Source of the DNA: Crocinitomicaceae bacterium
Lineage (GTDB): Bacteria > Bacteroidota > Bacteroidia > Flavobacteriales_G > Salibacteraceae
Length of the DNA: 64,000 bases
Direction: 5' to 3'
NCBI GenBank assembly: GCA_002713215.1
Contig: PAVO01000019.1
Span: 434,001 to 498,000, forward strand
In this document: piece after piece, positions 1 through 64,000 of the stretch
Layout of the letters: the number at the start of each line of letters is the position of its first letter
Position numbering within the stretch: the stretch's first letter is position 1
The notes under the pieces: model-generated
The model's database searches: none
Told to the model about the DNA's origin: nothing
The model's input: the letters and a program-made list of their open reading frames with translations, nothing else
Made by a program: the position numbers and the translations under genes

Positions 1-78
1 AAATTTGAATTGCTGCAAATATAAATAAATTGAGTTCCTAATAATCGGAATTTTAGGGTGGTTTGCCGATGATCTTGG

Positions 79-960
79 CTAATTTCTGTGATCCTTGCCC
101 CAGTTCATTTTATTACTTAGCGTATTAAGAAATGTCTGGTTATTAAGGTTTAGTAGCCGAATGGAAAAATCACATTTCTTAATTTCAATTTCAAGAGCGG
201 AATCAAAGGTTTCCATTCGACTATCCATTGAGACCAAAAAATCCTTTCCCCTCCCTTCCACTTTTAGCTTAATTATATCATTCGAAGAAATAACAAAGGG
301 CCGAGAGGTGAGATTGTGCGGGGCCACTGGTGTTATTACAAAGTTCTCGGATCCCGGAGTGATAATTGGGCCACCACAACTGAGGGAGTATGCCGTTGAA
401 CCTGTTGGGGTGGAAATAATTAGTCCATCTGCCCAGTAGGTGCTTAAAAACTCATTGTTGATATAGGCATGAATGGAGATCATGCTCGACGTATCCTTTT
501 TATGCACTACCACTTCATTTAGCCCAAAGTTATTTTCACCGAATAAGTTTGGGTTGGTTCTTAGTTCCAAAAGCATCCGCTCTTCGAAAAAATAATTCCC
601 CTTATCGATTTGGACCAGTGCCTCAACAATGTCTTCCATTTTAATGGTAGAGAGAAAACCCAATCTGCCTGTATTAATTCCAAAGATGGGTACGTTCGAT
701 TTTTCAACCAATGTTACCGAATCGAGCATTGTCCCGTCTCCACCAATTGAAAACAGACATTCGGTTTCGGCCTGTAGTTCTTTATTGGTTGAGAATTGTT
801 GAACTTCACTCCCAATTTTTATAAGTGGTTCCAGGTATTTATAAAATGGTGCGTAAACCGAGATTTGAATCTTCCTTTTTTGAAGCTCATCAAATAGTAT
901 TTGCACATCGTTAATGTGTTGCTCCCCAAAAGAACGACCATAAATGGCGATTTTCTCCAT
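79..960 (-). CDS. nadK: NAD kinase
   Basis: Makes NADP+ by ATP-dependent phosphorylation of NAD+ in the cytoplasm. The 293-residue protein has the family GGDGT motif at residues 73-77, the NTGRLGFLS block near 96-104, the conserved NE pair at 148-149 and the STPTGSTAYS segment at 183-192, so the catalytic core is intact and the length is normal. Its ATG overlaps the TAA of the upstream CBS gene by one base (TAATG), which suggests translational coupling in a two-gene minus-strand operon. pdxJ lies divergently on the other side. Identification is secure. Confidence 0.97.
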   Translation of the reverse strand: MEKIAIYGRSFGEQHINDVQILFDELQKRKIQISVYAPFYKYLEPLIKIGSEVQQFSTNKELQAETECLFSIGGDGTMLDSVTLVEKSNVPIFGINTGRLGFLSTIKMEDIVEALVQIDKGNYFFEERMLLELRTNPNLFGENNFGLNEVVVHKKDTSSMISIHAYINNEFLSTYWADGLIISTPTGSTAYSLSCGGPIITPGSENFVITPVAPHNLTSRPFVISSNDIIKLKVEGRGKDFLVSMDSRMETFDSALEIEIKKCDFSIRLLNLNNQTFLNTLSNKMNWGKDHRN

Positions 961-1622
961 TAGATATTGAGATAGTTCATAAGGTTATTGTATCGATCGA
1001 GCAAGTCGTCTTCAGACGAACTCTGATCATAACTGGCCGTGATGTCATATTCAAACCGTTCAAAGGTCTGGATAATATCCTGAACGTTTTCCTTATTGAG
1101 TTTAATGGTTAACTCAAATTTGTTCTCATCATACCTTCTGGTAATAAAACTTCCTAAAATTTTTGCGTCATTGCTTTCAACAATCCTGGAAATTTCAATC
1201 ATAGAGTAGTCAGCCACCACCAAATCCATTACGATGATACCTCCCGGATTTTTAACTATTGGCATTTCGGCTATGGCCTGCATAATTCCTGAAACTGTGG
1301 TTACCCCGATAAATAAATCCTTGACCGAAAGAATTGGAATTAGGCTTAACTTGTGTTTCTCAATCAGCTTTACAACCTCAAAAACGTGATCATTTTCATA
1401 AACTGAAGTCTTGATCAAGGTGTTTAGGTGATTGCCAATATTATCGGATTCATCCTCTACACTGAGCAGATAATCTTCATGTACCAGACCTAAGTATTGA
1501 GCACCCTGAGTAACGGCAAGATGGGTTACCTTAAATTCATCCATCCATTCTATGGCCTGCGCTACACTATCCTCTTTTGATAAGGAAGGGATCTCGGTAA
1601 TTAATATCTCGCTCGATAGCAT
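960..1622 (-). CDS. CBS-pair protein with ACT-like C-terminus
   Basis: A 220-residue cytoplasmic protein. The first ~120 residues resemble two tandem CBS motifs (for example the THLAVTQGAQYLGLVHEDYL stretch near residue 35), which usually bind adenine nucleotides. Residues ~128-205 look like an ACT-type regulatory fold. No catalytic domain is visible, so it is probably a ligand-sensing regulatory protein. It is translationally coupled to nadK (one-base TAATG overlap), which suggests a link to nucleotide or NADP homeostasis; that link is inference. It starts with ATG and is divergent from pdxJ with about 60 bases between. Confidence 0.8.
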   Translation of the reverse strand: MLSSEILITEIPSLSKEDSVAQAIEWMDEFKVTHLAVTQGAQYLGLVHEDYLLSVEDESDNIGNHLNTLIKTSVYENDHVFEVVKLIEKHKLSLIPILSVKDLFIGVTTVSGIMQAIAEMPIVKNPGGIIVMDLVVADYSMIEISRIVESNDAKILGSFITRRYDENKFELTIKLNKENVQDIIQTFERFEYDITASYDQSSSEDDLLDRYNNLMNYLNI

Positions 1623-1645
1623 ATTCAGTAAGTGCTATTATTCTC

Positions 1646-1653
1646 TAATTTCG
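1646..1653 (+). promoter_or_regulatory. Putative -7 box for pdxJ
   Basis: TAATTTCG, one base off the Bacteroidota TAnnTTTG consensus, 31 bases upstream of the pdxJ ATG and followed by a TGGCC stretch as at several other genes here. No clear -33 TTG at the usual spacing was found, so this is a pattern-based call. Confidence 0.35.
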
Positions 1654-1684
1654 TGGCCTACTTACAATCAAAACTAAGGTTTTT

Positions 1685-2401
1685 ATGTGCAAACTAAGTG
1701 TTAACGTTAACAAAATTGCCACACTCAGAAACGCTCGTGGAGGAGAGGTTCCAAACCTGATTCAGGTGGTAAAAGACATAGAAGCTTTTGGGGCCGATGG
1801 TATTACGGTTCACCCCAGACCAGATGAGCGCCACATACGATATAAGGATGTCTTTGATATAAACGAGGTATACAAAACGGAATTTAATATTGAGGGATAT
1901 CCCAATCGAAAATTTATGGATTTGATTTTCGATGTTAAACCAACTCAAGTTACCCTGGTTCCGGACCCACCAGGTGTATTAACCAGTAATGCAGGCTGGG
2001 ATACCAAGTCCAATTTTGATATGCTGTCGGAAGTGGTTGGTGAGTTTAATACTGCAGGAATTCGAACCTCTATTTTTATTGACACAAACAGGGAGTTAAT
2101 AGAATACGCTAAAAAGTTAGGGGCTAATCGGGTAGAGCTGTACACCGAAGCCTATGCAACGAACTATTCTTCAAATCGGGAACTTGCAGTTAAGGGCTAT
2201 AGGGAAGCAGCAGATTATGCGCGTTCAATTGGTTTAGGGCTAAATGCCGGGCACGATTTAAGCCTTGAAAATCTGAAGTATTTTAATGAGCAAATTCCTT
2301 TTTTGGATGAAGTCTCAATTGGCCACGCATTGATTTCTGATGCCTTGTATTATGGGTTGGAGAATGTGGTAAATATGTACCAGAACCTGTTAATTAAGTG
2401 A
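1685..2401 (+). CDS. pdxJ: Pyridoxine 5'-phosphate synthase
   Basis: Condenses 1-deoxyxylulose 5-phosphate with 3-amino-2-oxopropyl phosphate to pyridoxine 5'-phosphate, in the DXP-dependent vitamin B6 pathway. The 238-residue TIM-barrel protein shows the N-terminal SVNVNKIATLRNARGG block, the phosphate/active-site segment VHPRPDERHIR (H43, R45, R49) and the C-terminal GLNAGHDL and SIGHALISDAL segments, all typical of PdxJ. Length is normal. Its stop overlaps the GTG start of the downstream hydrolase by four bases (GTGA), so the two are probably co-translated. Confidence 0.97.
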   Translation: MCKLSVNVNKIATLRNARGGEVPNLIQVVKDIEAFGADGITVHPRPDERHIRYKDVFDINEVYKTEFNIEGYPNRKFMDLIFDVKPTQVTLVPDPPGVLTSNAGWDTKSNFDMLSEVVGEFNTAGIRTSIFIDTNRELIEYAKKLGANRVELYTEAYATNYSSNRELAVKGYREAADYARSIGLGLNAGHDLSLENLKYFNEQIPFLDEVSIGHALISDALYYGLENVVNMYQNLLIK

Positions 2402-3156
2402 AGCTAAACTTTAAAACTTTTGGTGAGGGAGAGCCCCTGGTTATTCTTCATGGCCTTATGGGAATGCTTGATAATTGGCAATCCCTGGCCAAGGAATACG
2501 CAAATCATTTCGAGGTTTTTATTCTTGACGCCAGAAACCATGGGCATTCGGAACACAGCGAAGAGTTTAGTTACGAGGTAATGATGTATGATCTGCTTGA
2601 ATTTTGTCATGAACATCACCTGGATGAGATTAATCTATTGGGCCATAGTATGGGAGGTAAAACGTCCATGAAATTTGCACAAAATTTCCCTGACTTTGTG
2701 GATAAGCTTATTGTAGCGGATATTGCCCCGATTGCCTATCCAGTTCGTCACCATAAAATTCTGCAAGGCCTAAGGGCTCTGGATTTCAATAAAATAAAAT
2801 CCAGAGGTGAGGTAGATAAAATTTTGCAAGAATATATTCCCGAGATTGGGGTGCGGCAATTTCTTATGAAAAGTAGTTACTGGGTAGAAAAAGGCAAGCT
2901 GGGTCTTCGGTTTAACCTGGATGCGATTGAAAAAAACATAGAGCCGATAGGAGAGAATACCACGGATGCAATTTTCAACGGGGAAACATTATTTATTCGG
3001 GGAGAAAAATCCAATTACGTTCAGGAAGAGAGTTTGGGTTTAATTGATGAATATTTCCCTAAAAACAAACTGGTGACCATCCCCAATGCAGGACATTGGT
3101 TACATGCCGAACAACCGAAACTGTTTGTAGAAGAAACGCTAAAGTTTTTACAGTAA
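2398..3156 (+). CDS. Alpha/beta-fold hydrolase (YbfF-like esterase)
   Basis: A 252-residue alpha/beta hydrolase. Visible elements are the oxyanion HG at residues 18-19, the nucleophile elbow GHSMGG with Ser84, and the C-terminal catalytic His in PNAGHW at residue 233. The sequence resembles short-chain esterases of the YbfF group; the natural substrate is unknown. The start is GTG, embedded in a GTGA overlap with the pdxJ stop, and no better ATG lies nearby. There is no signal peptide, so it is cytoplasmic. It converges on the minus-strand NHL lipoprotein gene with only 10 bases between the two stops. Confidence 0.9.
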   Translation: MKLNFKTFGEGEPLVILHGLMGMLDNWQSLAKEYANHFEVFILDARNHGHSEHSEEFSYEVMMYDLLEFCHEHHLDEINLLGHSMGGKTSMKFAQNFPDFVDKLIVADIAPIAYPVRHHKILQGLRALDFNKIKSRGEVDKILQEYIPEIGVRQFLMKSSYWVEKGKLGLRFNLDAIEKNIEPIGENTTDAIFNGETLFIRGEKSNYVQEESLGLIDEYFPKNKLVTIPNAGHWLHAEQPKLFVEETLKFLQ

Positions 3157-3166
3157 AACCAAGAGA

Positions 3167-4396
3167 TTATTCGAAATCGCTGGTTAATTTGAACCTCAAT
3201 ACACGACCGTTACCGGCATCGGCAACATAAACGATCTTTTTGAAATAGGCGACTCCCATTGGTTTATTGAATTGGTTCAATCCTAATCCATTGCCTCCAA
3301 AAGAAACCTGAATCTGTTTTCTATTGGCCGAAAAAGGAGGGGGGTTAGCGCCCTCATAGCCTTCGTTGGTAAATTGGTACAAAGAATCTTTGGTGGCGTC
3401 AACAACAAAAATGTAATTGGTTCTATCTCCGGCATAAGTTACCCCTTCCGGAGTTGCAAATTTTCCAGGATCGTATAGAAACCCATCTGCTTTTGATGTA
3501 TCGCTACTAGCCATTTCTTTAAGGGAATAGATACCCCCATCCAGTGTTTCTTCGTATTTAATGTACTGAACTTTTAACGCCAGGTCGGGATTAATGGATG
3601 TATAAATAAAATCTTTCGAAGAAGAAACGGCTGGATCTTGAGGAGGCTGAGAAAGCGTTGTGATACTGCTCGGCATAGAAAAATAATCGTTTTCAAAACC
3701 AGCACCCGTTTGTACCGCTATGGGCGATATTCTTTTGTCTTGTACTCCATTTAAATCCGGAATTACTGATAACACCGCATCATCGGGTCCTCCTAACTGA
3801 AGCGGGTTGTTGCTGGGGCCCGTACGGGTCAGGTAGTAAGAATTATCAGAAAGCGTTGCAACACCTGTAAATGAAATAGCTTCGTCTGATTCTGAAGCGG
3901 TTTTAAAACCCAAATAATAAGGATGAATTATTACCGCTTCGGGTGTTCCAAAAGAAAGCGATAGTGCGCTTCCTCTTTTTTGATTGATTCTATAAACACA
4001 GGACAGGGTTAAACTTACAAGCTGACTTGTGTCTTTTGGATCCTGAAATGAGGTGTCATAGGTGCCAATGGCCAAAATGTCAAAGGCTCGATCCTGAGCT
4101 ATGGATTTCAATCCTTTTACACTAACTCTATCCAGTTCTCTACCCGATAAGTCAAAGGAAACGATTTGACCGGTTCCTTCATCAACCACATAAAGAAGTT
4201 CATCGAAGCCTGTAACAACCTGTGTGGGTTTTACAAACCCTGAAAGAACGGGTTGAATGGGAACGTAGGCAACTTCACGCCCCTGGTATTCCGGCTTGTC
4301 TATAAAAGAAAGGTCTGTTTCTTCACCAAAAAAGCCTTCACAACCACTGATTATGGTTAAAAGTAAAAGACCGAAAAGCAATTTAACTATTCTCAT
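3167..4396 (-). CDS. NHL/beta-propeller-like lipoprotein
   Basis: A 409-residue lipoprotein: hydrophobic signal peptide ending in the lipobox ISGC (Cys19). After the Cys come acidic residues (EETD). The body has repeated segments of the type VVDEGTGQIVSFDLSG near residue 70 and YVADAGNGRVLRF near the C-terminus, which look like NHL/beta-propeller blades and suggest a binding or scaffold role rather than an enzyme. It is the last gene of the seven-gene minus-strand cluster, and its ATG overlaps the TGA of the PorV-like gene by four bases (ATGA). I infer it sits at the outer membrane with the TonB receptor; the function is unknown. Confidence 0.75.
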   Translation of the reverse strand: MRIVKLLFGLLLLTIISGCEGFFGEETDLSFIDKPEYQGREVAYVPIQPVLSGFVKPTQVVTGFDELLYVVDEGTGQIVSFDLSGRELDRVSVKGLKSIAQDRAFDILAIGTYDTSFQDPKDTSQLVSLTLSCVYRINQKRGSALSLSFGTPEAVIIHPYYLGFKTASESDEAISFTGVATLSDNSYYLTRTGPSNNPLQLGGPDDAVLSVIPDLNGVQDKRISPIAVQTGAGFENDYFSMPSSITTLSQPPQDPAVSSSKDFIYTSINPDLALKVQYIKYEETLDGGIYSLKEMASSDTSKADGFLYDPGKFATPEGVTYAGDRTNYIFVVDATKDSLYQFTNEGYEGANPPPFSANRKQIQVSFGGNGLGLNQFNKPMGVAYFKKIVYVADAGNGRVLRFKLTSDFE

Positions 4397-5412
4397 TTTC
4401 TCTCTTCTGCTTTATGAAGCGTTAAACTTAATCCCAGACTGTGCTGTAACCCAATTATAGAACTCGGTGCAATTCCATAATCAATACGAAGTGGGTTGTG
4501 TCCAATTCGGGCTTTATATCCCACTCCGAAGGTTGGTATTTTGTAAGTTTTTCTACCTAAAATATATCCGGCACGTATAGAAACTAACTTTCGGTATTCA
4601 TATTCCAATCCTAACCTTAGATTCTCGCTATTGTCATTGGGATGGTACAACTGAACAGCTGCTGTCATTTTGTGGTCGTCTTTGTCAATGGCCAGCATGG
4701 ATATTCCTAATTTAAATGTGGTTGGAAGCGGGTATTTATCAGGGCTTGAATTTGTTCCGGTACTAAAGGTAACTTCCTGGTGATCTCCATTTAACTGTGA
4801 ACTACCACCAAAATTGGAGACCACAACAGCAAAGCTTAAATCTCGGAACCCAACGTTATAGAGAAAGCCTAAATCTGCTGCTACCGAATGGCTTTTGTAT
4901 TGGGCCATACTTTCATAAACATACTTGAATTTTAATCCCAAGGAGAATTGATCCGATAGTTTTTTAGCCATTCCCAACCCAATCGAAGTATTGGTAACAT
5001 AGAAGTATTCGCCCGTACCTTCAGGTTGAAATTCGGTGCGAACCTCTTGCTTGCCTGAAGAAAGGTTGTTTACCGTAAAGAGAATGTTGGTGTTTACTTT
5101 TTGCCAGGGCAATATGGTACTAAAAAAGCTTTGGTTAATTCCACTTCCTACAAATAGGTTAGAGGCACTGATGTTTGCATTTTTAAAAGAGGTTGCTGCT
5201 GCTGGGTTGGTGAAGGTGCAAAAGCCATCTTCTTTTAGGGTGATGTTTGCTCCGGCCATTCCAAAAGACCTGCTGCTGCCATCGTTTTTCAGGAATACCA
5301 GCGTTGCAGAGCCCGTTCGTTGACCTCCTAAATTAGGTAAAACCTGCGCAGAGATTTCGCCAAGGAAAAGCACAAAAATTAAAAGAGCAATATGTTTATG
5401 TACCAATTTCAT
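4393..5412 (-). CDS. PorV/PorQ-family outer-membrane barrel protein
   Basis: A 339-residue outer-membrane beta-barrel protein. After the signal peptide (MKLVHKHIALLIFVLFLGEISA) comes a PorV/PorQ-type N-terminus: LPNLGGQRTGSATLVFLKN, then SRSFGMAGANITL and FTNPAAA. The rest alternates beta strands and ends in a Phe/Leu-rich barrel-like region. PorV-type proteins bind T9SS cargo C-terminal domains and shuttle them to the PorU sortase. The start is set at the ATG at 5412, which shares one base with the TAA of the TonB receptor (TAATG); a longer reading frame from 5460 would bury that coupling. Its position beside T9SS cargo genes suggests a dedicated adaptor, which is inference. Confidence 0.82.
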   Translation of the reverse strand: MKLVHKHIALLIFVLFLGEISAQVLPNLGGQRTGSATLVFLKNDGSSRSFGMAGANITLKEDGFCTFTNPAAATSFKNANISASNLFVGSGINQSFFSTILPWQKVNTNILFTVNNLSSGKQEVRTEFQPEGTGEYFYVTNTSIGLGMAKKLSDQFSLGLKFKYVYESMAQYKSHSVAADLGFLYNVGFRDLSFAVVVSNFGGSSQLNGDHQEVTFSTGTNSSPDKYPLPTTFKLGISMLAIDKDDHKMTAAVQLYHPNDNSENLRLGLEYEYRKLVSIRAGYILGRKTYKIPTFGVGYKARIGHNPLRIDYGIAPSSIIGLQHSLGLSLTLHKAEERK

Positions 5413-8243
5413 TAAAAACGAAATGCTAAACCATATAAAATTTGTGTAGGTGGTCTCCAACGTGCAGGATTATTAGGGGGTGTTCCTGTGGCTTGGGGAT
5501 CATCGTATTTTGGATCTCTCCACGTTTCAGGAACATCATCACCTTCACGGTATCCGTCACCAGTAACCGGATTTACAATTTGAGCATTTTTAGTGTTGAA
5601 GAGGTTTCGCACTTCAAAGCTCAGCGACAATGCGCTCTTCCTTTTTGTACTTAGTTTAAAATCCTTTGTGATTTTTAGATCAGCCCAGAACCAGGCCTTA
5701 GCAACTTTGCTATTTGGTTTATCATTTTCAGATTGATAAAGCACACGTCCGAAGTCATTGGTTCCAGCGGCTTTAACCGGAGTATAACGATATCCCGATT
5801 TATAATTAGCACTTAAGAAAATTCGAAAACGATTGAATACTTTAGGAATGTTCATGCTGGTATCAGTATTGAAAATTATTCCCATTTTTAGGTTCCAGGG
5901 TCGGTCCCAAGCTAAAGGTTGCTCCTTGGTGTTATCTACAAAACCTTGTTCTCTAATCTGTAGCTCACTCTCGCGTGCCGTATTTGATTTTCCACGAGCT
6001 GATTGAAAAGTTCCGTTGAAAAATAATTTATAGTACTTCGCAATTCTTTGAGTTATACCCAATTCCACTCCAATGATTCTTGCATAATCCTGGTTATAGT
6101 AGATTTTACGGCTAACCAACTTGCCTGTTTGATCTTTGATTAAAGCAGTACCAGAAACGATGTAATCGTATTTATCGTTGTTGAATGCTGTTAAGGTAAC
6201 GCCTAAATCTTTTGTAATTTGAGACTTAATTCCAATTTCGTAACTAACGGTTGACTCCGGTTTAATGATTGGATTTCCAATAGTCGCCAGCGGACTTTGA
6301 TCCAAGAATTCAGGGTCAAGACCGGCATAGATGAATCGAGGGTGAGGCATCTGCATGCTGTGTCCATAGTTGAAGTACAGTACGTTGTTTTCAGTAACCG
6401 GAAAACTGACATTGATTTTTGGAAGAAGTCGAAACTGGTACCTTTTATTGAAAATCTTTGTGGTTTCTTCCTCATATGTCTTTTTCGACGATTCCTGCAA
6501 TGGAACTTCAGGGTTTGACACCGCATCTGCCAGTCTTTTTCCATAGGTCCAATAGTTAAATCTCAAACCAAGCGTAGCTATTAACCCCTGGTACGAAAGG
6601 CGGTCTTGAAGCCAAAGTCCCCCTTCATTGGGATTGGCCTTCCAGATTTCAGAAGAAGAACCTACACTAATTGAAGGTGTACTCAGGGTGTCATTAATTT
6701 TGATAGGTGCTCCAACCCAGGGCTGATACACATCCGCCCATTGGTATTCTTTTTCTTTGTGTTCCCAGCCAAAAGTGAATCGGTGGGCTTCATTCTTTGG
6801 GAAATAGCTGGCGCTTATCCTTCCTGTGTACTCCAGTGCATAATGGTCGTGCCAGCGGGTGGCTATTCCATTGTTATTGACAAACCCATCACCGGGTAAC
6901 ACATAAATTATGGAGTCTTCCGGGTTGAAAGTGGAGACCGGATTGGTCACAATTGATTCAGGATCGTAAATTTGATCTACCGTCTCTGAGCGGAACGGTC
7001 GACCATTGGCATCAGCTCTTAGGTTGGTGAACAATCGTCCCAGGTCGAGTTTTACATTCCAGTTATTATTGATAAAATGCTGAAAATTGATCGCCGTTAA
7101 ATTCGATCGGTGGGTGTACGTATTGGCGTTATCCGGGTTTTGCGCAAACTGCCACTGCAGACCTGGAGTTACTACAGCATCGAAGCCTACAATTTGCAAT
7201 GAACGCGTATTTTGGTTGACGGCAATACTATGCTGGTTGGTCAGGGTAAGTTTAGTTCCAGGCTTAAACTCATAAGAAAGTTTCACGGTACTGGCAAATT
7301 TGTTGTTCTGACGAGGTGCCCAGTATGCATCGTCCTCAGGAAAAAGAGAGCTCCTGAGCTGATCGGCACGAATTCGGTAATAATCGTCGCTCATAAACAT
7401 ATTACCACTAACAAAAAACCGAAGTTTCTTTTTAGTCCATGGAACAGAACCTCCAATCGTAATATCAGCAATGTCTGTATTCCAGGCTGTACCCTGATTT
7501 TCATTAAACCCTAAATTATCTCTTTGCCAACTTCCGCTTGCTTCAAATTTTTCGCCGCCCTCCCTGATTTTTGTAGCGATAATGCCGGCAGCACCTCCTC
7601 CATATTCAGCTCCTGCACCTCCGGTAATAACCGATACATCACTTACAGCACTACTTTGTACTCCAACTCCGGTTCCTGTCCCTGATAATGGATCCTGAGC
7701 ACTAATCCCATCAATCATGTACTGGGTTTCATAGGTTCGGCTTCCCCGAATATTTATTCCATCCGAGGTTTTACTTACACCGGCCTGCATGGTAACAATT
7801 TCACCAACATCCCTTACGGCCATTTGTTGGATATCTTCCTGATTAATTTTTACTTCGGAATTGGCTTCTTCAAGGTTAATGAGGTTGGCTTCTCCTACAA
7901 TCACAACTTCATCCATAACGGTGCTTCGGAGGCTTAAAGTTGCATTTAAGGTCTTTGTTTCACCTGCAGTAATGGTAATGCCGTTGAATATTTTATCGGA
8001 GTATCCAATAAAGCTGAATTTTATTGAATAGTCACCAGGTTTGATCCCTTCAATTCGGAACTTACCATTAATATCAGCCGAGGCTCCTTTATAAGTACCC
8101 ACAAGCTGAACACTTGCACCTATAAGGGTTTCTTTGGTGTCAGCATCAAATATTTGCCCCACCAGAACACCGGTTCCTTTGTCTTGACCATAAATGGAAT
8201 GGACCAGTAAGCAGGAAAATATTATGATGATAATTCTTTTCAC
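5412..8243 (-). CDS. TonB-dependent outer-membrane receptor with carboxypeptidase-regulatory-like domain
   Basis: About 943 residues. Order of parts: signal peptide ending near SIYGQ, a CarboxypepD_reg-like domain (~25-105, with GASVQLVGTYKGASADINGK), a plug domain (~125-230, with NIRGSRTYETQYMIDGI) and a large 22-strand-type barrel ending in Phe (GLAFRF). It would import a substrate across the outer membrane using TonB energy. I place the start at the GTG at 8243, which overlaps the TAG of the upstream lipoprotein by one base (TAGTG), instead of the TTG at 8249. No SusD-like partner is next to it; the neighbouring lipoproteins may act as partners (inference). The substrate is unknown. Confidence 0.9.
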   Translation of the reverse strand: MKRIIIIIFSCLLVHSIYGQDKGTGVLVGQIFDADTKETLIGASVQLVGTYKGASADINGKFRIEGIKPGDYSIKFSFIGYSDKIFNGITITAGETKTLNATLSLRSTVMDEVVIVGEANLINLEEANSEVKINQEDIQQMAVRDVGEIVTMQAGVSKTSDGINIRGSRTYETQYMIDGISAQDPLSGTGTGVGVQSSAVSDVSVITGGAGAEYGGGAAGIIATKIREGGEKFEASGSWQRDNLGFNENQGTAWNTDIADITIGGSVPWTKKKLRFFVSGNMFMSDDYYRIRADQLRSSLFPEDDAYWAPRQNNKFASTVKLSYEFKPGTKLTLTNQHSIAVNQNTRSLQIVGFDAVVTPGLQWQFAQNPDNANTYTHRSNLTAINFQHFINNNWNVKLDLGRLFTNLRADANGRPFRSETVDQIYDPESIVTNPVSTFNPEDSIIYVLPGDGFVNNNGIATRWHDHYALEYTGRISASYFPKNEAHRFTFGWEHKEKEYQWADVYQPWVGAPIKINDTLSTPSISVGSSSEIWKANPNEGGLWLQDRLSYQGLIATLGLRFNYWTYGKRLADAVSNPEVPLQESSKKTYEEETTKIFNKRYQFRLLPKINVSFPVTENNVLYFNYGHSMQMPHPRFIYAGLDPEFLDQSPLATIGNPIIKPESTVSYEIGIKSQITKDLGVTLTAFNNDKYDYIVSGTALIKDQTGKLVSRKIYYNQDYARIIGVELGITQRIAKYYKLFFNGTFQSARGKSNTARESELQIREQGFVDNTKEQPLAWDRPWNLKMGIIFNTDTSMNIPKVFNRFRIFLSANYKSGYRYTPVKAAGTNDFGRVLYQSENDKPNSKVAKAWFWADLKITKDFKLSTKRKSALSLSFEVRNLFNTKNAQIVNPVTGDGYREGDDVPETWRDPKYDDPQATGTPPNNPARWRPPTQILYGLAFRF

Positions 8244-9673
8244 TACCAATTAAAATCTTTATTCAAAACCTGGTCAAACAATGAATCAACTCTCTTGTAA
8301 TCATAATCGAATTTGTTGAGGGCTGCACTAATAAAAACCATGTTTGGTTTTATTGCGGGTTTTTTTACTCCAACTGTTTTTGAACCAGTGTAAGATGTAC
8401 CATAGATGTCCCCATTGTACAACACCACAGCATCAGATGACTGATAAAAAGGTGAAAATTCAAGTGGGAAAGAATTTGATCCTAAATCGGGGTAGTCGGT
8501 TTGCTGTGAAATAAGTGAGGTGTCGGATCGTTGCAAGCTTAGTCCTGAAGTATTGGAAGCCATGGAGTCGATCGGATAAACGCCAAGAATAGGAGATGTA
8601 GACTCCAGGGGTTTGCTGTTATCGAAGTAACCGATGGCAAACACTTTTCCTCCATTTAAAGTAAAATCTTGTACAGGTCTTGCACTTGATTCCAATATGA
8701 GGGAAGAAAGTCCGGTGCTAGAATTTACATAGGGGTTTTTATCGGAGAATATGCAGAGTTTTTTATACTCGGAAATCATTAAATAAAAGGTGGTTGCCCA
8801 AAATGCGGGCTGCCACTTTCCATTGTCTATCGTATAGTCTACGTAATCGAACGATGTGGTAACATTTGAAATTCGTTGTGTGTAGAAGGAATTAAAATCC
8901 CGATCTCCACCAATGACGATAAGGTCCGAAGATTTTGGTTTGAAATACAGGTTTGCCAACGTATCAATTTCACTTTGACTACCTGAAATATCAGTAGAAC
9001 GAATGTAAACTGTATTTAATGCACCTAATATGAGCCCATCCATACTTTCTGCCTCAGCACCTTCCGGGCTGAAGTATACCTTAGCATTCATGCCCCCACT
9101 TCCCGCCGGATTATCCGGAACTATACTCAAGTTAGATTTTCGTTTATCAATCTTATACCATGAGCCATTATTTAACCTCAGCTCAACATCTCTTAGGTTG
9201 TCGAAACCATCCTGATCACTTGCATTCCAAAAAAACGAGGCTACAATAAAAGCCGTGTCCTTAGTCGATAGGGCCTCATCAAAAGCTACTTCCGGTGGAG
9301 TGTTTTTGATTGGAATTCTAACGTATGCAGGTGTTGGATCTCTTTCCTGTTTGTTATCAATAGCCCGAACCCAGAAATTAATATCCGCAGTGTCCGATCC
9401 TTCAGAAATGTTAAACGTGAATGTACTATCGGCCTTTCGTGTATGGACCCATTCAATGTTGTCCAAAGAAAATTCAAACCCATCAATGTATCCGTCCTTA
9501 TCAGATCCAAACCAGGCCATGTTTACCGTTGATTTTAACCTTCCTTCACCTGAAAGGTTGATCACGTGCGGAATCACTTTGGTGTCCGGTTTCTCGTTGG
9601 CATTTTTCTCTCCTTTTTTGCAGGAAAAAGCAATGAGAAGTATTGGGATAATATATAGAAAACGGAAGTTCAA
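8243..9673 (-). CDS. Lipoprotein of unknown function with Ig/Fn3-like domains
   Basis: With a TTG start at 9673 the protein is 476 residues and begins with a compact lipoprotein signal, NFRFLYIIPILLIAFSC, the Cys being followed by KKGEKNANE. The longer frame from the TTG at 9733 would translate through an intrinsic terminator hairpin (9691-9724), so the shorter start is preferred. Residues ~40-240 hold two beta-rich, Fn3/Ig-like segments (for example DKDGYIDGFEFSLD, NTPPEVAF and ASDQDGF). The C-terminal half resembles an alpha/beta domain (LIVIGGDRDFNSFY, GKVFAIGYFDNS) but I do not recognise it. It is translationally coupled to the TonB receptor and may be its surface partner. Confidence 0.65.
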   Translation of the reverse strand: MNFRFLYIIPILLIAFSCKKGEKNANEKPDTKVIPHVINLSGEGRLKSTVNMAWFGSDKDGYIDGFEFSLDNIEWVHTRKADSTFTFNISEGSDTADINFWVRAIDNKQERDPTPAYVRIPIKNTPPEVAFDEALSTKDTAFIVASFFWNASDQDGFDNLRDVELRLNNGSWYKIDKRKSNLSIVPDNPAGSGGMNAKVYFSPEGAEAESMDGLILGALNTVYIRSTDISGSQSEIDTLANLYFKPKSSDLIVIGGDRDFNSFYTQRISNVTTSFDYVDYTIDNGKWQPAFWATTFYLMISEYKKLCIFSDKNPYVNSSTGLSSLILESSARPVQDFTLNGGKVFAIGYFDNSKPLESTSPILGVYPIDSMASNTSGLSLQRSDTSLISQQTDYPDLGSNSFPLEFSPFYQSSDAVVLYNGDIYGTSYTGSKTVGVKKPAIKPNMVFISAALNKFDYDYKRVDSLFDQVLNKDFNW

Positions 9674-9682
9674 AAGGCTTCT

Positions 9683-9724
9683 AAAAATAACCACACTCCG
9701 TAAAATTTTTAATGCGGAGTGTGG
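9683..9724 (-). terminator. Intrinsic terminator inside the seven-gene cluster
   Basis: A perfect 10-base inverted repeat (CCACACTCCG at 9691-9700 and CGGAGTGTGG at 9715-9724) with a 14-base AT-rich loop, followed on the minus strand by TTATTTTTAG. It begins 10 bases after the stop of the OB-fold-like T9SS protein and ends just before the TTG start of the lipoprotein, so it can end or attenuate transcription of the first three genes relative to the last four. Confidence 0.8.
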
Positions 9725-9734
9725 GTGTATCAAT

Positions 9735-11900
9735 TTACTGCTTTATAAATTTTATCCTGTCCAGGATTAATCCATTTTCGTTTTCTATTTCAATTAGATA
9801 AACTCCGTTTTGCAGGTCGTACAACGGAATTGGATTTACTTCCAGAACCGTCTCTGTTCTTGCCACTTCCTTACCATTTAAATCCAGGATTTTTATGCTG
9901 ATGAATTTAGAACCAGAGCCATTTACAACGGTAACTTCATTAGAAGCTGGATTAGGATATACTTTAAATGAGGAAACTCCACCAACAAATTTTTCTACCG
10001 AAGTAGTGTCCTTGCTGGTATCCGCAGGCATAGCATTTATCCCTCTGTAATCCATGTTGTTTCTGGGTAGTAACTTAATGTTTCCATACGAATAGGTCAT
10101 AATTCCAAAAAGGGTATCCATGTTCATGGTGTCTCTAACGAATATTTTTTTGACCGGGTAGGCTGCCGAATCTGGAACTATACCACTTTCATTTACATAA
10201 GAAACGAAAGTTGAACTCTCACCAGGTCTTCCGGCAAGAACTCTACAGTCGGTACTAGGATCTAATGGATCGCGACCAACGGTATATTCTGCCCAGTTAT
10301 TACCAGGTGCATCAGGGTTAGTGTCCACAATATGGAGTTTGCCGTTTCCAACTGAAGTACCATTAATCAGACCCATTAATACACTTTCCCATTTTTCGTG
10401 CGAAGCATATGAATAAGCCATGGAAAATGAATCAGGTACAACATAATGTGGTTTAATTGTTCCGGTACCTAAATCTTTTACTTTAGAAATGCTGGCAATA
10501 GCAGTTCTTCCAAAATTTTCCTGAACTACTCCGGTAACTTCAATTTTTTGATCCCGATTAAAAGTTTGCCCGGCATTGGCTAGCATGACTCCGCCCCAGC
10601 CACCTAAGAGGCCTTCTTCCTGAATATGAATCAACGACATATCACCATCTTTACCACTTGAAGTAACAATTCCTTTCACTGTTACTTCTTCACCTGTATA
10701 TATGGACGCACCATCAGTATAAGGTGTAAACTGAACATCAGAAATTTCCAATCCGTTGTTTCTTACCCGATAAGCAAAAGTTTTCACTTTTGGATCTTTG
10801 TTGGGTTGAGCGGAGTAGTTGCTGCTATCGTCTTCAGCAGAAATATAATACCTGACAAATGTTCCGTCAGCTTGTTTCGGAATGGTAGCCATATGAACTT
10901 TACCTGAAGTATTGGTCATGTTTATAGCAGTAAAAGAAGAGGTAACATCAACCCCGGTCGAATAATGCAATTTAGCACTGGTGATCTTTCCATCCAAATC
11001 AAATACATCAGCAGTAATAACTACATCGTCAGAGCTTGTAGGTACTATTTTATCTCGTTTAACCGCTTCTATTCTTGGAGCGCTGGGTCCATAAATATAA
11101 CTGGAAGAATCAATGGGCATTAATTCATATCCACGGCCATTTTCACCTGTACAGTTTCTGGAATGAATAATTACTCCGGTAATTGAAGCAAACTCATCAC
11201 CCACTGAAGGAGGAACATATTTACCTGGCTTTCCGGTTACCGGATGAGTGTATTGTGGTAATTTTTGCGCAGCAAAAAAGTCTCCAATGTTGATCTTGTA
11301 ACCTGCTTTATCAGCCACCACATAACTAACCCTTGAGTTTCCACTGAAGTAGTTGACCGATTGAACCGATATATCTTTTATAGTTACCAAAGAACTTTCC
11401 CACTGCTCTCCGGTAGCCAACTGATTTACCTGATTTTTGTCGTTGATCATGCTAACATCAATTGTTGTGTCCATAACCTTAACACCCCGATTTAGGATAG
11501 TGATTGCACCATTTTGCAGCAATGGATCAAATTGAGTTTCACCCTGATACTGGCTCAATACACCAACTGCAATAATGGAGTCTCCTTTTACAAGGTTTCT
11601 GATACTTACACTATAGATGGCATTTGGATCACCTTTTCGAAAACGAATTCCTCCAAACGGAGAAGGTTTCGCGGATTGAGTGACCATAACATTATGACTT
11701 TGTGAACCATAATCGGTTCCGCTAACTAAACAAATTCCAGTTAACACAACAGTATCACCATCGTACCTGGAAAGATCATTACAGTTACCCAAATTTGTTT
11801 GGCTAACCCATTGAATTGAGTCTATGCGCAGTGTGTCATACTGGGCATATGAACTCGCCATAAAACCTATGGCTAATAAAGAGAGTAGTAGTTTTTTCAT
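9735..11900 (-). CDS. Secreted protein with OB-fold-like domains and T9SS type A sorting domain
   Basis: A 721-residue exported protein. It has a signal peptide (MKKLLLSLLAIGFMASSYA) and an N-terminal segment (~20-150, YDGDTVVLTGICLVSG) and a second one (~385-470, YTGEEVTVKGIVTSSG) that look like the OB-fold domains found beside extracellular nucleases of the YhcR/ExeM type. Between them is an Ig-like region. The C-terminus (~645-721, SSFKVYPNPASNEVTV to RIKFIKQ) is a clear T9SS type A sorting domain, so it should be exported through T9SS and cleaved by PorU. It lies 11 bases after the upstream gene and ends in a strong terminator. OB-fold assignment is by pattern only. Confidence 0.75.
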   Translation of the reverse strand: MKKLLLSLLAIGFMASSYAQYDTLRIDSIQWVSQTNLGNCNDLSRYDGDTVVLTGICLVSGTDYGSQSHNVMVTQSAKPSPFGGIRFRKGDPNAIYSVSIRNLVKGDSIIAVGVLSQYQGETQFDPLLQNGAITILNRGVKVMDTTIDVSMINDKNQVNQLATGEQWESSLVTIKDISVQSVNYFSGNSRVSYVVADKAGYKINIGDFFAAQKLPQYTHPVTGKPGKYVPPSVGDEFASITGVIIHSRNCTGENGRGYELMPIDSSSYIYGPSAPRIEAVKRDKIVPTSSDDVVITADVFDLDGKITSAKLHYSTGVDVTSSFTAINMTNTSGKVHMATIPKQADGTFVRYYISAEDDSSNYSAQPNKDPKVKTFAYRVRNNGLEISDVQFTPYTDGASIYTGEEVTVKGIVTSSGKDGDMSLIHIQEEGLLGGWGGVMLANAGQTFNRDQKIEVTGVVQENFGRTAIASISKVKDLGTGTIKPHYVVPDSFSMAYSYASHEKWESVLMGLINGTSVGNGKLHIVDTNPDAPGNNWAEYTVGRDPLDPSTDCRVLAGRPGESSTFVSYVNESGIVPDSAAYPVKKIFVRDTMNMDTLFGIMTYSYGNIKLLPRNNMDYRGINAMPADTSKDTTSVEKFVGGVSSFKVYPNPASNEVTVVNGSGSKFISIKILDLNGKEVARTETVLEVNPIPLYDLQNGVYLIEIENENGLILDRIKFIKQ

Positions 11901-11911
11901 AGCTTCTGTTT

Positions 11912-14032
11912 TTATTTAATAATCGTAAATTGTCCTTTATATAACTTATTGTTTTTCTTGTCCTTAACAGTAAATAGATACAGTCCTCTTGAAATAATTT
12001 GACCTTCTGATGAAATGAGGTCCCACGAATGCTCACCACCTGAAAAAGTAGTTGTTTCGGTATCTGAAAACTGTTGATACCAGCCAATATCTCCCGAATA
12101 ATTTGAATTGTGATCAAGAGTAGCAATGAGGTCACCAGCTACGTTAAAGATATATATGGTACAGGTTTGTGGAAGATTCGCAAATTGAATTCGTTTGGAA
12201 GTCTGTCTTTGACTAACTCCTTCCCACGCCGCATCCAGGTAATAGGGGTTAGGGTAAGCAAATGGTTTGTTTTCTTTTGGGTCTTCGTTAGCGGGTGTTC
12301 CCATAAATGCCCTCGTGCTGTTGGAATTTCTACTGGATTCCAATGATCCAAGGTTTGCCTCTTCATCTCCCGTGTCGAATGCTGTTAAGGCTGCCACATA
12401 TTGCCATCCGTTTACCAGATTCTTGATGGTGTATTTGTAGGTATACAAGTTGGTGTCACCTTCAAACTGAACAGGCTCTTCTAGTCTTAACGAATCAAGC
12501 CCAGTTTCATAGAAAAAGCCATCGCCCTTTATGTCATAGGTAGCTACATTTTGCCAGGCAGAATCAAGGTTGATTTTCTTATCGGTATCAAAGCCCAAGC
12601 GGCTTATATATAGGCTATAACCGGCAAAATCCTTTTTCTGGGAGATGGGATCCACTGAATTTTCAGAATTGGACGTCCAATAAATGGTGAGTTCATTCTT
12701 TCCCGGAATATATTTTGTAACGGGTATATCAGGAGGAGAAGGAAGTATGTATCGGTCTATAACTCCATTTCCGTTTTTATCTTCTCCAGGATCTAAAACT
12801 CCATTGCAATTTACATCCTCACCACAATAAGCCGTTTGAGCCCAGAGTGCATTATTAATGATATTGGTTTGCTGAAAGGCATTGTTGGCCAAATTTGGAT
12901 TTCCATCTTCCTTCTTTTTACCACAAACAATGGCAAATGCAATCTTTATTTCTTCTCCGGGCTCCAGGCTCACAAATGGACCAACAGAAACTAAATCGGA
13001 TCGGTTTCCTGGCGTATTTAATATTTCAGAATAATACCTACCGGAGTGTACATTATTGGAATCGTAAGCCGCGGTCCAGGCGGGAGACCAATTGAGACCG
13101 GTTGTCATTTTATTGTACTTCTGTTTATCAGTGGTTGGAGAAAATAATATTGGTTCAGAAGTATTATTCCATTGCCAACAGTTGTAATGTGCTTTGAAAG
13201 CAGAGTCCAGGGTAGGCAGGTGGAATCCATTCTTATCTTCAGCACCCAAAAACTTATGGCCGAAATAGCTTTCGGTAAATCCGAGGTCACCATTGGCATC
13301 ATAACAATATCCCATGTATAGAGAATCATTGTACCCATTTCCACCTTTGTCGTAAAACGCAGTTCCACCACTTCCGGCAGGAGTAACATTTACATTCCGA
13401 ATCACTGCATTGGCAAACATTCCAACATAAACATCGGACAAGCTTTCTGATCCGGTGTTTTTAATGGTGTAATCCATAATTACGAAGAAATTGCTAAAGG
13501 AAAAGTTCCAATTATAAGCCTCCAGATGAACTTCAATTCCCAGTGGTTGATCGTGGTCTGTTATTTTAATATTGGTTCCCGGAACAACAACATATTTATC
13601 TGTAAAATCACAGATAAAATCCTGGTGTGAAATAGCCAATGGGTCAAATACTTTGCTGTTGATTAAGCTCGACCTTTCCTTGAAACCTGCACCGACTTCC
13701 GAAGTCATTTCATAACCACCACCCCCAGTGCTGTATCCACGTGCATTGTCATAGGCAGCTGTACTGACTGCTTGTGAACCACGGAGAGTTGCGCCAACCC
13801 ATAATCCACCTTCGAATAAGTGTTCTACGCCCGAATTTCTTGGATATTCGCAGGATGGTTCATTTTCCAATTGAAAGTTTCCCCGGAATGAATTTCCCAA
13901 AAACCCAACATTGCTAAGTGTGAGACCAACATCACCGGCAGTAGTAACTACAGTGGAATTCTGAGAGAAAGAAACTAATCCCAACAAAACAATGAAGCCA
14001 AATGCTACGATATGTTTAATTCTTACTACCAA
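11912..14032 (-). CDS. Large exported protein with calcium-binding loops and FlgD/T9SS-like C-terminus
   Basis: A 706-residue protein with a signal peptide (ending near VSFSQ). The N-terminal block CEYPRNSGVEHLFEGGLWVG (61-80) is a recurring feature of large exported Bacteroidota/Ignavibacteria-type proteins of unknown function. Residues 406-426 hold two DxNxNGxxD-type calcium loops (D406/N408/N410/D414 and D418/N420/N422/D426), as in dockerin or thrombospondin-3 repeats. An Fn3-like segment follows (~435-560), then AYPNPYYLDAAW (~590) and a FlgD-like Ig domain ending in KGQFTIIK, typical of T9SS-linked C-termini. It starts with TTG at 14032, overlapping the upstream stop by seven bases; no in-frame ATG is nearby. 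Confidence 0.7.
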   Translation of the reverse strand: MVVRIKHIVAFGFIVLLGLVSFSQNSTVVTTAGDVGLTLSNVGFLGNSFRGNFQLENEPSCEYPRNSGVEHLFEGGLWVGATLRGSQAVSTAAYDNARGYSTGGGGYEMTSEVGAGFKERSSLINSKVFDPLAISHQDFICDFTDKYVVVPGTNIKITDHDQPLGIEVHLEAYNWNFSFSNFFVIMDYTIKNTGSESLSDVYVGMFANAVIRNVNVTPAGSGGTAFYDKGGNGYNDSLYMGYCYDANGDLGFTESYFGHKFLGAEDKNGFHLPTLDSAFKAHYNCWQWNNTSEPILFSPTTDKQKYNKMTTGLNWSPAWTAAYDSNNVHSGRYYSEILNTPGNRSDLVSVGPFVSLEPGEEIKIAFAIVCGKKKEDGNPNLANNAFQQTNIINNALWAQTAYCGEDVNCNGVLDPGEDKNGNGVIDRYILPSPPDIPVTKYIPGKNELTIYWTSNSENSVDPISQKKDFAGYSLYISRLGFDTDKKINLDSAWQNVATYDIKGDGFFYETGLDSLRLEEPVQFEGDTNLYTYKYTIKNLVNGWQYVAALTAFDTGDEEANLGSLESSRNSNSTRAFMGTPANEDPKENKPFAYPNPYYLDAAWEGVSQRQTSKRIQFANLPQTCTIYIFNVAGDLIATLDHNSNYSGDIGWYQQFSDTETTTFSGGEHSWDLISSEGQIISRGLYLFTVKDKKNNKLYKGQFTIIK

Positions 14033-15327
14033 ACCATCACTTTATGAACACTGCTTTCCTGAGACTCAGCATTGGTAATTTTAAGCAGGAATATTCCCTT
14101 ATCCGATAACTCGATCATGTGCTGTTGAAATCCGGCACGAATATCTGCATTTCCTTCTTTCACCATTCGTCCGTCCAACGAAAAAACCTGGAAATTTATC
14201 TTTTTAGATTCACCCGAATTATTGGTGGTGAATTGTATCCCATTGCTTGAAGGATTGACCATGCTTAGTTGGAAATTATTTCTGACCGAACGGATGTTAG
14301 TAGGTACCTCATAACTTACTTCCAATTTTAAAACTACTGGAAGATGGTCACTCATATTATATAAGTTATTGGCAATGGAACTTGGTACATCAGTGTTTGC
14401 CGGATTAATAACACTTCCATTAAACCGTTTTCCATCCTGGCCTACCGCTCTATAAGAATTCGGAATGTACCGAATCCTTAGTGAATCGTTCAAAACTTCG
14501 TTTGAAGTTAAAATGAAATCAAATCGATCGTCCATTCCGCCACATTGAGTATTGGAACGGGTAGCCTGAGTGTGAACTTTTGCATAGGCACTATTGTTAT
14601 TCCAGCTACCCTCTTGCTTAACCGGGTCGTAGAATCGATAGGGCTGCTTAGAGTATTTAGTAAACTGTTGATATGCTCCCTCAGAGGACCGGTAGACATT
14701 AAAATCACCAGAAAGAATGTAATTGCCTGTAGTCTCATTTTTTTCAAGGTGATACATGACTCCCTCAGCAGCTTTTTCTCGTTCTGCCTCATTGCCACGG
14801 CTTGCTCTAAGATGAGCAACCAATTGATACAAGCGTATAGTATCGGATAATGACAGGTAATCTCCCTTTATGTATAGCTTATGAAAATCGATGGCACGAA
14901 TAATATTGGCTCCGTTTTTTGTTTTTGTTATTGCCGACGAACTTATTAACCCCAGTTTTTCTTTGTTATAAAACAGTGCATTACACAGATTCTGAGTTCC
15001 ACTTACCTGAAGGTCTGTTAGTTCATACTTGGTAGTTCCTTTGTTGAGGCAATTGGCAAGGATTCTTTTCGAGAACAAGTTTCTACAACCCATCTCATTT
15101 ACCGCAAGAATATCCGGATTGATGTATCGAATAATTTTTTCTAATTGCACATCTTTATTAGCAAGTGTAATATCGAAGTTGCTACAGGTGCTCTCGTTGA
15201 CACCGTAATTCAATAAATTGTATTGCATTATGGTTAGGGTGTCCTTCACGGTTTTGGTTTGTGCGTATCCACTTGCTGGAACCCATACCAATAGAATAAG
15301 GCAATAAACTATAGAAAATCTGCTCAT
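14026..15327 (-). CDS. T9SS-secreted endonuclease/exonuclease/phosphatase-family enzyme
   Basis: A 433-residue exported enzyme, first gene of the seven-gene cluster. A signal peptide ends near GYAQ. The EEP (DNase I-like) fold has its metal and catalytic residues: MQYNLLNYG with N37, VNEM with E78, AHLR with H172, SGDFN with D208/N210, GGMDDRFDF with D267/D270 and the terminal SDHLP with D327/H328. Residues ~350-433 (RNNFQLSMVNPSSNGIQF to VHKVMVW) form a T9SS type A sorting domain. It probably hydrolyses extracellular nucleic acid or phosphoesters; substrate is not shown. The ATG at 15327 lies 17 bases below a good TAGATTTG box. Confidence 0.88.
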   Translation of the reverse strand: MSRFSIVYCLILLVWVPASGYAQTKTVKDTLTIMQYNLLNYGVNESTCSNFDITLANKDVQLEKIIRYINPDILAVNEMGCRNLFSKRILANCLNKGTTKYELTDLQVSGTQNLCNALFYNKEKLGLISSSAITKTKNGANIIRAIDFHKLYIKGDYLSLSDTIRLYQLVAHLRASRGNEAEREKAAEGVMYHLEKNETTGNYILSGDFNVYRSSEGAYQQFTKYSKQPYRFYDPVKQEGSWNNNSAYAKVHTQATRSNTQCGGMDDRFDFILTSNEVLNDSLRIRYIPNSYRAVGQDGKRFNGSVINPANTDVPSSIANNLYNMSDHLPVVLKLEVSYEVPTNIRSVRNNFQLSMVNPSSNGIQFTTNNSGESKKINFQVFSLDGRMVKEGNADIRAGFQQHMIELSDKGIFLLKITNAESQESSVHKVMVW

Positions 15328-15607
15328 TTATAAAAAACGGACAACAAATCTACTTGAAACAAAGACATTTCAAGGGTTATAAATTTGTTATGCGTGCATT
15401 ATTTATTCACAAAGTTTGGACAAGTGAAAATTTCTTGAACAAGTACAATACTTGTAGCCGAATGTTCGTTAAGTATTGATTTAATTTAACTAATTGATCA
15501 GGGAATTTTTGGGCCATGTCAAGGAGAATACCTTTAACATATCTTACTGCAATGCATAATTCCATTTTATTGGTTTGGATATATATTCGTGCTCTTATTT
15601 TAAAGTC
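15328..15607. other. Intergenic region between two divergent units, with a small inverted repeat
   Basis: About 280 bases without a gene. It holds the cluster promoter at its left end, a near-consensus TATATTCG box (15582-15589) before the glycosyltransferase at its right end, and an inverted repeat ACAAGTA-CAA-TACTTGT at 15439-15455 that could be an operator or a weak hairpin. No RNA gene was recognised. Confidence 0.4.
15345..15373 (-). promoter_or_regulatory. Promoter of the secreted nuclease/TonB cluster
   Basis: On the minus strand TTG (15373-15371) is followed after 18 bases by TAGATTTG (15352-15345), matching the Bacteroidota primary sigma consensus TTG-N17-20-TAnnTTTG. The ATG of the EEP enzyme is 17 bases further on. 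This is the best promoter seen for the cluster. Confidence 0.55.
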
Positions 15608-16324
15608 GTGTCAGATAGCATTGTAATTATACCTACCTACAACGAGATAGGAAACATCGAAAAGATGCTTCGCACGGTCTTTGGGCTTTCTAAGGATTTT
15701 GACGTCTTGATTGTGGATGATGGATCTCCGGATGGAACTGCTGAAAAAGTAAAAGAACTGCAGGGAGAATTTGATGGTCACCTCTTTATTTCTGAACGTG
15801 AAGGAAAGCAAGGACTAGGGACAGCCTATATCCATGGATTTAAAATATGCCTTGAAAAAGGATACGAGTACATCTTTGAAATGGATTGTGATTTTTCGCA
15901 CAACCCGGAAGATTTAGTAAGACTATACAGTGCATGTGCTGATGATGGGGCGGATATGAGTGTTGGGAGTCGATATACCAACGGCGGCAAAGTTCATAAC
16001 TGGCCAATTGGTAGGATATTAATGTCCTATTTTGCTTCGGTTTATGTAAGATTGGTTCTTTGGCTTAACGTAAAAGATACAACAGCAGGTTTTGTCTGCT
16101 ATAAGCGTAAGGTACTGAAAACGATTGATTTGCATGCGATCCGATTTGTGGGTTATGCCTTTCAGATTGAGATGAAATATACGGTTCACCTGCATGGGTT
16201 TACCATTAAAGAAGTTCCCATCACCTTTACCGACCGGGTAATTGGTGAATCGAAAATGAGCTCTAAGATCTTCAAGGAGGCATTGTTTGGTGTTCTCATA
16301 ATGAAGGGAAAAAGCATTAAATAA
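15608..16324 (+). CDS. Polyprenol-phosphate mannosyltransferase-like GT2
   Basis: A 238-residue family 2 glycosyltransferase of the dolichol-phosphate mannose synthase type, transferring a sugar from a nucleotide donor to a lipid phosphate at the inner membrane. It shows IVIIPTYNEIGNI at the start, VDDGSPDG, the DxD metal motif in FEMDCDFSHNP and the VGSRYTNGG block. I choose the GTG at 15608 (SDSIVIIPTYNE) over the TTG at 15575 because family members start there and a TATATTCG box lies at 15582-15589, downstream of the longer start. pyrC follows after 7 bases; the GT2-pyrC-DUF4296 trio is a common Bacteroidota operon (from memory). Confidence 0.9.
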   Translation: MSDSIVIIPTYNEIGNIEKMLRTVFGLSKDFDVLIVDDGSPDGTAEKVKELQGEFDGHLFISEREGKQGLGTAYIHGFKICLEKGYEYIFEMDCDFSHNPEDLVRLYSACADDGADMSVGSRYTNGGKVHNWPIGRILMSYFASVYVRLVLWLNVKDTTAGFVCYKRKVLKTIDLHAIRFVGYAFQIEMKYTVHLHGFTIKEVPITFTDRVIGESKMSSKIFKEALFGVLIMKGKSIK

Positions 16325-16331
16325 ATTCCAG

Positions 16332-17696
16332 ATGACTTTACTGTTAAAAAACGGAACCTTAGTAAATGAAGGAGAAGTATTTAAGGGCTCTATCCTCGTT
16401 GAAGGAAATTATATTAAACAAATAATCAGGGATGATGAACCAATTCCATTACCAGAAGCCAAGGAAGTTATTGACCTGGAAGGAAAATATGTTTTTCCAG
16501 GAATTATTGACGATCAGGTGCACTTTAGAGAGCCGGGGTTGACTCACAAGGCGGATATTCGTACTGAGTCCAGAGCAGCTGTTGCAGGTGGTATTACCAG
16601 CTTTATGGAAATGCCAAATACGGTCCCCAATGCTCTAACAGTTGATCTGCTTGAGGACAAATACGAGATTGCAGCAGAAAGTTCAATTGCCAATTATAGT
16701 TTCTATATGGGCGCTTCTAACGATAATATTGAAGAGGTGCTTAAAGTAGACGGTAAAAAGGTTTGTGGTCTTAAGGTATTCATGGGCTCCAGCACAGGAA
16801 ACATGTTGGTTGATAATGAAACCACACTGAGGAAGATTTTCTCGGAGTGCGATATGCTCATCGCTTCACACTGCGAGGATGAGGATACCATTCGAGCAAA
16901 CACAGCAAAGTTTAAAGCTCAATACGGAGCGGGAATTCCATTTAAATATCACCCACAGATAAGAAGCGAAGAGGCGTGCTACCGATCTTCATCCTTTGCA
17001 GCGGGTTTGGCAAATGAATATGGCGCACACCTGCATATTTTGCATTTGAGTACGGAACGCGAGCTATCCCTTTTTGATCAGAACAAGCCTTTAAAAGATA
17101 AAAACCTTACGGCTGAAGCTTGTGTTCATCATATGTGGTTTAGCGATTCGGATTATGATACATACGGTTCCAGAATAAAATGGAATCCTGCGGTAAAAAA
17201 GGCATCTGACCGCGATGCAATATTGCGAGCCGTGATTAATAACAGAATTGATGTGGTTGCTACCGACCATGCTCCTCATACTGCCAAAGAGAAGTCTCTG
17301 GACTATTGGCGTGCACCTTCAGGAGGTCCGTTGGTTCAGCATGCGTTGGTCTCAATGCTTGAACATGTTGCCCATGGAAGAATTACCATTGAAAAAGTAA
17401 TTGAGAAAATGTGCCATGCACCAGCCGACTTATTTAATGTAGATAAACGTGGTTTTTTAAAGGAAGGCTATTTTGCAGATATAACCGTAGTGGATCTAAA
17501 TTCAAAATGGGAAGTAAGTTCTGGGAATATTCTTTATAAATGTGGCTGGTCTCCCTTCGAAGGTCAGTCTTTTTCGAGTAAGGTGTTGGGAACCTGGGTA
17601 AATGGGAAGCTGGTGTACGATAACCTAAACGGAAACGAGGTAGGTGAAATTATCGAGGCCAATAACGCCATGAGGTTAACCTTTGGCAACAATTGA
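16332..17696 (+). CDS. pyrC: Dihydroorotase
   Basis: Cyclises N-carbamoyl-L-aspartate to dihydroorotate in pyrimidine biosynthesis. The 454-residue protein is of the long, class I amidohydrolase type. It carries the zinc-binding DQVHFREPG motif near residue 60, the SHCEDED segment with a metal His near 180, HILHLST near 236 and the catalytic VATDHAPH near 310. Starts with ATG at 16332. It is followed after 6 bases by the DUF4296 lipoprotein and preceded by the GT2 gene, all on the plus strand, so it is mid-operon. Confidence 0.96.
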   Translation: MTLLLKNGTLVNEGEVFKGSILVEGNYIKQIIRDDEPIPLPEAKEVIDLEGKYVFPGIIDDQVHFREPGLTHKADIRTESRAAVAGGITSFMEMPNTVPNALTVDLLEDKYEIAAESSIANYSFYMGASNDNIEEVLKVDGKKVCGLKVFMGSSTGNMLVDNETTLRKIFSECDMLIASHCEDEDTIRANTAKFKAQYGAGIPFKYHPQIRSEEACYRSSSFAAGLANEYGAHLHILHLSTERELSLFDQNKPLKDKNLTAEACVHHMWFSDSDYDTYGSRIKWNPAVKKASDRDAILRAVINNRIDVVATDHAPHTAKEKSLDYWRAPSGGPLVQHALVSMLEHVAHGRITIEKVIEKMCHAPADLFNVDKRGFLKEGYFADITVVDLNSKWEVSSGNILYKCGWSPFEGQSFSSKVLGTWVNGKLVYDNLNGNEVGEIIEANNAMRLTFGNN

Positions 17697-17702
17697 TTTA
17701 TA

Positions 17703-18059
17703 ATGTTTAGGGTTAGTTTCATCTTTCTTTTGGGTTTGGTTCTTTTTGCCTGTAGCGGTGAACCCAGTGTAAAAAAGCCAGATGATTTATTGAGCCAGGA
17801 ACAAATGGTTGAAGTATTGTATGAAATGGGCCTTACCGAGGCAGCTTATCATGGGCGTACCCGAGAGGATACGCTGGCTTTGGAAAAATTTAAACAGCGA
17901 ATTGTATTCAACTATGAAGAATTAGGAATCACCCGGGAGCAATTCGAAAGCAGCTACGATTACTACATGCACCAACCGGAAGAACTGGTTAAAATATATA
18001 ACGAAGTTTTAGCCCGGTACAGTACTCGAATTTCTGAAGTTGAGGAGGAAATCGATTAG
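17703..18059 (+). CDS. DUF4296-type small lipoprotein
   Basis: A 118-residue lipoprotein with signal peptide and lipobox (LVLFAC, Cys17), then a mostly helical domain: PDDLLSQEQMVEVLYEMGLTEAAYHG followed by FESSYDYYMHQPEELVKIYNEVL. This matches the Bacteroidota family DUF4296, usually found after dihydroorotase, exactly as here. Its role is unknown; it should be anchored in the periplasm or at the outer membrane. It converges on the epimerase gene with 11 bases between stops. Confidence 0.85.
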   Translation: MFRVSFIFLLGLVLFACSGEPSVKKPDDLLSQEQMVEVLYEMGLTEAAYHGRTREDTLALEKFKQRIVFNYEELGITREQFESSYDYYMHQPEELVKIYNEVLARYSTRISEVEEEID

Positions 18060-18070
18060 GGCCAGTCTAA

Positions 18071-19078
18071 CTATTTACTGTTTTCTTCTAAAAAAATCTG
18101 GGCAGTGTAATCCACCGCTTCATGCACGGTTATAAGCTCAATCCCAATCGCATCTCTTATTTTTTGATTTGAATAAACTTGTTTCGCATTTCCGGCATGG
18201 GCAGTTTCCCGCGTAATTAATGGTTTTGAGTTGCTTATTAATGACCAAAGCCAGTTTGCTCTCCAGGCAATGCTACTCATTGCCCTGCTTGCAAGAATAG
18301 ATGGTGGTTTTTTTCCAAGTGAGCTTGAGATTAATTCAAAGAATCGTTTAAAGGTCATGTTCTCTGAGATTAGAAGAAACCGTTCATTGAATATTTTTTT
18401 TTCTGCCAACTCAATCATAATACGGCTTACATCCCGCACGTCAACAAAGGCATTGCTCCCACGAGAATAAAACTTCAATCCGTTCCAAACCGTTTTAAAA
18501 ACATTGGTACTGCTTTTTCCCCACTCACCGGTACCAATTATAACCCCAGGATTGACAACCGAAACATTTAGGCCTTCTTCCGAGCCTCTCCAAACTTCAA
18601 GCTCTGAATAGTATTTGGTATAACTGTAGAATGAATTTCGGGTTCCGGCATCCCAGTTGCATTTTTCGTCAATGGTTACGCCTTTTTTTTGCTTTCCGAT
18701 AGCAGCCGTGGAGCTTACATAAATAAGTTGATTAACATTGTTTTCGATTGCGGCATTTACGATGTTGGCGGTTCCATTAATATTTATGGCCTCCATCTTA
18801 TCCTTATCCCTGGGGTCGAAACTAACCAGTGCAGCACAATGAAAAATTCGTTTGATTCCTTTTAATGAATCCGATATACTTCCAATATCCACAATATCAC
18901 CATCGTACCATTTTATCTTCTGGTAGAGGTCTTCCGACTGGTTACGCTTAAATAAATTTTTGATGGGTGTTAGGTTTGATGACTTTCGTTTGAAAGCGGT
19001 GACTTCTTCACCTTTTTTCAATAAATCGAGGACAAGTTGAGATCCAACTATTCCAGTGCTACCAGTTACCAGATTCAT
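18071..19078 (-). CDS. NAD(P)-dependent epimerase/dehydratase family protein
   Basis: A 335-residue extended short-chain dehydrogenase. Rossmann motif TGSTGIVGS at residues 5-13, YVSSTAAIG near 130 and the catalytic YxxxK in SYTKYYSELE (Y-S-Y-T-K) near 160. The C-terminal part is that of sugar or steroid-type epimerases; the substrate cannot be told. The ATG is only about seven bases below a TAATTTCG box (19092-19085), so the mRNA may have almost no leader. Confidence 0.88.
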   Translation of the reverse strand: MNLVTGSTGIVGSQLVLDLLKKGEEVTAFKRKSSNLTPIKNLFKRNQSEDLYQKIKWYDGDIVDIGSISDSLKGIKRIFHCAALVSFDPRDKDKMEAININGTANIVNAAIENNVNQLIYVSSTAAIGKQKKGVTIDEKCNWDAGTRNSFYSYTKYYSELEVWRGSEEGLNVSVVNPGVIIGTGEWGKSSTNVFKTVWNGLKFYSRGSNAFVDVRDVSRIMIELAEKKIFNERFLLISENMTFKRFFELISSSLGKKPPSILASRAMSSIAWRANWLWSLISNSKPLITRETAHAGNAKQVYSNQKIRDAIGIELITVHEAVDYTAQIFLEENSK

Positions 19079-19216
19079 CGGCAGCGAAATTAGTCAAGTT
19101 ATGGTTTAATTAAATTATTTATTGGAGCTAATAATATGAAAAACTGATAAGCAACCCAGACCTTTTGGCAATTCCTTCAACCCGCATTAGTCCATATGCT
19201 TACAGCCTATCAGGCT

Positions 19217-19711
19217 TTATTTCATTTTACCATTAAATTCTGTTTTAAGAAATGTTTGTTTCCAAGTATCATTTTCATAAATACCTATTATAAAGCCATA
19301 AGAACCTTCACTTATATAAATCCACATTTCGGTTACAAGTGTTCCTCCATAATCATATTTATAAATTAAATTATTTCCATTAGCCTCAACGGTTCCTTCA
19401 GTTAAACCGCCAAAGACATCGAATTCCCAAAATTTTATTTTTTTTGATTTTTCATCATATTGCCTTATTCCATGATTTCTTAAACCATATTCCGTTTGTT
19501 CTTTATTTGTAAACCCCATAGATTGAACTTTGACAATCTTGTTGTTTAGAGAAAATTCAAAACTGATTTCTTGTTTAAATAGACTTCCATCACCCCATTC
19601 TCCTTCAGCATACCAAACATAGTTTTCTAATGGTCTAAATATGTCTAATGGGTTTTCTTGGGCCATTAGCATAATTGGTGCTAAAAAGATAAGTAGGGAT
19701 ATTTTTTTCAT
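19217..19711 (-). CDS. Exported protein of unknown function (lipocalin-like)
   Basis: A 164-residue protein with a signal peptide (MKKISLLIFLAPIMLMAQ). The rest is almost all beta-strand with Trp/Gly-rich turns (NYVWYAEGEWGDG, KIKFWEFDVFGG, GSYGFIIGIYENDTWKQ), giving the look of a lipocalin or DUF1579-like barrel that could bind a small ligand. I cannot name a family with confidence. It stands alone, 140 bases from the epimerase start and 100 bases below the VOC gene, whose terminator separates the two. Confidence 0.6.
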   Translation of the reverse strand: MKKISLLIFLAPIMLMAQENPLDIFRPLENYVWYAEGEWGDGSLFKQEISFEFSLNNKIVKVQSMGFTNKEQTEYGLRNHGIRQYDEKSKKIKFWEFDVFGGLTEGTVEANGNNLIYKYDYGGTLVTEMWIYISEGSYGFIIGIYENDTWKQTFLKTEFNGKMK

Positions 19712-19762
19712 AACTCTAATTTAATTAGTTCATTTTTAGTTTGCGGCCAACAACAATGGTAA

Positions 19763-19808
19763 TAAAACAAAAAATCGCCACTCCGAACTGCAATCGAAGT
19801 GACGATTT
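19763..19808 (-). terminator. Intrinsic terminator after the VOC gene
   Basis: An 11-base stem with one mismatch (AAATCGCCACT at 19772-19782 against AGTGACGATTT at 19798-19808), followed on the minus strand by TTTTTTGTTTT. It starts 7 bases after the VOC stop and separates it from the lipocalin-like gene. Confidence 0.75.
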
Positions 19809-19814
19809 AAGATA

Positions 19815-20195
19815 TTAATTGCTGGAATGCAAGGCAACTCGGTTACCTTCAGTATCCATGATTTGCGCAATAAACCCAAATTCACCAATGCCCATTTTGG
19901 GAACCAATACTTTACCGCCATTTGATTCAACTTTGTCAAGCGATTCTTGCAAGTCTGGCTCGCATGAAAAGTAAACAACTGAACCTTCAGCACTTGGCGC
20001 ATAGCCTTCACCTTTAATTAGGGTTCCGGCAGACCCTGGTGCCCCTTGACTCCATGGAAACCAAGCCATTTTGTTTGGCCCCATATCATTTAGGTTCAAT
20101 TCTACATCAAGGATGTTTTGATAAAAACCAACCGCTCTATCCATATCATTTACTGGTATTTCAAACCAAGTAACCACATTCATTTCTTGTGACAT
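19815..20195 (-). CDS. VOC-family (glyoxalase-like) protein
   Basis: A 126-residue single-domain vicinal-oxygen-chelate protein: VTWFEIPVNDMDRAVGFYQNIL at the start, then the paired beta-alpha-beta-beta-beta units ending in GFIAQIMDTEGNRVALHS. Its E/H candidates fit a metal-binding VOC site only partly, so it may be a metal enzyme or a small-molecule binding protein. It is divergent from a GlxA-type regulator that may control it, and it ends at a good intrinsic terminator, so it is probably monocistronic. Confidence 0.85.
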   Translation of the reverse strand: MSQEMNVVTWFEIPVNDMDRAVGFYQNILDVELNLNDMGPNKMAWFPWSQGAPGSAGTLIKGEGYAPSAEGSVVYFSCEPDLQESLDKVESNGGKVLVPKMGIGEFGFIAQIMDTEGNRVALHSSN

Positions 20196-20334
20196 AATTC
20201 TAGTGTTTTAATTGTTTAAACGTTTTAGGTTACAATTTTATGGCACATTTACAACTCTTTTGGTGGGTATTTCCGACAACCTTGAGGGTGGATAGTGCCA
20301 AAAGAATAATGTAACATTGCTTAAAATTTGTGGT

Positions 20335-21321
20335 ATGAAACGCATTTCTATAATAGTTCCAAATGGCCAGTCGGTATTGAGTAGTATAATTGGACCTTTT
20401 AAGGTGTTTAGCGAGGCTAACCGATATTTGGTTGAGGTGCTGGGAAAGGAAGCGTTCTTTAGCATTCAATTGGTTGGGCTTGGGAAGGATCAACCGCTTT
20501 ATGGAGGGGCCTTTAGTGTTAACCCTCAGGCTCATATTCAGGACGTCAAAAAAACCGATATGGTAATAATCCCTGCCATTTTTGGAGATTTTGCTCAGGA
20601 AATTGAAAATAACTCTCCTTACATTCCATGGATAAAAGAACAATACCGAAATGGGGCTGAGGTTGCTAGCCTTTGCATGGGAGCGTTTATTCTTGCTTCT
20701 ACCGGATTGTTAAAAGGCCAGAAATGTACTACGCATTGGTTTGGTATTGAGCCCTTTAAGGTCATGTTTCCGGACGTAGAAGTGGTAGGAGAAAAAATTA
20801 TTACCGAGTCCAATGGATTGTATTCCAGTGGTGGTGCATATTCCTTTTTAAACCTCATTCTTTATATAGTGGAAAAGTATTGTGGACGAGAAGTCGCGCT
20901 TCATTGTGCCAAGTTCTTCGAAATTGAAATTGATCGCTTTTCACAAAGTCATTTTTCGATATTCAAAGGCCAAAAAGTACACAATGATGAGGCAGTATTG
21001 CAGACCCAGGGATACATTGAACATCACTTCAAGAAAAAAATTAGTGTTGATGAACTAGCAGAAATGTGTAATGTAAGCCGCAGGAGTTTTATCCGAAGAT
21101 TTAAGGCCGCCACCGACAATACCCCAATTGAATACGTTCAGCGTGTAAGAATAGAAGCTGCCAAAAAACTGCTGGAATCAAGCAATGAAAACGTAAACGA
21201 AGTAATGTTTGAAGTGGGTTATTCGGATGCAAAAACGTTTAGAAATCTTTTTAAGAAAATGGTGGGTCTTTCCCCTGTACAATACAGGAGTAAATACAAT
21301 CGAATGCATGCTGTTGCCTAA
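20335..21321 (+). CDS. GlxA-type transcriptional regulator (DJ-1/PfpI + AraC)
   Basis: A 328-residue two-domain regulator. Residues ~1-190 form a DJ-1/PfpI-like amidotransferase fold with a Cys at the nucleophile elbow (SLCMGAFILASTG). Residues ~220-325 hold two helix-turn-helix motifs of AraC type (SVDELAEMCNVSRRSFIRRF and NVNEVMFEVGYSDAKTFRNLF). The ATG at 20335 (KRISIIVPNGQ) matches family starts better than the TTG at 20317. It is divergent from the VOC gene with a 139-base spacer, which suggests it regulates it; the ligand is unknown. Confidence 0.9.
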   Translation: MKRISIIVPNGQSVLSSIIGPFKVFSEANRYLVEVLGKEAFFSIQLVGLGKDQPLYGGAFSVNPQAHIQDVKKTDMVIIPAIFGDFAQEIENNSPYIPWIKEQYRNGAEVASLCMGAFILASTGLLKGQKCTTHWFGIEPFKVMFPDVEVVGEKIITESNGLYSSGGAYSFLNLILYIVEKYCGREVALHCAKFFEIEIDRFSQSHFSIFKGQKVHNDEAVLQTQGYIEHHFKKKISVDELAEMCNVSRRSFIRRFKAATDNTPIEYVQRVRIEAAKKLLESSNENVNEVMFEVGYSDAKTFRNLFKKMVGLSPVQYRSKYNRMHAVA

Positions 21322-21390
21322 TTAGCCAGGCTCCATGTTAACCAAAACCAAATTTTTGGAGGATTAATTCGGTCACATACTTAGGGCAAA

Positions 21391-21398
21391 TATCTTTG
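21391..21398 (+). promoter_or_regulatory. -7 box for tyrS
   Basis: TATCTTTG, a perfect TAnnTTTG match followed by CGGCCGATT, 22 bases upstream of the tyrS ATG. No consensus -33 TTG at the expected distance was found. Confidence 0.5.
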
Positions 21399-21420
21399 CG
21401 GCCGATTTCAGAACAAGAAG

Positions 21421-22692
21421 ATGAATTTTATAGAAGAACTAAAATGGCGTGGAATGATTCACGACATTATGCCGGGAACAGAAGAAGCAATGAGCAAACC
21501 AGCAGCCGGTTATATTGGATTTGATCCTACGGCTGATAGTCTTCATATCGGTTCATTGGTTCAGATAATGATATTGGTTCATTTGCAAAAGGCAGGCCAT
21601 AAGCCAATTGCATTAATTGGCGGTGCCACAGGAATGGTGGGTGACCCAAGTGGAAAATCCAAGGAAAGAAACCTCTTGAATCAGGCTGAAATTGAAAAAA
21701 ACATTGCTGGTCAACGAGCTCAACTGGAAAAATTCCTCGATTTTGATTGTGGTGATAACTCAGCAGAGATTGTAAATAATTACGATTGGTTTAAGGACTT
21801 CAATTTTCTCGATTTTATTCGCGATGTAGGCAAGCACATAACCGTCAACTACATGATGGCCAAGGATTCAGTTAAGTCGAGGTTAGAAACAGGCATCTCA
21901 TTTACAGAGTTTTCTTACCAATTGGTTCAGGGGTATGATTTTTATTGGCTCAACAAACACAAGAATTGTATTGTTCAGTTAGGAGGCTCCGATCAATGGG
22001 GTAACATTGTTACAGGGACCGAGTTGATAAGAAGAATGGGCGTCGGAGAAGCATTTGCCGTAACAACTCCACTAATTAAAAAAGCAGATGGGACCAAGTT
22101 TGGTAAAACCGAATCCGGGAATGTCTGGTTGGATAAGAAGAGAACAAGTCCCTATCAATTCTACCAATATTGGTTGAGGAGTAGCGATGAAGATGCAAAA
22201 AACTACATTAAGATTTTTACGCTAAAGCCGGAAGAAGAAATAAAGGCACTTATCGCGGAACATTATCAAGCACCAGGTCTACGGTTGTTACAAAAAGCCT
22301 TGGCTAAAGACATTACAATTCGCGTACATTCAGAAGAAGATTTTGAGAATGCTCTAGAGGCTTCCAATATTTTGTATGGTAAATCTACTTCAGAAGCTTT
22401 GAAAAAACTTTCAGAAGAGGATATGTTGTCCGTGTTTGAGGGAGTTCCAAAATCAGAAATCTCAATGGACGACTTGGAGAAGGGGATTAATCTCGTGGAC
22501 ATGTTGGTTGAAAAAACCCACTTTTTACCCTCTAATAAAGAAGCAAGACGAGCTATAAAAGAGAACTCAGTAAGTGTGAATAAGGATAAAGTTTCAGCAG
22601 AAATTATTATTGATAAGTCACATTTGGTATCTGAAAAGTACCTGCTTTTACAGCGAGGGAAGAAAAAACTCTTTTTGGTAAAAGCAATCTAA
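21421..22692 (+). CDS. tyrS: Tyrosyl-tRNA synthetase
   Basis: Charges tRNA-Tyr. The 423-residue class I synthetase has the HIGH-type motif in [10 protein letters not shown] near residue 40, the tyrosine-binding QGYDFYWLN and [10 protein letters not shown] blocks, the KMSKS equivalent KFGKT near 229 and a C-terminal S4-like RNA-binding domain ([15 protein letters not shown] to [13 protein letters not shown]). Length and motifs are normal. Its stop overlaps the stop of the convergent LuxE-like gene by four bases. Confidence 0.97.
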
Positions 22693-23663
22693 ACGGCTAG
22701 TAAATTACAGCCTCTTATGTCACTGTTGTCAAATCTGCCAAGAACTTCAAACTGGCCTAATTGGTTAACCGTTCCCAAATCCTGAGTTGCAATAAACGAG
22801 CAGGAATCCTGGTTGGCCAGGTCGATTATATTAATCCCTCCTGTTTTATTGCTGCCAAGTTGACTCAACGGGTCTGATGTATCCCGAATAACTACTTTCA
22901 TCCAGGGAGGACAATTAAAGATCCCGTCTGCGGAAGAGTATGCCTGAGAAAGGAGTTCGGTCATCCCATATTCCGAATGAATTTTGTCTACTCCCAGGTT
23001 TGTGCTTAGTTCTTTATGAACTTCTTCGCGGGTCATTTCCTTTTTTCTTCCCTTCATTCCACCGGTTTCCATTACCAGGGTTGAGTTAAGTTGTTGGGGA
23101 AAAGCTTCAGCAAAATCGAGTAAACCAAATGTTACTCCCAATAAAATTGTAGGAATATTATTTTTTTCCGCCCACTTTAGCTTGGTATCGAGGCTTTCAA
23201 ACTCGTCTAAAAAGAATCCGCTCTCTTCATACTGGCTGCTTTTTATAAGGTTCTCTGCCATATAAATCAACGAAGATCCCGACCGTTCCAGGTAGGAGGG
23301 AAGCAACGCTAAAAACAAGTAGTTGGAGATGTTACCGTAAAAATTGTTGAAGCAGGTATTAAAACTCTTTTTGTAATTGGTAATGCATCGCAAGTGATGG
23401 TTCGAGACACCAACACCAGTTGTTGAAGAGCTTGTAAATGTAATTTCCGGTGTAAATGAGCCGGTTATTACTTCCTTGGATTTAAAAAACTCGATAGGTA
23501 AAAAAGTTATTTCTTCCAGCGATTTCGGGTTTGGGTTACCTCCTACCAGATTAACATACTGTTTAAGAATCTGGTTATTTCGATATTGATAGTCAAATGT
23601 CTTAAAGCAAGCGTTTTCAAATTCATTGACAGATTTAATTTGAATGAACTCAAAGTTTGACAT
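22689..23663 (-). CDS. LuxE-like acyl-protein synthetase/acyltransferase
   Basis: A 324-residue protein of the LuxE family (ANL-related adenylate-forming fold). Recognisable are the N-terminal [14 protein letters not shown], the Ser/Thr-rich adenylate loop [15 protein letters not shown] and the [13 protein letters not shown] motif that corresponds to the YGxTE block of adenylating enzymes. It probably activates or transfers an acyl group; the substrate is unknown. The ATG at 23663 is preferred over the upstream start at 23690. No luxC, luxD or luciferase gene is nearby, so it is not a light-emission gene. Confidence 0.8.
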
Positions 23664-23708
23664 AACAAAATTTATGTGGAGCCTTGGCAACGGTAGAAAG
23701 AACCTGAA

Positions 23709-24005
23709 CTAAATCTTTGCCCGATTGACAGGAGGCGTACTTAGCAAATCGTCTTCTTTAATTTCATTTTCCATCAGTTCACCACTTTCGTTCTTGAAAA
23801 TAACCTTGTAGAATTTTTCCCCCTTTTTTACGATTTGTTTTTCAATAAGCATGGGATGCTGGTCAACTTTATAGTACACAACTTCACCTTCCTGGTATTT
23901 AAAAGTTTCACCTTTTGGAAGCTTTCCAGAACCAATACAGGAAATCAGGAAAAAGCTTACAGCTAATCCCATTAAAACGATCTTAAGTATGTGGTTAAAT
24001 CTCAT
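23709..24005 (-). CDS. Small lipoprotein of unknown function
   Basis: A 98-residue lipoprotein: signal peptide with lipobox LISC (Cys23), then a small charged, beta-rich domain with a repeated KGE motif (KGETFKYQEGEVVYYKV, KKGEKFYKVIF) that looks like a short SH3-like or KOW-like barrel. No family recognised. It lies 45 bases upstream of the LuxE-like gene on the same strand and may share its transcript. Confidence 0.6.
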   Translation of the reverse strand: MRFNHILKIVLMGLAVSFFLISCIGSGKLPKGETFKYQEGEVVYYKVDQHPMLIEKQIVKKGEKFYKVIFKNESGELMENEIKEDDLLSTPPVNRAKI

Positions 24006-24111
24006 TCCAGAAACGGTCCTAAGTTGAACTTACACAAATGTAGGAAATTAACTATAATTCCTTAGCCAATACCACTTAATAGTACTACTTAAAAATTCGT
24101 TTGCGATGTAT

Positions 24112-24119
24112 TATCTTTG
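24112..24119 (+). promoter_or_regulatory. -7 box before a lipoprotein gene
   Basis: TATCTTTG, an exact TAnnTTTG match. It lies 8 bases upstream of the TTG at 24128, so transcription would begin nearly at the start codon. It also lies downstream of the alternative TTG at 24101, which argues against that longer start. Confidence 0.5.
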
Positions 24120-24127
24120 ACGACGCT

Positions 24128-24661
24128 TTGAAGAGGCTACTATTTATACCGCTAAGTCTTTTGATTTTAATTACTTCTTGCAAAAAAGAATCTTGTGAGA
24201 ACAATATCCCTGTGGTAAGTTTTAAAGAGGTTCAAAGAAGTCTCAATACCACGGTTGTTGTGTTTAATGTAATTGACTGTGACGGTGATATTGGGCTAAA
24301 TCAAACCGACACTACCGATGGATATAGGTACAATGCATTTGTGGATATTCGTCCATGGCAAAACGGTGATTGGGCAGATAAAACGTTCGATTATAACGAT
24401 ACTAGCTATGTTGAAATAAAGAATGATAGTGGGGTTGTTATAGGTTATGACACAATAATTGACGTATTAAACTACTATTACCGTGTTCCCGTTGTGGAAA
24501 ACAACAGCAGGTCTGATATTTATGAGGCGGAAATTGAACTTGATCTTGGGACCACCTTTTTTGGTTTCGATACTTTTAGGTTTGAGGTTAAGATGAAGGA
24601 TCGGTCACTTAACATGAGTAACACAACCCTTTCTCCAACCCAGTTTTCGTTTAGCAATTAG
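24128..24661 (+). CDS. Bacteroidota lipoprotein with DGDIG motif
   Basis: A 177-residue lipoprotein with signal peptide RLLFIPLSLLILITSC and CKKESCENN after the lipobox. The body is a beta-rich single domain with the motif DCDGDIGL, a pattern common in a family of Bacteroidota surface lipoproteins of unknown function. The TTG at 24128 is preferred to the TTG at 24101 because a promoter box lies between them and the signal peptide then starts directly. Convergent with the SGNH hydrolase gene (6 bases apart). Confidence 0.65.
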   Translation: MKRLLFIPLSLLILITSCKKESCENNIPVVSFKEVQRSLNTTVVVFNVIDCDGDIGLNQTDTTDGYRYNAFVDIRPWQNGDWADKTFDYNDTSYVEIKNDSGVVIGYDTIIDVLNYYYRVPVVENNSRSDIYEAEIELDLGTTFFGFDTFRFEVKMKDRSLNMSNTTLSPTQFSFSN

Positions 24662-24667
24662 CCCCAT

Positions 24668-25357
24668 TTATTTTTCTAGAATCGGGTACAGTTTTGCCCA
24701 AACTGTTTCAGAAATAATACGATGACCCTCAGCAGTAGGATGTATTCCATCAGGAAGGTTTAACTCTTTAATTCCTGCCACATTTTCCAAAAGAAAAGGA
24801 ATCAGTACAACCCCTTCTATGGTGCCAAGTTCAGTGAATATTTGTTCAAACTCCAAAAAGTACTGATCTCCCATACTTGGAGGAACTTTCATTCCGGCCA
24901 GAAGCACCTTCGAATTAGGGTTTTTCATCATGAATTTTTGAATAAGTTGCTCTAAATTGGCTTTGGTTTCCTCCGGTGAATACCCACGCAGGCCATCGTT
25001 AGCCCCCAGTTCAAGTACCATGATATCGATAGGCTCTTTCATAACCCAATCTAACCGCGATAAGCCTCCTTTTGTTGTTTCTCCTGAGTTTCCGGCATTG
25101 ATGCACTCATACTCCAGTCCGATGGAGTCAATTTTGTTTTGAATAAGGCTTGAGAAAGCTTCAGCCGGTTCTAACCCATAGGCTGCGGTAATACTATTAC
25201 CAAAAAACAATATGGTTTTTCTGGTTGAATTTTTATTAACCGGGGTCTCAACCTCTTTGGTGGTTTCACTTTTGGATGTTGAATTCGGAGCCTGGCAAGC
25301 TATAAAGAAGGAAAGTGCCATAGCCGCAACCAGAGCAGATCTCGTAATTATTCTCAT
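24668..25357 (-). CDS. SGNH/GDSL hydrolase lipoprotein (TesA-like arylesterase)
   Basis: A 229-residue lipoprotein esterase. With the ATG at 25357 it begins RIITRSALVAAMALSFFIAC (lipobox FIAC). The catalytic blocks of the SGNH fold are present: ILFFGNSITAAYG with the nucleophile Ser, NAGNSGETT with Gly, ELGANDGLRG with Asn, and LPDGIHPTAEGH with the Asp/His pair. It resembles TesA-type thioesterase/arylesterase. In E. coli tesA sits next to ybbA-ybbP; here the matching ABC pair is downstream across a P-type ATPase gene. Confidence 0.9.
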   Translation of the reverse strand: MRIITRSALVAAMALSFFIACQAPNSTSKSETTKEVETPVNKNSTRKTILFFGNSITAAYGLEPAEAFSSLIQNKIDSIGLEYECINAGNSGETTKGGLSRLDWVMKEPIDIMVLELGANDGLRGYSPEETKANLEQLIQKFMMKNPNSKVLLAGMKVPPSMGDQYFLEFEQIFTELGTIEGVVLIPFLLENVAGIKELNLPDGIHPTAEGHRIISETVWAKLYPILEK

Positions 25358-25473
25358 GTCTATAATTTGATTACAAATGTGTCTCATTGCTGTTTAAAAC
25401 GTATGTTAAAGTTGCAAAAAGTTGTTTAGTTTAGAGGCATCAAAATTTTGGATAAACTGCTTATCACGGCTAA

Positions 25474-28152
25474 ATGATTGAAGTTGTTGGATTATCTGAT
25501 TCGGAAGTAAAAGAGTCGGCCCTTAAAAATGGTTCGAACAAGCTTACTGAACAGGATAAGCAAACTTTTTCTGACAAACTTCTAGAAAACGTAAAAGACC
25601 CGATGATATTAATCCTCATTGTGGCTCTTGTTGTTGTGGTCTTTCTCTCGTTCATGGGTTATACCGAATGGTATGAGGGAGTAGGTATTGGAGTGGCTGT
25701 AGCATTGGCTACCCTGGTTTCAACTTATTCTGAGTTTAAAAACGAAGAGACATTTCAAAAACTTCAGGAAGAAGCATCCAAAGTTTTTTTAAATGTTTAT
25801 CGTGGTAGCCAATTAAGGCATATAAATATTAACGATATAGTTGTTGGGGACAAGATCTTTCTGCAACCGGGAGATAAACTACCAGCTGATGGCGAACTGA
25901 TAAACGGACAAATTAAGGTTAATCAGGCCATGCTAAACGGTGAGGCTGAACCCGTTAAAAAAGAGGTGGGTAGTGCAAATCTCGATGATTTAAATGACCC
26001 CAATTCGATATTTCGGGGCACCATAGTAGAGGACGGAGAAGGGATAATGCATGTGCTCAGAGTAGGAGATTCAACCCAATTTGGAAAGCTCGCTCAGGAG
26101 TTAAAAACAGAAGATCGACCGGGTCCATTGCGACTGAAATTGACGTCGCTTGCCAATACAATTGCTAAGCTTGGTTACATGGGGGCACCCCTTATTGCGT
26201 TGGCCTTCATGTTTAAAATTATCTTCATTGATAACGATGGTGATGTTTCTTATTATTTTTCGCAAGAGTGGCAATTAATTTTTGCTGATTTTATGCAAGC
26301 GCTCATTTTGGCCGTCATCATTATTGTGGTAATTGTACCAGAAGGGTTACCCATGATGATTGCCATTGTTCTGGCACAGAATATGAAAAAATTATTGAAG
26401 AACAAAGTACTTGTTCGGCAATTGCTTGGGATTGAAACTTCAGGAAGCTTAAATATTCTGTTTTCGGATAAGACAGGAACCATTACCAAGGGAAAATTGG
26501 ATGCGGTAGCATTTGTTTTAGTCAACGAACAAAAGGAAGATAACCTTCATGAGTTTCGTAAATTAGAGGAATTACCATCCAATGTTCAGGATGACCTTCG
26601 ATTGTCTGTTCAGGAAAATACTTCAGCTATAGTAAACATGAAGGCAGAACGTAAGGAAGAAATTATTATTGGTGGAAATTCTACGGACAGGGCTTTATTG
26701 AAATACGTAAAGGCCGATCAAATTGAGTTTAGCTCTCCTGTTGTAAAGCACAGGGCTCAAATACTGTTTAATTCTTCCCGTAAATTTTCTGCATCGGAGG
26801 TTACGTTAAAAAATGGCACCGAAGTTTCGTTAATTAAAGGAGCCGCAGAAAGGGTGTTGGAAAAGTGTACCACGTATTATGATATAGAGGGGGCTAAGAA
26901 GGAGTTAACAGAAACCAGAAGGGAAGAGATCTCACTGGCCATGGAAAAGAAAGCCGAACAGGGTTTTCGGATCATTGGAGTTGGCACTTCCGATCAGTCG
27001 ATAGCAGGAGATTACTTACCTGACTCAATGACCTTGATTGGGTTTAGCCTTATTCGCGACGAATTAAGAGAGGAAGCACACGATGCGATTGTGGAGTTAT
27101 CCAATGCAGGTATTCAGGTGGTTATGTGTACAGGAGACCGGCATGGAACTGCTGTAGCCATTGCAAATGAAGCAGGTCTTATTAATGGAAAAGATCATTT
27201 AACGTTGAGGTCGGAAGACATGGCATCTATGAGTGATGAGGAGCTGAGTGAAATAATGCCCAAATTAAGTGTTATTTCTCGTTGCCTTCCTTCAGATAAA
27301 ACCAGGCTTGTTAGAATTGCCCAGTCGCGTGGTCTGGTGGTAGGCATGACCGGAGACGGCGTTAATGACAGCCCGGCACTAAGTAGGGCTGATGTTGGAT
27401 TTGCACTAGGTAGTGGAACCGAAGTAGCTAAAGAAGCCTCAGACATTGTGGTCCTGGACGATAATATTCAATCCATTGCGAATGCTGTTCAATATGGAAG
27501 AACTATTTACCGTTCAGTTCAAAAGTTTATAACCTTCCAGTTGACTGTAAATGTAAGTGCTATATTGCTGGCTTTTATTGGTCCGTTTTTAGGCTTTGAA
27601 TTGCCATTAACCATGATTCAGTTGTTGTGGATTAATCTTATTATGGATACCCTGGCAGCGCTTGCTTTTAGTGGAGAACCGCCATTGGATAAGCACATGG
27701 AAGAGGCTCCTAAATCCAGGGAGGAGGGGTTAATTTCAAAGAAAATGTGGTCCTCTATATTGGCCAATGGATTATTCATGACAACTCTTTGTATCTTTTT
27801 TCTAAAGAGTGATTGGGTTTATGATCTCTTTGGTTGGGATGGAGTTCCAGGTTCTGAGAACGAAGTCCTGTTTCAAACCGCTTTTTTTACCCTGTTTGTC
27901 TTTCTGAATAACTTCAATAAGTTTAATGTTCGGGTAGAAGACCTTGGTCTTTTGGACCATATAACAAAGAACAAAGGTTTCATTCGGGTAACGATGATCA
28001 TTTTTGGGGTTCAATTTATACTTGCGGTATTTGGGGGTGAATTGTTTAGAACCACTCCCATGAATGTAATTGAGTGGGCCTGGGTACTGTTTTTATCCTT
28101 TCTCATTATTCCGTTCGATTTAGTGAGAAAGATGATCATGCGGAATTCTTAG
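25474..28152 (+). CDS. Calcium-translocating P-type ATPase
   Basis: An 892-residue P2-type cation ATPase, most like plasma-membrane/SERCA Ca2+ pumps. In order: short actuator N-terminus, A domain with NGEAEPVKK, the metal-binding helix motif PEGLP at 289-293, the phosphorylation site SDKTGTIT with D332, the nucleotide domain (KGAAERVLEKC), the hinge TGDGVND (626-632) and four C-terminal membrane helices. It would export Ca2+ from the cytoplasm. Substrate (Ca2+ rather than Mn2+) is inferred from sequence type. Divergent from the SGNH hydrolase gene. Confidence 0.93.
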   Translation: MIEVVGLSDSEVKESALKNGSNKLTEQDKQTFSDKLLENVKDPMILILIVALVVVVFLSFMGYTEWYEGVGIGVAVALATLVSTYSEFKNEETFQKLQEEASKVFLNVYRGSQLRHININDIVVGDKIFLQPGDKLPADGELINGQIKVNQAMLNGEAEPVKKEVGSANLDDLNDPNSIFRGTIVEDGEGIMHVLRVGDSTQFGKLAQELKTEDRPGPLRLKLTSLANTIAKLGYMGAPLIALAFMFKIIFIDNDGDVSYYFSQEWQLIFADFMQALILAVIIIVVIVPEGLPMMIAIVLAQNMKKLLKNKVLVRQLLGIETSGSLNILFSDKTGTITKGKLDAVAFVLVNEQKEDNLHEFRKLEELPSNVQDDLRLSVQENTSAIVNMKAERKEEIIIGGNSTDRALLKYVKADQIEFSSPVVKHRAQILFNSSRKFSASEVTLKNGTEVSLIKGAAERVLEKCTTYYDIEGAKKELTETRREEISLAMEKKAEQGFRIIGVGTSDQSIAGDYLPDSMTLIGFSLIRDELREEAHDAIVELSNAGIQVVMCTGDRHGTAVAIANEAGLINGKDHLTLRSEDMASMSDEELSEIMPKLSVISRCLPSDKTRLVRIAQSRGLVVGMTGDGVNDSPALSRADVGFALGSGTEVAKEASDIVVLDDNIQSIANAVQYGRTIYRSVQKFITFQLTVNVSAILLAFIGPFLGFELPLTMIQLLWINLIMDTLAALAFSGEPPLDKHMEEAPKSREEGLISKKMWSSILANGLFMTTLCIFFLKSDWVYDLFGWDGVPGSENEVLFQTAFFTLFVFLNNFNKFNVRVEDLGLLDHITKNKGFIRVTMIIFGVQFILAVFGGELFRTTPMNVIEWAWVLFLSFLIIPFDLVRKMIMRNS

Positions 28153-28357
28153 GCTTGGAATAACAATTCCAAATGCTGGCTGGAACTAATAATTATTCAT
28201 GAACCTTTTTAGATGGTAGTTGTTTAAGTTGAATGCTGAAACAACGATTTCAAAGGTTCTCCGATTTTACATTTTCTATATAAACGTTATCATTTCTTAA
28301 TGCTCAATTGTAGAGCAATACACCTGATACTTTTGTAACCGCAATAAACAAAACGCA
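28153..28357. other. Intergenic region between the ATPase and the ABC operon
   Basis: About 205 bases. It holds a 7-base hairpin TTGGAAT-aaca-ATTCCAA (28155-28172) just after the ATPase stop without a T-run, and the ABC operon promoter near its right end. No RNA gene was recognised. Confidence 0.4.
28308..28335 (+). promoter_or_regulatory. Promoter of the ABC transporter pair
   Basis: TTG at 28308-28310, 17 bases, then TACTTTTG at 28328-28335: both elements of the Bacteroidota primary promoter at correct spacing. The GTG start of the ATPase subunit is 22 bases further on; TAACCG follows the box. Confidence 0.6.
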
Positions 28358-29047
28358 GTGATTTTAAAACTTAATGACGTAACCCAACGGTTTAAATCCG
28401 GTCAACATGAAATTGAGGTTCTTTCTGAGATTAACTTGGAAGTAACCTCGGGAGAGAGCCTTGCAATTGTTGGCCCCTCCGGAAGTGGAAAAACAACCTT
28501 GCTTGGACTATGTGCTGGACTGGACCGACCAACCCTTGGACGTGTAGAACTTGTCGATAAAAGCATTGGTGAACTCTCTGAAGATCAACGAGCTGTTTTG
28601 AGAAGGGACAATGTTGGTTTTGTATTCCAGAATTTCGAACTCATTTCTTCGCTAACTGCATTGGAAAACGTTTCGCTTCCTTTGGATTTAATTGGTGCAA
28701 AATCTTCACGTCACACTGCAATGGAATTGCTGGAAAAAGTAGGGTTAAAAGACCGAGCTCACCATTATCCGACACAAATGAGTGGTGGAGAACAACAGCG
28801 AGTGGCCATTGCCAGGGCGTTTAGTAATAACCCCAAGATCGTTTTTGCAGATGAGCCCACTGGTAATCTTGATGAAGAAACCGGAGCCAAGATTGAAGAT
28901 ATTCTTTTCAACCTTAATCAGGAAAAAGGAACAACCCTGGTTTTGGTTACCCATAATTTGGAATTGGCAAATAAAGCCCATCGAATTATAGAATTAAAAC
29001 AGGGTAAGCTTACCAGGGATCAAATCCTTCAAAAAGAAACGATTTGA
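28358..29047 (+). CDS. ABC transporter ATP-binding protein (LolD/YbbA type)
   Basis: A 229-residue ATPase subunit: Walker A GPSGSGKT at 39-46, signature [14 protein letters not shown] near 140-153, Walker [13 protein letters not shown], and H-loop VTHN. It belongs to the MacB/LolD/YbbA branch that drives FtsX-type permeases, not solute importers. It starts with GTG at 28358 and its TGA overlaps the TTG start of the permease (TTGA). With the permease it probably forms a lipoprotein/lipid-handling or esterase-linked YbbAP complex at the inner membrane. Confidence 0.92.
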
Positions 29048-31566
29048 GATCCATTGGATTATTCAAACTTGCATTTGTTGAGTTAAGGCACAATAGCCTA
29101 AGGCTGTTTGTATACTCCTTAAGCATTAGCATTGGTATTGCAGCAATTTTTGCTACCGGAAGCTTAAAAAACGATTTAATTACCCAGATTGATAAAGAAA
29201 CCAAGGAACTGGTTGGAGGAGATCTTGTTGTAAAAGGATTTTCGGCAATTAATGATTCCCTTTATGATGAAGTCCTGGATCAATCGACTGCAGTAGCGCA
29301 TGAAAAAAGCTTTGCAAGCATGGTTGTATTCGCCAACAAGGAGAACACACGCCTGGTTAATGTACGAGCCATAAGTGCTGACTACCCTCTGATTGGTTCA
29401 ATTGAAGATCGGGCTGGTGACTCCAGGGCAATTAATACCCAGGGTGGTTTGGTATCCATTAACGAAAGTCTGGGAATTCAATATGGTTTGGAGTTGGGGG
29501 ATTCCTTGTTCATTGGAAATTCGGTTTTCAAGGTAGCCGCTTTTCACTCCAAGGCCCCAGGACAATCTGGAATTGCGGCCACCGTAGCACCCTCAGTATT
29601 TATTTCACTCGATGATTTGTCAGGGACCGGTTTAGCTCGAATTGGAAGTAGAATTAGGCATTCCTACTATTTTCTTTATGCTGATGAAGAAACGACCAAG
29701 AACAAATTCAAAGCCCTTGAAAAAGCAGTCATTGATGATGGGCTTAGGTTGGAGAATCTTGAATCAGGTAGAAAAAGGTTAGGAAGAAGCTACAAAAACT
29801 TATTTCTGTTTTTGAATCTTGCTGCTTTTATTGCTTTGATCATTGGAGGAGTTGGCGCAGGAAGTGCGATTGATTTGTTCTTTAGCGAGAAGAAGAAAAC
29901 AGTTGCCGTTCTTAAATGTGTTGGGTTTAGATACAAGGAAATTGCCACTTTATTTCTTGTACAGATTCTGTTTTTAGGGCTATTTGGAAGCGGGTTGGGA
30001 GTTGCCATTGGATTAGGAATTCAACAAGCCTTACCGGGGATGTTCAAAGGCGTATTTGTCGTTGATTTTGTTCAACAATTTCATTTTTCAGTATTTCTGA
30101 TTTCTATGCTTATGGGGGTGTTAGTGAGTGTGTTGTTTGGATTGAAAACCTTAATACCTTTACTCAACTCTACCCCTTTAATGGCACTTCGAAGTAGTTT
30201 GGTTAATCAGCAAGGTTACCAGCGAATTAACCTAATTATTCGCTCCATCCAATTGGCATCACTGATTTTAATTACTTGGTATTTAACCGGAAAGTTCTTT
30301 ATTGCTCTTGGTTTTACTTTCGGATTGCTGCTTATTATGCTTTGCCTGTGGGGCCTTGCCATGCTACTGAGAAAATTTGCACGAAAAATAGTTACAAGGC
30401 TTCGATCATTCGAATTGCGCTATGCCGTTAACGCTTTGTACAGGCCACAAAACCAAACCGTACTGCTAATAAGTATCATTGGCTTGTCAGCAATTCTCGT
30501 TCTGCATCTATTTTTTATTCGCTCCTCATTGGTCAATTCCATCCAGCTATTAGACAACGATCATCGCCCCAATCTTATCATATTTGATATTGATGAAGAG
30601 TCGGTAGAACCGATTGCTTCGTTTTTAGAATCTCGTAATGTTTCTGTTTTCGACCCGCTTTCAATTGTGCCAATGAGAATTCATCGCTTAAAGGGAAGAA
30701 GTGTTTTTTCTTGGAAGAAGGATTCGACACATTCTATCCCTTCGCATGTTTTTAATCGTGAATACCGGGTAACTGAACGAGAGGTGTTGGGAGAGAATGA
30801 AAGTATTGAAGAAGGAAAATGGAAAGGGAATTACGAAGGAAGTGGAATCATTCCTATATCCATTGAAGAGAATTTTTCAGGACAATCAGAATTGTCCTTA
30901 GGTGATACCGTTGAGTTTAATGTTTTTGGCTCCATTTTAAAAGCCGAAATAGCCAGTATCAGAAAAGTAGATTTTACTCAAATGCAGGCTGCATTTACCA
31001 TTGTGTTTCCCAAGGGTTCTTTGGAAGGGGCACCAGTGATGTATGCGGTTTCTGCCCATGTTAAGGATAAAGAGAAGATGATGAAGGTTCAAAATGAGCT
31101 AATGGACAACTTCAAAAATATATCCATAATCGACCTGGACCAGATTTTTGAATCGGTGGCCGAACTCGGTTCAAAAATTGAAATTGCCATCCAATTTATG
31201 TTCTCATTTAGTGCACTAACTGCTTTAATCGTCTTGATAAATACCTTGTATGTTAGCCGGTTTCAACGGTTGAAAGAAAGTGCCGTATTAAAAACGCTGG
31301 GTGCCGTATCAAACAGGCTTACCCGTATCAACATCTATGAGTTCTTGATTCTGGGAGTATTAGCGGTCGTAGCCGGGTTGGTTTTTTCCTTTGTGGTAAG
31401 TTACTTGTTGATGACCTTTTTGTTTAAGGTGCCGTTTTCGCCAGATATATTTAGCGCCGGAATTATTTTACTTTTTGTACTTGCGGTTGTAACTTTCATG
31501 GGTGTAGTTAATAGCAGTAGTTTGAGAAACGTATCCCCGATACGTTTGATCAGGGGAAATGGATAA
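29044..31566 (+). CDS. FtsX-like ABC permease (YbbP type)
   Basis: An 840-residue inner-membrane protein with about ten predicted membrane segments in two FtsX-like halves: an N-terminal anchor helix, a large periplasmic domain, three helices around residues 250-380, two more helices near 400-450, a second periplasmic domain (~500-690) and a last three-helix FtsX unit. Such long permeases are the YbbP group, which act with YbbA-type ATPases as mechanotransmission machines. It starts with TTG at 29044, overlapping the stop of the ATPase gene. It converges on folC with 11 bases between stops. Confidence 0.9.
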   Translation: MRSIGLFKLAFVELRHNSLRLFVYSLSISIGIAAIFATGSLKNDLITQIDKETKELVGGDLVVKGFSAINDSLYDEVLDQSTAVAHEKSFASMVVFANKENTRLVNVRAISADYPLIGSIEDRAGDSRAINTQGGLVSINESLGIQYGLELGDSLFIGNSVFKVAAFHSKAPGQSGIAATVAPSVFISLDDLSGTGLARIGSRIRHSYYFLYADEETTKNKFKALEKAVIDDGLRLENLESGRKRLGRSYKNLFLFLNLAAFIALIIGGVGAGSAIDLFFSEKKKTVAVLKCVGFRYKEIATLFLVQILFLGLFGSGLGVAIGLGIQQALPGMFKGVFVVDFVQQFHFSVFLISMLMGVLVSVLFGLKTLIPLLNSTPLMALRSSLVNQQGYQRINLIIRSIQLASLILITWYLTGKFFIALGFTFGLLLIMLCLWGLAMLLRKFARKIVTRLRSFELRYAVNALYRPQNQTVLLISIIGLSAILVLHLFFIRSSLVNSIQLLDNDHRPNLIIFDIDEESVEPIASFLESRNVSVFDPLSIVPMRIHRLKGRSVFSWKKDSTHSIPSHVFNREYRVTEREVLGENESIEEGKWKGNYEGSGIIPISIEENFSGQSELSLGDTVEFNVFGSILKAEIASIRKVDFTQMQAAFTIVFPKGSLEGAPVMYAVSAHVKDKEKMMKVQNELMDNFKNISIIDLDQIFESVAELGSKIEIAIQFMFSFSALTALIVLINTLYVSRFQRLKESAVLKTLGAVSNRLTRINIYEFLILGVLAVVAGLVFSFVVSYLLMTFLFKVPFSPDIFSAGIILLFVLAVVTFMGVVNSSSLRNVSPIRLIRGNG

Positions 31567-31577
31567 CAAACGAAGGT

Positions 31578-32816
31578 TTATTTGTTCCAGGCTATAAGTG
31601 CATCGGCGACAACAAACGTACTTCCGCCTATATAAATAAGGTCATTAGTACCGGCCGATTGCTGTGCTTTGGAAACAGCATTCTCAACTGAACCGCAATC
31701 TACTCCCTGTAAGTTTGCCCGGTTTGCAACGTCCATTAACTCCGAACTTGGAAGTGCTCTTGGAATGTTTGCATTACAGAAATAATATTGGGCCTCTTTT
31801 GGGAAAAGTTGAATCACATCGGCTATGGACTTATCGTTGACCATACCCAAGACGATATGTTTTTGGTTGCATTTCAGTTTGCTTATTTGCTTGAGAACAG
31901 CCTTTAACCCATCCTCATTGTGGGCAGTATCGCAAATGGTTAGTGGACTCTTATCAAGAATTTGCCATCTTCCAAGCAGTCCCGTGTTTTTAATTACTCG
32001 GTTTAATCCATTGGATACATCAATTGGGGCAATCTTAAATTCTAACTGGTTCAACTGTTTTACACATGTAAGGCCCGTCTTTTGATTGCCGAGTTGATAT
32101 TCACCTAGTAGGTCACTTTCATAGATAGTCTCAAAGGTTTGATTTTCTACAAAGGTTATCGGAGCTGAATTTGAATTTGCAATATCTTTAAAAATGGCCT
32201 TTGTTTCTGAGGTGGATTCCCCAATGATTACCGGAATACTTGGTTTAATTATTCCCGCTTTTTCTTTGGCGATTAAGCTTAAGGTATTTCCTAAAAATTG
32301 GGTATGATCGAGTCCAATATTGGTGATAATCGATAGTAGGGGTTCAATCACATTGGTTGAGTCCAGACGACCTCCCATTCCAACTTCAACGATAGCAATA
32401 TCTACTTTTTGCTTAGCGAAATAAGAAAAACACAGTCCAACAGTCCACTCGAAGAAAGATAAATTGATTTTTTCAAATTCTTGACGGTAGGTAGAAACGA
32501 AATTGATAACGTCTTCTTTAGCAATCACTTCACCGTTGATTTTAATCCGTTCACGGAAGTCAATTAGGTGAGGAGATGTATAAAGCCCGACCCGGTAGCC
32601 AGCTTCTTGCAATATAGACGCAATCATGTGGGAAGTACTGCCCTTGCCGTTGGTTCCGGCAACATGAATGCTCTTAAAACCACGATAAGGGTGGTCAAGT
32701 AATTCCATCAGTTTCCACGTATTATTCAAATCGGCTTTGTAAGCGGCCTTTCCCTGCCTTTGATACATAGGTAGCTGGGAAAAGAGATAGTCTAATGTTG
32801 CCTGGTAATCCATCAT
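31578..32816 (-). CDS. folC: Bifunctional folylpolyglutamate/dihydrofolate synthase
   Basis: A 412-residue Mur-ligase-family enzyme that adds glutamate to folates (and usually to dihydropteroate). It has the ATP loop GTNGKGST at 54-61, TSPHLIDFRERI, VEVGMGGRLDSTNV and the C-terminal ICDTAHNEDGLKAV block with DxAHN, all family hallmarks. Its ATG overlaps the TGA of the GT39 gene by four bases (ATGA), so it is the last gene of an exbB-exbD-tonB-GT39-folC run, probably one transcription unit. Confidence 0.95.
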   Translation of the reverse strand: MMDYQATLDYLFSQLPMYQRQGKAAYKADLNNTWKLMELLDHPYRGFKSIHVAGTNGKGSTSHMIASILQEAGYRVGLYTSPHLIDFRERIKINGEVIAKEDVINFVSTYRQEFEKINLSFFEWTVGLCFSYFAKQKVDIAIVEVGMGGRLDSTNVIEPLLSIITNIGLDHTQFLGNTLSLIAKEKAGIIKPSIPVIIGESTSETKAIFKDIANSNSAPITFVENQTFETIYESDLLGEYQLGNQKTGLTCVKQLNQLEFKIAPIDVSNGLNRVIKNTGLLGRWQILDKSPLTICDTAHNEDGLKAVLKQISKLKCNQKHIVLGMVNDKSIADVIQLFPKEAQYYFCNANIPRALPSSELMDVANRANLQGVDCGSVENAVSKAQQSAGTNDLIYIGGSTFVVADALIAWNK

Positions 32817-34234
32817 TCGAGTATGAGATAATTGTATCCGGCAGCTTTTACTTTGGCCAAATCATTTTCATTTGGAATTCTGTCGTAGGCTATAAAATTG
32901 GTATAAAACATAGCTTCTGCGTAATGCTCACAGTTGAAGATGACCAGTTTTTCTCCCGAATGACTAGCCTTTAGTTCAAGGATCTCCGTTTTCCATTCGG
33001 GAGTATCTCTCTCCTGAAACGGTTTTATTCGCTCAACGGAATAACGAAAAGCCAAAAAGAAGAATAAAAAGATCACTAGTCTGGATAACCAAGGTTTGTT
33101 AGCAAGTGTGCTTACACTATTTATATTGTTGATGAAATATGCCGTGATAATAAATAGGGCAGGAGCTATAAACAGAACATAACCCTGCATTTTGGTTATT
33201 GGAATGGAAAAGAAAACCATTGGAATAAGAATCCAAATTAGAAGGGCACGGTAGTTGGTCTTCAAAACAGTGGTTCTTTTACTGAATAAGAACCAAATCA
33301 GTGGGATATAAACAAGTTCACCGTAGTTCACCATGATGCGATGGAAAAAGTAGTAGAAAGGCCCTGTTTGATCCTCTAATGCTTCTGTAAAATGCCTCCA
33401 GTTCATGGCTTGCTCATGTGCCGCTTCAACGGGAAATGACGTATGGATATAAACTTGCCAGGGAATAAATACTGCGGAGGTAATGATGAGGCAAACTGAA
33501 AGTGGTAATAGGGAAATCTTCCAATTGCTTTTGTTGTAAGTAAGGAGCAGCCATACCGGTATTACAATTAACGCGGGCAACCATTTGGCCAGTATGGCTA
33601 GTCCAATTGAAACGGACATTGGAATAACCCATTTCAGGTTTAAGTTTTGCCTGTGTTTAATAGCAAAGAGAATGGCTAACTCGATAAAAAAAGCAAAACA
33701 AATGTCAACATGGTCGGTAGCTATCCTTCCGGCGCTCAATTCAATAAAAAGCCCGTTTACAGCTATAAAAAACGCGGCTATAATCCCTTCTTTTGATCCA
33801 AAAAGTGACTTGCCAATGTAGTAGGTTAGGACAATCATAGCTGTAGAAAGCAAGATGGAGGGTAGCCTTACCGCGAAATCAGAGACACCAAACAGTTCCA
33901 AACTTCCTGCTATAAGCCACAAAGTGAGCGGCTGTTTATGAAGCCAGACATGACCACCTACCCAAAGTAGATCTTGTTCCAGAATAGGGACATCATAAAA
34001 GGTTGGTAGCAGTGGGTGTTTAGTTAGGTTTTTGGCTACAAGCGCATGATAGCGTTCATCCCACTCGTGTAAAAAAGGGTCCAGGCTTGTAAAAATTCTC
34101 ATTAAAAGCCCTCCTAAGGTAATTAGACCCAACGACAGCTTGAAATTGTTTGACCTGTAGAATTGGAAAGCTGTATAAAACAGGATTGCTGCAATCAATA
34201 AAAAAAATGAACCATATAGAATAGTCCCGCTCAT
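32813..34234 (-). CDS. GT39-family membrane glycosyltransferase (ArnT-like)
   Basis: A 473-residue polytopic protein with about 11 membrane helices. The first periplasmic loop carries HEWDERYHALVAKNL (near residue 56), the acidic-residue motif of GT39/GT83 glycosyltransferases, which move a sugar from a polyprenyl-phosphate donor to lipid A, protein or other acceptors. The donor could be made by the polyprenol-phosphate GT2 at 15.6 kb (inference). It follows the tonB gene by 58 bases and overlaps folC. Confidence 0.85.
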   Translation of the reverse strand: MSGTILYGSFFLLIAAILFYTAFQFYRSNNFKLSLGLITLGGLLMRIFTSLDPFLHEWDERYHALVAKNLTKHPLLPTFYDVPILEQDLLWVGGHVWLHKQPLTLWLIAGSLELFGVSDFAVRLPSILLSTAMIVLTYYIGKSLFGSKEGIIAAFFIAVNGLFIELSAGRIATDHVDICFAFFIELAILFAIKHRQNLNLKWVIPMSVSIGLAILAKWLPALIVIPVWLLLTYNKSNWKISLLPLSVCLIITSAVFIPWQVYIHTSFPVEAAHEQAMNWRHFTEALEDQTGPFYYFFHRIMVNYGELVYIPLIWFLFSKRTTVLKTNYRALLIWILIPMVFFSIPITKMQGYVLFIAPALFIITAYFINNINSVSTLANKPWLSRLVIFLFFFLAFRYSVERIKPFQERDTPEWKTEILELKASHSGEKLVIFNCEHYAEAMFYTNFIAYDRIPNENDLAKVKAAGYNYLILE

Positions 34235-34292
34235 TCAGACCATTAAAAATTGGATTGTAAAACTAGGAATGTTGTCGGTGTAATTGACACCC

Positions 34293-35114
34293 TTAGTTCA
34301 ACTCAAAGTGATAGGTGATGGTGCCCACCTGGGTAGTTGGAGCCGAAGGGTCAGATTGCCATTTGGTTTTAAGTGCTGCCTCTCTTGCCTTACTAACCAG
34401 GCAATTTGCAGTATTGGTAGTTCCTTTCAGTTTTAGTTTAGCATCCGTGGTGATTCCTTGCCGATTTACCATTACCTGCATAACCACTACGCCATACTCA
34501 TCACACTTGTATTCAGGTTTGACTTTAGCCAGTGCATTTCTATTTCCAAGTTGATAGCTTCCTGTACCACCACCGCCGCCACCATTTTTTCCTGAATAAT
34601 CGGTTCCGGTTTTGGTTCCATCGGTTTGTCCTTTGTCACCCGATTTATTATTGTCATCTCCTTCTGAGCCACCTTTCTTGGCAAAGGGATTGTTATTAAG
34701 TACTTTTTTTAGATCAGGGTCTAGTTCCTGAGGTTTTGGAGTTGGGTCTTTTACAGTCTCAACTTCCTTTGGCTTTTCAACGGGCTTTTCCTTCGGTATC
34801 TCCGTTTTTTTGTTGTCCGATTCTTCAACCGGCGGTGTGCTTACAGTTTCAATGTCTTCCTGCGTCATTACGGATTCTTCAGAAGCATCTACAGGCACCG
34901 GGTCTGCTTGTTGAGGTACAGGTTCTCCGGACTCATCAGGTTGAATTTCTCCACTTCCAACATTGCTGGTGCCAAAATTTATGGGTACCCCAGTTACTGG
35001 AAGTGGATCAGGATATTTAAGTCCATAAATGGCAAACAATACCAAAATGAGTAAGTGTAGGGCAACTGTGCCTACAAATCCCTTTCTCTTCTCTTTGGTA
35101 TCTAAATATGCCAT
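34293..35114 (-). CDS. TonB-family energy transducer
   Basis: A 273-residue protein: cytoplasmic stub, one N-terminal membrane helix (FVGTVALHLLILVLFAIYGL), a long Pro/Glu/Lys-rich periplasmic stretch (~55-150) containing IPKEKPVEKPKEVETVKDP, a Gly-rich linker, and a C-terminal domain (~190-273, KPEYKCDEYGVVVMQVMVN to ITYHFELN) of TonB type. With ExbB and ExbD it couples the proton gradient to TonB-dependent receptors. It follows exbD by one base. The C-terminal domain is divergent, so it could also be a TolA-like protein. Confidence 0.82.
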   Translation of the reverse strand: MAYLDTKEKRKGFVGTVALHLLILVLFAIYGLKYPDPLPVTGVPINFGTSNVGSGEIQPDESGEPVPQQADPVPVDASEESVMTQEDIETVSTPPVEESDNKKTEIPKEKPVEKPKEVETVKDPTPKPQELDPDLKKVLNNNPFAKKGGSEGDDNNKSGDKGQTDGTKTGTDYSGKNGGGGGGTGSYQLGNRNALAKVKPEYKCDEYGVVVMQVMVNRQGITTDAKLKLKGTTNTANCLVSKAREAALKTKWQSDPSAPTTQVGTITYHFELN

Positions 35115-35115
35115 T

Positions 35116-35508
35116 TTATTTAGGGCGTGTTGCTAACACTAACTCAAATTTGTTTCTATTGGCAATATCCATTACTGTAACTGCATGCTCCAATGGAACA
35201 CTTTGGTCGCAATGAAGAATAATTCCTTTTTTTTCCGCTTCCCCAATTGCACTAATTATGCCGTTTTCTAAATTTTCAACCGGAACCTGATTTCCATTGA
35301 TGTGAAATTGAAAGTCTGGCGTTATAGTAACTGCCACGGTTTTTGGCGTAGTAGATTTTGCTTTACTCTTGGGTAATAATACGTTTAGAGCATGGGGACT
35401 CACCATGGTGGAAATTATTATAAAAAATATAAGGAGTAAGAACACAATGTCTGTCATGGAAGACATGGAGAACGCTACACTTACTTTATTTCTGCTTCTA
35501 ATTCCCAT
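35116..35508 (-). CDS. exbD: ExbD/TolR-family biopolymer transport protein
   Basis: A 130-residue inner-membrane protein with one N-terminal helix that bears the conserved Asp (SMTDIVFLLLIFFIIISTM, Asp near residue 19) used in proton transfer, and a periplasmic ExbD fold. It sits between exbB (26 bases upstream) and tonB (one base downstream). Only one exbD copy is present here; many Bacteroidota operons carry two. Confidence 0.92.
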   Translation of the reverse strand: MGIRSRNKVSVAFSMSSMTDIVFLLLIFFIIISTMVSPHALNVLLPKSKAKSTTPKTVAVTITPDFQFHINGNQVPVENLENGIISAIGEAEKKGIILHCDQSVPLEHAVTVMDIANRNKFELVLATRPK

Positions 35509-35534
35509 TATCTATAAACTATTTAGTCGTTCAA

Positions 35535-36248
35535 TTATTTTGCAGGCTCCGATAATAAATCCATAAAATCAATGGAAGTAGCTTCCATTTTATGAATAAC
35601 CTTATCCACTTTTGCTACCAGCGTATTGTAACCTATATAGGCAATAATTCCAATAACCAATCCTGCAGCGGTAGTAACCATAGCCTGCATAATACCACCC
35701 GATAAATTGGATATTTCAACGCTGTTTCCCGCAGCATACATTTCATGGAAAGTGGTGATCATTCCAATTACGGTTCCTAGAAATCCGATCATTGGGGCAG
35801 CTCCTGCAATGGTAGCAAGTGTTGATAATCCTTGTTCCAGATTAAAGATTTCCAACTTACCTCTGTTTTCGATAGCTGATGAAATATCACCCAGTGGTTT
35901 TCCAATTCTGGCAACTCCTTTCAATAACATTCGGGCAAATGGTGTCTGTGTCTTTTTACATAAGTCTTTTGCCGATTCCATTTTTCCTTCAAAAATGAAG
36001 TCCTTCATTTTATTCATGAAGGCGGGATCAAGTTTTTGCGCTTTTTGAATGGCTAAAAACCGTTCGATAAAAATATAAATGGCTACTACTGAAAGTATTG
36101 CCAGTGGACCCATTATGTACCATCCACCACCGGCGATTAGTTCGAGTATTGATAAGGTTTTCTCTACGGGCACTTGTTCTGCTACTTCTGCCACCGCTTC
36201 CGCAGGCTCACTACCCACGGTCATTTGTAGGAAAAAAGGTTTTATCAT
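35535..36248 (-). CDS. exbB: ExbB/TolQ/MotA-family proton channel
   Basis: A 237-residue protein with an N-terminal hydrophobic stretch, the membrane helix PLAILSVVAIYIFIERFLAI, a cytoplasmic loop, and the two conserved helices containing TLATIAGAAPMIGFLGTVIGMI (a family hallmark) and GIMQAMVTTAAGLVIGIIAYI. It forms the stator pentamer that powers TonB. First gene of the run exbB-exbD-tonB-GT39-folC; 117 bases separate it from the nhaD stop. Confidence 0.94.
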   Translation of the reverse strand: MIKPFFLQMTVGSEPAEAVAEVAEQVPVEKTLSILELIAGGGWYIMGPLAILSVVAIYIFIERFLAIQKAQKLDPAFMNKMKDFIFEGKMESAKDLCKKTQTPFARMLLKGVARIGKPLGDISSAIENRGKLEIFNLEQGLSTLATIAGAAPMIGFLGTVIGMITTFHEMYAAGNSVEISNLSGGIMQAMVTTAAGLVIGIIAYIGYNTLVAKVDKVIHKMEATSIDFMDLLSEPAK

Positions 36249-36365
36249 TTTGTCTGTTTTAGAAAGAAATTACTTGTAACAAACAAAGATGGCAGTATTG
36301 CTATGACTTGGAAAAGCCTCTATTGCAATCTACTCACAAAGGCGTGTTAATAGTGGTTGGCCTTG

Positions 36366-37736
36366 TTAAAGGACCAAAATGGCGTAAACCCCGGCACCGG
36401 CAATATAACCAACCAATGCCAGCCAGGCGATATTTTTAAGGTACCAAAAGAAAGAGATTCTTTCCATTCCCATGGCAACAACACCAGCAGCAGAACCAAT
36501 GATGAGCATACTTCCACCAGTTCCGGTAGCATATGCAATGAAATGCCAGATTGATGAATCTTGTTGAAAGGTAGCCATGTCGAACATACCCATACTGGCC
36601 GCGACCAATGGAACGTTATCAATTATTGCCGAGCTTATTCCAAGAAGCATGACAAACAGGTTATTATTCATGGTGGATTGAACCTGTTGGCCAAACGTGA
36701 AAACAAGGCCTAGCGATTCAAGCGCAGCTACTGTCATTAAGATTCCCAGGAAGAACAAAATGGAAGGCATTTCAATTTTTGAAAGCGCCTTGAATGTTGC
36801 GCTGGGTTGATGCCCCTGATTGGGCGTGTCAATGTTATGAATGCTGAACGTACGTGCACTTATTATCTCCGCTAGAAGAACCATTATCGACAGGGATAAG
36901 AGCATTCCAACGTAAGGTGGTAAGTGGGTAACGGTCTTAAAGATGGGTACAAAAATGATTAGGCTTAATCCCACATATAACATGAGAGGCCCTTTGGGGT
37001 TAGTCTCTCCAGAAGACGGAGCATCGTGAAATTCGCCTTTGAATGGACGCAAAAAGCTTGCAATTAAAGTTGGAACAGCCATACAAACCAATGAAGGAAT
37101 GAACAGGTATTGTAACAGTTTTACCGTAGTAACTTTACCCCCCATCCAAAGCATGGTTGTGGTAACATCTCCGATTGGAGACCAGGCACCACCAGCATTA
37201 GCAGCAATAATGATAATGCCGGCATACCAAACTCGCTCCCGGTTGTGAGAAAGAAGTTTTCTAAGTATCGTAATAAGAACGATGGTAGCAGTAAGGTTAT
37301 CAATGATTGCAGATAGGATGAAGGCCAGAATGGTCATAATCCATAATAGTGTTTTTCGGTTATTGGTTTTAATGAATTTCCTAATGGTCGAGAAGCCGTC
37401 AAAGTGATCTATAATTTCAACAATGGTCATTGCTCCAATCAGGAAGATTAATATTTCACAGGTTTTACCGAAATGGTGCAGAAGGGTTTCTTCTAAAATA
37501 TGGTGGCGCGCATCCCCTACAATGTTTACGAAGTTCATCGTCCCATTGGTCCCGTCCATAAGTTGGTGGTGTGCCGGGTCAAACCAACTTTGAAACCCAT
37601 CAATTCCAAACGCTATACACGCCCATGACAAAGCCATCATCAATAGCGCAGGAGCAAGCTTATCGATCTCGGTTGTGTGTTCAAGCGTTATGCCTAAATA
37701 CCCAAGGATAAAAATTGCGACGATTAAATATTCCAT
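36366..37736 (-). CDS. nhaD: NhaD-type Na+/H+ antiporter
   Basis: A 456-residue inner-membrane protein with about 12 helices, of the ArsB/NhaD ion transporter superfamily. It has the IDNLTATIVLITIL segment near residue 160 and the mirrored IIDNVPLVAASMGMFD near 370, the symmetric motifs of NhaD. It expels Na+ (or Li+) in exchange for protons, which fits a marine or saline habitat. Separated from the upstream dehydrogenase gene by 25 bases on the same strand. Confidence 0.9.
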   Translation of the reverse strand: MEYLIVAIFILGYLGITLEHTTEIDKLAPALLMMALSWACIAFGIDGFQSWFDPAHHQLMDGTNGTMNFVNIVGDARHHILEETLLHHFGKTCEILIFLIGAMTIVEIIDHFDGFSTIRKFIKTNNRKTLLWIMTILAFILSAIIDNLTATIVLITILRKLLSHNRERVWYAGIIIIAANAGGAWSPIGDVTTTMLWMGGKVTTVKLLQYLFIPSLVCMAVPTLIASFLRPFKGEFHDAPSSGETNPKGPLMLYVGLSLIIFVPIFKTVTHLPPYVGMLLSLSIMVLLAEIISARTFSIHNIDTPNQGHQPSATFKALSKIEMPSILFFLGILMTVAALESLGLVFTFGQQVQSTMNNNLFVMLLGISSAIIDNVPLVAASMGMFDMATFQQDSSIWHFIAYATGTGGSMLIIGSAAGVVAMGMERISFFWYLKNIAWLALVGYIAGAGVYAILVL

Positions 37737-37761
37737 AAGGCGATTTGTACGAGCGGTTAAT

Positions 37762-38991
37762 TTAAATTAACTGATCCAAAGCTATTTCAAAAGCGGTTTT
37801 AGCAATATGCTCTTTGGAACTATTTTTTGCATGAGAATTCAACAATGCCTGACGAATGGTATTTGAGGTGTCAGCAAAAATTGCTTCATCACTCATGTCC
37901 ACATGATCTTCCTTCATTAAATAACAGAATACCCGGGCCATTCCACAGTTAGAAATAAAATCGGGAATGATCGACAAATGTCCATCCGCGTAGTCTGCAA
38001 TTGAACCGAAGAAAATTTCGGGATCAGCAAAAGGTACATTGGCTCCAGCTGCAATAACTTCCATACCGGCATTGATCATTCGATCAACCTGATCTCGGGT
38101 AATCATTCGGGAAGCGGCGCAGGGAATAAAAATTTCAGCGTTTAAATCCCAGATTTTGCTATTAACTTCATCGTAGGATAGCATGTTTTCTGCCCTCAAC
38201 TTATTACCGTCTTTTGCATTGAAAAGATCAATGATTTCCTGGTAGGAAAATCCTTCCTCCTTAATCAATCCTCCAACACGATCAATTATTCCAACAACCT
38301 TTGCTCCACTTTGAGCCAGGTAAAAAGCTCCTGCAGATCCAACATTTCCCCAGCCTTGTACAATTACTCGTTTGCCTTTTAGGTCTCCGCCATAAATATC
38401 ATAGTAATGACGGACCGATTCAGCAACTCCGTATCCCGTAATCATATCAGCGACCACAAACTTGCGTGCTACATTTGGGCTGTATTTTTCATCTTCCAAT
38501 TCCTTTAGTACGCCCCTTCTTAATTGTCCAATCCGATTTATTTTTTGAGGTTCGGTAGGTTGGAAATGTCCATTAAATACACCTTCCTGTGGATGCCATA
38601 CACCACAGTCTTCGGTGATAGGAATTACTTCGTGAATTTCATCAACATTTAGGTCACCGCCAGTTCCATAGTAATTCTTCAATAATGGACTTACGGCTTT
38701 ATACCATCTTCTTAAAACGCCTTCCTTTCTGGGATCATTGGCATCGAAATTAATTCCTGACTTGGCTCCGCCAATTGCTGGGCCCGCAACTGTGAACTTA
38801 ACTTCCATGGTTTTAGCAAGAGATTCTACCTCTCTTTTGTCCAACCCAACTCTCATTCGAGTTCCACCTCCTGCGGCACCTCCTCGTAGTGAATTTATTA
38901 CAACCCAACCTACTGCTTCGGTCTCTGCATCATGCCATTCAAATACAATCTCAGGTGTTTTGTTTTCAAACTTGTCCAAAAGGTCTTTCAT
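37762..38991 (-). CDS. Glu/Leu/Phe/Val dehydrogenase family enzyme
   Basis: A 409-residue NAD(P)-dependent amino-acid dehydrogenase that interconverts an amino acid and its 2-oxo acid. The catalytic Lys is in VAGPAIGGAKSGINFD near residue 78, the catalytic Asp in GGDLNVDEIHEV, and the Rossmann motif in VQGWGNVGSAGAFYL near 215. It is shorter than classic 450-residue glutamate dehydrogenases but close to the Bacteroidota ~410-residue group; specificity for Glu or branched-chain amino acids is not decided by the sequence. Confidence 0.9.
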   Translation of the reverse strand: MKDLLDKFENKTPEIVFEWHDAETEAVGWVVINSLRGGAAGGGTRMRVGLDKREVESLAKTMEVKFTVAGPAIGGAKSGINFDANDPRKEGVLRRWYKAVSPLLKNYYGTGGDLNVDEIHEVIPITEDCGVWHPQEGVFNGHFQPTEPQKINRIGQLRRGVLKELEDEKYSPNVARKFVVADMITGYGVAESVRHYYDIYGGDLKGKRVIVQGWGNVGSAGAFYLAQSGAKVVGIIDRVGGLIKEEGFSYQEIIDLFNAKDGNKLRAENMLSYDEVNSKIWDLNAEIFIPCAASRMITRDQVDRMINAGMEVIAAGANVPFADPEIFFGSIADYADGHLSIIPDFISNCGMARVFCYLMKEDHVDMSDEAIFADTSNTIRQALLNSHAKNSSKEHIAKTAFEIALDQLI

Positions 38992-39010
38992 GCTACCAAA
39001 ATTTGTGGCG

Positions 39011-39018
39011 CAAATGTA
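39011..39018 (-). promoter_or_regulatory. -7 box for the Glu/Leu dehydrogenase
   Basis: On the minus strand TACATTTG followed by CGCCAC, 19 bases upstream of the ATG at 38991: an exact TAnnTTTG match. No -33 TTG at the usual spacing was found. Confidence 0.45.
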
Positions 39019-39091
39019 ACAAATGAAGCTATTAGGCCTAGCCTATATTGAGAAAGCTGGGTAATTTTATAAAACTCGCTATTGCTAAGTG

Positions 39092-40183
39092 TTATGGAGT
39101 GAAAAGTATGCCCCCAATAGAGTCTTTAGTAGCACCTGTAACGCTGGAAAGGCAATTATTTTGTCCTGATAAATACAGGGCTCCTAAAAAAGCAAAGATC
39201 ATGGCTTCTTTAAAATTGATTAATTCCTCATTTGCTAACTCAATAGAATTGGTTGTTTTATCACTAATTAATTGGATCAAATAACTATTAAATGATCCAC
39301 CACCACTCACCAATGTTTTTCCTTTATTGGGTAGATTTACAACTATCTGGTTGGCTATATGCTCGGTAAACGTTCTCAATTTATCTTCAAGGGATCCGCT
39401 CCAGGAGTTTAATGCCGGAAAAATGTTTTGTTCCACCCATTCGCGACCCAATGATTTAGGTAATGGTTTTTGGTAGTAGGGTAATGTATCAAGAATGGCA
39501 AGAAGTTCCTGGTCAATTGTTCCTGAACGGGCCAGGTTTCCAGACTCGTCATATTCGAGCCCTAGTTTTTGGGTTAGTGAATTCAATACATAATTGACCG
39601 GGCAAATGTCGAAAGCGACAATGCCAGAGTTGTTTTTTAATGAAATATTGGCGAATCCACCCAAATTCAGGCATGCTTCATATTCTGTAAATAGTAGTAA
39701 ATCTCCGATTGGAACCAACGGGGCACCTTGTCCTCCCAGTGAAATATCTTTTTGTCTGAAGTCGCAAATGGTGTTGAATTGTGTAGCGTTTGCAATTTCC
39801 TGACCATGTCCTGCCTGAAATGTATACCCAAGATTCGGTTTGTGGAACAGGGTGTGCCCGTGCGATGCAATTGCCTGTGGTTTAATAGGATAAGACCCGA
39901 TAAAGTCTGCGGCAAGTCTACCGAAATGCTGCCCCAACTCAATGTGCCCATTCCATAAATCGTTCCCGGAGCAACTCTCCAGCCTTTTAAGTTTCTCTTT
40001 AAAGGATGGCTCATATTCAATGGTCTTGGATTTTAGTATTTTGTATGTCCAGATCGAGTTGGTATAATCAAATTGACATAGACTCATGTCCAAACCATCA
40101 AGTGAAGTTCCAGACATTATGCCCAATAGCGTGTATTTCAATTCATTTGACTCCACAAATACAAGATTAGCAATTTCGGGCAT
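39092..40183 (-). CDS. anmK: Anhydro-N-acetylmuramic acid kinase
   Basis: Opens and phosphorylates 1,6-anhydro-MurNAc in peptidoglycan recycling. The 363-residue ASKHA-fold protein shows the ATP-binding LLGIMSGTSLDGLDMSLCQF (19-38), HGHTLFHKP, the catalytic DFRQKDISLGGQGAPL block with the Asp of DFRQ, and the second phosphate loop VSGGGSFNSYL. The N-terminus is about 16 residues longer than usual and the ATG is only 51 bases from the divergent acyl-CoA dehydrogenase start. Confidence 0.94.
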   Translation of the reverse strand: MPEIANLVFVESNELKYTLLGIMSGTSLDGLDMSLCQFDYTNSIWTYKILKSKTIEYEPSFKEKLKRLESCSGNDLWNGHIELGQHFGRLAADFIGSYPIKPQAIASHGHTLFHKPNLGYTFQAGHGQEIANATQFNTICDFRQKDISLGGQGAPLVPIGDLLLFTEYEACLNLGGFANISLKNNSGIVAFDICPVNYVLNSLTQKLGLEYDESGNLARSGTIDQELLAILDTLPYYQKPLPKSLGREWVEQNIFPALNSWSGSLEDKLRTFTEHIANQIVVNLPNKGKTLVSGGGSFNSYLIQLISDKTTNSIELANEELINFKEAMIFAFLGALYLSGQNNCLSSVTGATKDSIGGILFTP

Positions 40184-40190
40184 TATGGAG

Positions 40191-40198
40191 TAATTTTG
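40191..40198 (+). promoter_or_regulatory. -7 box for acyl-CoA dehydrogenase
   Basis: TAATTTTG, exact TAnnTTTG, followed by CCGACG, 36 bases upstream of the ATG at 40235. It lies within the short spacer to the divergent anmK. The -33 element is not clear. Confidence 0.45.
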
Positions 40199-40234
40199 CC
40201 GACGCTTTTAGGCACCCATAAATAATATCAGAGT

Positions 40235-41377
40235 ATGAATTTTCAGTTAACAGAAGAACAACTTGCAGTTCAGGAAGCGGCAAGAGATTTTACACAAAGC
40301 GTTTTGCTGCCAGGTGTAATTGAGAGGGATAGGGATATGACATTTCCCAAGGAGCAGATCGAACAGTTAGGTGAGCTTGGCTTTTTAGGAATGATGACTG
40401 ATCCACAGTATGGTGGTGGTGGAATGGATGCGCTGTCTTATGCTATTGCAATGGAAGAGTTTTCAAAAATTGATGCTTCTTCTTCTGTTTGTGTTTCTGT
40501 ATGCAATTCTTTGGTCAATTATGGATTGGAAAAATTTGGAACCGAGGATCAAAAACAAAAATACCTGGTGCCAATTGCCAGTGGAAAAAAGATAGGTGCT
40601 TTTTGTTTGAGTGAGCCAGAAGCTGGATCAGACGCTACGTCACAGCAAACAACTGCCGAAGATAAGGGAGATCATTACCTTTTAAATGGAACAAAAAACT
40701 GGATTACTAATGGTAATTCAGCTTCTTACTATATTGTAATTGCTCAAACAGATAAGGAAAAAGGACATCGCGGTATTAATGCCCTTATTGTTGAAAAAGG
40801 CATGGAAGGCTTTGTTGTTGGTGCTAAAGAGGATAAGATGGGTATCCGTGCGAGTGATACGCACACGTTGTTGTTTAACGACGTTAAAGTTCCTAAGACA
40901 AACCGAATCGGAGAAGACGGATTTGGGTTCAAATTCGCCATGAAAACGTTGGAAGGTGGTCGTATTGGTATTGCGGCACAAGCGTTGGGGATTGCTCAAG
41001 GAGCTTATGAATTGGCATTGGCTTATTCGAAGGAAAGAAAGGCTTTTGGTAAGGAAATTTCCAAGCACCAGGCCATACAATTTAAATTGGCTGACATGGC
41101 CACTAACATTGAAGCTGCCAGACAACTGGTTTATCGTGCTGCCTGGTTGAAAGATCAGGGAATGGACTTTGGCGAGGCAAGTGCCATGGCAAAATTATAT
41201 GCTAGTAAAGTGGCAATGGAAACCACGGTTGAAGCTGTTCAAATTCACGGTGGTTATGGTTATGTTAAGGAATATCACGTTGAACGATTAATGAGAGACG
41301 CTAAAATCACTCAGATTTATGAAGGCACTTCAGAAGTTCAAAAAATTGTGATTTCAAGATCTGTGTTGAAAGACTAG
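40235..41377 (+). CDS. Acyl-CoA dehydrogenase (short-chain type)
   Basis: A 380-residue FAD enzyme that oxidises acyl-CoA to 2-enoyl-CoA in fatty-acid beta-oxidation. It has the FAD-binding CLSEPEAGSDA and the NGTKNWITNGNSA block, then FGKEISKHQAIQFKLADMA and the C-terminal QIHGGYGYVKEYHVERLMRDAKITQIYEGTSEVQKIVISR with the catalytic Glu in YEGTSE. The pattern is that of butyryl/short-chain dehydrogenases, with no C-terminal extension. No other beta-oxidation gene is adjacent. A good terminator follows. Confidence 0.95.
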   Translation: MNFQLTEEQLAVQEAARDFTQSVLLPGVIERDRDMTFPKEQIEQLGELGFLGMMTDPQYGGGGMDALSYAIAMEEFSKIDASSSVCVSVCNSLVNYGLEKFGTEDQKQKYLVPIASGKKIGAFCLSEPEAGSDATSQQTTAEDKGDHYLLNGTKNWITNGNSASYYIVIAQTDKEKGHRGINALIVEKGMEGFVVGAKEDKMGIRASDTHTLLFNDVKVPKTNRIGEDGFGFKFAMKTLEGGRIGIAAQALGIAQGAYELALAYSKERKAFGKEISKHQAIQFKLADMATNIEAARQLVYRAAWLKDQGMDFGEASAMAKLYASKVAMETTVEAVQIHGGYGYVKEYHVERLMRDAKITQIYEGTSEVQKIVISRSVLKD

Positions 41378-41396
41378 AGATAAAATGCATTCATGA

Positions 41397-41430
41397 AAAG
41401 CCCATTTGAGAAATCAATTGGGCTTTTTGT
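41397..41430. terminator. Intrinsic terminator between acyl-CoA dehydrogenase and hflX
   Basis: An 8-base perfect stem AAAGCCCA (41397-41404) / TGGGCTTT (41419-41426) with a 14-base loop, followed by TTGTTTTT on the plus strand. On the minus strand a shorter TTTTC follows, so it may also serve the convergent hflX gene. Confidence 0.75.
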
Positions 41431-41463
41431 TTTTACTAGTAGAGGTTAAGCCCGAAGTTAAGC

Positions 41464-42651
41464 TTAATAAAGGTAGTGGGAATAAGGATATTTAGTCTCA
41501 TAAATATCCCGAACCATGTGATACAACACGGTTTTAAATTCATTGGTATTCTTCTTTTTGGTTGCTGAAATAAAAACACATTGAACGTTTTCCTTGGCCA
41601 TCCAGGTATTTTTAAGGTCCGATAAGGAGTAATTCTGTTTCTCGTTTCCTGTAAAGTCAAATTCTCCTTCTTCCAGTTCACGGTATTCATCAATCTTATT
41701 AAACACCATTAATGTGGGTTTGTCAATTGCACCTAATTCACTTAGCGTATTGTTAACCACCGTTATTTGGTCCTCAAAATTGGGATGGGATATATCAACA
41801 ACATGCACCAAAATATCGGACTCCAGGGCCTCGTCCAATGTAGATTTAAAGGACTCAACCAATTGATGTGGCAGTTTTCGAATGAAACCTACCGTATCGG
41901 ATAGAAGAAAAGGAAGGTTTTCAATAACGACTTTTCTAACCGTAGTATCCAGGGTAGCGAATAATTTGTTTTCAGCAAATATTTTTGATTTGCTTAGGAC
42001 GTTCATAAGGGTAGACTTACCTACATTGGTATAGCCAACCAATGCCACCCTTACCGCAGACTTCCGATTTTTTCGTTGGATTTTATTTTGCTTGTCAATT
42101 ACGAGTAGGTTCTTTTTAAGGAGTGATATCCGGTTGCGAATCATTCGCTTATCGGTCTCAATTTCTTTTTCTCCGGCACCACCTCTTGTTCCCGTACCTC
42201 CTCGCTGCCGTTCAAGGTGAGTCCACATACGAGTTAACCGGGGTAACAAATATTGAAAACGAGCTAATTCAACCTGGGTTTTGGCTTGCGCAGATTTAGC
42301 TCTCAAGGTAAAAATGTCTAGAATCAAGAGGCTTCGGTCGTAGATTTTCTTACCAAGTTCCTTCTCAATATTTCTTAGTTGAGAGGGCGAAAGGTCGTCG
42401 TCGAATATAACAACATCAATTTTGTGCTCCTTAATGTAAGCTTTGATCTCGGTAAGTTTTCCTTTACCAACGAAACTCCGTACATCAGGAGTCTCCAGAC
42501 GTTGTGTGAATCGCTTTTTGGTTTCAATACTTGCTGTTTCAGCCAGAAAGGCCAATTCATCTAAGTATTCGGTTACTTGATCATCGGTTTGTTCTCTGCT
42601 TATTATTCCAACGAGAACTGCGGTTTCATTTTTAGTGGATAAGTCTTCCAA
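41464..42651 (-). CDS. hflX: GTPase HflX
   Basis: A 395-residue ribosome-associated GTPase that rescues stalled or heat-damaged ribosomes. The N-terminal HflX domain contains VVIFDDDLSPSQLRNIEKEL; a coiled-coil linker is followed by the G domain with G1 GYTNVGKS at 206-213, switch DTVGFIRKLPHQLV, and NKID (VFNKIDEY). It begins with TTG; no in-frame ATG lies near the conserved N-terminus. Nine bases separate it from the upstream membrane-protein gene, suggesting an operon. Confidence 0.95.
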   Translation of the reverse strand: MEDLSTKNETAVLVGIISREQTDDQVTEYLDELAFLAETASIETKKRFTQRLETPDVRSFVGKGKLTEIKAYIKEHKIDVVIFDDDLSPSQLRNIEKELGKKIYDRSLLILDIFTLRAKSAQAKTQVELARFQYLLPRLTRMWTHLERQRGGTGTRGGAGEKEIETDKRMIRNRISLLKKNLLVIDKQNKIQRKNRKSAVRVALVGYTNVGKSTLMNVLSKSKIFAENKLFATLDTTVRKVVIENLPFLLSDTVGFIRKLPHQLVESFKSTLDEALESDILVHVVDISHPNFEDQITVVNNTLSELGAIDKPTLMVFNKIDEYRELEEGEFDFTGNEKQNYSLSDLKNTWMAKENVQCVFISATKKKNTNEFKTVLYHMVRDIYETKYPYSHYLY

Positions 42652-42660
42652 ATTGTGTGT

Positions 42661-43092
42661 TTAAAATAGTTTATCCCAGGGTATTCTGCTAAGGATAAGA
42701 GCAAATCCAATTAAGAAGAAAAGTGCCATTGATTTGAACCTGGTTCTGGAATCCGTTCCTTTTTTGGCTTTAATGTAGCCTACGGTAATCAGCGCAACTC
42801 CAAGAATCATCATCAGGGGATGTTCAATCACCGCAAAACGAATGGCGGAATCTTTCATAACCTGACCCATATCACCAAAACGTGAAGTACCTATACCCAT
42901 GATTAGGATAATAAGACCAAACGTGAGTTGGAGGTGGGCCGAAATCATGGCAAAAAGCCCTAGTTTTCTATCCCCGTCGGTGAATTCCTTTGAGTTTAGG
43001 AAGCCATGTAGTGATTTCAACATGGCTAGAAAAATGAGAATTAATGCCGCATAGGCAATTGTTCGATGGAGATGTAGTAAACCTGTATACAT
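42661..43092 (-). CDS. Small four-helix membrane protein, conserved in Bacteroidota
   Basis: A 143-residue integral membrane protein: YTGLLHLHRTIAYAALILIFLAML, then helices around ISAHLQLTFGLIILIMGI, IEHPLMMILGVALITVGYI and SMALFFLIGFALILS. Conserved His residues in helices 1 (HLHR), 2 (AHLQ) and 3 (EHPL) would suit a b-type heme, and such proteins are often labelled cytochrome-like, but no activity is known. The ATG at 43092 (MYTGLLHLH) is preferred to the TTG at 43113. Likely co-transcribed with hflX. Confidence 0.7.
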   Translation of the reverse strand: MYTGLLHLHRTIAYAALILIFLAMLKSLHGFLNSKEFTDGDRKLGLFAMISAHLQLTFGLIILIMGIGTSRFGDMGQVMKDSAIRFAVIEHPLMMILGVALITVGYIKAKKGTDSRTRFKSMALFFLIGFALILSRIPWDKLF

Positions 43093-43110
43093 AGTTTGTA
43101 AATTTAGCGG

Positions 43111-43118
43111 CAAATGTA
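43111..43118 (-). promoter_or_regulatory. -7 box for the membrane protein-hflX unit
   Basis: On the minus strand TACATTTG followed by CCGC, 18 bases upstream of the ATG at 43092. Exact TAnnTTTG match. It lies inside the 37-base spacer of a divergent gene pair. Confidence 0.4.
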
Positions 43119-43129
43119 ATAATGGATTT

Positions 43130-43513
43130 ATGCGATCGAGCCTTTCATGGACAGTAATAATTCTAATTTTCTTATTGGGCTGTAAGAAGGATGTGCCGAC
43201 ACATAGTTTGCAGTATGAAGTAAGAAACTATGACGCGAATAGCGTTGGGGATTATAAAGGTGATCGTGCCATTTTTTCCATTCATTATTTAGACCCTAGT
43301 TCAGCCACTGTTTCCACTGGAAGAGTTGATACTGTTATTTGGCAGTCAGCATTATACTCTGAAGTTGAAGAGGGAACTCCTTTAAGAATTTGGCTTGAGG
43401 TTGAATCGGGCAAGCCAAATTTGGATATCGTAATTCGCAAGGATAATAGCGTTGTAGCAAGGGAGGAGGTCCGTTCAACACGGAAGGATTACATTTTAGA
43501 AGATGAAATGTAA
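43130..43513 (+). CDS. Lipoprotein of unknown function
   Basis: A 127-residue lipoprotein with signal SLSWTVIILIFLLGC (lipobox Cys18) followed by KKDVPTHSLQYEV. The mature part is beta-rich with alternating charged residues and ends ILEDEM. No family is recognised. It is divergent from the membrane protein gene and 140 bases upstream of rpoD. Confidence 0.55.
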   Translation: MRSSLSWTVIILIFLLGCKKDVPTHSLQYEVRNYDANSVGDYKGDRAIFSIHYLDPSSATVSTGRVDTVIWQSALYSEVEEGTPLRIWLEVESGKPNLDIVIRKDNSVVAREEVRSTRKDYILEDEM

Positions 43514-43561
43514 CATTTCTTATCCATTCACGTTTTGTTACGAGCGAGGTTAAAAAAGAAG

Positions 43562-43569
43562 TACTTTTG
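43562..43569 (+). promoter_or_regulatory. -7 box for rpoD
   Basis: TACTTTTG, exact TAnnTTTG, followed by CAACCGATT, 84 bases upstream of the rpoD ATG, which gives a 75-80 base leader. A TTTTG lies 24 bases upstream, longer than the usual spacing. Confidence 0.5.
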
Positions 43570-43653
43570 CAACCGATTTGGCGTTAGATTTTGGACTTAA
43601 TTAAATAAGTACTATTTTAACGCTCTATTTTTATAACTACTTAATACAGTTCT

Positions 43654-44514
43654 ATGAGGCAGCTAAAAATCTCCAAACAGCTTACTAATCGTGATTCGAA
43701 GTCAATTGACAAGTACCTCAGTGATGTTTCTAAGGAAGAAATGATTACTGCGGAAGAGGAAGTTGAGTTAGCAAAACGAATTAAGCAAGGGGACGAACTA
43801 GCTTTGAATAAATTGGTAAACGCCAATTTACGTTTCGTAATATCTGTTTCCAAGCAATACCAGGGTCATGGTTTGACATTAGAAGATTTAATTGCCGAGG
43901 GAAACATAGGGTTGATAACAGCCGCTAAAAGATTTGATGAAACGAAGGGTTTTAAGTTCATTTCTTATGCCGTTTGGTGGATTAGACAAAGTATTATGCA
44001 GGCTATTGCTGAAAATTCTAGGGTGGTACGATTGCCTTTAAACAAGGTTTCTGCTATTCAGAAGGTGGCTTCAGCCTTTTCAAAATTGGAACAAGAATTT
44101 GAACGAGCTCCTTCACATGAGGAAATCTCAGTTCTCTTAGAAACAAACGCCGACAGTGTTGGTGATTTGGTTACTTATTCTCAAAAACAAGTATCGGTAG
44201 ATGCTCCGTTGGTTGATGGAGAGGAAAATTCATTACTTAATGTATTATCTAACGGTAATTCTAAAAACCCGGCTGATGAAATGATGCGTGAGTCTTTATG
44301 TAAAGACATTGAGCGTGTATTGGTTTCGCTAAAGCCAAGGGAAGCGGAAGTTGTTCGCTTGTCATTTGGCTTGAACAGTCGTACTCCAATGACTTTGGAA
44401 GAGATAGCAAATAGTCTGGGGTTAACCCGAGAGAGAATTCGTCAAATAAGAGAAAAAGCACTTAGAGGCTTGAGAAAGAAAACGAACTCAAATTTCTTGA
44501 AACACTATTTATAG
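43654..44514 (+). CDS. rpoD: Primary RNA polymerase sigma factor
   Basis: A 286-residue sigma-70 factor of the short Bacteroidota type lacking region 1.1. It opens MRQLKISKQLTNRDSKSIDKYL like other Bacteroidota RpoD proteins, and has region 2 (NLRFVISVSKQYQGHG, EGNIGLITAAKRFDETKGFKFISYAVWWIRQSIMQAIAENS), region 3 and region 4.2 (EEIANSLGLTRERIRQIREKALRGLR). It recognises promoters of the TTG/TAnnTTTG type found across this window. It ends at a good terminator. A second paralogue elsewhere cannot be excluded. Confidence 0.92.
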   Translation: MRQLKISKQLTNRDSKSIDKYLSDVSKEEMITAEEEVELAKRIKQGDELALNKLVNANLRFVISVSKQYQGHGLTLEDLIAEGNIGLITAAKRFDETKGFKFISYAVWWIRQSIMQAIAENSRVVRLPLNKVSAIQKVASAFSKLEQEFERAPSHEEISVLLETNADSVGDLVTYSQKQVSVDAPLVDGEENSLLNVLSNGNSKNPADEMMRESLCKDIERVLVSLKPREAEVVRLSFGLNSRTPMTLEEIANSLGLTRERIRQIREKALRGLRKKTNSNFLKHYL

Positions 44515-44538
44515 AGATTTCTTAATCCAGATATAAAT

Positions 44539-44575
44539 AAAAGCCTTTCTAGTTATAGAAGGGCTTTATTTTTTT
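44539..44575. terminator. Intrinsic terminator after rpoD
   Basis: An inverted repeat AAGCCTTTCTA / TAGAAGGGCTT (44541-44551 and 44556-44566, one mismatch) with T-rich TATTTTTTT after it on the plus strand and AAAATAAATT-type A-rich sequence before it, so it could act in both directions. It overlaps the last codons of the convergent SPOR-domain gene. Confidence 0.65.
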
Positions 44576-45690
44576 AGTACCCAGGCATCGGTATGCCCTC
44601 TGCTTTTGACGTCTCCCAAAAGTTTTAGAATTTCTTCTCGTCCATTAGATCCGGCAATACTCACCCGGTACAAATCTCCTTTTTTGTCAATAAGAGACGA
44701 ATTAAATCCTTGAAGCCTTAGCTTATTTATAAAACTATTAGCATTAGAATATTCCCTGAAGCAACCCGCAATTACATAATACCTCATTAGTTGATTAGGA
44801 GGCACAAACGCATGTGCTACCCGGGTACTCAGAGGTAAGGCTTTATAGCCTGACAACCTTATCGTAATCAATTCGTTCTCACTATAATTAGCGTCAGATT
44901 TGCTAAAAAAAGAGGTAGTAATAAATGGCCGTTTGCTGTCTACAACGGATTTATAAAAATCGGTTTCTTGCCTCTTTAATTCAATTATTTCTGGAATGCC
45001 TTCCCTGGCTTCGTACATGGGGCAAGGAGGCTTTACATATGGGTTAAGATCCGAGGCCTGGAAATTAATTCGATCAGCTTGCAAATCTATGTGGGTAGGA
45101 ACCCAAAGAAGATACATTAACAAGGGGATACAAGCAGCGACCATTGCCGTATTTACCCAATTTCTCTTTTTTCGAGGAGCGCTGTCTTTTGTCAAAGCCG
45201 TAGCCTTCTCAATTGGAATTTCTCTAGCTTGTACTTCTTCTTTTTTCAGTTGTACTGATTTATCTATCGAATCAAAAGAGATGGCTTGAACGGCCTCAAA
45301 TCCGAAAAAATCAAGATTGAAGTTGGTCTTATTGAAAGCAGAAAACCGAAGGTTTTTGCCAGAGTCTAAATAGAATGATCCAATTTCTTCCATTCGATAG
45401 GTTGATCCGGAATTAACTGTAGCTTTTATATCATCAACCACATTCTGAATCTGTTCAATAGCCTGCTCATAAGTCAATTGCAAGTCATTGTGAACTTGAT
45501 TAGCTAGTAGACCATCATTTTTTGTTAGACGAGGATTAAATCCTATTTCTTTAAATGGAGGATCAATTCTGGATTTTAATTTATTGATTTTAGCTGGATG
45601 CGGATTGGCAACAAACCCACCAAATTGGGGGATAATCACGCAATCATGATCATACAATAGCGACTTGATTTGTTTACCTAGATCAATCAT
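44566..45690 (-). CDS. HU-CCDC81 and SPOR-domain protein
   Basis: A 374-residue membrane protein with Bacteroidota-specific architecture: two HU-like (CCDC81-type) domains in the cytoplasm (~1-55 with DHDCVIIPQFGGFVANPHPAKI, and ~58-135), one membrane helix (~178-200, NTAMVAACIPLLMYLLWVP) and a C-terminal SPOR domain (~298-374, RYYVIAGCFREYSNANSFINKL). SPOR binds denuded peptidoglycan at the septum; HU-like folds may bind DNA, so it may link chromosome and septum (inference). Its stop lies inside the rpoD terminator. Confidence 0.88.
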   Translation of the reverse strand: MIDLGKQIKSLLYDHDCVIIPQFGGFVANPHPAKINKLKSRIDPPFKEIGFNPRLTKNDGLLANQVHNDLQLTYEQAIEQIQNVVDDIKATVNSGSTYRMEEIGSFYLDSGKNLRFSAFNKTNFNLDFFGFEAVQAISFDSIDKSVQLKKEEVQAREIPIEKATALTKDSAPRKKRNWVNTAMVAACIPLLMYLLWVPTHIDLQADRINFQASDLNPYVKPPCPMYEAREGIPEIIELKRQETDFYKSVVDSKRPFITTSFFSKSDANYSENELITIRLSGYKALPLSTRVAHAFVPPNQLMRYYVIAGCFREYSNANSFINKLRLQGFNSSLIDKKGDLYRVSIAGSNGREEILKLLGDVKSRGHTDAWVLKK

Positions 45691-45850
45691 TTTGATACGC
45701 AGCTAAAGTATGAATTCAAGGTGTAATTTGTAACATTCTTGGGTTGATAAATTCTTGATACGTATCGTCAAAATAGATATAATTGAAATTGAAAGATTTA
45801 TATGGTCTATTTTGGAGTTGGAATTATAACTTCGACTAAAATTAAGAGCG

Positions 45851-46366
45851 ATGGCATTGATTAAGAAAGTTCGTGGATTTACCCCTAAATGGGGTAACGA
45901 GTGTTTTTTAGCAGAGAACTGCACTCTGGTAGGTGATATAGAAATGGGAAATAACTGCAGTGTTTGGTTCAATGCAGTGGTCAGGGGTGATGTGAATAGC
46001 ATTCGAATCGGCAACAAGGTGAATGTTCAGGATGGCGCAGTGATTCATGGAACATTTGAACGAGCGGAGACTACAATCGGTGATAATGTCTCCATTGGTC
46101 ATAATGCTATTGTGCATGGATGTACCATTCACAACAATGTATTAATTGGAATGGGCGCCATAGTAATGGATAATGCTGTAATTGAAGAGGACTGCCTAAT
46201 AGCGGCAGGCTCCTTAGTCCTTGCTAATACCGTTGTTAAGAAAGGGTCACTTTACGCAGGTGTTCCAGCCAAGAAGGTGAAAGACCTTAGTCCGGAACTA
46301 TTTAAAGGGGAGGTAAAGCGAATAGCAGATAATTATATTATGTATTCGGGTTGGTTTGAAGAGTAA
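45851..46366 (+). CDS. Gamma-class carbonic anhydrase family protein
   Basis: A 171-residue left-handed beta-helix protein with hexapeptide repeats. The zinc-ligand histidines are at H66 (VIHG), H84 (IGHN) and H89 (VHGC), with the usual 5-residue spacing of the last two. The Cam acidic loop is absent, as in CamH/YrdA proteins, whose activity is often weak or untested. An alternative is a maltose O-acetyltransferase-like hexapeptide protein. A TAACTTCG box lies at 45827-45834, just upstream. Convergent with glmS. Confidence 0.9.
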   Translation: MALIKKVRGFTPKWGNECFLAENCTLVGDIEMGNNCSVWFNAVVRGDVNSIRIGNKVNVQDGAVIHGTFERAETTIGDNVSIGHNAIVHGCTIHNNVLIGMGAIVMDNAVIEEDCLIAAGSLVLANTVVKKGSLYAGVPAKKVKDLSPELFKGEVKRIADNYIMYSGWFEE

Positions 46367-46381
46367 TAGTTGTGTGGTTAA

Positions 46382-48220
46382 TTACTCAACAGTAACCGAC
46401 TTAGCTAAGTTTCGGGGTTGATCAACATTACATTCACGCATAACTGCAATATGATAAGACAATAATTGTTGAGGTATTACACTTAGAAAAGGAATTAGAG
46501 ATTCATCAATTTTAGGAATCTCAATGGTGTAGTCTGCCATAGCTTTAACATCAACATCTCCCTCTGTCACAATTGCAATTACAATTCCTTTACGGGCCTT
46601 GACCTCCTGAATGTTGCTAACTACTTTTTCGTACGACGGGCCCTGATTGGCGACCACCACAACAGGCATCTCTTCATCAATTAAAGCGATTGGACCATGT
46701 TTCATCTCAGCGGCAGGATATCCCTCAGCATGGATGTAAGAAATTTCTTTTAGTTTAAGCGCACCTTCCAACGCAACTGGGAACGAATATCCACGGCCCA
46801 AGTACAGGAAGTTCTTAGCATCCTTAAATCGTGCTGAGATGGTTTGAATTTTTTCATCTTCTTCAAAACACTTTTCTACGAGTTTTGGAACGCCTGCTAA
46901 CTCATGCAACAAAGCTCTGAACCTTGAAGCAGGCATGGTTCCTTTTTTCTGGGCAACATGCAGTGCCATAAGTGTAAGAACCGTGATTTGCGCTGTAAAT
47001 GCTTTGGTTGAAGCAACACCTATTTCAGGGCCAGCATGTGTATATGATCCACCATGGGTTGCTCGTGAAATACTTGACCCTACTACATTACAAACACCAA
47101 GAACAGTAGCGCCTTTGGATTTAGCAAGATCAATAGCTGCCAGTGTATCTGCCGTTTCTCCAGATTGTGAAATGGCAATTACAATGTCATTTTCGTAGAG
47201 CACGGGATTTCGATATCTAAATTCACTGGCATATTCTACTTCCACCGGAACTCGTGCATAATCCTCGAATAAATACTCTGCTACCAGTCCTGCATGCCAA
47301 CTGGTTCCGCATGCTACGATTATGATTCGTTTAGCGTTAATCAGCTTTTGCTCATAATCAGCAATTCCACCAAGATTAACTATGCCTTTCTTTAATAGGA
47401 TTCTTCCACGCATGCTATCTTCAATTGAGCGAGGCTGCTCATAGATTTCTTTAAGCATGAAGTGATCATATCCTCCTTTCTCAATAGCTTCCAGTTGCAT
47501 TTCAAGCTCCTGGATATACGGGGTTTTGTTTTCCTTTTTAATGTTGAAGAGCCTCATTTCTTCACCTTTAGTAAGAACAGCAATTTCTTCGTCTTCCAGG
47601 TAAAGAACATTTTTGGTGTATTCAATAATTGGTGTGGCGTCACTTGCCAGGTAAAATTCACCTTCTCCTACTCCAACTACTAACGGGCTACTTTTTTTGG
47701 CTACAATTAATTGATTTGGGTTGTTTTTATCAATTAATGCAATGGCATATGCACCAACAACATGATTTAGAGCCTTTCTTACTGCTTCCGGCAGATCCAC
47801 CGATTCCTCAATGTAAATGCTCTCAATAAAATTTACCAGAACTTCGGTATCAGTTTCACTCTGAAATTTGAATCCTTTTTCAACCAACGAGGCTTTTACG
47901 GAAGCATAGTTTTCTATAATTCCATTATGAATTAAGGCTAAATTGCCTGACATTGACTTATGTGGGTGTGCGTTGACATCATTTGGCTCACCATGCGTAG
48001 CCCATCTTGTATGTCCAATTCCGGCAGTACCACTTTTGTCCTTTCCTGAAGCGTGTTCAATTAGATCGCTGACTTTGCCTTTGCACTTATAAAGATTGAC
48101 ACCACCGTTAATAAGGGCTACACCAGCACTATCATATCCTCTATACTCAAGGCGTTGAAGGCCCTTTACTATTATTTGGTATGCGTCCTTTTCTCCTAAA
48201 TAACCTACAATTCCACACAT
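46382..48220 (-). CDS. glmS: Glutamine-fructose-6-phosphate aminotransferase
   Basis: Makes glucosamine-6-phosphate from fructose-6-phosphate and glutamine, for peptidoglycan and lipopolysaccharide. The 612-residue protein has the N-terminal nucleophile Cys2 (MCGIVGYLG), the glutaminase loop TRWATHGEPNDVNAHPH, two SIS domains (ACGTSWHAGLVAEYLF and SQSGETADTLAAI) and the terminal RNLAKSVTVE. Normal length. No glmS ribozyme or riboswitch was seen in the 11-base spacer to the upstream gene. It ends the glgA-like/DUF4270/glmS run. Confidence 0.97.
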   Translation of the reverse strand: MCGIVGYLGEKDAYQIIVKGLQRLEYRGYDSAGVALINGGVNLYKCKGKVSDLIEHASGKDKSGTAGIGHTRWATHGEPNDVNAHPHKSMSGNLALIHNGIIENYASVKASLVEKGFKFQSETDTEVLVNFIESIYIEESVDLPEAVRKALNHVVGAYAIALIDKNNPNQLIVAKKSSPLVVGVGEGEFYLASDATPIIEYTKNVLYLEDEEIAVLTKGEEMRLFNIKKENKTPYIQELEMQLEAIEKGGYDHFMLKEIYEQPRSIEDSMRGRILLKKGIVNLGGIADYEQKLINAKRIIIVACGTSWHAGLVAEYLFEDYARVPVEVEYASEFRYRNPVLYENDIVIAISQSGETADTLAAIDLAKSKGATVLGVCNVVGSSISRATHGGSYTHAGPEIGVASTKAFTAQITVLTLMALHVAQKKGTMPASRFRALLHELAGVPKLVEKCFEEDEKIQTISARFKDAKNFLYLGRGYSFPVALEGALKLKEISYIHAEGYPAAEMKHGPIALIDEEMPVVVVANQGPSYEKVVSNIQEVKARKGIVIAIVTEGDVDVKAMADYTIEIPKIDESLIPFLSVIPQQLLSYHIAVMRECNVDQPRNLAKSVTVE

Positions 48221-48231
48221 GGACTAATCAA

Positions 48232-49533
48232 TTAATTGTTAATCGGGGTATAACTTACCACAAATTTAAGAGGACTAGTGGAAGATTTAGGTCCTCCAAT
48301 CACAGATCGGCCATAATTTCCGCCCAGTTCCATCAACATAAGCCCTCGGTCTTCGTACAACCCATTTAGGACCTGCTGATAATACCTGGTCATAGTGAGT
48401 TTGTATTCCAAAGCTTCACTAATTTCTCCACCGTAGTGAATTTCTTTCCGATCGGGGGTGTCAAATATATTTCCGTCTTCTTTTATTCCAAATGTGTAGA
48501 ATCGAGGAAGTGGGGAATACCTTACATTAGTACCAGACTCTATATTAAAGATAAACTGAGCCTGATTTATAATAACCGGCCCTTTGGAATTTAGTTGTTT
48601 AATATTTGGTATTTTTAAAATAGAAACAACCCCACCCATCGCTTGGACATAGATTTTATTTTGTCCCAATGTAGGGTTGTCGAAGGCCGATTCTACCTCA
48701 CTACCCGAATAATCATTATCACTAAGGTTAATCTTAGCACATTTATCATTAATCAGGTATTCCAAAATTTCGTTTTCACCAGTGGGCGTGGTGTAATAGA
48801 CCAATAGGCGAGAATAATCATCCTCCATATCCAGCAACATTTGACCACCTGAATTGCTTGGTTGAGGAGGGTTATCCGTTTTAACGTAAAACCCTTTAAA
48901 AACTTTTAGAAATTCTTCATTGCTCGTATAGGCAAGAGTGGGAGCGTTAAACAATTCCACCCCGAAAGTACTGTCTATTCTAATTCTCAACTGAGATGGC
49001 TGTTCTTCTCCGTTTTCTGTGAATTTCGCAAAAGGATTAGGTGTGTAATTTTCAAGCTTTCCAATAGGGGTGGGGTCAGTTGATACTTTTTTGTTTGAAT
49101 AGTAAGCAGTGTCAAGATATAAATCCTCTGTAACCCGATAAACATAAAAGCTCTGAGCATCCAAGTCTCCATAATAGCTGCTGTAAACAGAGGCCAGTAC
49201 AACAGAGTCTACCCGAAACGTGCGAAGTTGATTTACATCTATATTTTCAGAGGATAACCGAACATGTGTTACGTAAGAATTTCTTATGGTACCCATAATT
49301 GGGTCCTGATAACTACCAACTGAAGTTAAAGCATTTCCATCTGATCGCACCGAATCAAGACGCTGAGGGTAGCATACGACCTCAAACGTATCGGTGGAAA
49401 ATAAACCGAGTTGCGTTTCACCAGGTTGTATTTCTATCCCGGCTGTAGGGCCTTCTTTCTTCTTACAGGAATAGAAAAGGCTAAAAACAAGAACGACCCC
49501 TAAAAGAGGTCGTAATAAGCTAAATGAATTCAT
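48232..49533 (-). CDS. DUF4270-family lipoprotein
   Basis: A 433-residue lipoprotein of the Bacteroidota family DUF4270. The signal is NSFSLLRPLLGVVLVFSLFYSC, then the family blocks LGLFSTDTFEV, the LTSVGSYQDPIMGTIRNSYVTHVRL stretch, VDSVVLAS and DLYLD. The rest is beta-rich and ends SPLKFVVSYTPI. Function is unknown; it may be a surface-exposed lipoprotein. The ATG at 49533 is chosen because the signal peptide begins there. It is 19 bases below the glycogen synthase-like gene and 11 bases above glmS, a linkage I recall from other Bacteroidota. Confidence 0.87.
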   Translation of the reverse strand: MNSFSLLRPLLGVVLVFSLFYSCKKKEGPTAGIEIQPGETQLGLFSTDTFEVVCYPQRLDSVRSDGNALTSVGSYQDPIMGTIRNSYVTHVRLSSENIDVNQLRTFRVDSVVLASVYSSYYGDLDAQSFYVYRVTEDLYLDTAYYSNKKVSTDPTPIGKLENYTPNPFAKFTENGEEQPSQLRIRIDSTFGVELFNAPTLAYTSNEEFLKVFKGFYVKTDNPPQPSNSGGQMLLDMEDDYSRLLVYYTTPTGENEILEYLINDKCAKINLSDNDYSGSEVESAFDNPTLGQNKIYVQAMGGVVSILKIPNIKQLNSKGPVIINQAQFIFNIESGTNVRYSPLPRFYTFGIKEDGNIFDTPDRKEIHYGGEISEALEYKLTMTRYYQQVLNGLYEDRGLMLMELGGNYGRSVIGGPKSSTSPLKFVVSYTPINN

Positions 49534-49552
49534 TAAAGTTGTACAATTCGGT

Positions 49553-50380
49553 TTATTCTGCCAACTCGGCATCCAATTCTAAAATCTCGTCATAGAAAGA
49601 ATTATACGCCTCTGCATAGTCATCTCTTCCTGGATAATCCAGAACCGGTTTTCCTAAACTCTTAGCCCACTCAATCATTTCAGAGTCTACCATTTCATCC
49701 CCAATTATAATACCATCGGCCATGCTTGCACCCATTTTGTACAAAGCATCATAATCAGGTTTCTTTAGCGAATCAATATCAAACTCTTCGAAATTATCGG
49801 AAAGCAGTTTGTTGTATAATTTTTTATCAATTCCACCTTGTTCTACTGAACTATAGATGGAGAAAATGACCTTAGAGTCTCTAAAAAGTGGTTCGTTATG
49901 AAACACCTTTTTAATGTAAAGTGGTAATAGTGACGCAAACCAACCATGACAATGAACCACATCAGGCGACCATCCCAATTTCTTTACAGTTTCGGCAACA
50001 CCTTTACAGTAGAATATCATTCGCTCATCATTGTCTGCATGAGCCTTCATGTTGTCATCACTTAGTGCCGACTTACGCTTAAAGAACTCCTCATTATCAA
50101 TGAAATAAACCTGCATTTTTGCCTGAGGAATGCTTGCTACCTTGATAATCAGTGGATGGTCATGATCATCAACCACTAAATTCATTCCAGACAGTCTAAT
50201 AACCTCATGTAACTGATGCCTTCTCTCATTTATGCAACCGTATCGGGGCATAAAATTTCGGATTTCCTTTCCAGCTTCTTGTATGGCTTGTGGTAGTTTT
50301 CTGCAAACGCTAGTCAATTCTCCTTCTTCTAAGTACGGCATCATTGCTTGATTGACGTACAAAATCTTCGATTTCTCCAT
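49553..50380 (-). CDS. Glycogen/starch synthase catalytic-domain protein (GT5 N-terminal half only)
   Basis: A 275-residue protein matching the N-terminal domain of glycogen/starch synthases: KSKILYVNQAMMPYLEEGELTSVC is followed by the ADP-glucose binding region MPRYGCINERRHQLHEVIR and VHCHGWFASLLPLYIKK. The C-terminal GT1 half that completes the active site (KTGGL block and after) is missing, and no downstream frame supplies it. Such half-length forms occur in Bacteroidota next to panC, as here. The activity is doubtful. The ATG at 50380 is chosen over the upstream start at 50428. Confidence 0.85.
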   Translation of the reverse strand: MEKSKILYVNQAMMPYLEEGELTSVCRKLPQAIQEAGKEIRNFMPRYGCINERRHQLHEVIRLSGMNLVVDDHDHPLIIKVASIPQAKMQVYFIDNEEFFKRKSALSDDNMKAHADNDERMIFYCKGVAETVKKLGWSPDVVHCHGWFASLLPLYIKKVFHNEPLFRDSKVIFSIYSSVEQGGIDKKLYNKLLSDNFEEFDIDSLKKPDYDALYKMGASMADGIIIGDEMVDSEMIEWAKSLGKPVLDYPGRDDYAEAYNSFYDEILELDAELAE

Positions 50381-50406
50381 AAAAATATTGACCTTTTTAA
50401 GTGGCA

Positions 50407-50414
50407 CAAAGGTA
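50407..50414 (-). promoter_or_regulatory. -7 box for the glgA-like operon
   Basis: On the minus strand TACCTTTG followed by TGCCAC, 26 bases upstream of the ATG at 50380. Exact TAnnTTTG match in a spacer that also carries the divergent panC box. Confidence 0.45.
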
Positions 50415-50444
50415 CAAAAAAAATGCACATTTTTTTTGAATGAT

Positions 50445-50452
50445 TACATTTG
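50445..50452 (+). promoter_or_regulatory. -7 box for panC
   Basis: TACATTTG followed by AACCCTAG, 28 bases upstream of the panC TTG. A Shine-Dalgarno-like AAAGGAG lies at 50467-50473, which supports the TTG start at 50481. Confidence 0.45.
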
Positions 50453-50480
50453 AACCCTAGGTGCTTAAAGGAGTTTTCAT

Positions 50481-51320
50481 TTGAAAATAGTAGAAACCAT
50501 AACAGAGATTAAAAATGAACTGTCAAAGGTTCGGAAATTGAATAAAACTATTGGTTTTGTTCCCACTATGGGTGCTTTACATGAAGGGCATTTGCAATTG
50601 GTAAAAAGAAGCATCCGAGAATCTGGTTTTACCGTGGTTTCCATTTACGTTAACCCTACGCAGTTTAACGATCCAAATGATCTGAACGCCTATCCAAGAA
50701 ATTTGTCGGAGGATGTTGAAAAACTGAAATCTGTAGGGTGTGATTTACTATTTTACCCAAGTAATGAAGCAATATATCCCCAAGGATACAAGTTGATTAA
50801 CATTGACCTGGATGATTTGGAGAATGTGCTGGAAGGGAAATATCGCCCGGGACATTTTGATGGAGTGGTTACAGTGGTAAGCCGTTTTTTTCAAATTATT
50901 GAACCAAACCAAGCCTATTTTGGAGAGAAAGATTACCAACAACTTCTCATTGTGCAAAAAGTCGCTGATTCAGTCTCCAGGGAGATTAAAATTGTTCCAT
51001 GTCCTATTGAAAGGGAAGTCGGTGGGTTGGCGATGAGTTCACGAAATAAGCGATTAAGTGATAAGCAAAAATTAGAGGCCCAAGTTTTGAGTAAGGTTTT
51101 GGAACAATCTCGCTCAAAAATTAAAAAGTGGTCAATCAGTGAAACCGAGAACTGGGCAATTAAGCAGCTTAATCAAAATTCTAACCTGGAATTAGAATAT
51201 TTTAAGATTGTGGATCAGGATAACCTTAAGGTGGTGAAACTCCAGGGAAAGGAGGGTTTAAGGGCCTTTGTGGCTGCAATGATAGGTGGGGTTAGGCTTA
51301 TAGATAATATGAAGTTATAA
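50481..51320 (+). CDS. panC: Pantoate-beta-alanine ligase
   Basis: Joins pantoate and beta-alanine to pantothenate, using ATP. The 279-residue class I-type ligase has FVPTMGALHEGHLQL with the HxGH motif (near residue 33), YVNPTQFN, the FGEKDYQQLLIVQK block and SSRNKRLS, all family hallmarks. It begins with TTG at 50481, preceded by an AAAGGAG ribosome-binding sequence; the next in-frame ATG lies inside the conserved core. It is followed by panD, so the last steps to pantothenate are in one operon. Confidence 0.96.
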   Translation: MKIVETITEIKNELSKVRKLNKTIGFVPTMGALHEGHLQLVKRSIRESGFTVVSIYVNPTQFNDPNDLNAYPRNLSEDVEKLKSVGCDLLFYPSNEAIYPQGYKLINIDLDDLENVLEGKYRPGHFDGVVTVVSRFFQIIEPNQAYFGEKDYQQLLIVQKVADSVSREIKIVPCPIEREVGGLAMSSRNKRLSDKQKLEAQVLSKVLEQSRSKIKKWSISETENWAIKQLNQNSNLELEYFKIVDQDNLKVVKLQGKEGLRAFVAAMIGGVRLIDNMKL

Positions 51321-51333
51321 CTAGGAGATTTAC

Positions 51334-51341
51334 TAATTTTG
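51334..51341 (+). promoter_or_regulatory. Internal -7 box before panD
   Basis: TAATTTTG followed by CAGCC, exact TAnnTTTG, only 9 bases upstream of the panD ATG at 51351. Transcripts from here would have almost no leader. It may give panD a second promoter apart from the panC transcript. Confidence 0.4.
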
Positions 51342-51350
51342 CAGCCTGAT

Positions 51351-51701
51351 ATGCAGATTCAAGTATTAAAGTCAAAGATTCACCGGGTATCGGTTACCCA
51401 GGCGGATTTGAATTACATTGGTAGTATTACAATTGATCCGATTCTAATGCGTGCTTCTAACCTTATTGAAGGAGAAAAGGTGCAGATCGTGAATATTAAC
51501 AATGGTGAAAGGTTGGAGACTTACGTCATTACCGGCGTAGAGGGAAGTGGAGATGTATGCTTGAATGGGCCTGCCGCACGTAAAGTTTCGGTAGGAGATG
51601 TCGTTATTATTATTAGCTATGCTTTACTGGATTTTGAAGAAGCAAAAGCATTTAAGCCTACCATTGTATTTCCAGACGAGAAAACGAACAAGCTAAAATA
51701 A
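51351..51701 (+). CDS. panD: Aspartate 1-decarboxylase
   Basis: Makes beta-alanine from aspartate. The 116-residue pyruvoyl enzyme carries the self-cleavage site in [12 protein letters not shown] (Gly-Ser at residues ~24-25), giving the pyruvoyl group from Ser, and the NGAAARK-like [13 protein letters not shown] block. The ATG at 51351 is chosen because family members start with the same [11 protein letters not shown]. The TTG at 51339 lies inside a promoter box. Downstream of panC by 30 bases. Confidence 0.96.
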
Positions 51702-51707
51702 TAGCGT

Positions 51708-52715
51708 TTGAAAAAAAGAATTGCAGGGCTTCTTAAGGTAATTATACCACTTGGGTTAGGTGTATTCCTCATTTGGTACTTTCTACAAACACTTAGCCCA
51801 CAAGATAAAACTGACATTGTGGCTTCATTTAAAGAAGCTAACTATAGCTGGATATTGTTTTCTCTTGTTTTTGCGGTTCTTAGCCATGTTAGTAGAGCAT
51901 ATAGATGGTCATATACGCTAAAACCACTGGGATATAAACCCAAGTTTTTAAATAATTTCTTTGCAGTTATGATAGGCTATCTGGTAAATCTAGCCATTCC
52001 CAGACTTGGAGAGCTAACACGATGTGGGGTAATGGCGAGGTATGAAAAGATCCCGTTTGAAAAACTTCTTGGAACCGTAATAGCAGAAAGAATTGCAGAC
52101 CTGGTTATCCTAATTATATTTTCGGTTACCATCATTTTTATTCAAATTGAAGTAATTGGAGGGATGGTGAAAGAGTTGCTGGAAGTGGTTGAGAGTAAAC
52201 TGTCACTGACACTAATAATTGCTTTATTGGCTGCAATGCTTATAGGTGTTGTTGCATTATTTATTCTGTTTTTTAATAAGTCATTTCAACACCCGATTTT
52301 GGTTAAAATACGAGAGTTTGTCTATGGGCTATTTGTAGGGATAAAATCCATTTGGACTATGAAAGATAAGTGGGCTTTTCTTGCACATACGGTCTTTATA
52401 TGGGTTATGTATGTTTTTATGTTTTACCTCTGCTTTTTTAGTTTAGCAGCTACTTCTGATGTCCCATTTGGTGGTGTGTTAACCGCATTTGTTATGGGCG
52501 GATTCGCCGTGGTTTTTACAAATGGAGGATTGGGCGCATACCCAATTATGATCTATTCTGTTTTGCTCCTATACGGTATCGATAAAAACACCGGAGCGGC
52601 ATTTGGCTGGATTGTTTGGACTGCCCAAACTCTTCTCTTGTTAGCCTTGGGCGCATTATCATTTGTCCTAATGCCAGTGTACAATAAAAAGCTAGCTTTG
52701 AAACAAGCGGTATGA
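51708..52715 (+). CDS. YbhN/UPF0104-family membrane protein (LPG synthase TM-domain-like)
   Basis: A 335-residue protein with about eight membrane helices, related to the flippase-like domain of lysyl-phosphatidylglycerol synthase (UPF0104/YbhN). It contains the SRAYRWSYTLKPLGY and NLAIPRLGELTRCGVMARYEK segments with the conserved Arg and Glu. Members are thought to handle lipids; the exact role is unknown. It starts with TTG at 51708, 6 bases after panD, and overlaps the next gene by four bases (ATGA). Confidence 0.85.
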   Translation: MKKRIAGLLKVIIPLGLGVFLIWYFLQTLSPQDKTDIVASFKEANYSWILFSLVFAVLSHVSRAYRWSYTLKPLGYKPKFLNNFFAVMIGYLVNLAIPRLGELTRCGVMARYEKIPFEKLLGTVIAERIADLVILIIFSVTIIFIQIEVIGGMVKELLEVVESKLSLTLIIALLAAMLIGVVALFILFFNKSFQHPILVKIREFVYGLFVGIKSIWTMKDKWAFLAHTVFIWVMYVFMFYLCFFSLAATSDVPFGGVLTAFVMGGFAVVFTNGGLGAYPIMIYSVLLLYGIDKNTGAAFGWIVWTAQTLLLLALGALSFVLMPVYNKKLALKQAV

Positions 52716-53236
52716 CATCGATTCGAGGCACGATTAATAAAATCCATAGTACCTCTTCCATTCAAGAAGTAGTAGGTAAATGGAAGGAACAAGGTGATAA
52801 AGTTGTTTTTACCAATGGGTGTTTTGATTTAATCCACCTCGGCCACATCACTTATTTGTCACAAGCCGCTGGCCTAGGGTCGAGGCTGGTAGTAGGAATA
52901 AATTCGGACAAGTCGGTTCGTCGACTTAATAAAGGCGCAAGCCGCCCAATAAAAGATGAGGAAACCAGAATTCAAATTATGGCTTCTTTTCAATTTGTTG
53001 ATGCGGTTGTAATGTTTGAGGAAGACACTCCCTTGTCACTAATCCAAAAAATAGAGCCGGCCGTTTTAGTTAAGGGTGGAGATTATGATGCTTCCGAAAC
53101 CAATGAAAGCAGTTCCAAATATATTGTAGGGTCCAATTTGCTGAGAAATTCTGGAGGTAAAACCAAAGTACTTCCTTTTTTACCTGGCCACAGTACTACT
53201 CAGTTAGAAAAAAAAATCATTCAATCTCTTAGCTAG
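52712..53236 (+). CDS. D-glycero-beta-D-manno-heptose 1-phosphate adenylyltransferase-like
   Basis: A 174-residue nucleotidyltransferase with FTNGCFDLIHLGHITYL (the HxGH motif, near residue 45), VGINSDKSVRRLNKG and VKGGDYDAS, as in the RfaE2/HldE C-terminal domain. It would make ADP-heptose for lipopolysaccharide core. The sequence is also close to glycerol-3-phosphate cytidylyltransferases, so the exact substrate is a family-based guess. It overlaps the upstream gene by four bases. Confidence 0.88.
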   Translation: MTSIRGTINKIHSTSSIQEVVGKWKEQGDKVVFTNGCFDLIHLGHITYLSQAAGLGSRLVVGINSDKSVRRLNKGASRPIKDEETRIQIMASFQFVDAVVMFEEDTPLSLIQKIEPAVLVKGGDYDASETNESSSKYIVGSNLLRNSGGKTKVLPFLPGHSTTQLEKKIIQSLS

Positions 53237-53238
53237 CT

Positions 53239-54600
53239 ATGGCAAAAGTGAAGTCGGTTTTCTCTTGTCAAAATTGCGGTGCCGAATCTCCCAAATGGAT
53301 GGGAAAGTGTAATTCCTGTGGCGAGTGGAATACACTTGTAGAAGAGAAAGTTGTTCAGAAAAAGTCTGGTAAAATTTTGTCGTTAACTGAAGAAAAAACA
53401 GTTCCCCTAAACATAAATCAAATTACATCTGAGGAAACTCCCAGGATTAAGTCCTCCATTGATGAATTGAACAGGGTTTTGGGCGGAGGTTTTGTTCCTG
53501 GTTCTGTTACCTTGCTCGGAGGCGAACCTGGAATAGGCAAGTCAACCTTAAGCCTTCAGCTTTGTATGGAACTCTCTAATAAAAAGGTAGTTTACGTATC
53601 TGGTGAAGAAAGTGCTTTGCAAATTAAAATGCGCGCGGACAGACTCAGTGGAAATAACGAGAACCTTCTCATATACACGGATACCAATTTGGATAAGGTC
53701 ATCAACGAACTAAACACCTTGGAATCTGAATTGGTTATCATTGATAGTATTCAAACCATGAATAATTCAATGATTGAAAGTACTCCCGGTAGTATTTCGC
53801 AGATTAGGGAGTGTACTGCGGAGTTATTACGGTATGCAAAAACACTAAATGTACCCATTGTTCTTATTGGTCACATTACAAAAGATGGTACAATCGCTGG
53901 TCCCAAAGTGCTGGAGCACATGGTAGACTGTGTACTTCAATTTGAAGGGGACAGAAATCATCTGTTTCGAATATTGAGATCAACCAAAAATAGGTTTGGA
54001 TCTACCAACGAGCTTGGAATTTTCGAAATGAAAATGAATGGCTTGCAACAAGTTCAAAATCCATCGGATGTACTAATTACCAACAGAAACCAGGAGTTAA
54101 GTGGCGTGGCTATTGCTGCCTCTATGGAAGGGCTAAGACCAATGCTAATTGAAACTCAGGCTTTGGTTAGTTCAGCAGTCTATGGTACTCCTCAGAGATC
54201 ATCTACCGGATTCAATTTACGTCGACTTTCGATGATTTTAGCTGTTCTGGAAAAGCGATGTGGGTTTAAACTGGGAATGAAGGACGTTTTTTTGAATATG
54301 GCAGGAGGAATCAAGGTGGATGATCCGGCAATCGATTTAGCGGTTATCTGTTCCATATTGTCTTCTAGTGAGGATATTCCTATTGACCCTAACTATTGTT
54401 TTTCAGCAGAAATAGGTCTTTCCGGAGAAATCAGGCCGGTTACCAAGTTGGATCAGAGGATAGTTGAAGCCGAAAAACTGGGTTTTGAAAGAATTTTTGT
54501 TTCTCGTTTTGGAATGAAAGGCATTTCGCAATCTAATTATAAGATTGAAATTGTTGAGGCATCGAAAATTGAAGAAATATTCTCTGAACTGTTTTCATAA
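53239..54600 (+). CDS. radA: DNA repair protein RadA
   Basis: A 453-residue RecA-like protein that aids branch migration in recombination. The zinc finger is C10/C13/C24/C27 (CQNCGAESPKWMGKCNSC), Walker A is GGEPGIGKST near 94-103, the RadA-specific motif is STKNRFGSTNE, and the last ~150 residues are a Lon-protease-like domain (DPAIDLAVICSILSS, AEIGLSGEIRPV). Normal length. Starts two bases after the adenylyltransferase stop; its TAA shares a base with the ATG of the Nudix gene. Confidence 0.97.
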   Translation: MAKVKSVFSCQNCGAESPKWMGKCNSCGEWNTLVEEKVVQKKSGKILSLTEEKTVPLNINQITSEETPRIKSSIDELNRVLGGGFVPGSVTLLGGEPGIGKSTLSLQLCMELSNKKVVYVSGEESALQIKMRADRLSGNNENLLIYTDTNLDKVINELNTLESELVIIDSIQTMNNSMIESTPGSISQIRECTAELLRYAKTLNVPIVLIGHITKDGTIAGPKVLEHMVDCVLQFEGDRNHLFRILRSTKNRFGSTNELGIFEMKMNGLQQVQNPSDVLITNRNQELSGVAIAASMEGLRPMLIETQALVSSAVYGTPQRSSTGFNLRRLSMILAVLEKRCGFKLGMKDVFLNMAGGIKVDDPAIDLAVICSILSSSEDIPIDPNYCFSAEIGLSGEIRPVTKLDQRIVEAEKLGFERIFVSRFGMKGISQSNYKIEIVEASKIEEIFSELFS

Positions 54601-55241
54601 TGAATTTCCAGTCGTTTATAGATCAGGTAAGACTAGAATTGTCAAGTGAATTACCTGGCGAAGATGCGCAAATGCTGATGTCCCCTTTGGGTAGGGCAAC
54701 ACAGCGGGAGGCAATCAAACAAATACCTAATCCCACGCCAAGTGCTATTTTGATTTTAATATACCCGGTTAATAATGTGCCGCATACTTTATTAATGGTA
54801 CGTAACTCATACGATGGGCATCATTCAGGACAGGTGAGTTTTCCGGGAGGTAAAGTTGAACCAAGCGATAAAAACTTAGCCGAAACTGCACTGAGGGAAT
54901 TTGAAGAAGAAATTGGAGTTGGCACCAGCAGTGTTGAGGTGTTAGGAGAATTAAGTTCTTTGATTATCCCACCTTCCGGGTTTCAGGTTTTTCCATACGT
55001 GGGCTTTCTGGATCAGCCTATCGTCCCGCAACCTGACCCAACTGAAGTGGCCGGGATAGTAGAGACTTCAATTACAAACCTTTTTGACTCCAGAAATAAA
55101 AGGGTTGAAATGGTGAATTCATCGGTAAAGGGGTTCAAGTTGAAAGCTCCATGTTACGTAATAGATAACAACATAATTTGGGGCGCAACGGCCATGATTC
55201 TTAGTGAATTTGAATCTATTTATAAAAGATTTGAATTTTAA
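54600..55241 (+). CDS. Nudix hydrolase (CoA pyrophosphatase type)
   Basis: A 213-residue Nudix enzyme. The Nudix box starts at GGKVEPSD (83-90) and continues LAETALREFEEEIG (93-106) with the metal-binding REFEEE; before it lies HSGQVSFPGGK, the pattern of the UPF0035/NudL branch which hydrolyses CoA and its derivatives. Clustering with panC and panD (CoA precursor synthesis) is consistent with a CoA-turnover role. Translationally coupled to radA (TAATG overlap). Confidence 0.88.
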   Translation: MNFQSFIDQVRLELSSELPGEDAQMLMSPLGRATQREAIKQIPNPTPSAILILIYPVNNVPHTLLMVRNSYDGHHSGQVSFPGGKVEPSDKNLAETALREFEEEIGVGTSSVEVLGELSSLIIPPSGFQVFPYVGFLDQPIVPQPDPTEVAGIVETSITNLFDSRNKRVEMVNSSVKGFKLKAPCYVIDNNIIWGATAMILSEFESIYKRFEF

Positions 55242-55264
55242 TCTTTCCTTACTTCCATAAGTTT

Positions 55265-55272
55265 TAAACTTG
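55265..55272 (+). promoter_or_regulatory. Near-consensus -7 box for glyS
   Basis: TAAACTTG followed by CAGCC, one base off TAnnTTTG, 23 bases upstream of the glyS ATG. It repeats the CAGCC extension seen before panD. Confidence 0.35.
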
Positions 55273-55295
55273 CAGCCTAATTTTCATGGTAAAAA

Positions 55296-56834
55296 ATGGC
55301 TGTTAAAGAAGATTCTCTTAAAAAAGTTGTTTCCCACGCAAAGGAGTATGGATATGTTTTTCCTTCAAGCGAAATATATGATGGATTAAGCGCTACTTAC
55401 GACTATGGTCAATACGGAGTGGAACTTAAGAAGAACATTCGTGAATACTGGTGGAAGTCAATGGTTCATAATCATGAAAATATCGTTGGCTTGGATTCAG
55501 CCATATTTATGCATCCAACTACCTGGAAAGCTTCGGGACACGTGGATGCCTTTAACGATCCAATGATTGACAATAAGGATTCAAAAAAGCGGTACCGTGC
55601 AGATGTTTTGCTGGAGGATCATATGGAGAAAATCCGGATTCAAAAAATTGAAAAGGAGGTTAAAAAAGCTGCCAAAAGATTTGGAGATTCGTTTGATGCA
55701 GATATGTTTCGCAAGACAAATAACCGGGTGTTGTCATATCAAGGCAAGATTGACGCTATTTCAGAACGAATGAAGGAGGCACTGGACGATGATAATTTGG
55801 AAGCATTAAGGGGTCTTATTATTGAGTTGGGAATAGTGTGTCCGGTTAGTGGTACAAAAAACTGGACGGAAGTGAGGCAATTCAACCTTATGTTCAGTAC
55901 GGAGCTTGGATCTACAACCGATGATGCAAGTAAGATTTACCTGAGACCTGAAACCTGCCAGGGAATATTTGTCAATTTTTTGAATGTACAAAAAACAGGA
56001 AGGATGAAAATTCCTTTTGGAATTGCTCAAACTGGAAAGGCATTTAGGAATGAAATTGTAGCGAGACAGTTTATCTTTAGAATGCGTGAGTTTGAGCAAA
56101 TGGAAATGCAGTTTTTTGTAAAGCCCGGTACTGAGCTTGAATGGTTTGAAAACTGGAAAGATCAACGATTAAAGTGGCACCAGAAAATTGGATTGGGAGA
56201 AGAGAATTATAGAATTCATGATCATATAAAATTAGCTCATTATGCTAACGCAGCTTGCGATATTGAGTTTAATTTTCCAATGGGTTTTAAAGAACTGGAG
56301 GGAATACATTCCCGGACTGATTTCGATCTCAAGAGCCATGAAATGACATCAGGCAAGAAGCTGCAGTATTTCGACCCGGAAGAGAATAAAAACTACATTC
56401 CCTATGTTATTGAAACTTCTATTGGGTTGGACCGGATGTTCTTGGCTGTATTGTCTAATGGTTTGGTGGAAGAGACCCTAGAAGATGGTTCGGAGAGAAC
56501 GGTGCTAAAAATTCATCCTGCACTTGCGCCTGTTAAATGTGCGGTGCTACCCTTGTTAAAGAAAGATGGATTACCCGAAAAAGCCCGCGAAATATTTAGT
56601 GATCTAAAGCTTGATTTCAATATGCAGTACGACGAAAAGGATGCTATTGGTAAGCGATACAGAAGGCAAGACGCAATAGGAACTCCTTATGCGATAACCA
56701 TTGACCATCAAACGTTGGACGATGACACAATAACCTTAAGGGAAAGAGACAGCATGAGTCAGGAAAGGATTGAGGTGTCAACTTTGAACGATGTTCTTGC
56801 ATTCAAAACCGACATGAAGACTTTATTGAATTAG
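55296..56834 (+). CDS. glyS: Glycyl-tRNA synthetase (dimeric type)
   Basis: Charges tRNA-Gly. The 512-residue protein is a class II alpha2-type glycyl-tRNA synthetase: motif 1 region with VVSHAKEYGYVFPSSEIYDG, motif 2 with RPETCQGIFVNFLNV and FAIAQTGKAFRNEI-like IPFGIAQTGKAFRNEI, motif 3 ETSIGLDRMFLAVL, and the C-terminal anticodon domain (KCAVLPLLKKDGLPEKAREIF). ATG at 55296. It converges on murF with 7 bases between stops. Confidence 0.97.
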   Translation: MAVKEDSLKKVVSHAKEYGYVFPSSEIYDGLSATYDYGQYGVELKKNIREYWWKSMVHNHENIVGLDSAIFMHPTTWKASGHVDAFNDPMIDNKDSKKRYRADVLLEDHMEKIRIQKIEKEVKKAAKRFGDSFDADMFRKTNNRVLSYQGKIDAISERMKEALDDDNLEALRGLIIELGIVCPVSGTKNWTEVRQFNLMFSTELGSTTDDASKIYLRPETCQGIFVNFLNVQKTGRMKIPFGIAQTGKAFRNEIVARQFIFRMREFEQMEMQFFVKPGTELEWFENWKDQRLKWHQKIGLGEENYRIHDHIKLAHYANAACDIEFNFPMGFKELEGIHSRTDFDLKSHEMTSGKKLQYFDPEENKNYIPYVIETSIGLDRMFLAVLSNGLVEETLEDGSERTVLKIHPALAPVKCAVLPLLKKDGLPEKAREIFSDLKLDFNMQYDEKDAIGKRYRRQDAIGTPYAITIDHQTLDDDTITLRERDSMSQERIEVSTLNDVLAFKTDMKTLLN

Positions 56835-56841
56835 AAATAGG

Positions 56842-58116
56842 TTAGAGTACCTCTAGCACCTCTTCAAGCCTGATACCCCTTGATCCCTTTATTAGTATCT
56901 GAGATGGGGGTAATGGATTACTGCTTAGAAGTTTTATCAATTCTGACCGGTGTCCAAGAACGGTGAAGTTTTCCAGATACGTAGTTTTTAAGTATTCATC
57001 TCCTACTAAAAATACAGTAGTGTTCAAATCAGCCAGCTTATTTACAATTGTTTGATGTTCAGTGACGCTTTCATCCCCAAGTTCAAGCATGTCACCCAGT
57101 ATAACAACACGGGAATCCAGAAGCTCTTGTTTCGCAAAACTATCGATGGCTAATTCAACCGATGAAGGGTTGGCATTGTAAGCATCCAAAAAAATCTTAT
57201 GACCATTTTTGTTAAGGAACTGCGAGCGGTTGTTGCTTGGTACATAATCTTCAATCGCTTTATCTATTTCATTTGAGTCGACTCCGAAATACTTTCCAAT
57301 ACAAACAGCCATTTCAATATTCTTGATGTTATAGTCACCAATTAAATGAGTTGTAATAGGCTTGTTTTCCTTATTTAAGTAGTTAACGAATGGGTCTGAA
57401 GGTTGTGGTTCAAGAAATGAAAAGCGATCCTCTTTGCCGAATTCAATCCGATCATTTACTCCCGATGCCATTTCTATTAAATCTTCTTCAAAGAGAGGAA
57501 TAAATGCCAAACCATTGGTTAGTTCAAGGTAGTCGAACAGTTCTTTTTTTGCCAGTTTGTTATTTTCAAACGACCCAAATCCTTCGATGTGATCCTTGCC
57601 AACATTGGTGACTAAACCGTGACTGGGATTACCTATTTCACAAAGTTGCTTGATTTCACCAGGGTGGTTATCTCCCATTTCAAGAACCAGGAATTCGCAG
57701 TTTTGTGGCATACTGAGTATTGTCAAGGGTAGACCTATGTGATTGTTGAAATTTCCAGGAGTGCTGTGCGTTTTATATTTCCTTGTTAGCACTGCATGGA
57801 TTAATTCTTTGGCAGTTGTTTTTCCATTGGATCCGGTAATTCCCAAAACCGGAATATTAAATGTGTTTCGGTATTCATTGGCTAACTGTTGAAGCGCAAC
57901 CAGTACATTATCAACCAGAATAATATTGGGATGTGTTGAATATTCGACGTCATCTACTACTGCATATTTAGCTCCCTTAGAAATTGCTTCTTCTGCATAT
58001 TTGTTTCCATTAAAATTTTCACCTTTAAGCGCAAAAAATAAACTTCCGGGAATGATATTTCTGCTATCGGTGCATACTTTAAAAGAACATTCTTTATAGG
58101 GTTCTAGCAATGACAT
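56842..58116 (-). CDS. murF: UDP-MurNAc-tripeptide-D-Ala-D-Ala ligase
   Basis: Adds D-Ala-D-Ala to UDP-MurNAc-tripeptide in peptidoglycan synthesis. The 424-residue Mur ligase has the ATP loop GITGSNGKTTAKEL, then VLEMGDNHPGEIKQL, FLDAYNANPSSVELAID, and the C-terminal LGDMLELGDESVTEH block. The ATG at 58116 is chosen because the TTG at 58143 lies inside the gldJ terminator hairpin. murF after gldJ is a linkage I recall from Bacteroidota, which supports calling the upstream gene gldJ. Confidence 0.95.
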   Translation of the reverse strand: MSLLEPYKECSFKVCTDSRNIIPGSLFFALKGENFNGNKYAEEAISKGAKYAVVDDVEYSTHPNIILVDNVLVALQQLANEYRNTFNIPVLGITGSNGKTTAKELIHAVLTRKYKTHSTPGNFNNHIGLPLTILSMPQNCEFLVLEMGDNHPGEIKQLCEIGNPSHGLVTNVGKDHIEGFGSFENNKLAKKELFDYLELTNGLAFIPLFEEDLIEMASGVNDRIEFGKEDRFSFLEPQPSDPFVNYLNKENKPITTHLIGDYNIKNIEMAVCIGKYFGVDSNEIDKAIEDYVPSNNRSQFLNKNGHKIFLDAYNANPSSVELAIDSFAKQELLDSRVVILGDMLELGDESVTEHQTIVNKLADLNTTVFLVGDEYLKTTYLENFTVLGHRSELIKLLSSNPLPPSQILIKGSRGIRLEEVLEVL

Positions 58117-58128
58117 ATTTTGTCCATT

Positions 58129-58153
58129 AAAAAAGCCACTCAAATGGAGTGGC
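58129..58153 (-). terminator. Intrinsic terminator between gldJ and murF
   Basis: A perfect 7-base stem GCCACTC (58135-58141) / GAGTGGC (58147-58153) with a 5-base loop, followed on the minus strand by six T's (58134-58129). It lies 32 bases after the gldJ stop and ends just before the murF ATG, so murF is likely transcribed by partial read-through or from its own promoter. Confidence 0.85.
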
Positions 58154-58184
58154 TTTAATTAAATCATTATCAAATTATTAGAGT

Positions 58185-59678
58185 TTATCGACCTCCAAGA
58201 CCAACAGGACTTCCAACTCTGTCCATGGCACATCTAAATCCAATGTAGCTTGTTCTTTGATCTTCTTCAAGGAATCTACGTGTACCTGGGTTCATATAGT
58301 AAGCACGATCCCTCCAACTACCACCTTTGTACACACGAGTATCATCATCCACTAAGGACTTTCCACCATATTCATACATGTAAGTAGTTTCTGTTTTTTT
58401 ATCATCGGTGTTTTCAAATCCATTTTCCCAGTGCGCCCTGTCAATATGACTTTGATAATCTCCATCCAAGTGGTTAATGTTATCTGCACGCTGATAGTTC
58501 CTTCGATCTATATTTTCTTCTTCAGTAACATTTTCATATTGAAGATGTCCCAAAGAATCTTTTTCAGCAATGTACCCTTCTTCGTCCACCTTTAGCTTTT
58601 TATAGACATTACCTCTAAAGGCATTTAAGTCATCATTGTCTTCTGTATTCAATGGCCGATATACATCCATTACCCACTCACTTACATTACCAGCCATATT
58701 ATACAGGCCATAATCGTTTGGCCAGTATGCATAAACAGGGTTGGTAATACTTGCGTTATCATTCAGTTTTCCGGCAATACCCATATAATCTCCACGACCT
58801 CTTTTAAAGTTAGCCATCATTTCACCAATGTATGCTTCTTCCGGGTTTCTTACTCCATGTCCATTCCATGGCCACAGACGCCTTTCAATAACTCTTTCAC
58901 CCAGTGAGTTTCCAATAAGTCCATAAGCCGCGTATTCCCATTCTGCTTCAGTAGGGAGTCTGTACTTAGGCAGCAAAATACCATCTTCCATTTGTACTCT
59001 TCTAAAGCCCGTTCCGTTGGGACTGAAATCAGGTAGTCCCTCAATGTTTTTACCGCTTTCGTATTGACCAGCTAGATAGGCATCCGTATTAAAGTTATCC
59101 TCTCCAGCCTGATCTGTATAATGCTGAAGAATACCTTCTCGAATCATAATATGCTCATTAACACGATCAGTTCTCCACAAGCAATAATCACTGGCTTGAA
59201 GCCAAGAAATACCAACTACAGGATACTCGCGGTAAGCGGGATGACGTAAATAGTAATCCACAAATGGTTCGTTGTATGCTAATTTTTGACGCCATACAAG
59301 GGTATCAGGCAGTGCTTTTTTAACCACCTCAGGATAATCCAAGCCATATACACGATTTAACCAGAACAGGTATTCCAGCCAGTCGTAGTTCTTAACTTCA
59401 GTTTCATCCATGTAAAAAGAAGAAACAGTAACTCTACGAGGGTAATTGTGCCAGTCATAAATAACATCCTGCTCATTTCTTCCCATAGTAAAGGTACCAC
59501 CTTCAATTAAGACAAGGTTTGGCCCGGTTTCTTGTTCCTCAAATGGCATTTTCTGAAATCCACCATTTTCCTGGTCATTATAGTTCCATCCGGTAGAAGA
59601 AGATTGCTCTTTTCCACAAGAATACAGTGTAACCATAATTGCGAATAACATACTGTATTTAAGTGCTTTCATAGTCAT
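58185..59678 (-). CDS. gldJ: Gliding motility/T9SS lipoprotein GldJ
   Basis: A 497-residue lipoprotein (lipobox LYSC, Cys21) with a formylglycine-generating-enzyme-like (SUMF1) domain: LVLIEGGTFTMGRNEQD, then FYMDETEVKNYDWLEYL, YRLPTEAEWEYAA, and the terminal YKGGSWRDRAYYMNPGTRRF. The catalytic Cys pair of true FGE enzymes (after GGS) is absent, so the fold is structural. GldJ and GldK are paralogues of the T9SS motor ring; linkage to murF and length favour GldJ. It follows the PorP/SprF-type gene by 45 bases. Confidence 0.88.
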   Translation of the reverse strand: MTMKALKYSMLFAIMVTLYSCGKEQSSSTGWNYNDQENGGFQKMPFEEQETGPNLVLIEGGTFTMGRNEQDVIYDWHNYPRRVTVSSFYMDETEVKNYDWLEYLFWLNRVYGLDYPEVVKKALPDTLVWRQKLAYNEPFVDYYLRHPAYREYPVVGISWLQASDYCLWRTDRVNEHIMIREGILQHYTDQAGEDNFNTDAYLAGQYESGKNIEGLPDFSPNGTGFRRVQMEDGILLPKYRLPTEAEWEYAAYGLIGNSLGERVIERRLWPWNGHGVRNPEEAYIGEMMANFKRGRGDYMGIAGKLNDNASITNPVYAYWPNDYGLYNMAGNVSEWVMDVYRPLNTEDNDDLNAFRGNVYKKLKVDEEGYIAEKDSLGHLQYENVTEEENIDRRNYQRADNINHLDGDYQSHIDRAHWENGFENTDDKKTETTYMYEYGGKSLVDDDTRVYKGGSWRDRAYYMNPGTRRFLEEDQRTSYIGFRCAMDRVGSPVGLGGR

Positions 59679-59723
59679 GTTTTAAACATTAACGAAAAAT
59701 CAAATATAATAGTATTTGAATAA

Positions 59724-60728
59724 TTAGAATTTGGGGCAGCTGATTGCTCTGAATCTCTTACGTTTCGGTTTGCAGTTGAAAAGAAGTGCCATTGACACCT
59801 CATGAGACCCTCCAGATTTATTTGTAAGTTTCGAATAAGTTATATCATAGCTGTAGCCAAACCTAACGTGATCGGCTTTAATTCCAACCAATATGGCGAA
59901 AGCATCACGCCCCCTCCACCACAATCCACCTACAATTGGACCTTTATATCCATATAGTCCTAAGAACAACTGATTGGCCGTAGGGTTAAGTGAGAATTCT
60001 TTTCCCTGAGACTGGTACATTATGTTAGGAGAAATAGCACCATCTTCAGGATATCTTTTATTGATGGGAATTACAAATCCCGCATGCAAGGTGAACTTTC
60101 TTGGAAGCTTGGTTTCGTCCGCAAGTAAAAATTTCTCATCGGGCTCTGTAAGATGATCTACTGCAAATCCACCATAAAAATACTTGGTATATGCTAAGAA
60201 TCCAGCGCCAAAGTCTACATTTTGAACCGATTGTTCAGGTTCAGTCTCTTGAGTGTTATAAACAAAGCCATAACGCTCATCAATCATATCACCGAAGGTT
60301 AACTGACTCCAATCAATTCTTTTTTGGAAATAGGCAGCACTAAGTCCGAAACGAAATGAAAGCTTCCTATTTACATTTAAGTTGTAAGAATACATTAAAG
60401 TAGCTCGTGTTGTCTTAAAGACTCCATTTGTTCCTTCTCGGTCTTGCATCAATAAGACGCCTAAACCTCCTGACAGTGCATCAATTTGCTGGTCGTAACT
60501 AGCTGAATACGTAACATAGTTGCCTCCTCCATTATCTATACCAGGCCACTGATTTCGATAATTCATGACAAATCTTGGACATCTCTCAACCCCTGAAAGA
60601 GCAGGGTTTAAGTACAGAGGATTAGCGTAAAACTGAGTATATATAGGGTCCTGTGCCTTACTTACACTTGCCAAACTCACTAATCCTAATAGAATATATA
60701 TTATTCTCTTCTCCAAACTGTAAGACAT
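59724..60728 (-). CDS. PorP/SprF-family T9SS outer-membrane protein
   Basis: A 334-residue outer-membrane beta-barrel protein. It has a signal peptide (IIYILLGLVSLASVSKA) and the PorP/SprF opening QDPIYTQFYANPLYLNPALSG, then CPRFVMNYRNQWPGI and the closing barrel strands (SKLTNKSGGSHEVSMALLFNC). PorP anchors the GldK/N or GldJ ring components to the outer membrane; SprF is needed for SprB export and gliding. The name is given by family, as paralogues are frequent in these genomes. Divergent from porU. Confidence 0.9.
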   Translation of the reverse strand: MSYSLEKRIIYILLGLVSLASVSKAQDPIYTQFYANPLYLNPALSGVERCPRFVMNYRNQWPGIDNGGGNYVTYSASYDQQIDALSGGLGVLLMQDREGTNGVFKTTRATLMYSYNLNVNRKLSFRFGLSAAYFQKRIDWSQLTFGDMIDERYGFVYNTQETEPEQSVQNVDFGAGFLAYTKYFYGGFAVDHLTEPDEKFLLADETKLPRKFTLHAGFVIPINKRYPEDGAISPNIMYQSQGKEFSLNPTANQLFLGLYGYKGPIVGGLWWRGRDAFAILVGIKADHVRFGYSYDITYSKLTNKSGGSHEVSMALLFNCKPKRKRFRAISCPKF

Positions 60729-60888
60729 TTATTAAGGTCCATCAGGTAGGCAATTATACGAATATTTTTAATTCTTATTATCTAAAAAGTAACTTTTAGG
60801 TAAGAAAAAGATATTTGATAGGCTTTGCAATAATCTATTTTTTTAAACGTTCACAGTCGATAAATCATTTTGTAAAATTGCATTGCTT
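60729..60888. promoter_or_regulatory. Bidirectional spacer of porP/sprF and porU
   Basis: A 160-base AT-rich region with outward transcription for two T9SS units. On the plus strand TAAAATTG (60873-60880) lies 8 bases above the porU ATG, so the porU leader would be very short; it is one base off TAnnTTTG. No clear minus-strand box or repeat was found. Confidence 0.35.
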
Positions 60889-63800
60889 ATGCAAAAGAGT
60901 CAGTTATCCTTTTTCAGTTTCTTTTTGTTCTTCATTTTTATGATCTTGCCTTCCTTGGGATTAATGGCGCAATTGAATTACTCAATTAGTTGGAAGGGGA
61001 TAGTAAAAGACAATTCATTTAAGTCTCAACCTGTTGATTATATGCATTTTGAGGGTGCTTCATATGATTTTGTACATGATTTTTTCCCCAGATATGTGAT
61101 CAATTTGGAATTGAACCCAAACCAAAGTGTGAGGTCTGTCGGGTTTTCAATAACAGGAGAAAAACCATTGGATGGGCGTGAAAGCCAAACAACATCAATT
61201 AATGAAATTGGTAGCAATGTGAATGTGGAAATTCATGAATATTTATTGTATAACCGAAAATATTGTCGCATTGAAATTCTACCACTTTATAAAAAGGGTA
61301 CTTCAATTTACAAGGTTGAGTCATTTACTATAAACCCGGAGTTCGTTCAATCAAAAAACTCTACCCTATCCCGCAGCTCGCGTGCCTCTTATGCAACTAA
61401 TTCTGTTCTTGGAGGTGGTACATGGTATAAAATTGCAATTGTTGAAGATGGCATTTATAAAATCGATAGCGAATTTCTAAAGAGAATAGGGATTGACCCA
61501 AAGTCGGTTAAACCAAATAGTTTAAGAATTTACGGAAATGGTGGTGGAATGCTGCCAGAGGATAATGCAACCAGTAGAATTGATGATCTAGCCGAAAATC
61601 CGGTTTGGGTTTCAAATCCGCTAAGCGAGAGTTTTACCGAGAATGATAATGTACTTTTTTATGGGGAAGGTCCGCATGAATGGAAATTATCAGGTGGTAA
61701 GTACCAGTTTGTGGTTAATGTGTATTCCGACACAAACTATTATTTTATGACCTTCGATGGAGGTGTTGGGAATCCACTTAAAATATCAGATCAAAGTAAT
61801 ATTGCTTCCTCCAATCCAATTACCATAAACTATTTTAATGATTATCAGAGTCATGAGGAAGAATTATCAAACTTGATTTCTAGTGGCAGGCAATGGGTGG
61901 GTGAAAATTTTGGTGTAAAAGGAAATCAATATTATGAGTTTTCCTTTCCAAATATTGAAACGAATAATATTGCTTCGGTTGATGTACATGTTGCAATGAG
62001 ATCACTTATTTCTCCGAGCACCATGAAAATTGGAGTGTCTGGATTAGGGTCAGGCTCAATTACCAGTGGGGTTAATTCAGGAGGGTACTTGAGTAATTTC
62101 GCTACTAATTACTCCACTACGGTTAGCGCTAACCCAACCTCTTCCAAATTGGGAATTAACTTGACTTATGAAAAAGCAAATGGAGAATCGGTTGCCTGGT
62201 TAGACCGAATTGTTGTTAATTGTGATCGAAAACTAATCTACAGTGGAGGGCAAATGCCTTTTTCGGTTCAAAGGCAAAGCGAATCAACAGCTGATTATCA
62301 ATATGTGTTGGATGGGGTAAATTCTTTTAGTAGGATATGGGATATTACTAATCCTGTCACTGCTAAGGTTCAAAAATTCTCATTGAATGGTCGGCAGGCG
62401 AGATTCAACAGAGAAGGTGGGCAAATTGAAAAGTTCATTGTATTTACGAATAACTCGGCGAGAGTCCCTGAGTGGGGTATTAAGATACCTAACCAAAACT
62501 TACATGCACTCGTAGGAAAAAGTCCAGATATGGTAATTTATACCAAGGCTGAATTTTCCAGCTATGCTGAAGAGGTAGCTGAACTTCATCGTGAGAATGA
62601 TGGGTTATCAGTAGAAGTAGTGAATGTTTTAGAGGTCTATAATGAATTCTCGTGTGGAAGACAGGATGTAGTGGCGTTAAGGGATTTTATGAGAATGTTG
62701 TACAAAAGTGCAAATGGAGATACTTCATTGATTCCGAGGTATCTTTTGTTGTTCGGCGATGCTTCTTACGATTACAAGGACCGAGTTTCTGGAAATACGA
62801 ATGTAATTCCTGTTTATCAAACCCAGGAATCTTTCGATCCAATTGCATCGTTGGCAACTGATGATTTCTATGCTATGCTTGCAGATGACTATAATGATTT
62901 AACAAATGGAATTGTGCACCTTGGTGTTGGCCGATTTCCTGTGAAAAATGCCAGGCAAGCAGCACAAGCTGTGAATAAACTGAAAAACTATAATACCATT
63001 AATTCATTAGGTAAATGGAGACTAGCACTTTGTTATATTGCTGATGACGAAGATGGTAATTTACACATGGACCAGGCTAATAACTTGTCCGATTCTGTTG
63101 ATGCTGTTTTTCCCAATTATAATATTAATAAGGTATTGGCCGATGCTTATCCACAAAGAAGCACTCCTGGAGGTCAGCGATACCCGGATGTGAATCAAGC
63201 AATCGACGAAGCTGTTGAACAAGGTTCACTTACATTAAATTATGTAGGGCATGGAGGGGAACTGGGTTGGGCTCATGAACGGATATTGGAGGTGTCTCAA
63301 ATTAACAAATGGAGTAATATTAATAATATGCCATTATTCGTGACAGCTACCTGTGAATTTAGCCGTTTCGATGATCCTAAAAGAACTTCCGCTGGTGAGT
63401 TTGTATTTCTTAACCCAGATGGTGCCGGAATTGGCTTGTTAACAACTACTAGAGTAGTATATGCGAGTCCAAATTATGCATTGGCACAAACATTTAATCG
63501 GTTGGCCTATGGAGAACTTAATGGAAACATGCCCCGGCTTGGGGATATAGTTCAACAAACCAAATTGGATCCAAATAATTTCAATGATAATACCCGGGTT
63601 TTTGCATTACTAGGAGATCCTGCAATGAAACTTAATTACCCAATTCATAAAGTTGAGACTACATCACGCCCCGACACCATGGGGGCTTTACAGAAGGTAA
63701 CTATTTCCGGACAAGTGGTGCACAATAAAACCGGTAGTTTACTAAGTGACTTTAATGGAACGCTCTATCCCGTCGTGTATGACAAAAAAAGAACCGTTCA

Positions 63801-64000
63801 GACCCTTAATAATGATGGTGATGGGGTATTTGAGTTTGGGGCCAGGATAAATATCCTGTTCAGAGGAAAAGCCACAATAACCAACGGTAAGTTTACATTT
63901 ACATTTGTGGTGCCAAAGGATATCGATTTTAATTATGGAAATGGAAAAATAAGCTACTATGCAGAAAATGGTTCTATCGATGCTGCCGGGTTTGATACAA
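60889..64000 (+). CDS. porU: T9SS C-terminal signal peptidase/sortase PorU (partial, cut by window end)
   Basis: The first 1037 codons of a Peptidase C25 (gingipain-family) protein, open to the end of the window. A signal peptide (ending near LGLMAQ) is followed by beta-rich N-terminal regions. The C25 fold ends in LNYVGHGGELGW with the catalytic His at residue 788 and TATCEFSRFDDPKRTSAGE with the catalytic Cys at residue 822. The 34-residue His-Cys distance matches PorU of Porphyromonas (33, from memory). PorU removes the T9SS C-terminal domain and attaches cargo to the cell surface. porV would be expected downstream. Confidence 0.93.
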   Translation, partial: MQKSQLSFFSFFLFFIFMILPSLGLMAQLNYSISWKGIVKDNSFKSQPVDYMHFEGASYDFVHDFFPRYVINLELNPNQSVRSVGFSITGEKPLDGRESQTTSINEIGSNVNVEIHEYLLYNRKYCRIEILPLYKKGTSIYKVESFTINPEFVQSKNSTLSRSSRASYATNSVLGGGTWYKIAIVEDGIYKIDSEFLKRIGIDPKSVKPNSLRIYGNGGGMLPEDNATSRIDDLAENPVWVSNPLSESFTENDNVLFYGEGPHEWKLSGGKYQFVVNVYSDTNYYFMTFDGGVGNPLKISDQSNIASSNPITINYFNDYQSHEEELSNLISSGRQWVGENFGVKGNQYYEFSFPNIETNNIASVDVHVAMRSLISPSTMKIGVSGLGSGSITSGVNSGGYLSNFATNYSTTVSANPTSSKLGINLTYEKANGESVAWLDRIVVNCDRKLIYSGGQMPFSVQRQSESTADYQYVLDGVNSFSRIWDITNPVTAKVQKFSLNGRQARFNREGGQIEKFIVFTNNSARVPEWGIKIPNQNLHALVGKSPDMVIYTKAEFSSYAEEVAELHRENDGLSVEVVNVLEVYNEFSCGRQDVVALRDFMRMLYKSANGDTSLIPRYLLLFGDASYDYKDRVSGNTNVIPVYQTQESFDPIASLATDDFYAMLADDYNDLTNGIVHLGVGRFPVKNARQAAQAVNKLKNYNTINSLGKWRLALCYIADDEDGNLHMDQANNLSDSVDAVFPNYNINKVLADAYPQRSTPGGQRYPDVNQAIDEAVEQGSLTLNYVGHGGELGWAHERILEVSQINKWSNINNMPLFVTATCEFSRFDDPKRTSAGEFVFLNPDGAGIGLLTTTRVVYASPNYALAQTFNRLAYGELNGNMPRLGDIVQQTKLDPNNFNDNTRVFALLGDPAMKLNYPIHKVETTSRPDTMGALQKVTISGQVVHNKTGSLLSDFNGTLYPVVYDKKRTVQTLNNDGDGVFEFGARINILFRGKATITNGKFTFTFVVPKDIDFNYGNGKISYYAENGSIDAAGFDT

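Follow-up and report, generated by a model that had tools for sequence, protein, structure and literature searches.

A conserved six-gene locus of Bacteroidota may encode a machine that harvests extracellular nucleic acid at the outer membrane

Our study identifies six genes, CaL, OB, LP4, TBDR, PorVL and NHL (labels coined in this analysis), as one functional unit. They were recognized in the window, i.e., the 64,000-nucleotide stretch of Crocinitomicaceae DNA analyzed here, where an endonuclease/exonuclease/phosphatase-family enzyme (EEP) accompanies them as an accessory gene. We propose, with a probability of about 0.52, that this core is a T9SS-served and TonB-energized outer-membrane machine that harvests extracellular nucleic acid by capturing, trimming and importing it. 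The substrate would be nucleic acid, the direction import, and the purpose nutrition rather than genetic transformation. Since the gene order is kept across distant Bacteroidota and related phyla and the usual neighbors are nucleases or phosphodiesterases, a widespread machine for harvesting extracellular DNA/RNA is probable. No described TonB/PorV/nuclease locus and no experimental work on a core protein were found in the literature searched, which included few subscription papers and no preprints.

Seven co-directional ORFs run along the minus strand at 3167-15327, with ends that overlap or nearly touch in the ORF list of the window. Thus, all seven genes claimed in the preliminary description are present. 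If each ORF is taken at its greatest length, the junctions come to -7, +11, +1, -7, -49 and -4 bases, and the 49-base overlap of PorVL shrinks to 1 base if an internal ATG is the start. Of the junction range given previously, the 7-base overlap is found, and the 61-base gap hangs on a later start of LP4. The N-termini look exported, as had been claimed for all seven proteins, and lipobox-like cysteines are present in LP4 (LIAFSC) and NHL (TIISGC). The putative operon promoter is expected in the divergent intergenic region (15328..15574, minus strand) between EEP and a divergent ORF at 15575-16324. A promoter and terminator scan, made with a consensus unsuited to this phylum, returned sites no commoner than in shuffles.

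The core is complete in 36 of 60 relatives and wholly absent from the other 24. The 36 genomes that carry LP4 also carry TBDR and NHL, the other 24 have none of these three, and CaL, OB and PorVL follow at the ortholog level. Among 394 other genomes of the phylum, NHL and CaL have 108 of 111 positive genomes in common. Furthermore, four genomes (G042, G050, G056 and G057) keep all six genes though these are unlinked or scattered, and the distance matrices of the six core proteins correlate pairwise with r values of 0.73-0.92. The exact order CaL-OB-LP4-TBDR-PorVL-NHL is retained in 121 of 126 unique intact loci, which span many Bacteroidota families besides Fermentibacteria and KSB1 MAGs; these locus counts overstate independent events, because the sampled genomes are phylogenetically related. 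A search for the same gene order in other genomes had been suggested in the preliminary description, which took homologues always lying apart as grounds against a joint system; the retained order shows that they do not. The cluster is not local, being spread over the phylum and beyond.

EEP (14026..15327, minus strand), a secreted enzyme with a T9SS tail, had been the basis of the first functional guess as a member of the cluster. Its distribution among genomes rules it out of the core: it is found in seven core-less genomes and is missing or unlinked in many core carriers. In many genomes of the same family it is operonic, and in genus g9 and G002 it is located elsewhere. The protein marginally exceeds the gathering cut-off of PF03372 (24.6 versus 24.5 bits) and carries the putative catalytic motifs E77, GDFN at 207 and SDH at 326. 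The C-terminal TIGR04183/Por_Secre_tail scores of EEP (28.5 bits) and OB (48 bits) lie above the cut-off of 23 bits, in agreement with the T9SS tails noted before, and the tail is present in all 26 OB orthologs. With at least 150 T9SS tails in the window's genome, such tails were rejected as a sign of specificity.

The nucleases next to the core are unrelated and substitute for each other. Depending on the lineage, the neighbors are EEP, endonuclease I (EndoI), OB/PLD nucleases or NPP phosphodiesterases, which belong to unrelated superfamilies. The first downstream gene encodes PLD in 19 cases, EEP in 18, NPP in 9 and EndoI in 6, i.e., in 52 of 89 (58%), versus 7 of 398 (1.8%) for distant control genes. 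Upstream, 34 of 94 first genes encode phosphodiester-cleaving enzymes, 32 of them EEP. Such an enzyme lies within two genes of the core in 68 of the 93 intact loci of known family, representing 13 of 25 families; in the remaining 12 sampled families, no recognized nuclease was found within that distance. In three core-less genomes of one genus (G024, G026 and G027), the linked EndoI is gone too, and so is EEP, which is unlinked in this genus. Secreted nucleases are common in the genomes of Bacteroidota-type bacteria (PMC11495043), and in the literature searched, no partner described as importing the cleavage products was found.

Judging from profile comparisons, OB (9735..11900, minus strand), a secreted core protein with an OB fold, is related to the OB domains found in secreted EEP nucleases and probably also to DUF5689. 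The OB profile matches the N-terminal part of the solved EEP-domain protein 9sf8 (E 4e-10) and aligns with DUF5689 lipoproteins over 123 columns (hhalign 94%, E 1e-7). The Pfam family DUF5689 itself is matched by 5 of 26 orthologs, not including the OB of the window, and an OB-fold nucleic-acid-binding family is matched by 7 of 26 members of the OB family. Together, OB and EEP resemble the two halves of ExeM/NucH-type extracellular nucleases, with weak NF033681 matches to each. However, the scores (24.7 bits for EEP and 22.5 bits for OB) are far below the cut-off of 300 bits; furthermore, the halves are separate genes here, and OB is inherited without EEP.

A TonB-receptor-like gene and a DUF5689 lipoprotein gene adjoin EEP genes in core-less members of the same order and class. 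Previously, a receptor-like/DUF5689-type pair, RA0C_RS04915/RS04920, has been shown to be essential for DNA uptake in Riemerella, where its deletion abolishes transformation (PMC8459023), and Riemerella tonB mutants show lower transformation (PMC8383284). The core could be mainly a natural transformation machine that passes dsDNA over the outer membrane for ComEC, with the nucleases serving for entry or clearing. In line with this, the pair that matches the Riemerella one by description is confined to core-less genomes in this sample (6 of 24, versus 0 of 36 core carriers) and has EEP and OB partners in common with the core. However, the two pairs are equated by gene order and described domains, not by sequence comparison. 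Besides, transforming DNA would not survive nucleases that are secreted with T9SS tails, the substrates of NPP phosphodiesterases are nucleotides or short ends, and a lineage-specific swapping of digestive enzymes is what nutritional systems typically show. We therefore consider transformation unlikely as the main role and favor nutritional harvesting. The likeness to the Riemerella system would consist in an outer-membrane receptor-like barrel together with a DUF5689 (probably OB-related) protein; in contrast, the Riemerella receptor is of another subfamily, and CaL, LP4, PorVL and NHL have no part there. TBDR as an ortholog of the DUF5689-linked receptor was rejected, as an hhalign probability of 6% gives no recognizable relationship beyond the superfamily.

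The EEP, PLD and NPP superfamilies also cover phospholipases and other phosphodiesterases, and endonuclease I is therefore the one partner that specifically indicates nucleic acid. This breadth would suit a system scavenging phosphate from phosphodiesters generally (phospholipids, teichoic/sugar phosphodiesters and nucleotides) instead of from nucleic acids. Such a role appears quite improbable, since the endonuclease I partners are nucleases and OB is kin both to the OB domains of nucleases and to OB-fold domains that bind nucleic acid. Of the two substrates proposed earlier, DNA or organophosphate, nucleic acid is thus better supported than organophosphate as such. The earlier idea of a dedicated degrade-and-import system also holds in part, in that nucleases swap beside the core, two of them are lost with it, and OB is kin to nuclease-associated OB domains; its reliance on EEP does not hold, as this enzyme is not core.

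CaL (11912..14032, minus strand) is a 706-aa surface protein with an FN3-like domain; its C-terminal domain is of the sorting type and resembles the one in PorU. The calcium-loop motif reported for CaL is present (EDVNCNGVLDPGEDKNGNGVID). It has no match in Pfam, NCBIfam or PDB sequence searches, and no recognizable catalytic, peptidase or nucleic-acid-binding domain was found. Residues 591-660, at its C-terminus, give a weak alignment with the C-terminal ends of ~1500-aa ORFs preceding PorV genes. Foldseek searches with the AF2 model gave partial beta-sandwich matches at low TM-score, including PorZ, and no full-length relative. PorVL (4393..5460, minus strand) exceeds the cut-off of the PorV/PorQ subfamily NF033709 (144.5 versus 90 bits), all 26 aligned orthologs match this family, and the claim of a PorV-like barrel stands. 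A sequence-only search of the PDB with PorVL gave nothing. The sorting domains of PorU and PorZ are retained on PorV and PorQ, respectively (reviewed in PMC10202324). By analogy, CaL may be a T9SS-exported scaffold whose uncleaved C-terminal domain tethers it to PorVL as a dedicated barrel, as PorV holds PorU. The likeness to PorU-PorV and PorZ-PorQ is that a PorV/PorQ-family barrel adjoins a protein with a sorting-type C-terminal domain. In contrast to those pairs, PorVL stays below the equivalog cut-offs of PorV (44.4 versus 250 bits) and PorQ (79.9 versus 220 bits), CaL is without a recognizable peptidase domain, and a TonB receptor belongs to the set.

The membership of PorVL in the T9SS barrel family, and the T9SS-type tails on CaL, OB and most accessory enzymes, would also fit an export module with no import, where PorVL is a dedicated T9SS shuttle placing nucleases and CaL on the surface and TBDR and the lipoproteins form an assembly platform. 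We give this the same low probability as general phosphate scavenging, since the nucleases bear ordinary type A tails that should be manageable by the general T9SS, no intact locus lacks a receptor with plug and beta-barrel domains, and all six genes are retained unlinked in four genomes. Another substrate altogether (e.g., a metal, peptide or vitamin), with nucleases as merely frequent neighbors, would agree with the 12 of 25 families lacking a nuclease beside the core and is very unlikely in view of four unrelated enzyme superfamilies at both operon ends, their 58% versus 1.8% frequency, and the loss of unlinked EEP together with the core.

TBDR (5412..8249, minus strand), with CarboxypepD-reg and plug domains, is the TonB receptor described before and remains far under the SusC cut-off (TIGR04056, 58.8 versus 368.25 bits). 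As also described, no SusD gene is present: the SusD family was not found among the seven proteins, and the 121 loci in exact order hold only the six core genes. LP4 (8243..9733, minus strand) is a lipoprotein in which two FN3-like domains are combined with an alpha/beta domain at the C-terminus. Its profile gave only a short FN3-type match against the PDB; Foldseek returned partial beta-sandwich matches at low TM-score and no full-length relative. NHL (3167..4396, minus strand) has one NHL repeat over the cut-off and a predicted beta-propeller, consistent with the NHL-like lipoprotein claimed.

In the harvesting machine that we favor, TBDR would be the TonB-energized import channel, and OB, exported by T9SS, would bind nucleic acid at the cell surface. 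Importable fragments would be cut from DNA/RNA by a secreted nuclease or phosphodiesterase, the kind of which can change from one lineage to the next (EEP in the window). LP4 and NHL, as putative surface lipoproteins, may take SusD's place in completing the receptor. This arrangement resembles SusCD polysaccharide loci, which are operons that combine a TonB-dependent receptor with lipoproteins on the cell surface and with secreted depolymerases that can be exchanged. In contrast to those loci, SusD is absent here, the receptor is below the SusC cut-off, the enzymes are nucleases/phosphodiesterases instead of glycosidases, and T9SS-tailed proteins and a PorV-family barrel are part of the core. 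More tentatively, the locus could represent a class of TonB-dependent machines in Bacteroidota and allied phyla, a nucleic-acid counterpart of SusCD in which T9SS-exported subunits that bind nucleic acid are anchored on a TonB receptor by a dedicated PorV-family barrel, and which the receptor/DUF5689 transformation system replaces in some Flavobacteriales.

These findings bear on how Bacteroidota-type bacteria, without the usual type IV pilus route, pass nucleic acid over the outer membrane in transformation and nutrition. The six-gene locus is now named and occurs in cultured strains, among them the non-pathogenic carriers Thermaurantimonas aggregans and Acidiluteibacter ferrifornacis, which makes the question testable. 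If PorVL is the cognate holder of CaL, the two would be a third T9SS barrel/partner pair beyond PorU-PorV and PorZ-PorQ, and T9SS would build import machines besides secreting enzymes. Other PorV-family copies exist in the window's genome, and one of them adjoins a PorU-type C-terminus.

The genome around the window (5.03 Mb, 56 contigs) carries seven minus-strand genes, from EEP (14026-15327) through NHL (3167-4396), whose ends overlap or nearly touch and which plus-strand genes border on either side. Library scans supported EEP (a phosphoesterase-family enzyme with a T9SS tail), OB (an OB-fold protein with a T9SS tail), the TonB receptor TBDR, PorVL (a barrel of the PorV/PorQ family) and the lipoprotein NHL; they gave no family match for the calcium-loop protein CaL (11912-14032) or the lipoprotein LP4. 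The preliminary description regarded all seven as one cluster. The close packing on one strand stands; the core, however, is six genes, CaL-OB-LP4-TBDR-PorVL-NHL, since EEP is distributed differently.

When each protein was used as a query against the same 60 relatives, LP4, TBDR and NHL were each found in 36 genomes. The same 36 contain the ortholog-level matches of CaL, OB and PorVL, three proteins whose superfamilies also have paralogs elsewhere; contig ends interrupt OB and PorVL in G018, G019 and similarly fragmented genomes. These carriers are the window's whole family except G024, G026 and G027, plus four genomes of four other families (G042, G050, G056, G057) in which the core genes are scattered, yet all six are kept (in G050, CaL-OB on contig C14, LP4 on C16, TBDR on C7 and PorVL-NHL on C15). 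EEP occurs in 31 of the 36 core carriers and in 7 of the 24 core-less genomes; in G002, as in genus g9, it is not linked to the core. One locus (L055, G014) has two OB copies, of 404 and 741 aa, in one operon between CaL and LP4.

Across the phylum, CaL and NHL are each present in 112 of 395 genomes, our own counted; without it each has 111 carriers, 108 of them common to both and all outside the window's class. A search for the same gene order elsewhere, as the preliminary description had proposed, covered 80 of these regions and 80 named loci, and the exact core order was kept in 121 of 126 unique intact loci. The cultured Flavobacteriales Thermaurantimonas aggregans (L114) and Acidiluteibacter ferrifornacis (L129) are carriers, as are many Ignavibacteria MAGs, and the whole operon occurs in MAGs labelled Fermentibacteria (L149, L179) and KSB1 (L166). 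Compared among the six proteins, matrices of pairwise distances over 118 loci correlate at r 0.73-0.92. This agrees with the genes being inherited as one block, though a common species history would by itself yield part of r. CaL itself was also noted on short contigs of MAGs labelled Neomarinimicrobiota (L174) and Eisenbacteria (L172). In six Chitinophagales-labelled or unclassified Bacteroidota MAGs (L170, L177, L181, L182, L184, L186), CaL is separate from the remaining core within the fetched stretch, and some of these copies may belong to scattered cores or be paralogs that serve a different role.

The accessory enzymes are mutually unrelated, occur at either operon end and depend on lineage. 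Most of the window's family has EEP upstream of the core; families f36 and f54 (a group whose named members are Ignavibacteria MAGs) have PLD or EEP downstream, family f43 has NPP, and the core carriers of g9 have endonuclease I (EndoI) immediately downstream of NHL, with EEP 50 kb off or on a different contig. Taking as neighbour the first same-strand gene past either core end (gap <350 bases), Pfam assigned 19 of 89 downstream neighbours to PLD-like, 18 to Exo_endo_phos, 9 to NPP-type phosphodiesterase and 6 to endonuclease I. Local profiles placed the same 52 in these classes, together with 34 of 94 upstream neighbours (32 of them EEP), against 7 of 398 distant control genes, counts to be read with caution as related genomes are not independent. 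Such a gene lies within two positions of the core in 68 of 93 intact loci and 13 of 25 sampled families, the other 12 having none. Pfam confirmed EndoI in L046 (E 3e-33), NPP in L103 (E 3e-94), PLD with DUF5689 in L089 and EEP in L096. Furthermore, G024, G026 and G027, three g9 species without the core, also lack EndoI and EEP. That an enzyme not linked to the core is lost with it speaks for a common task and not for simple proximity, and these genomes offer a natural experiment for comparing lifestyles. In some f43 members (L223, L228, L234, L243), NHL is directly followed by an additional, distinct TonB receptor of 882-917 aa, and three of these four loci continue with an NPP phosphodiesterase.

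In core-less G037, EEP adjoins an OB homolog, a DUF5689 lipoprotein and a receptor-like barrel (L080:3971-10707). Orthologs of this barrel occur in six core-less genomes (G035, G037, G040, G041, G043, G048) and are missing from all 36 core carriers, a distribution that follows phylogeny in part; in most of the six, the DUF5689 lipoprotein comes next after the barrel, which faces a second EEP gene. The pair (L080, L247-L252) never accompanies the core in the 60 genomes. The same description fits Riemerella RA0C_RS04915, an outer-membrane protein with a carboxypeptidase-regulatory domain, and RS04920 (DUF5689 plus DUF5017), deletion of either of which abolishes natural transformation (PMC8459023); tonB mutants there show reduced transformation, for which iron supply may account in part (PMC8383284). 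Since the barrel and TBDR are not close relatives, the likeness to the core is at most functional analogy. Transformation as the main purpose of the core is unlikely.

Nucleic-acid harvest, our main reading, has a probability of roughly 0.52; what is established here is which genes are present and in what order, that they are inherited together, that nucleases are coupled to them, and how their domains are related. OB would catch nucleic acid at the cell surface, the accessory enzyme would then cut it, and TBDR would import the fragments with TonB energy; no periplasmic or inner-membrane step is encoded at the locus. OB has T9SS tails in 26 of 26 aligned orthologs, 7 of which match an OB-fold nucleic-acid-binding family and 5 DUF5689. 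With its profile as query, the N-terminal portion of an EEP-domain protein of solved structure was hit (9sf8/9sf9, E 4e-10); DUF5689 lipoproteins aligned to the profile with 94% probability. The accessory genes, too, point to nucleic acid, and other phosphodiesters make an unlikely target.

CaL, LP4 (two FN3-like domains and one alpha/beta domain) and NHL would form the outer part of the complex. The AF2 model of CaL (mean pLDDT 77) has FN3-like parts, a sorting-type C-terminus and an N-terminal beta-rich domain without known match. Over its final ~70 residues CaL bears a weak resemblance to the C-terminal end of ORFs of ~1500 aa that directly precede PorV-type genes, a PorU-like placement; this stretch may mark T9SS proteins whose sorting domain stays on the cognate barrel. 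The sorting domains of PorU and PorZ remain bound to PorV and PorQ, and their protection by cognate PorV-like barrels has been suggested (PMC10202324); by analogy, CaL would be held on PorVL, itself a family member but neither PorV nor PorQ proper. That the locus is a module for export only is as improbable as a target among other phosphodiesters. No description of the locus was found in the literature searched. It shares with polysaccharide utilisation loci the logic of a TonB receptor, surface lipoproteins and exchangeable depolymerases, but differs in make-up, having a PorV-family barrel, T9SS-tailed subunits and nucleases and no SusD. The whole 5-Mb genome has at least 150 T9SS sorting tails, several within open frames of 2,000 to 9,000 codons.
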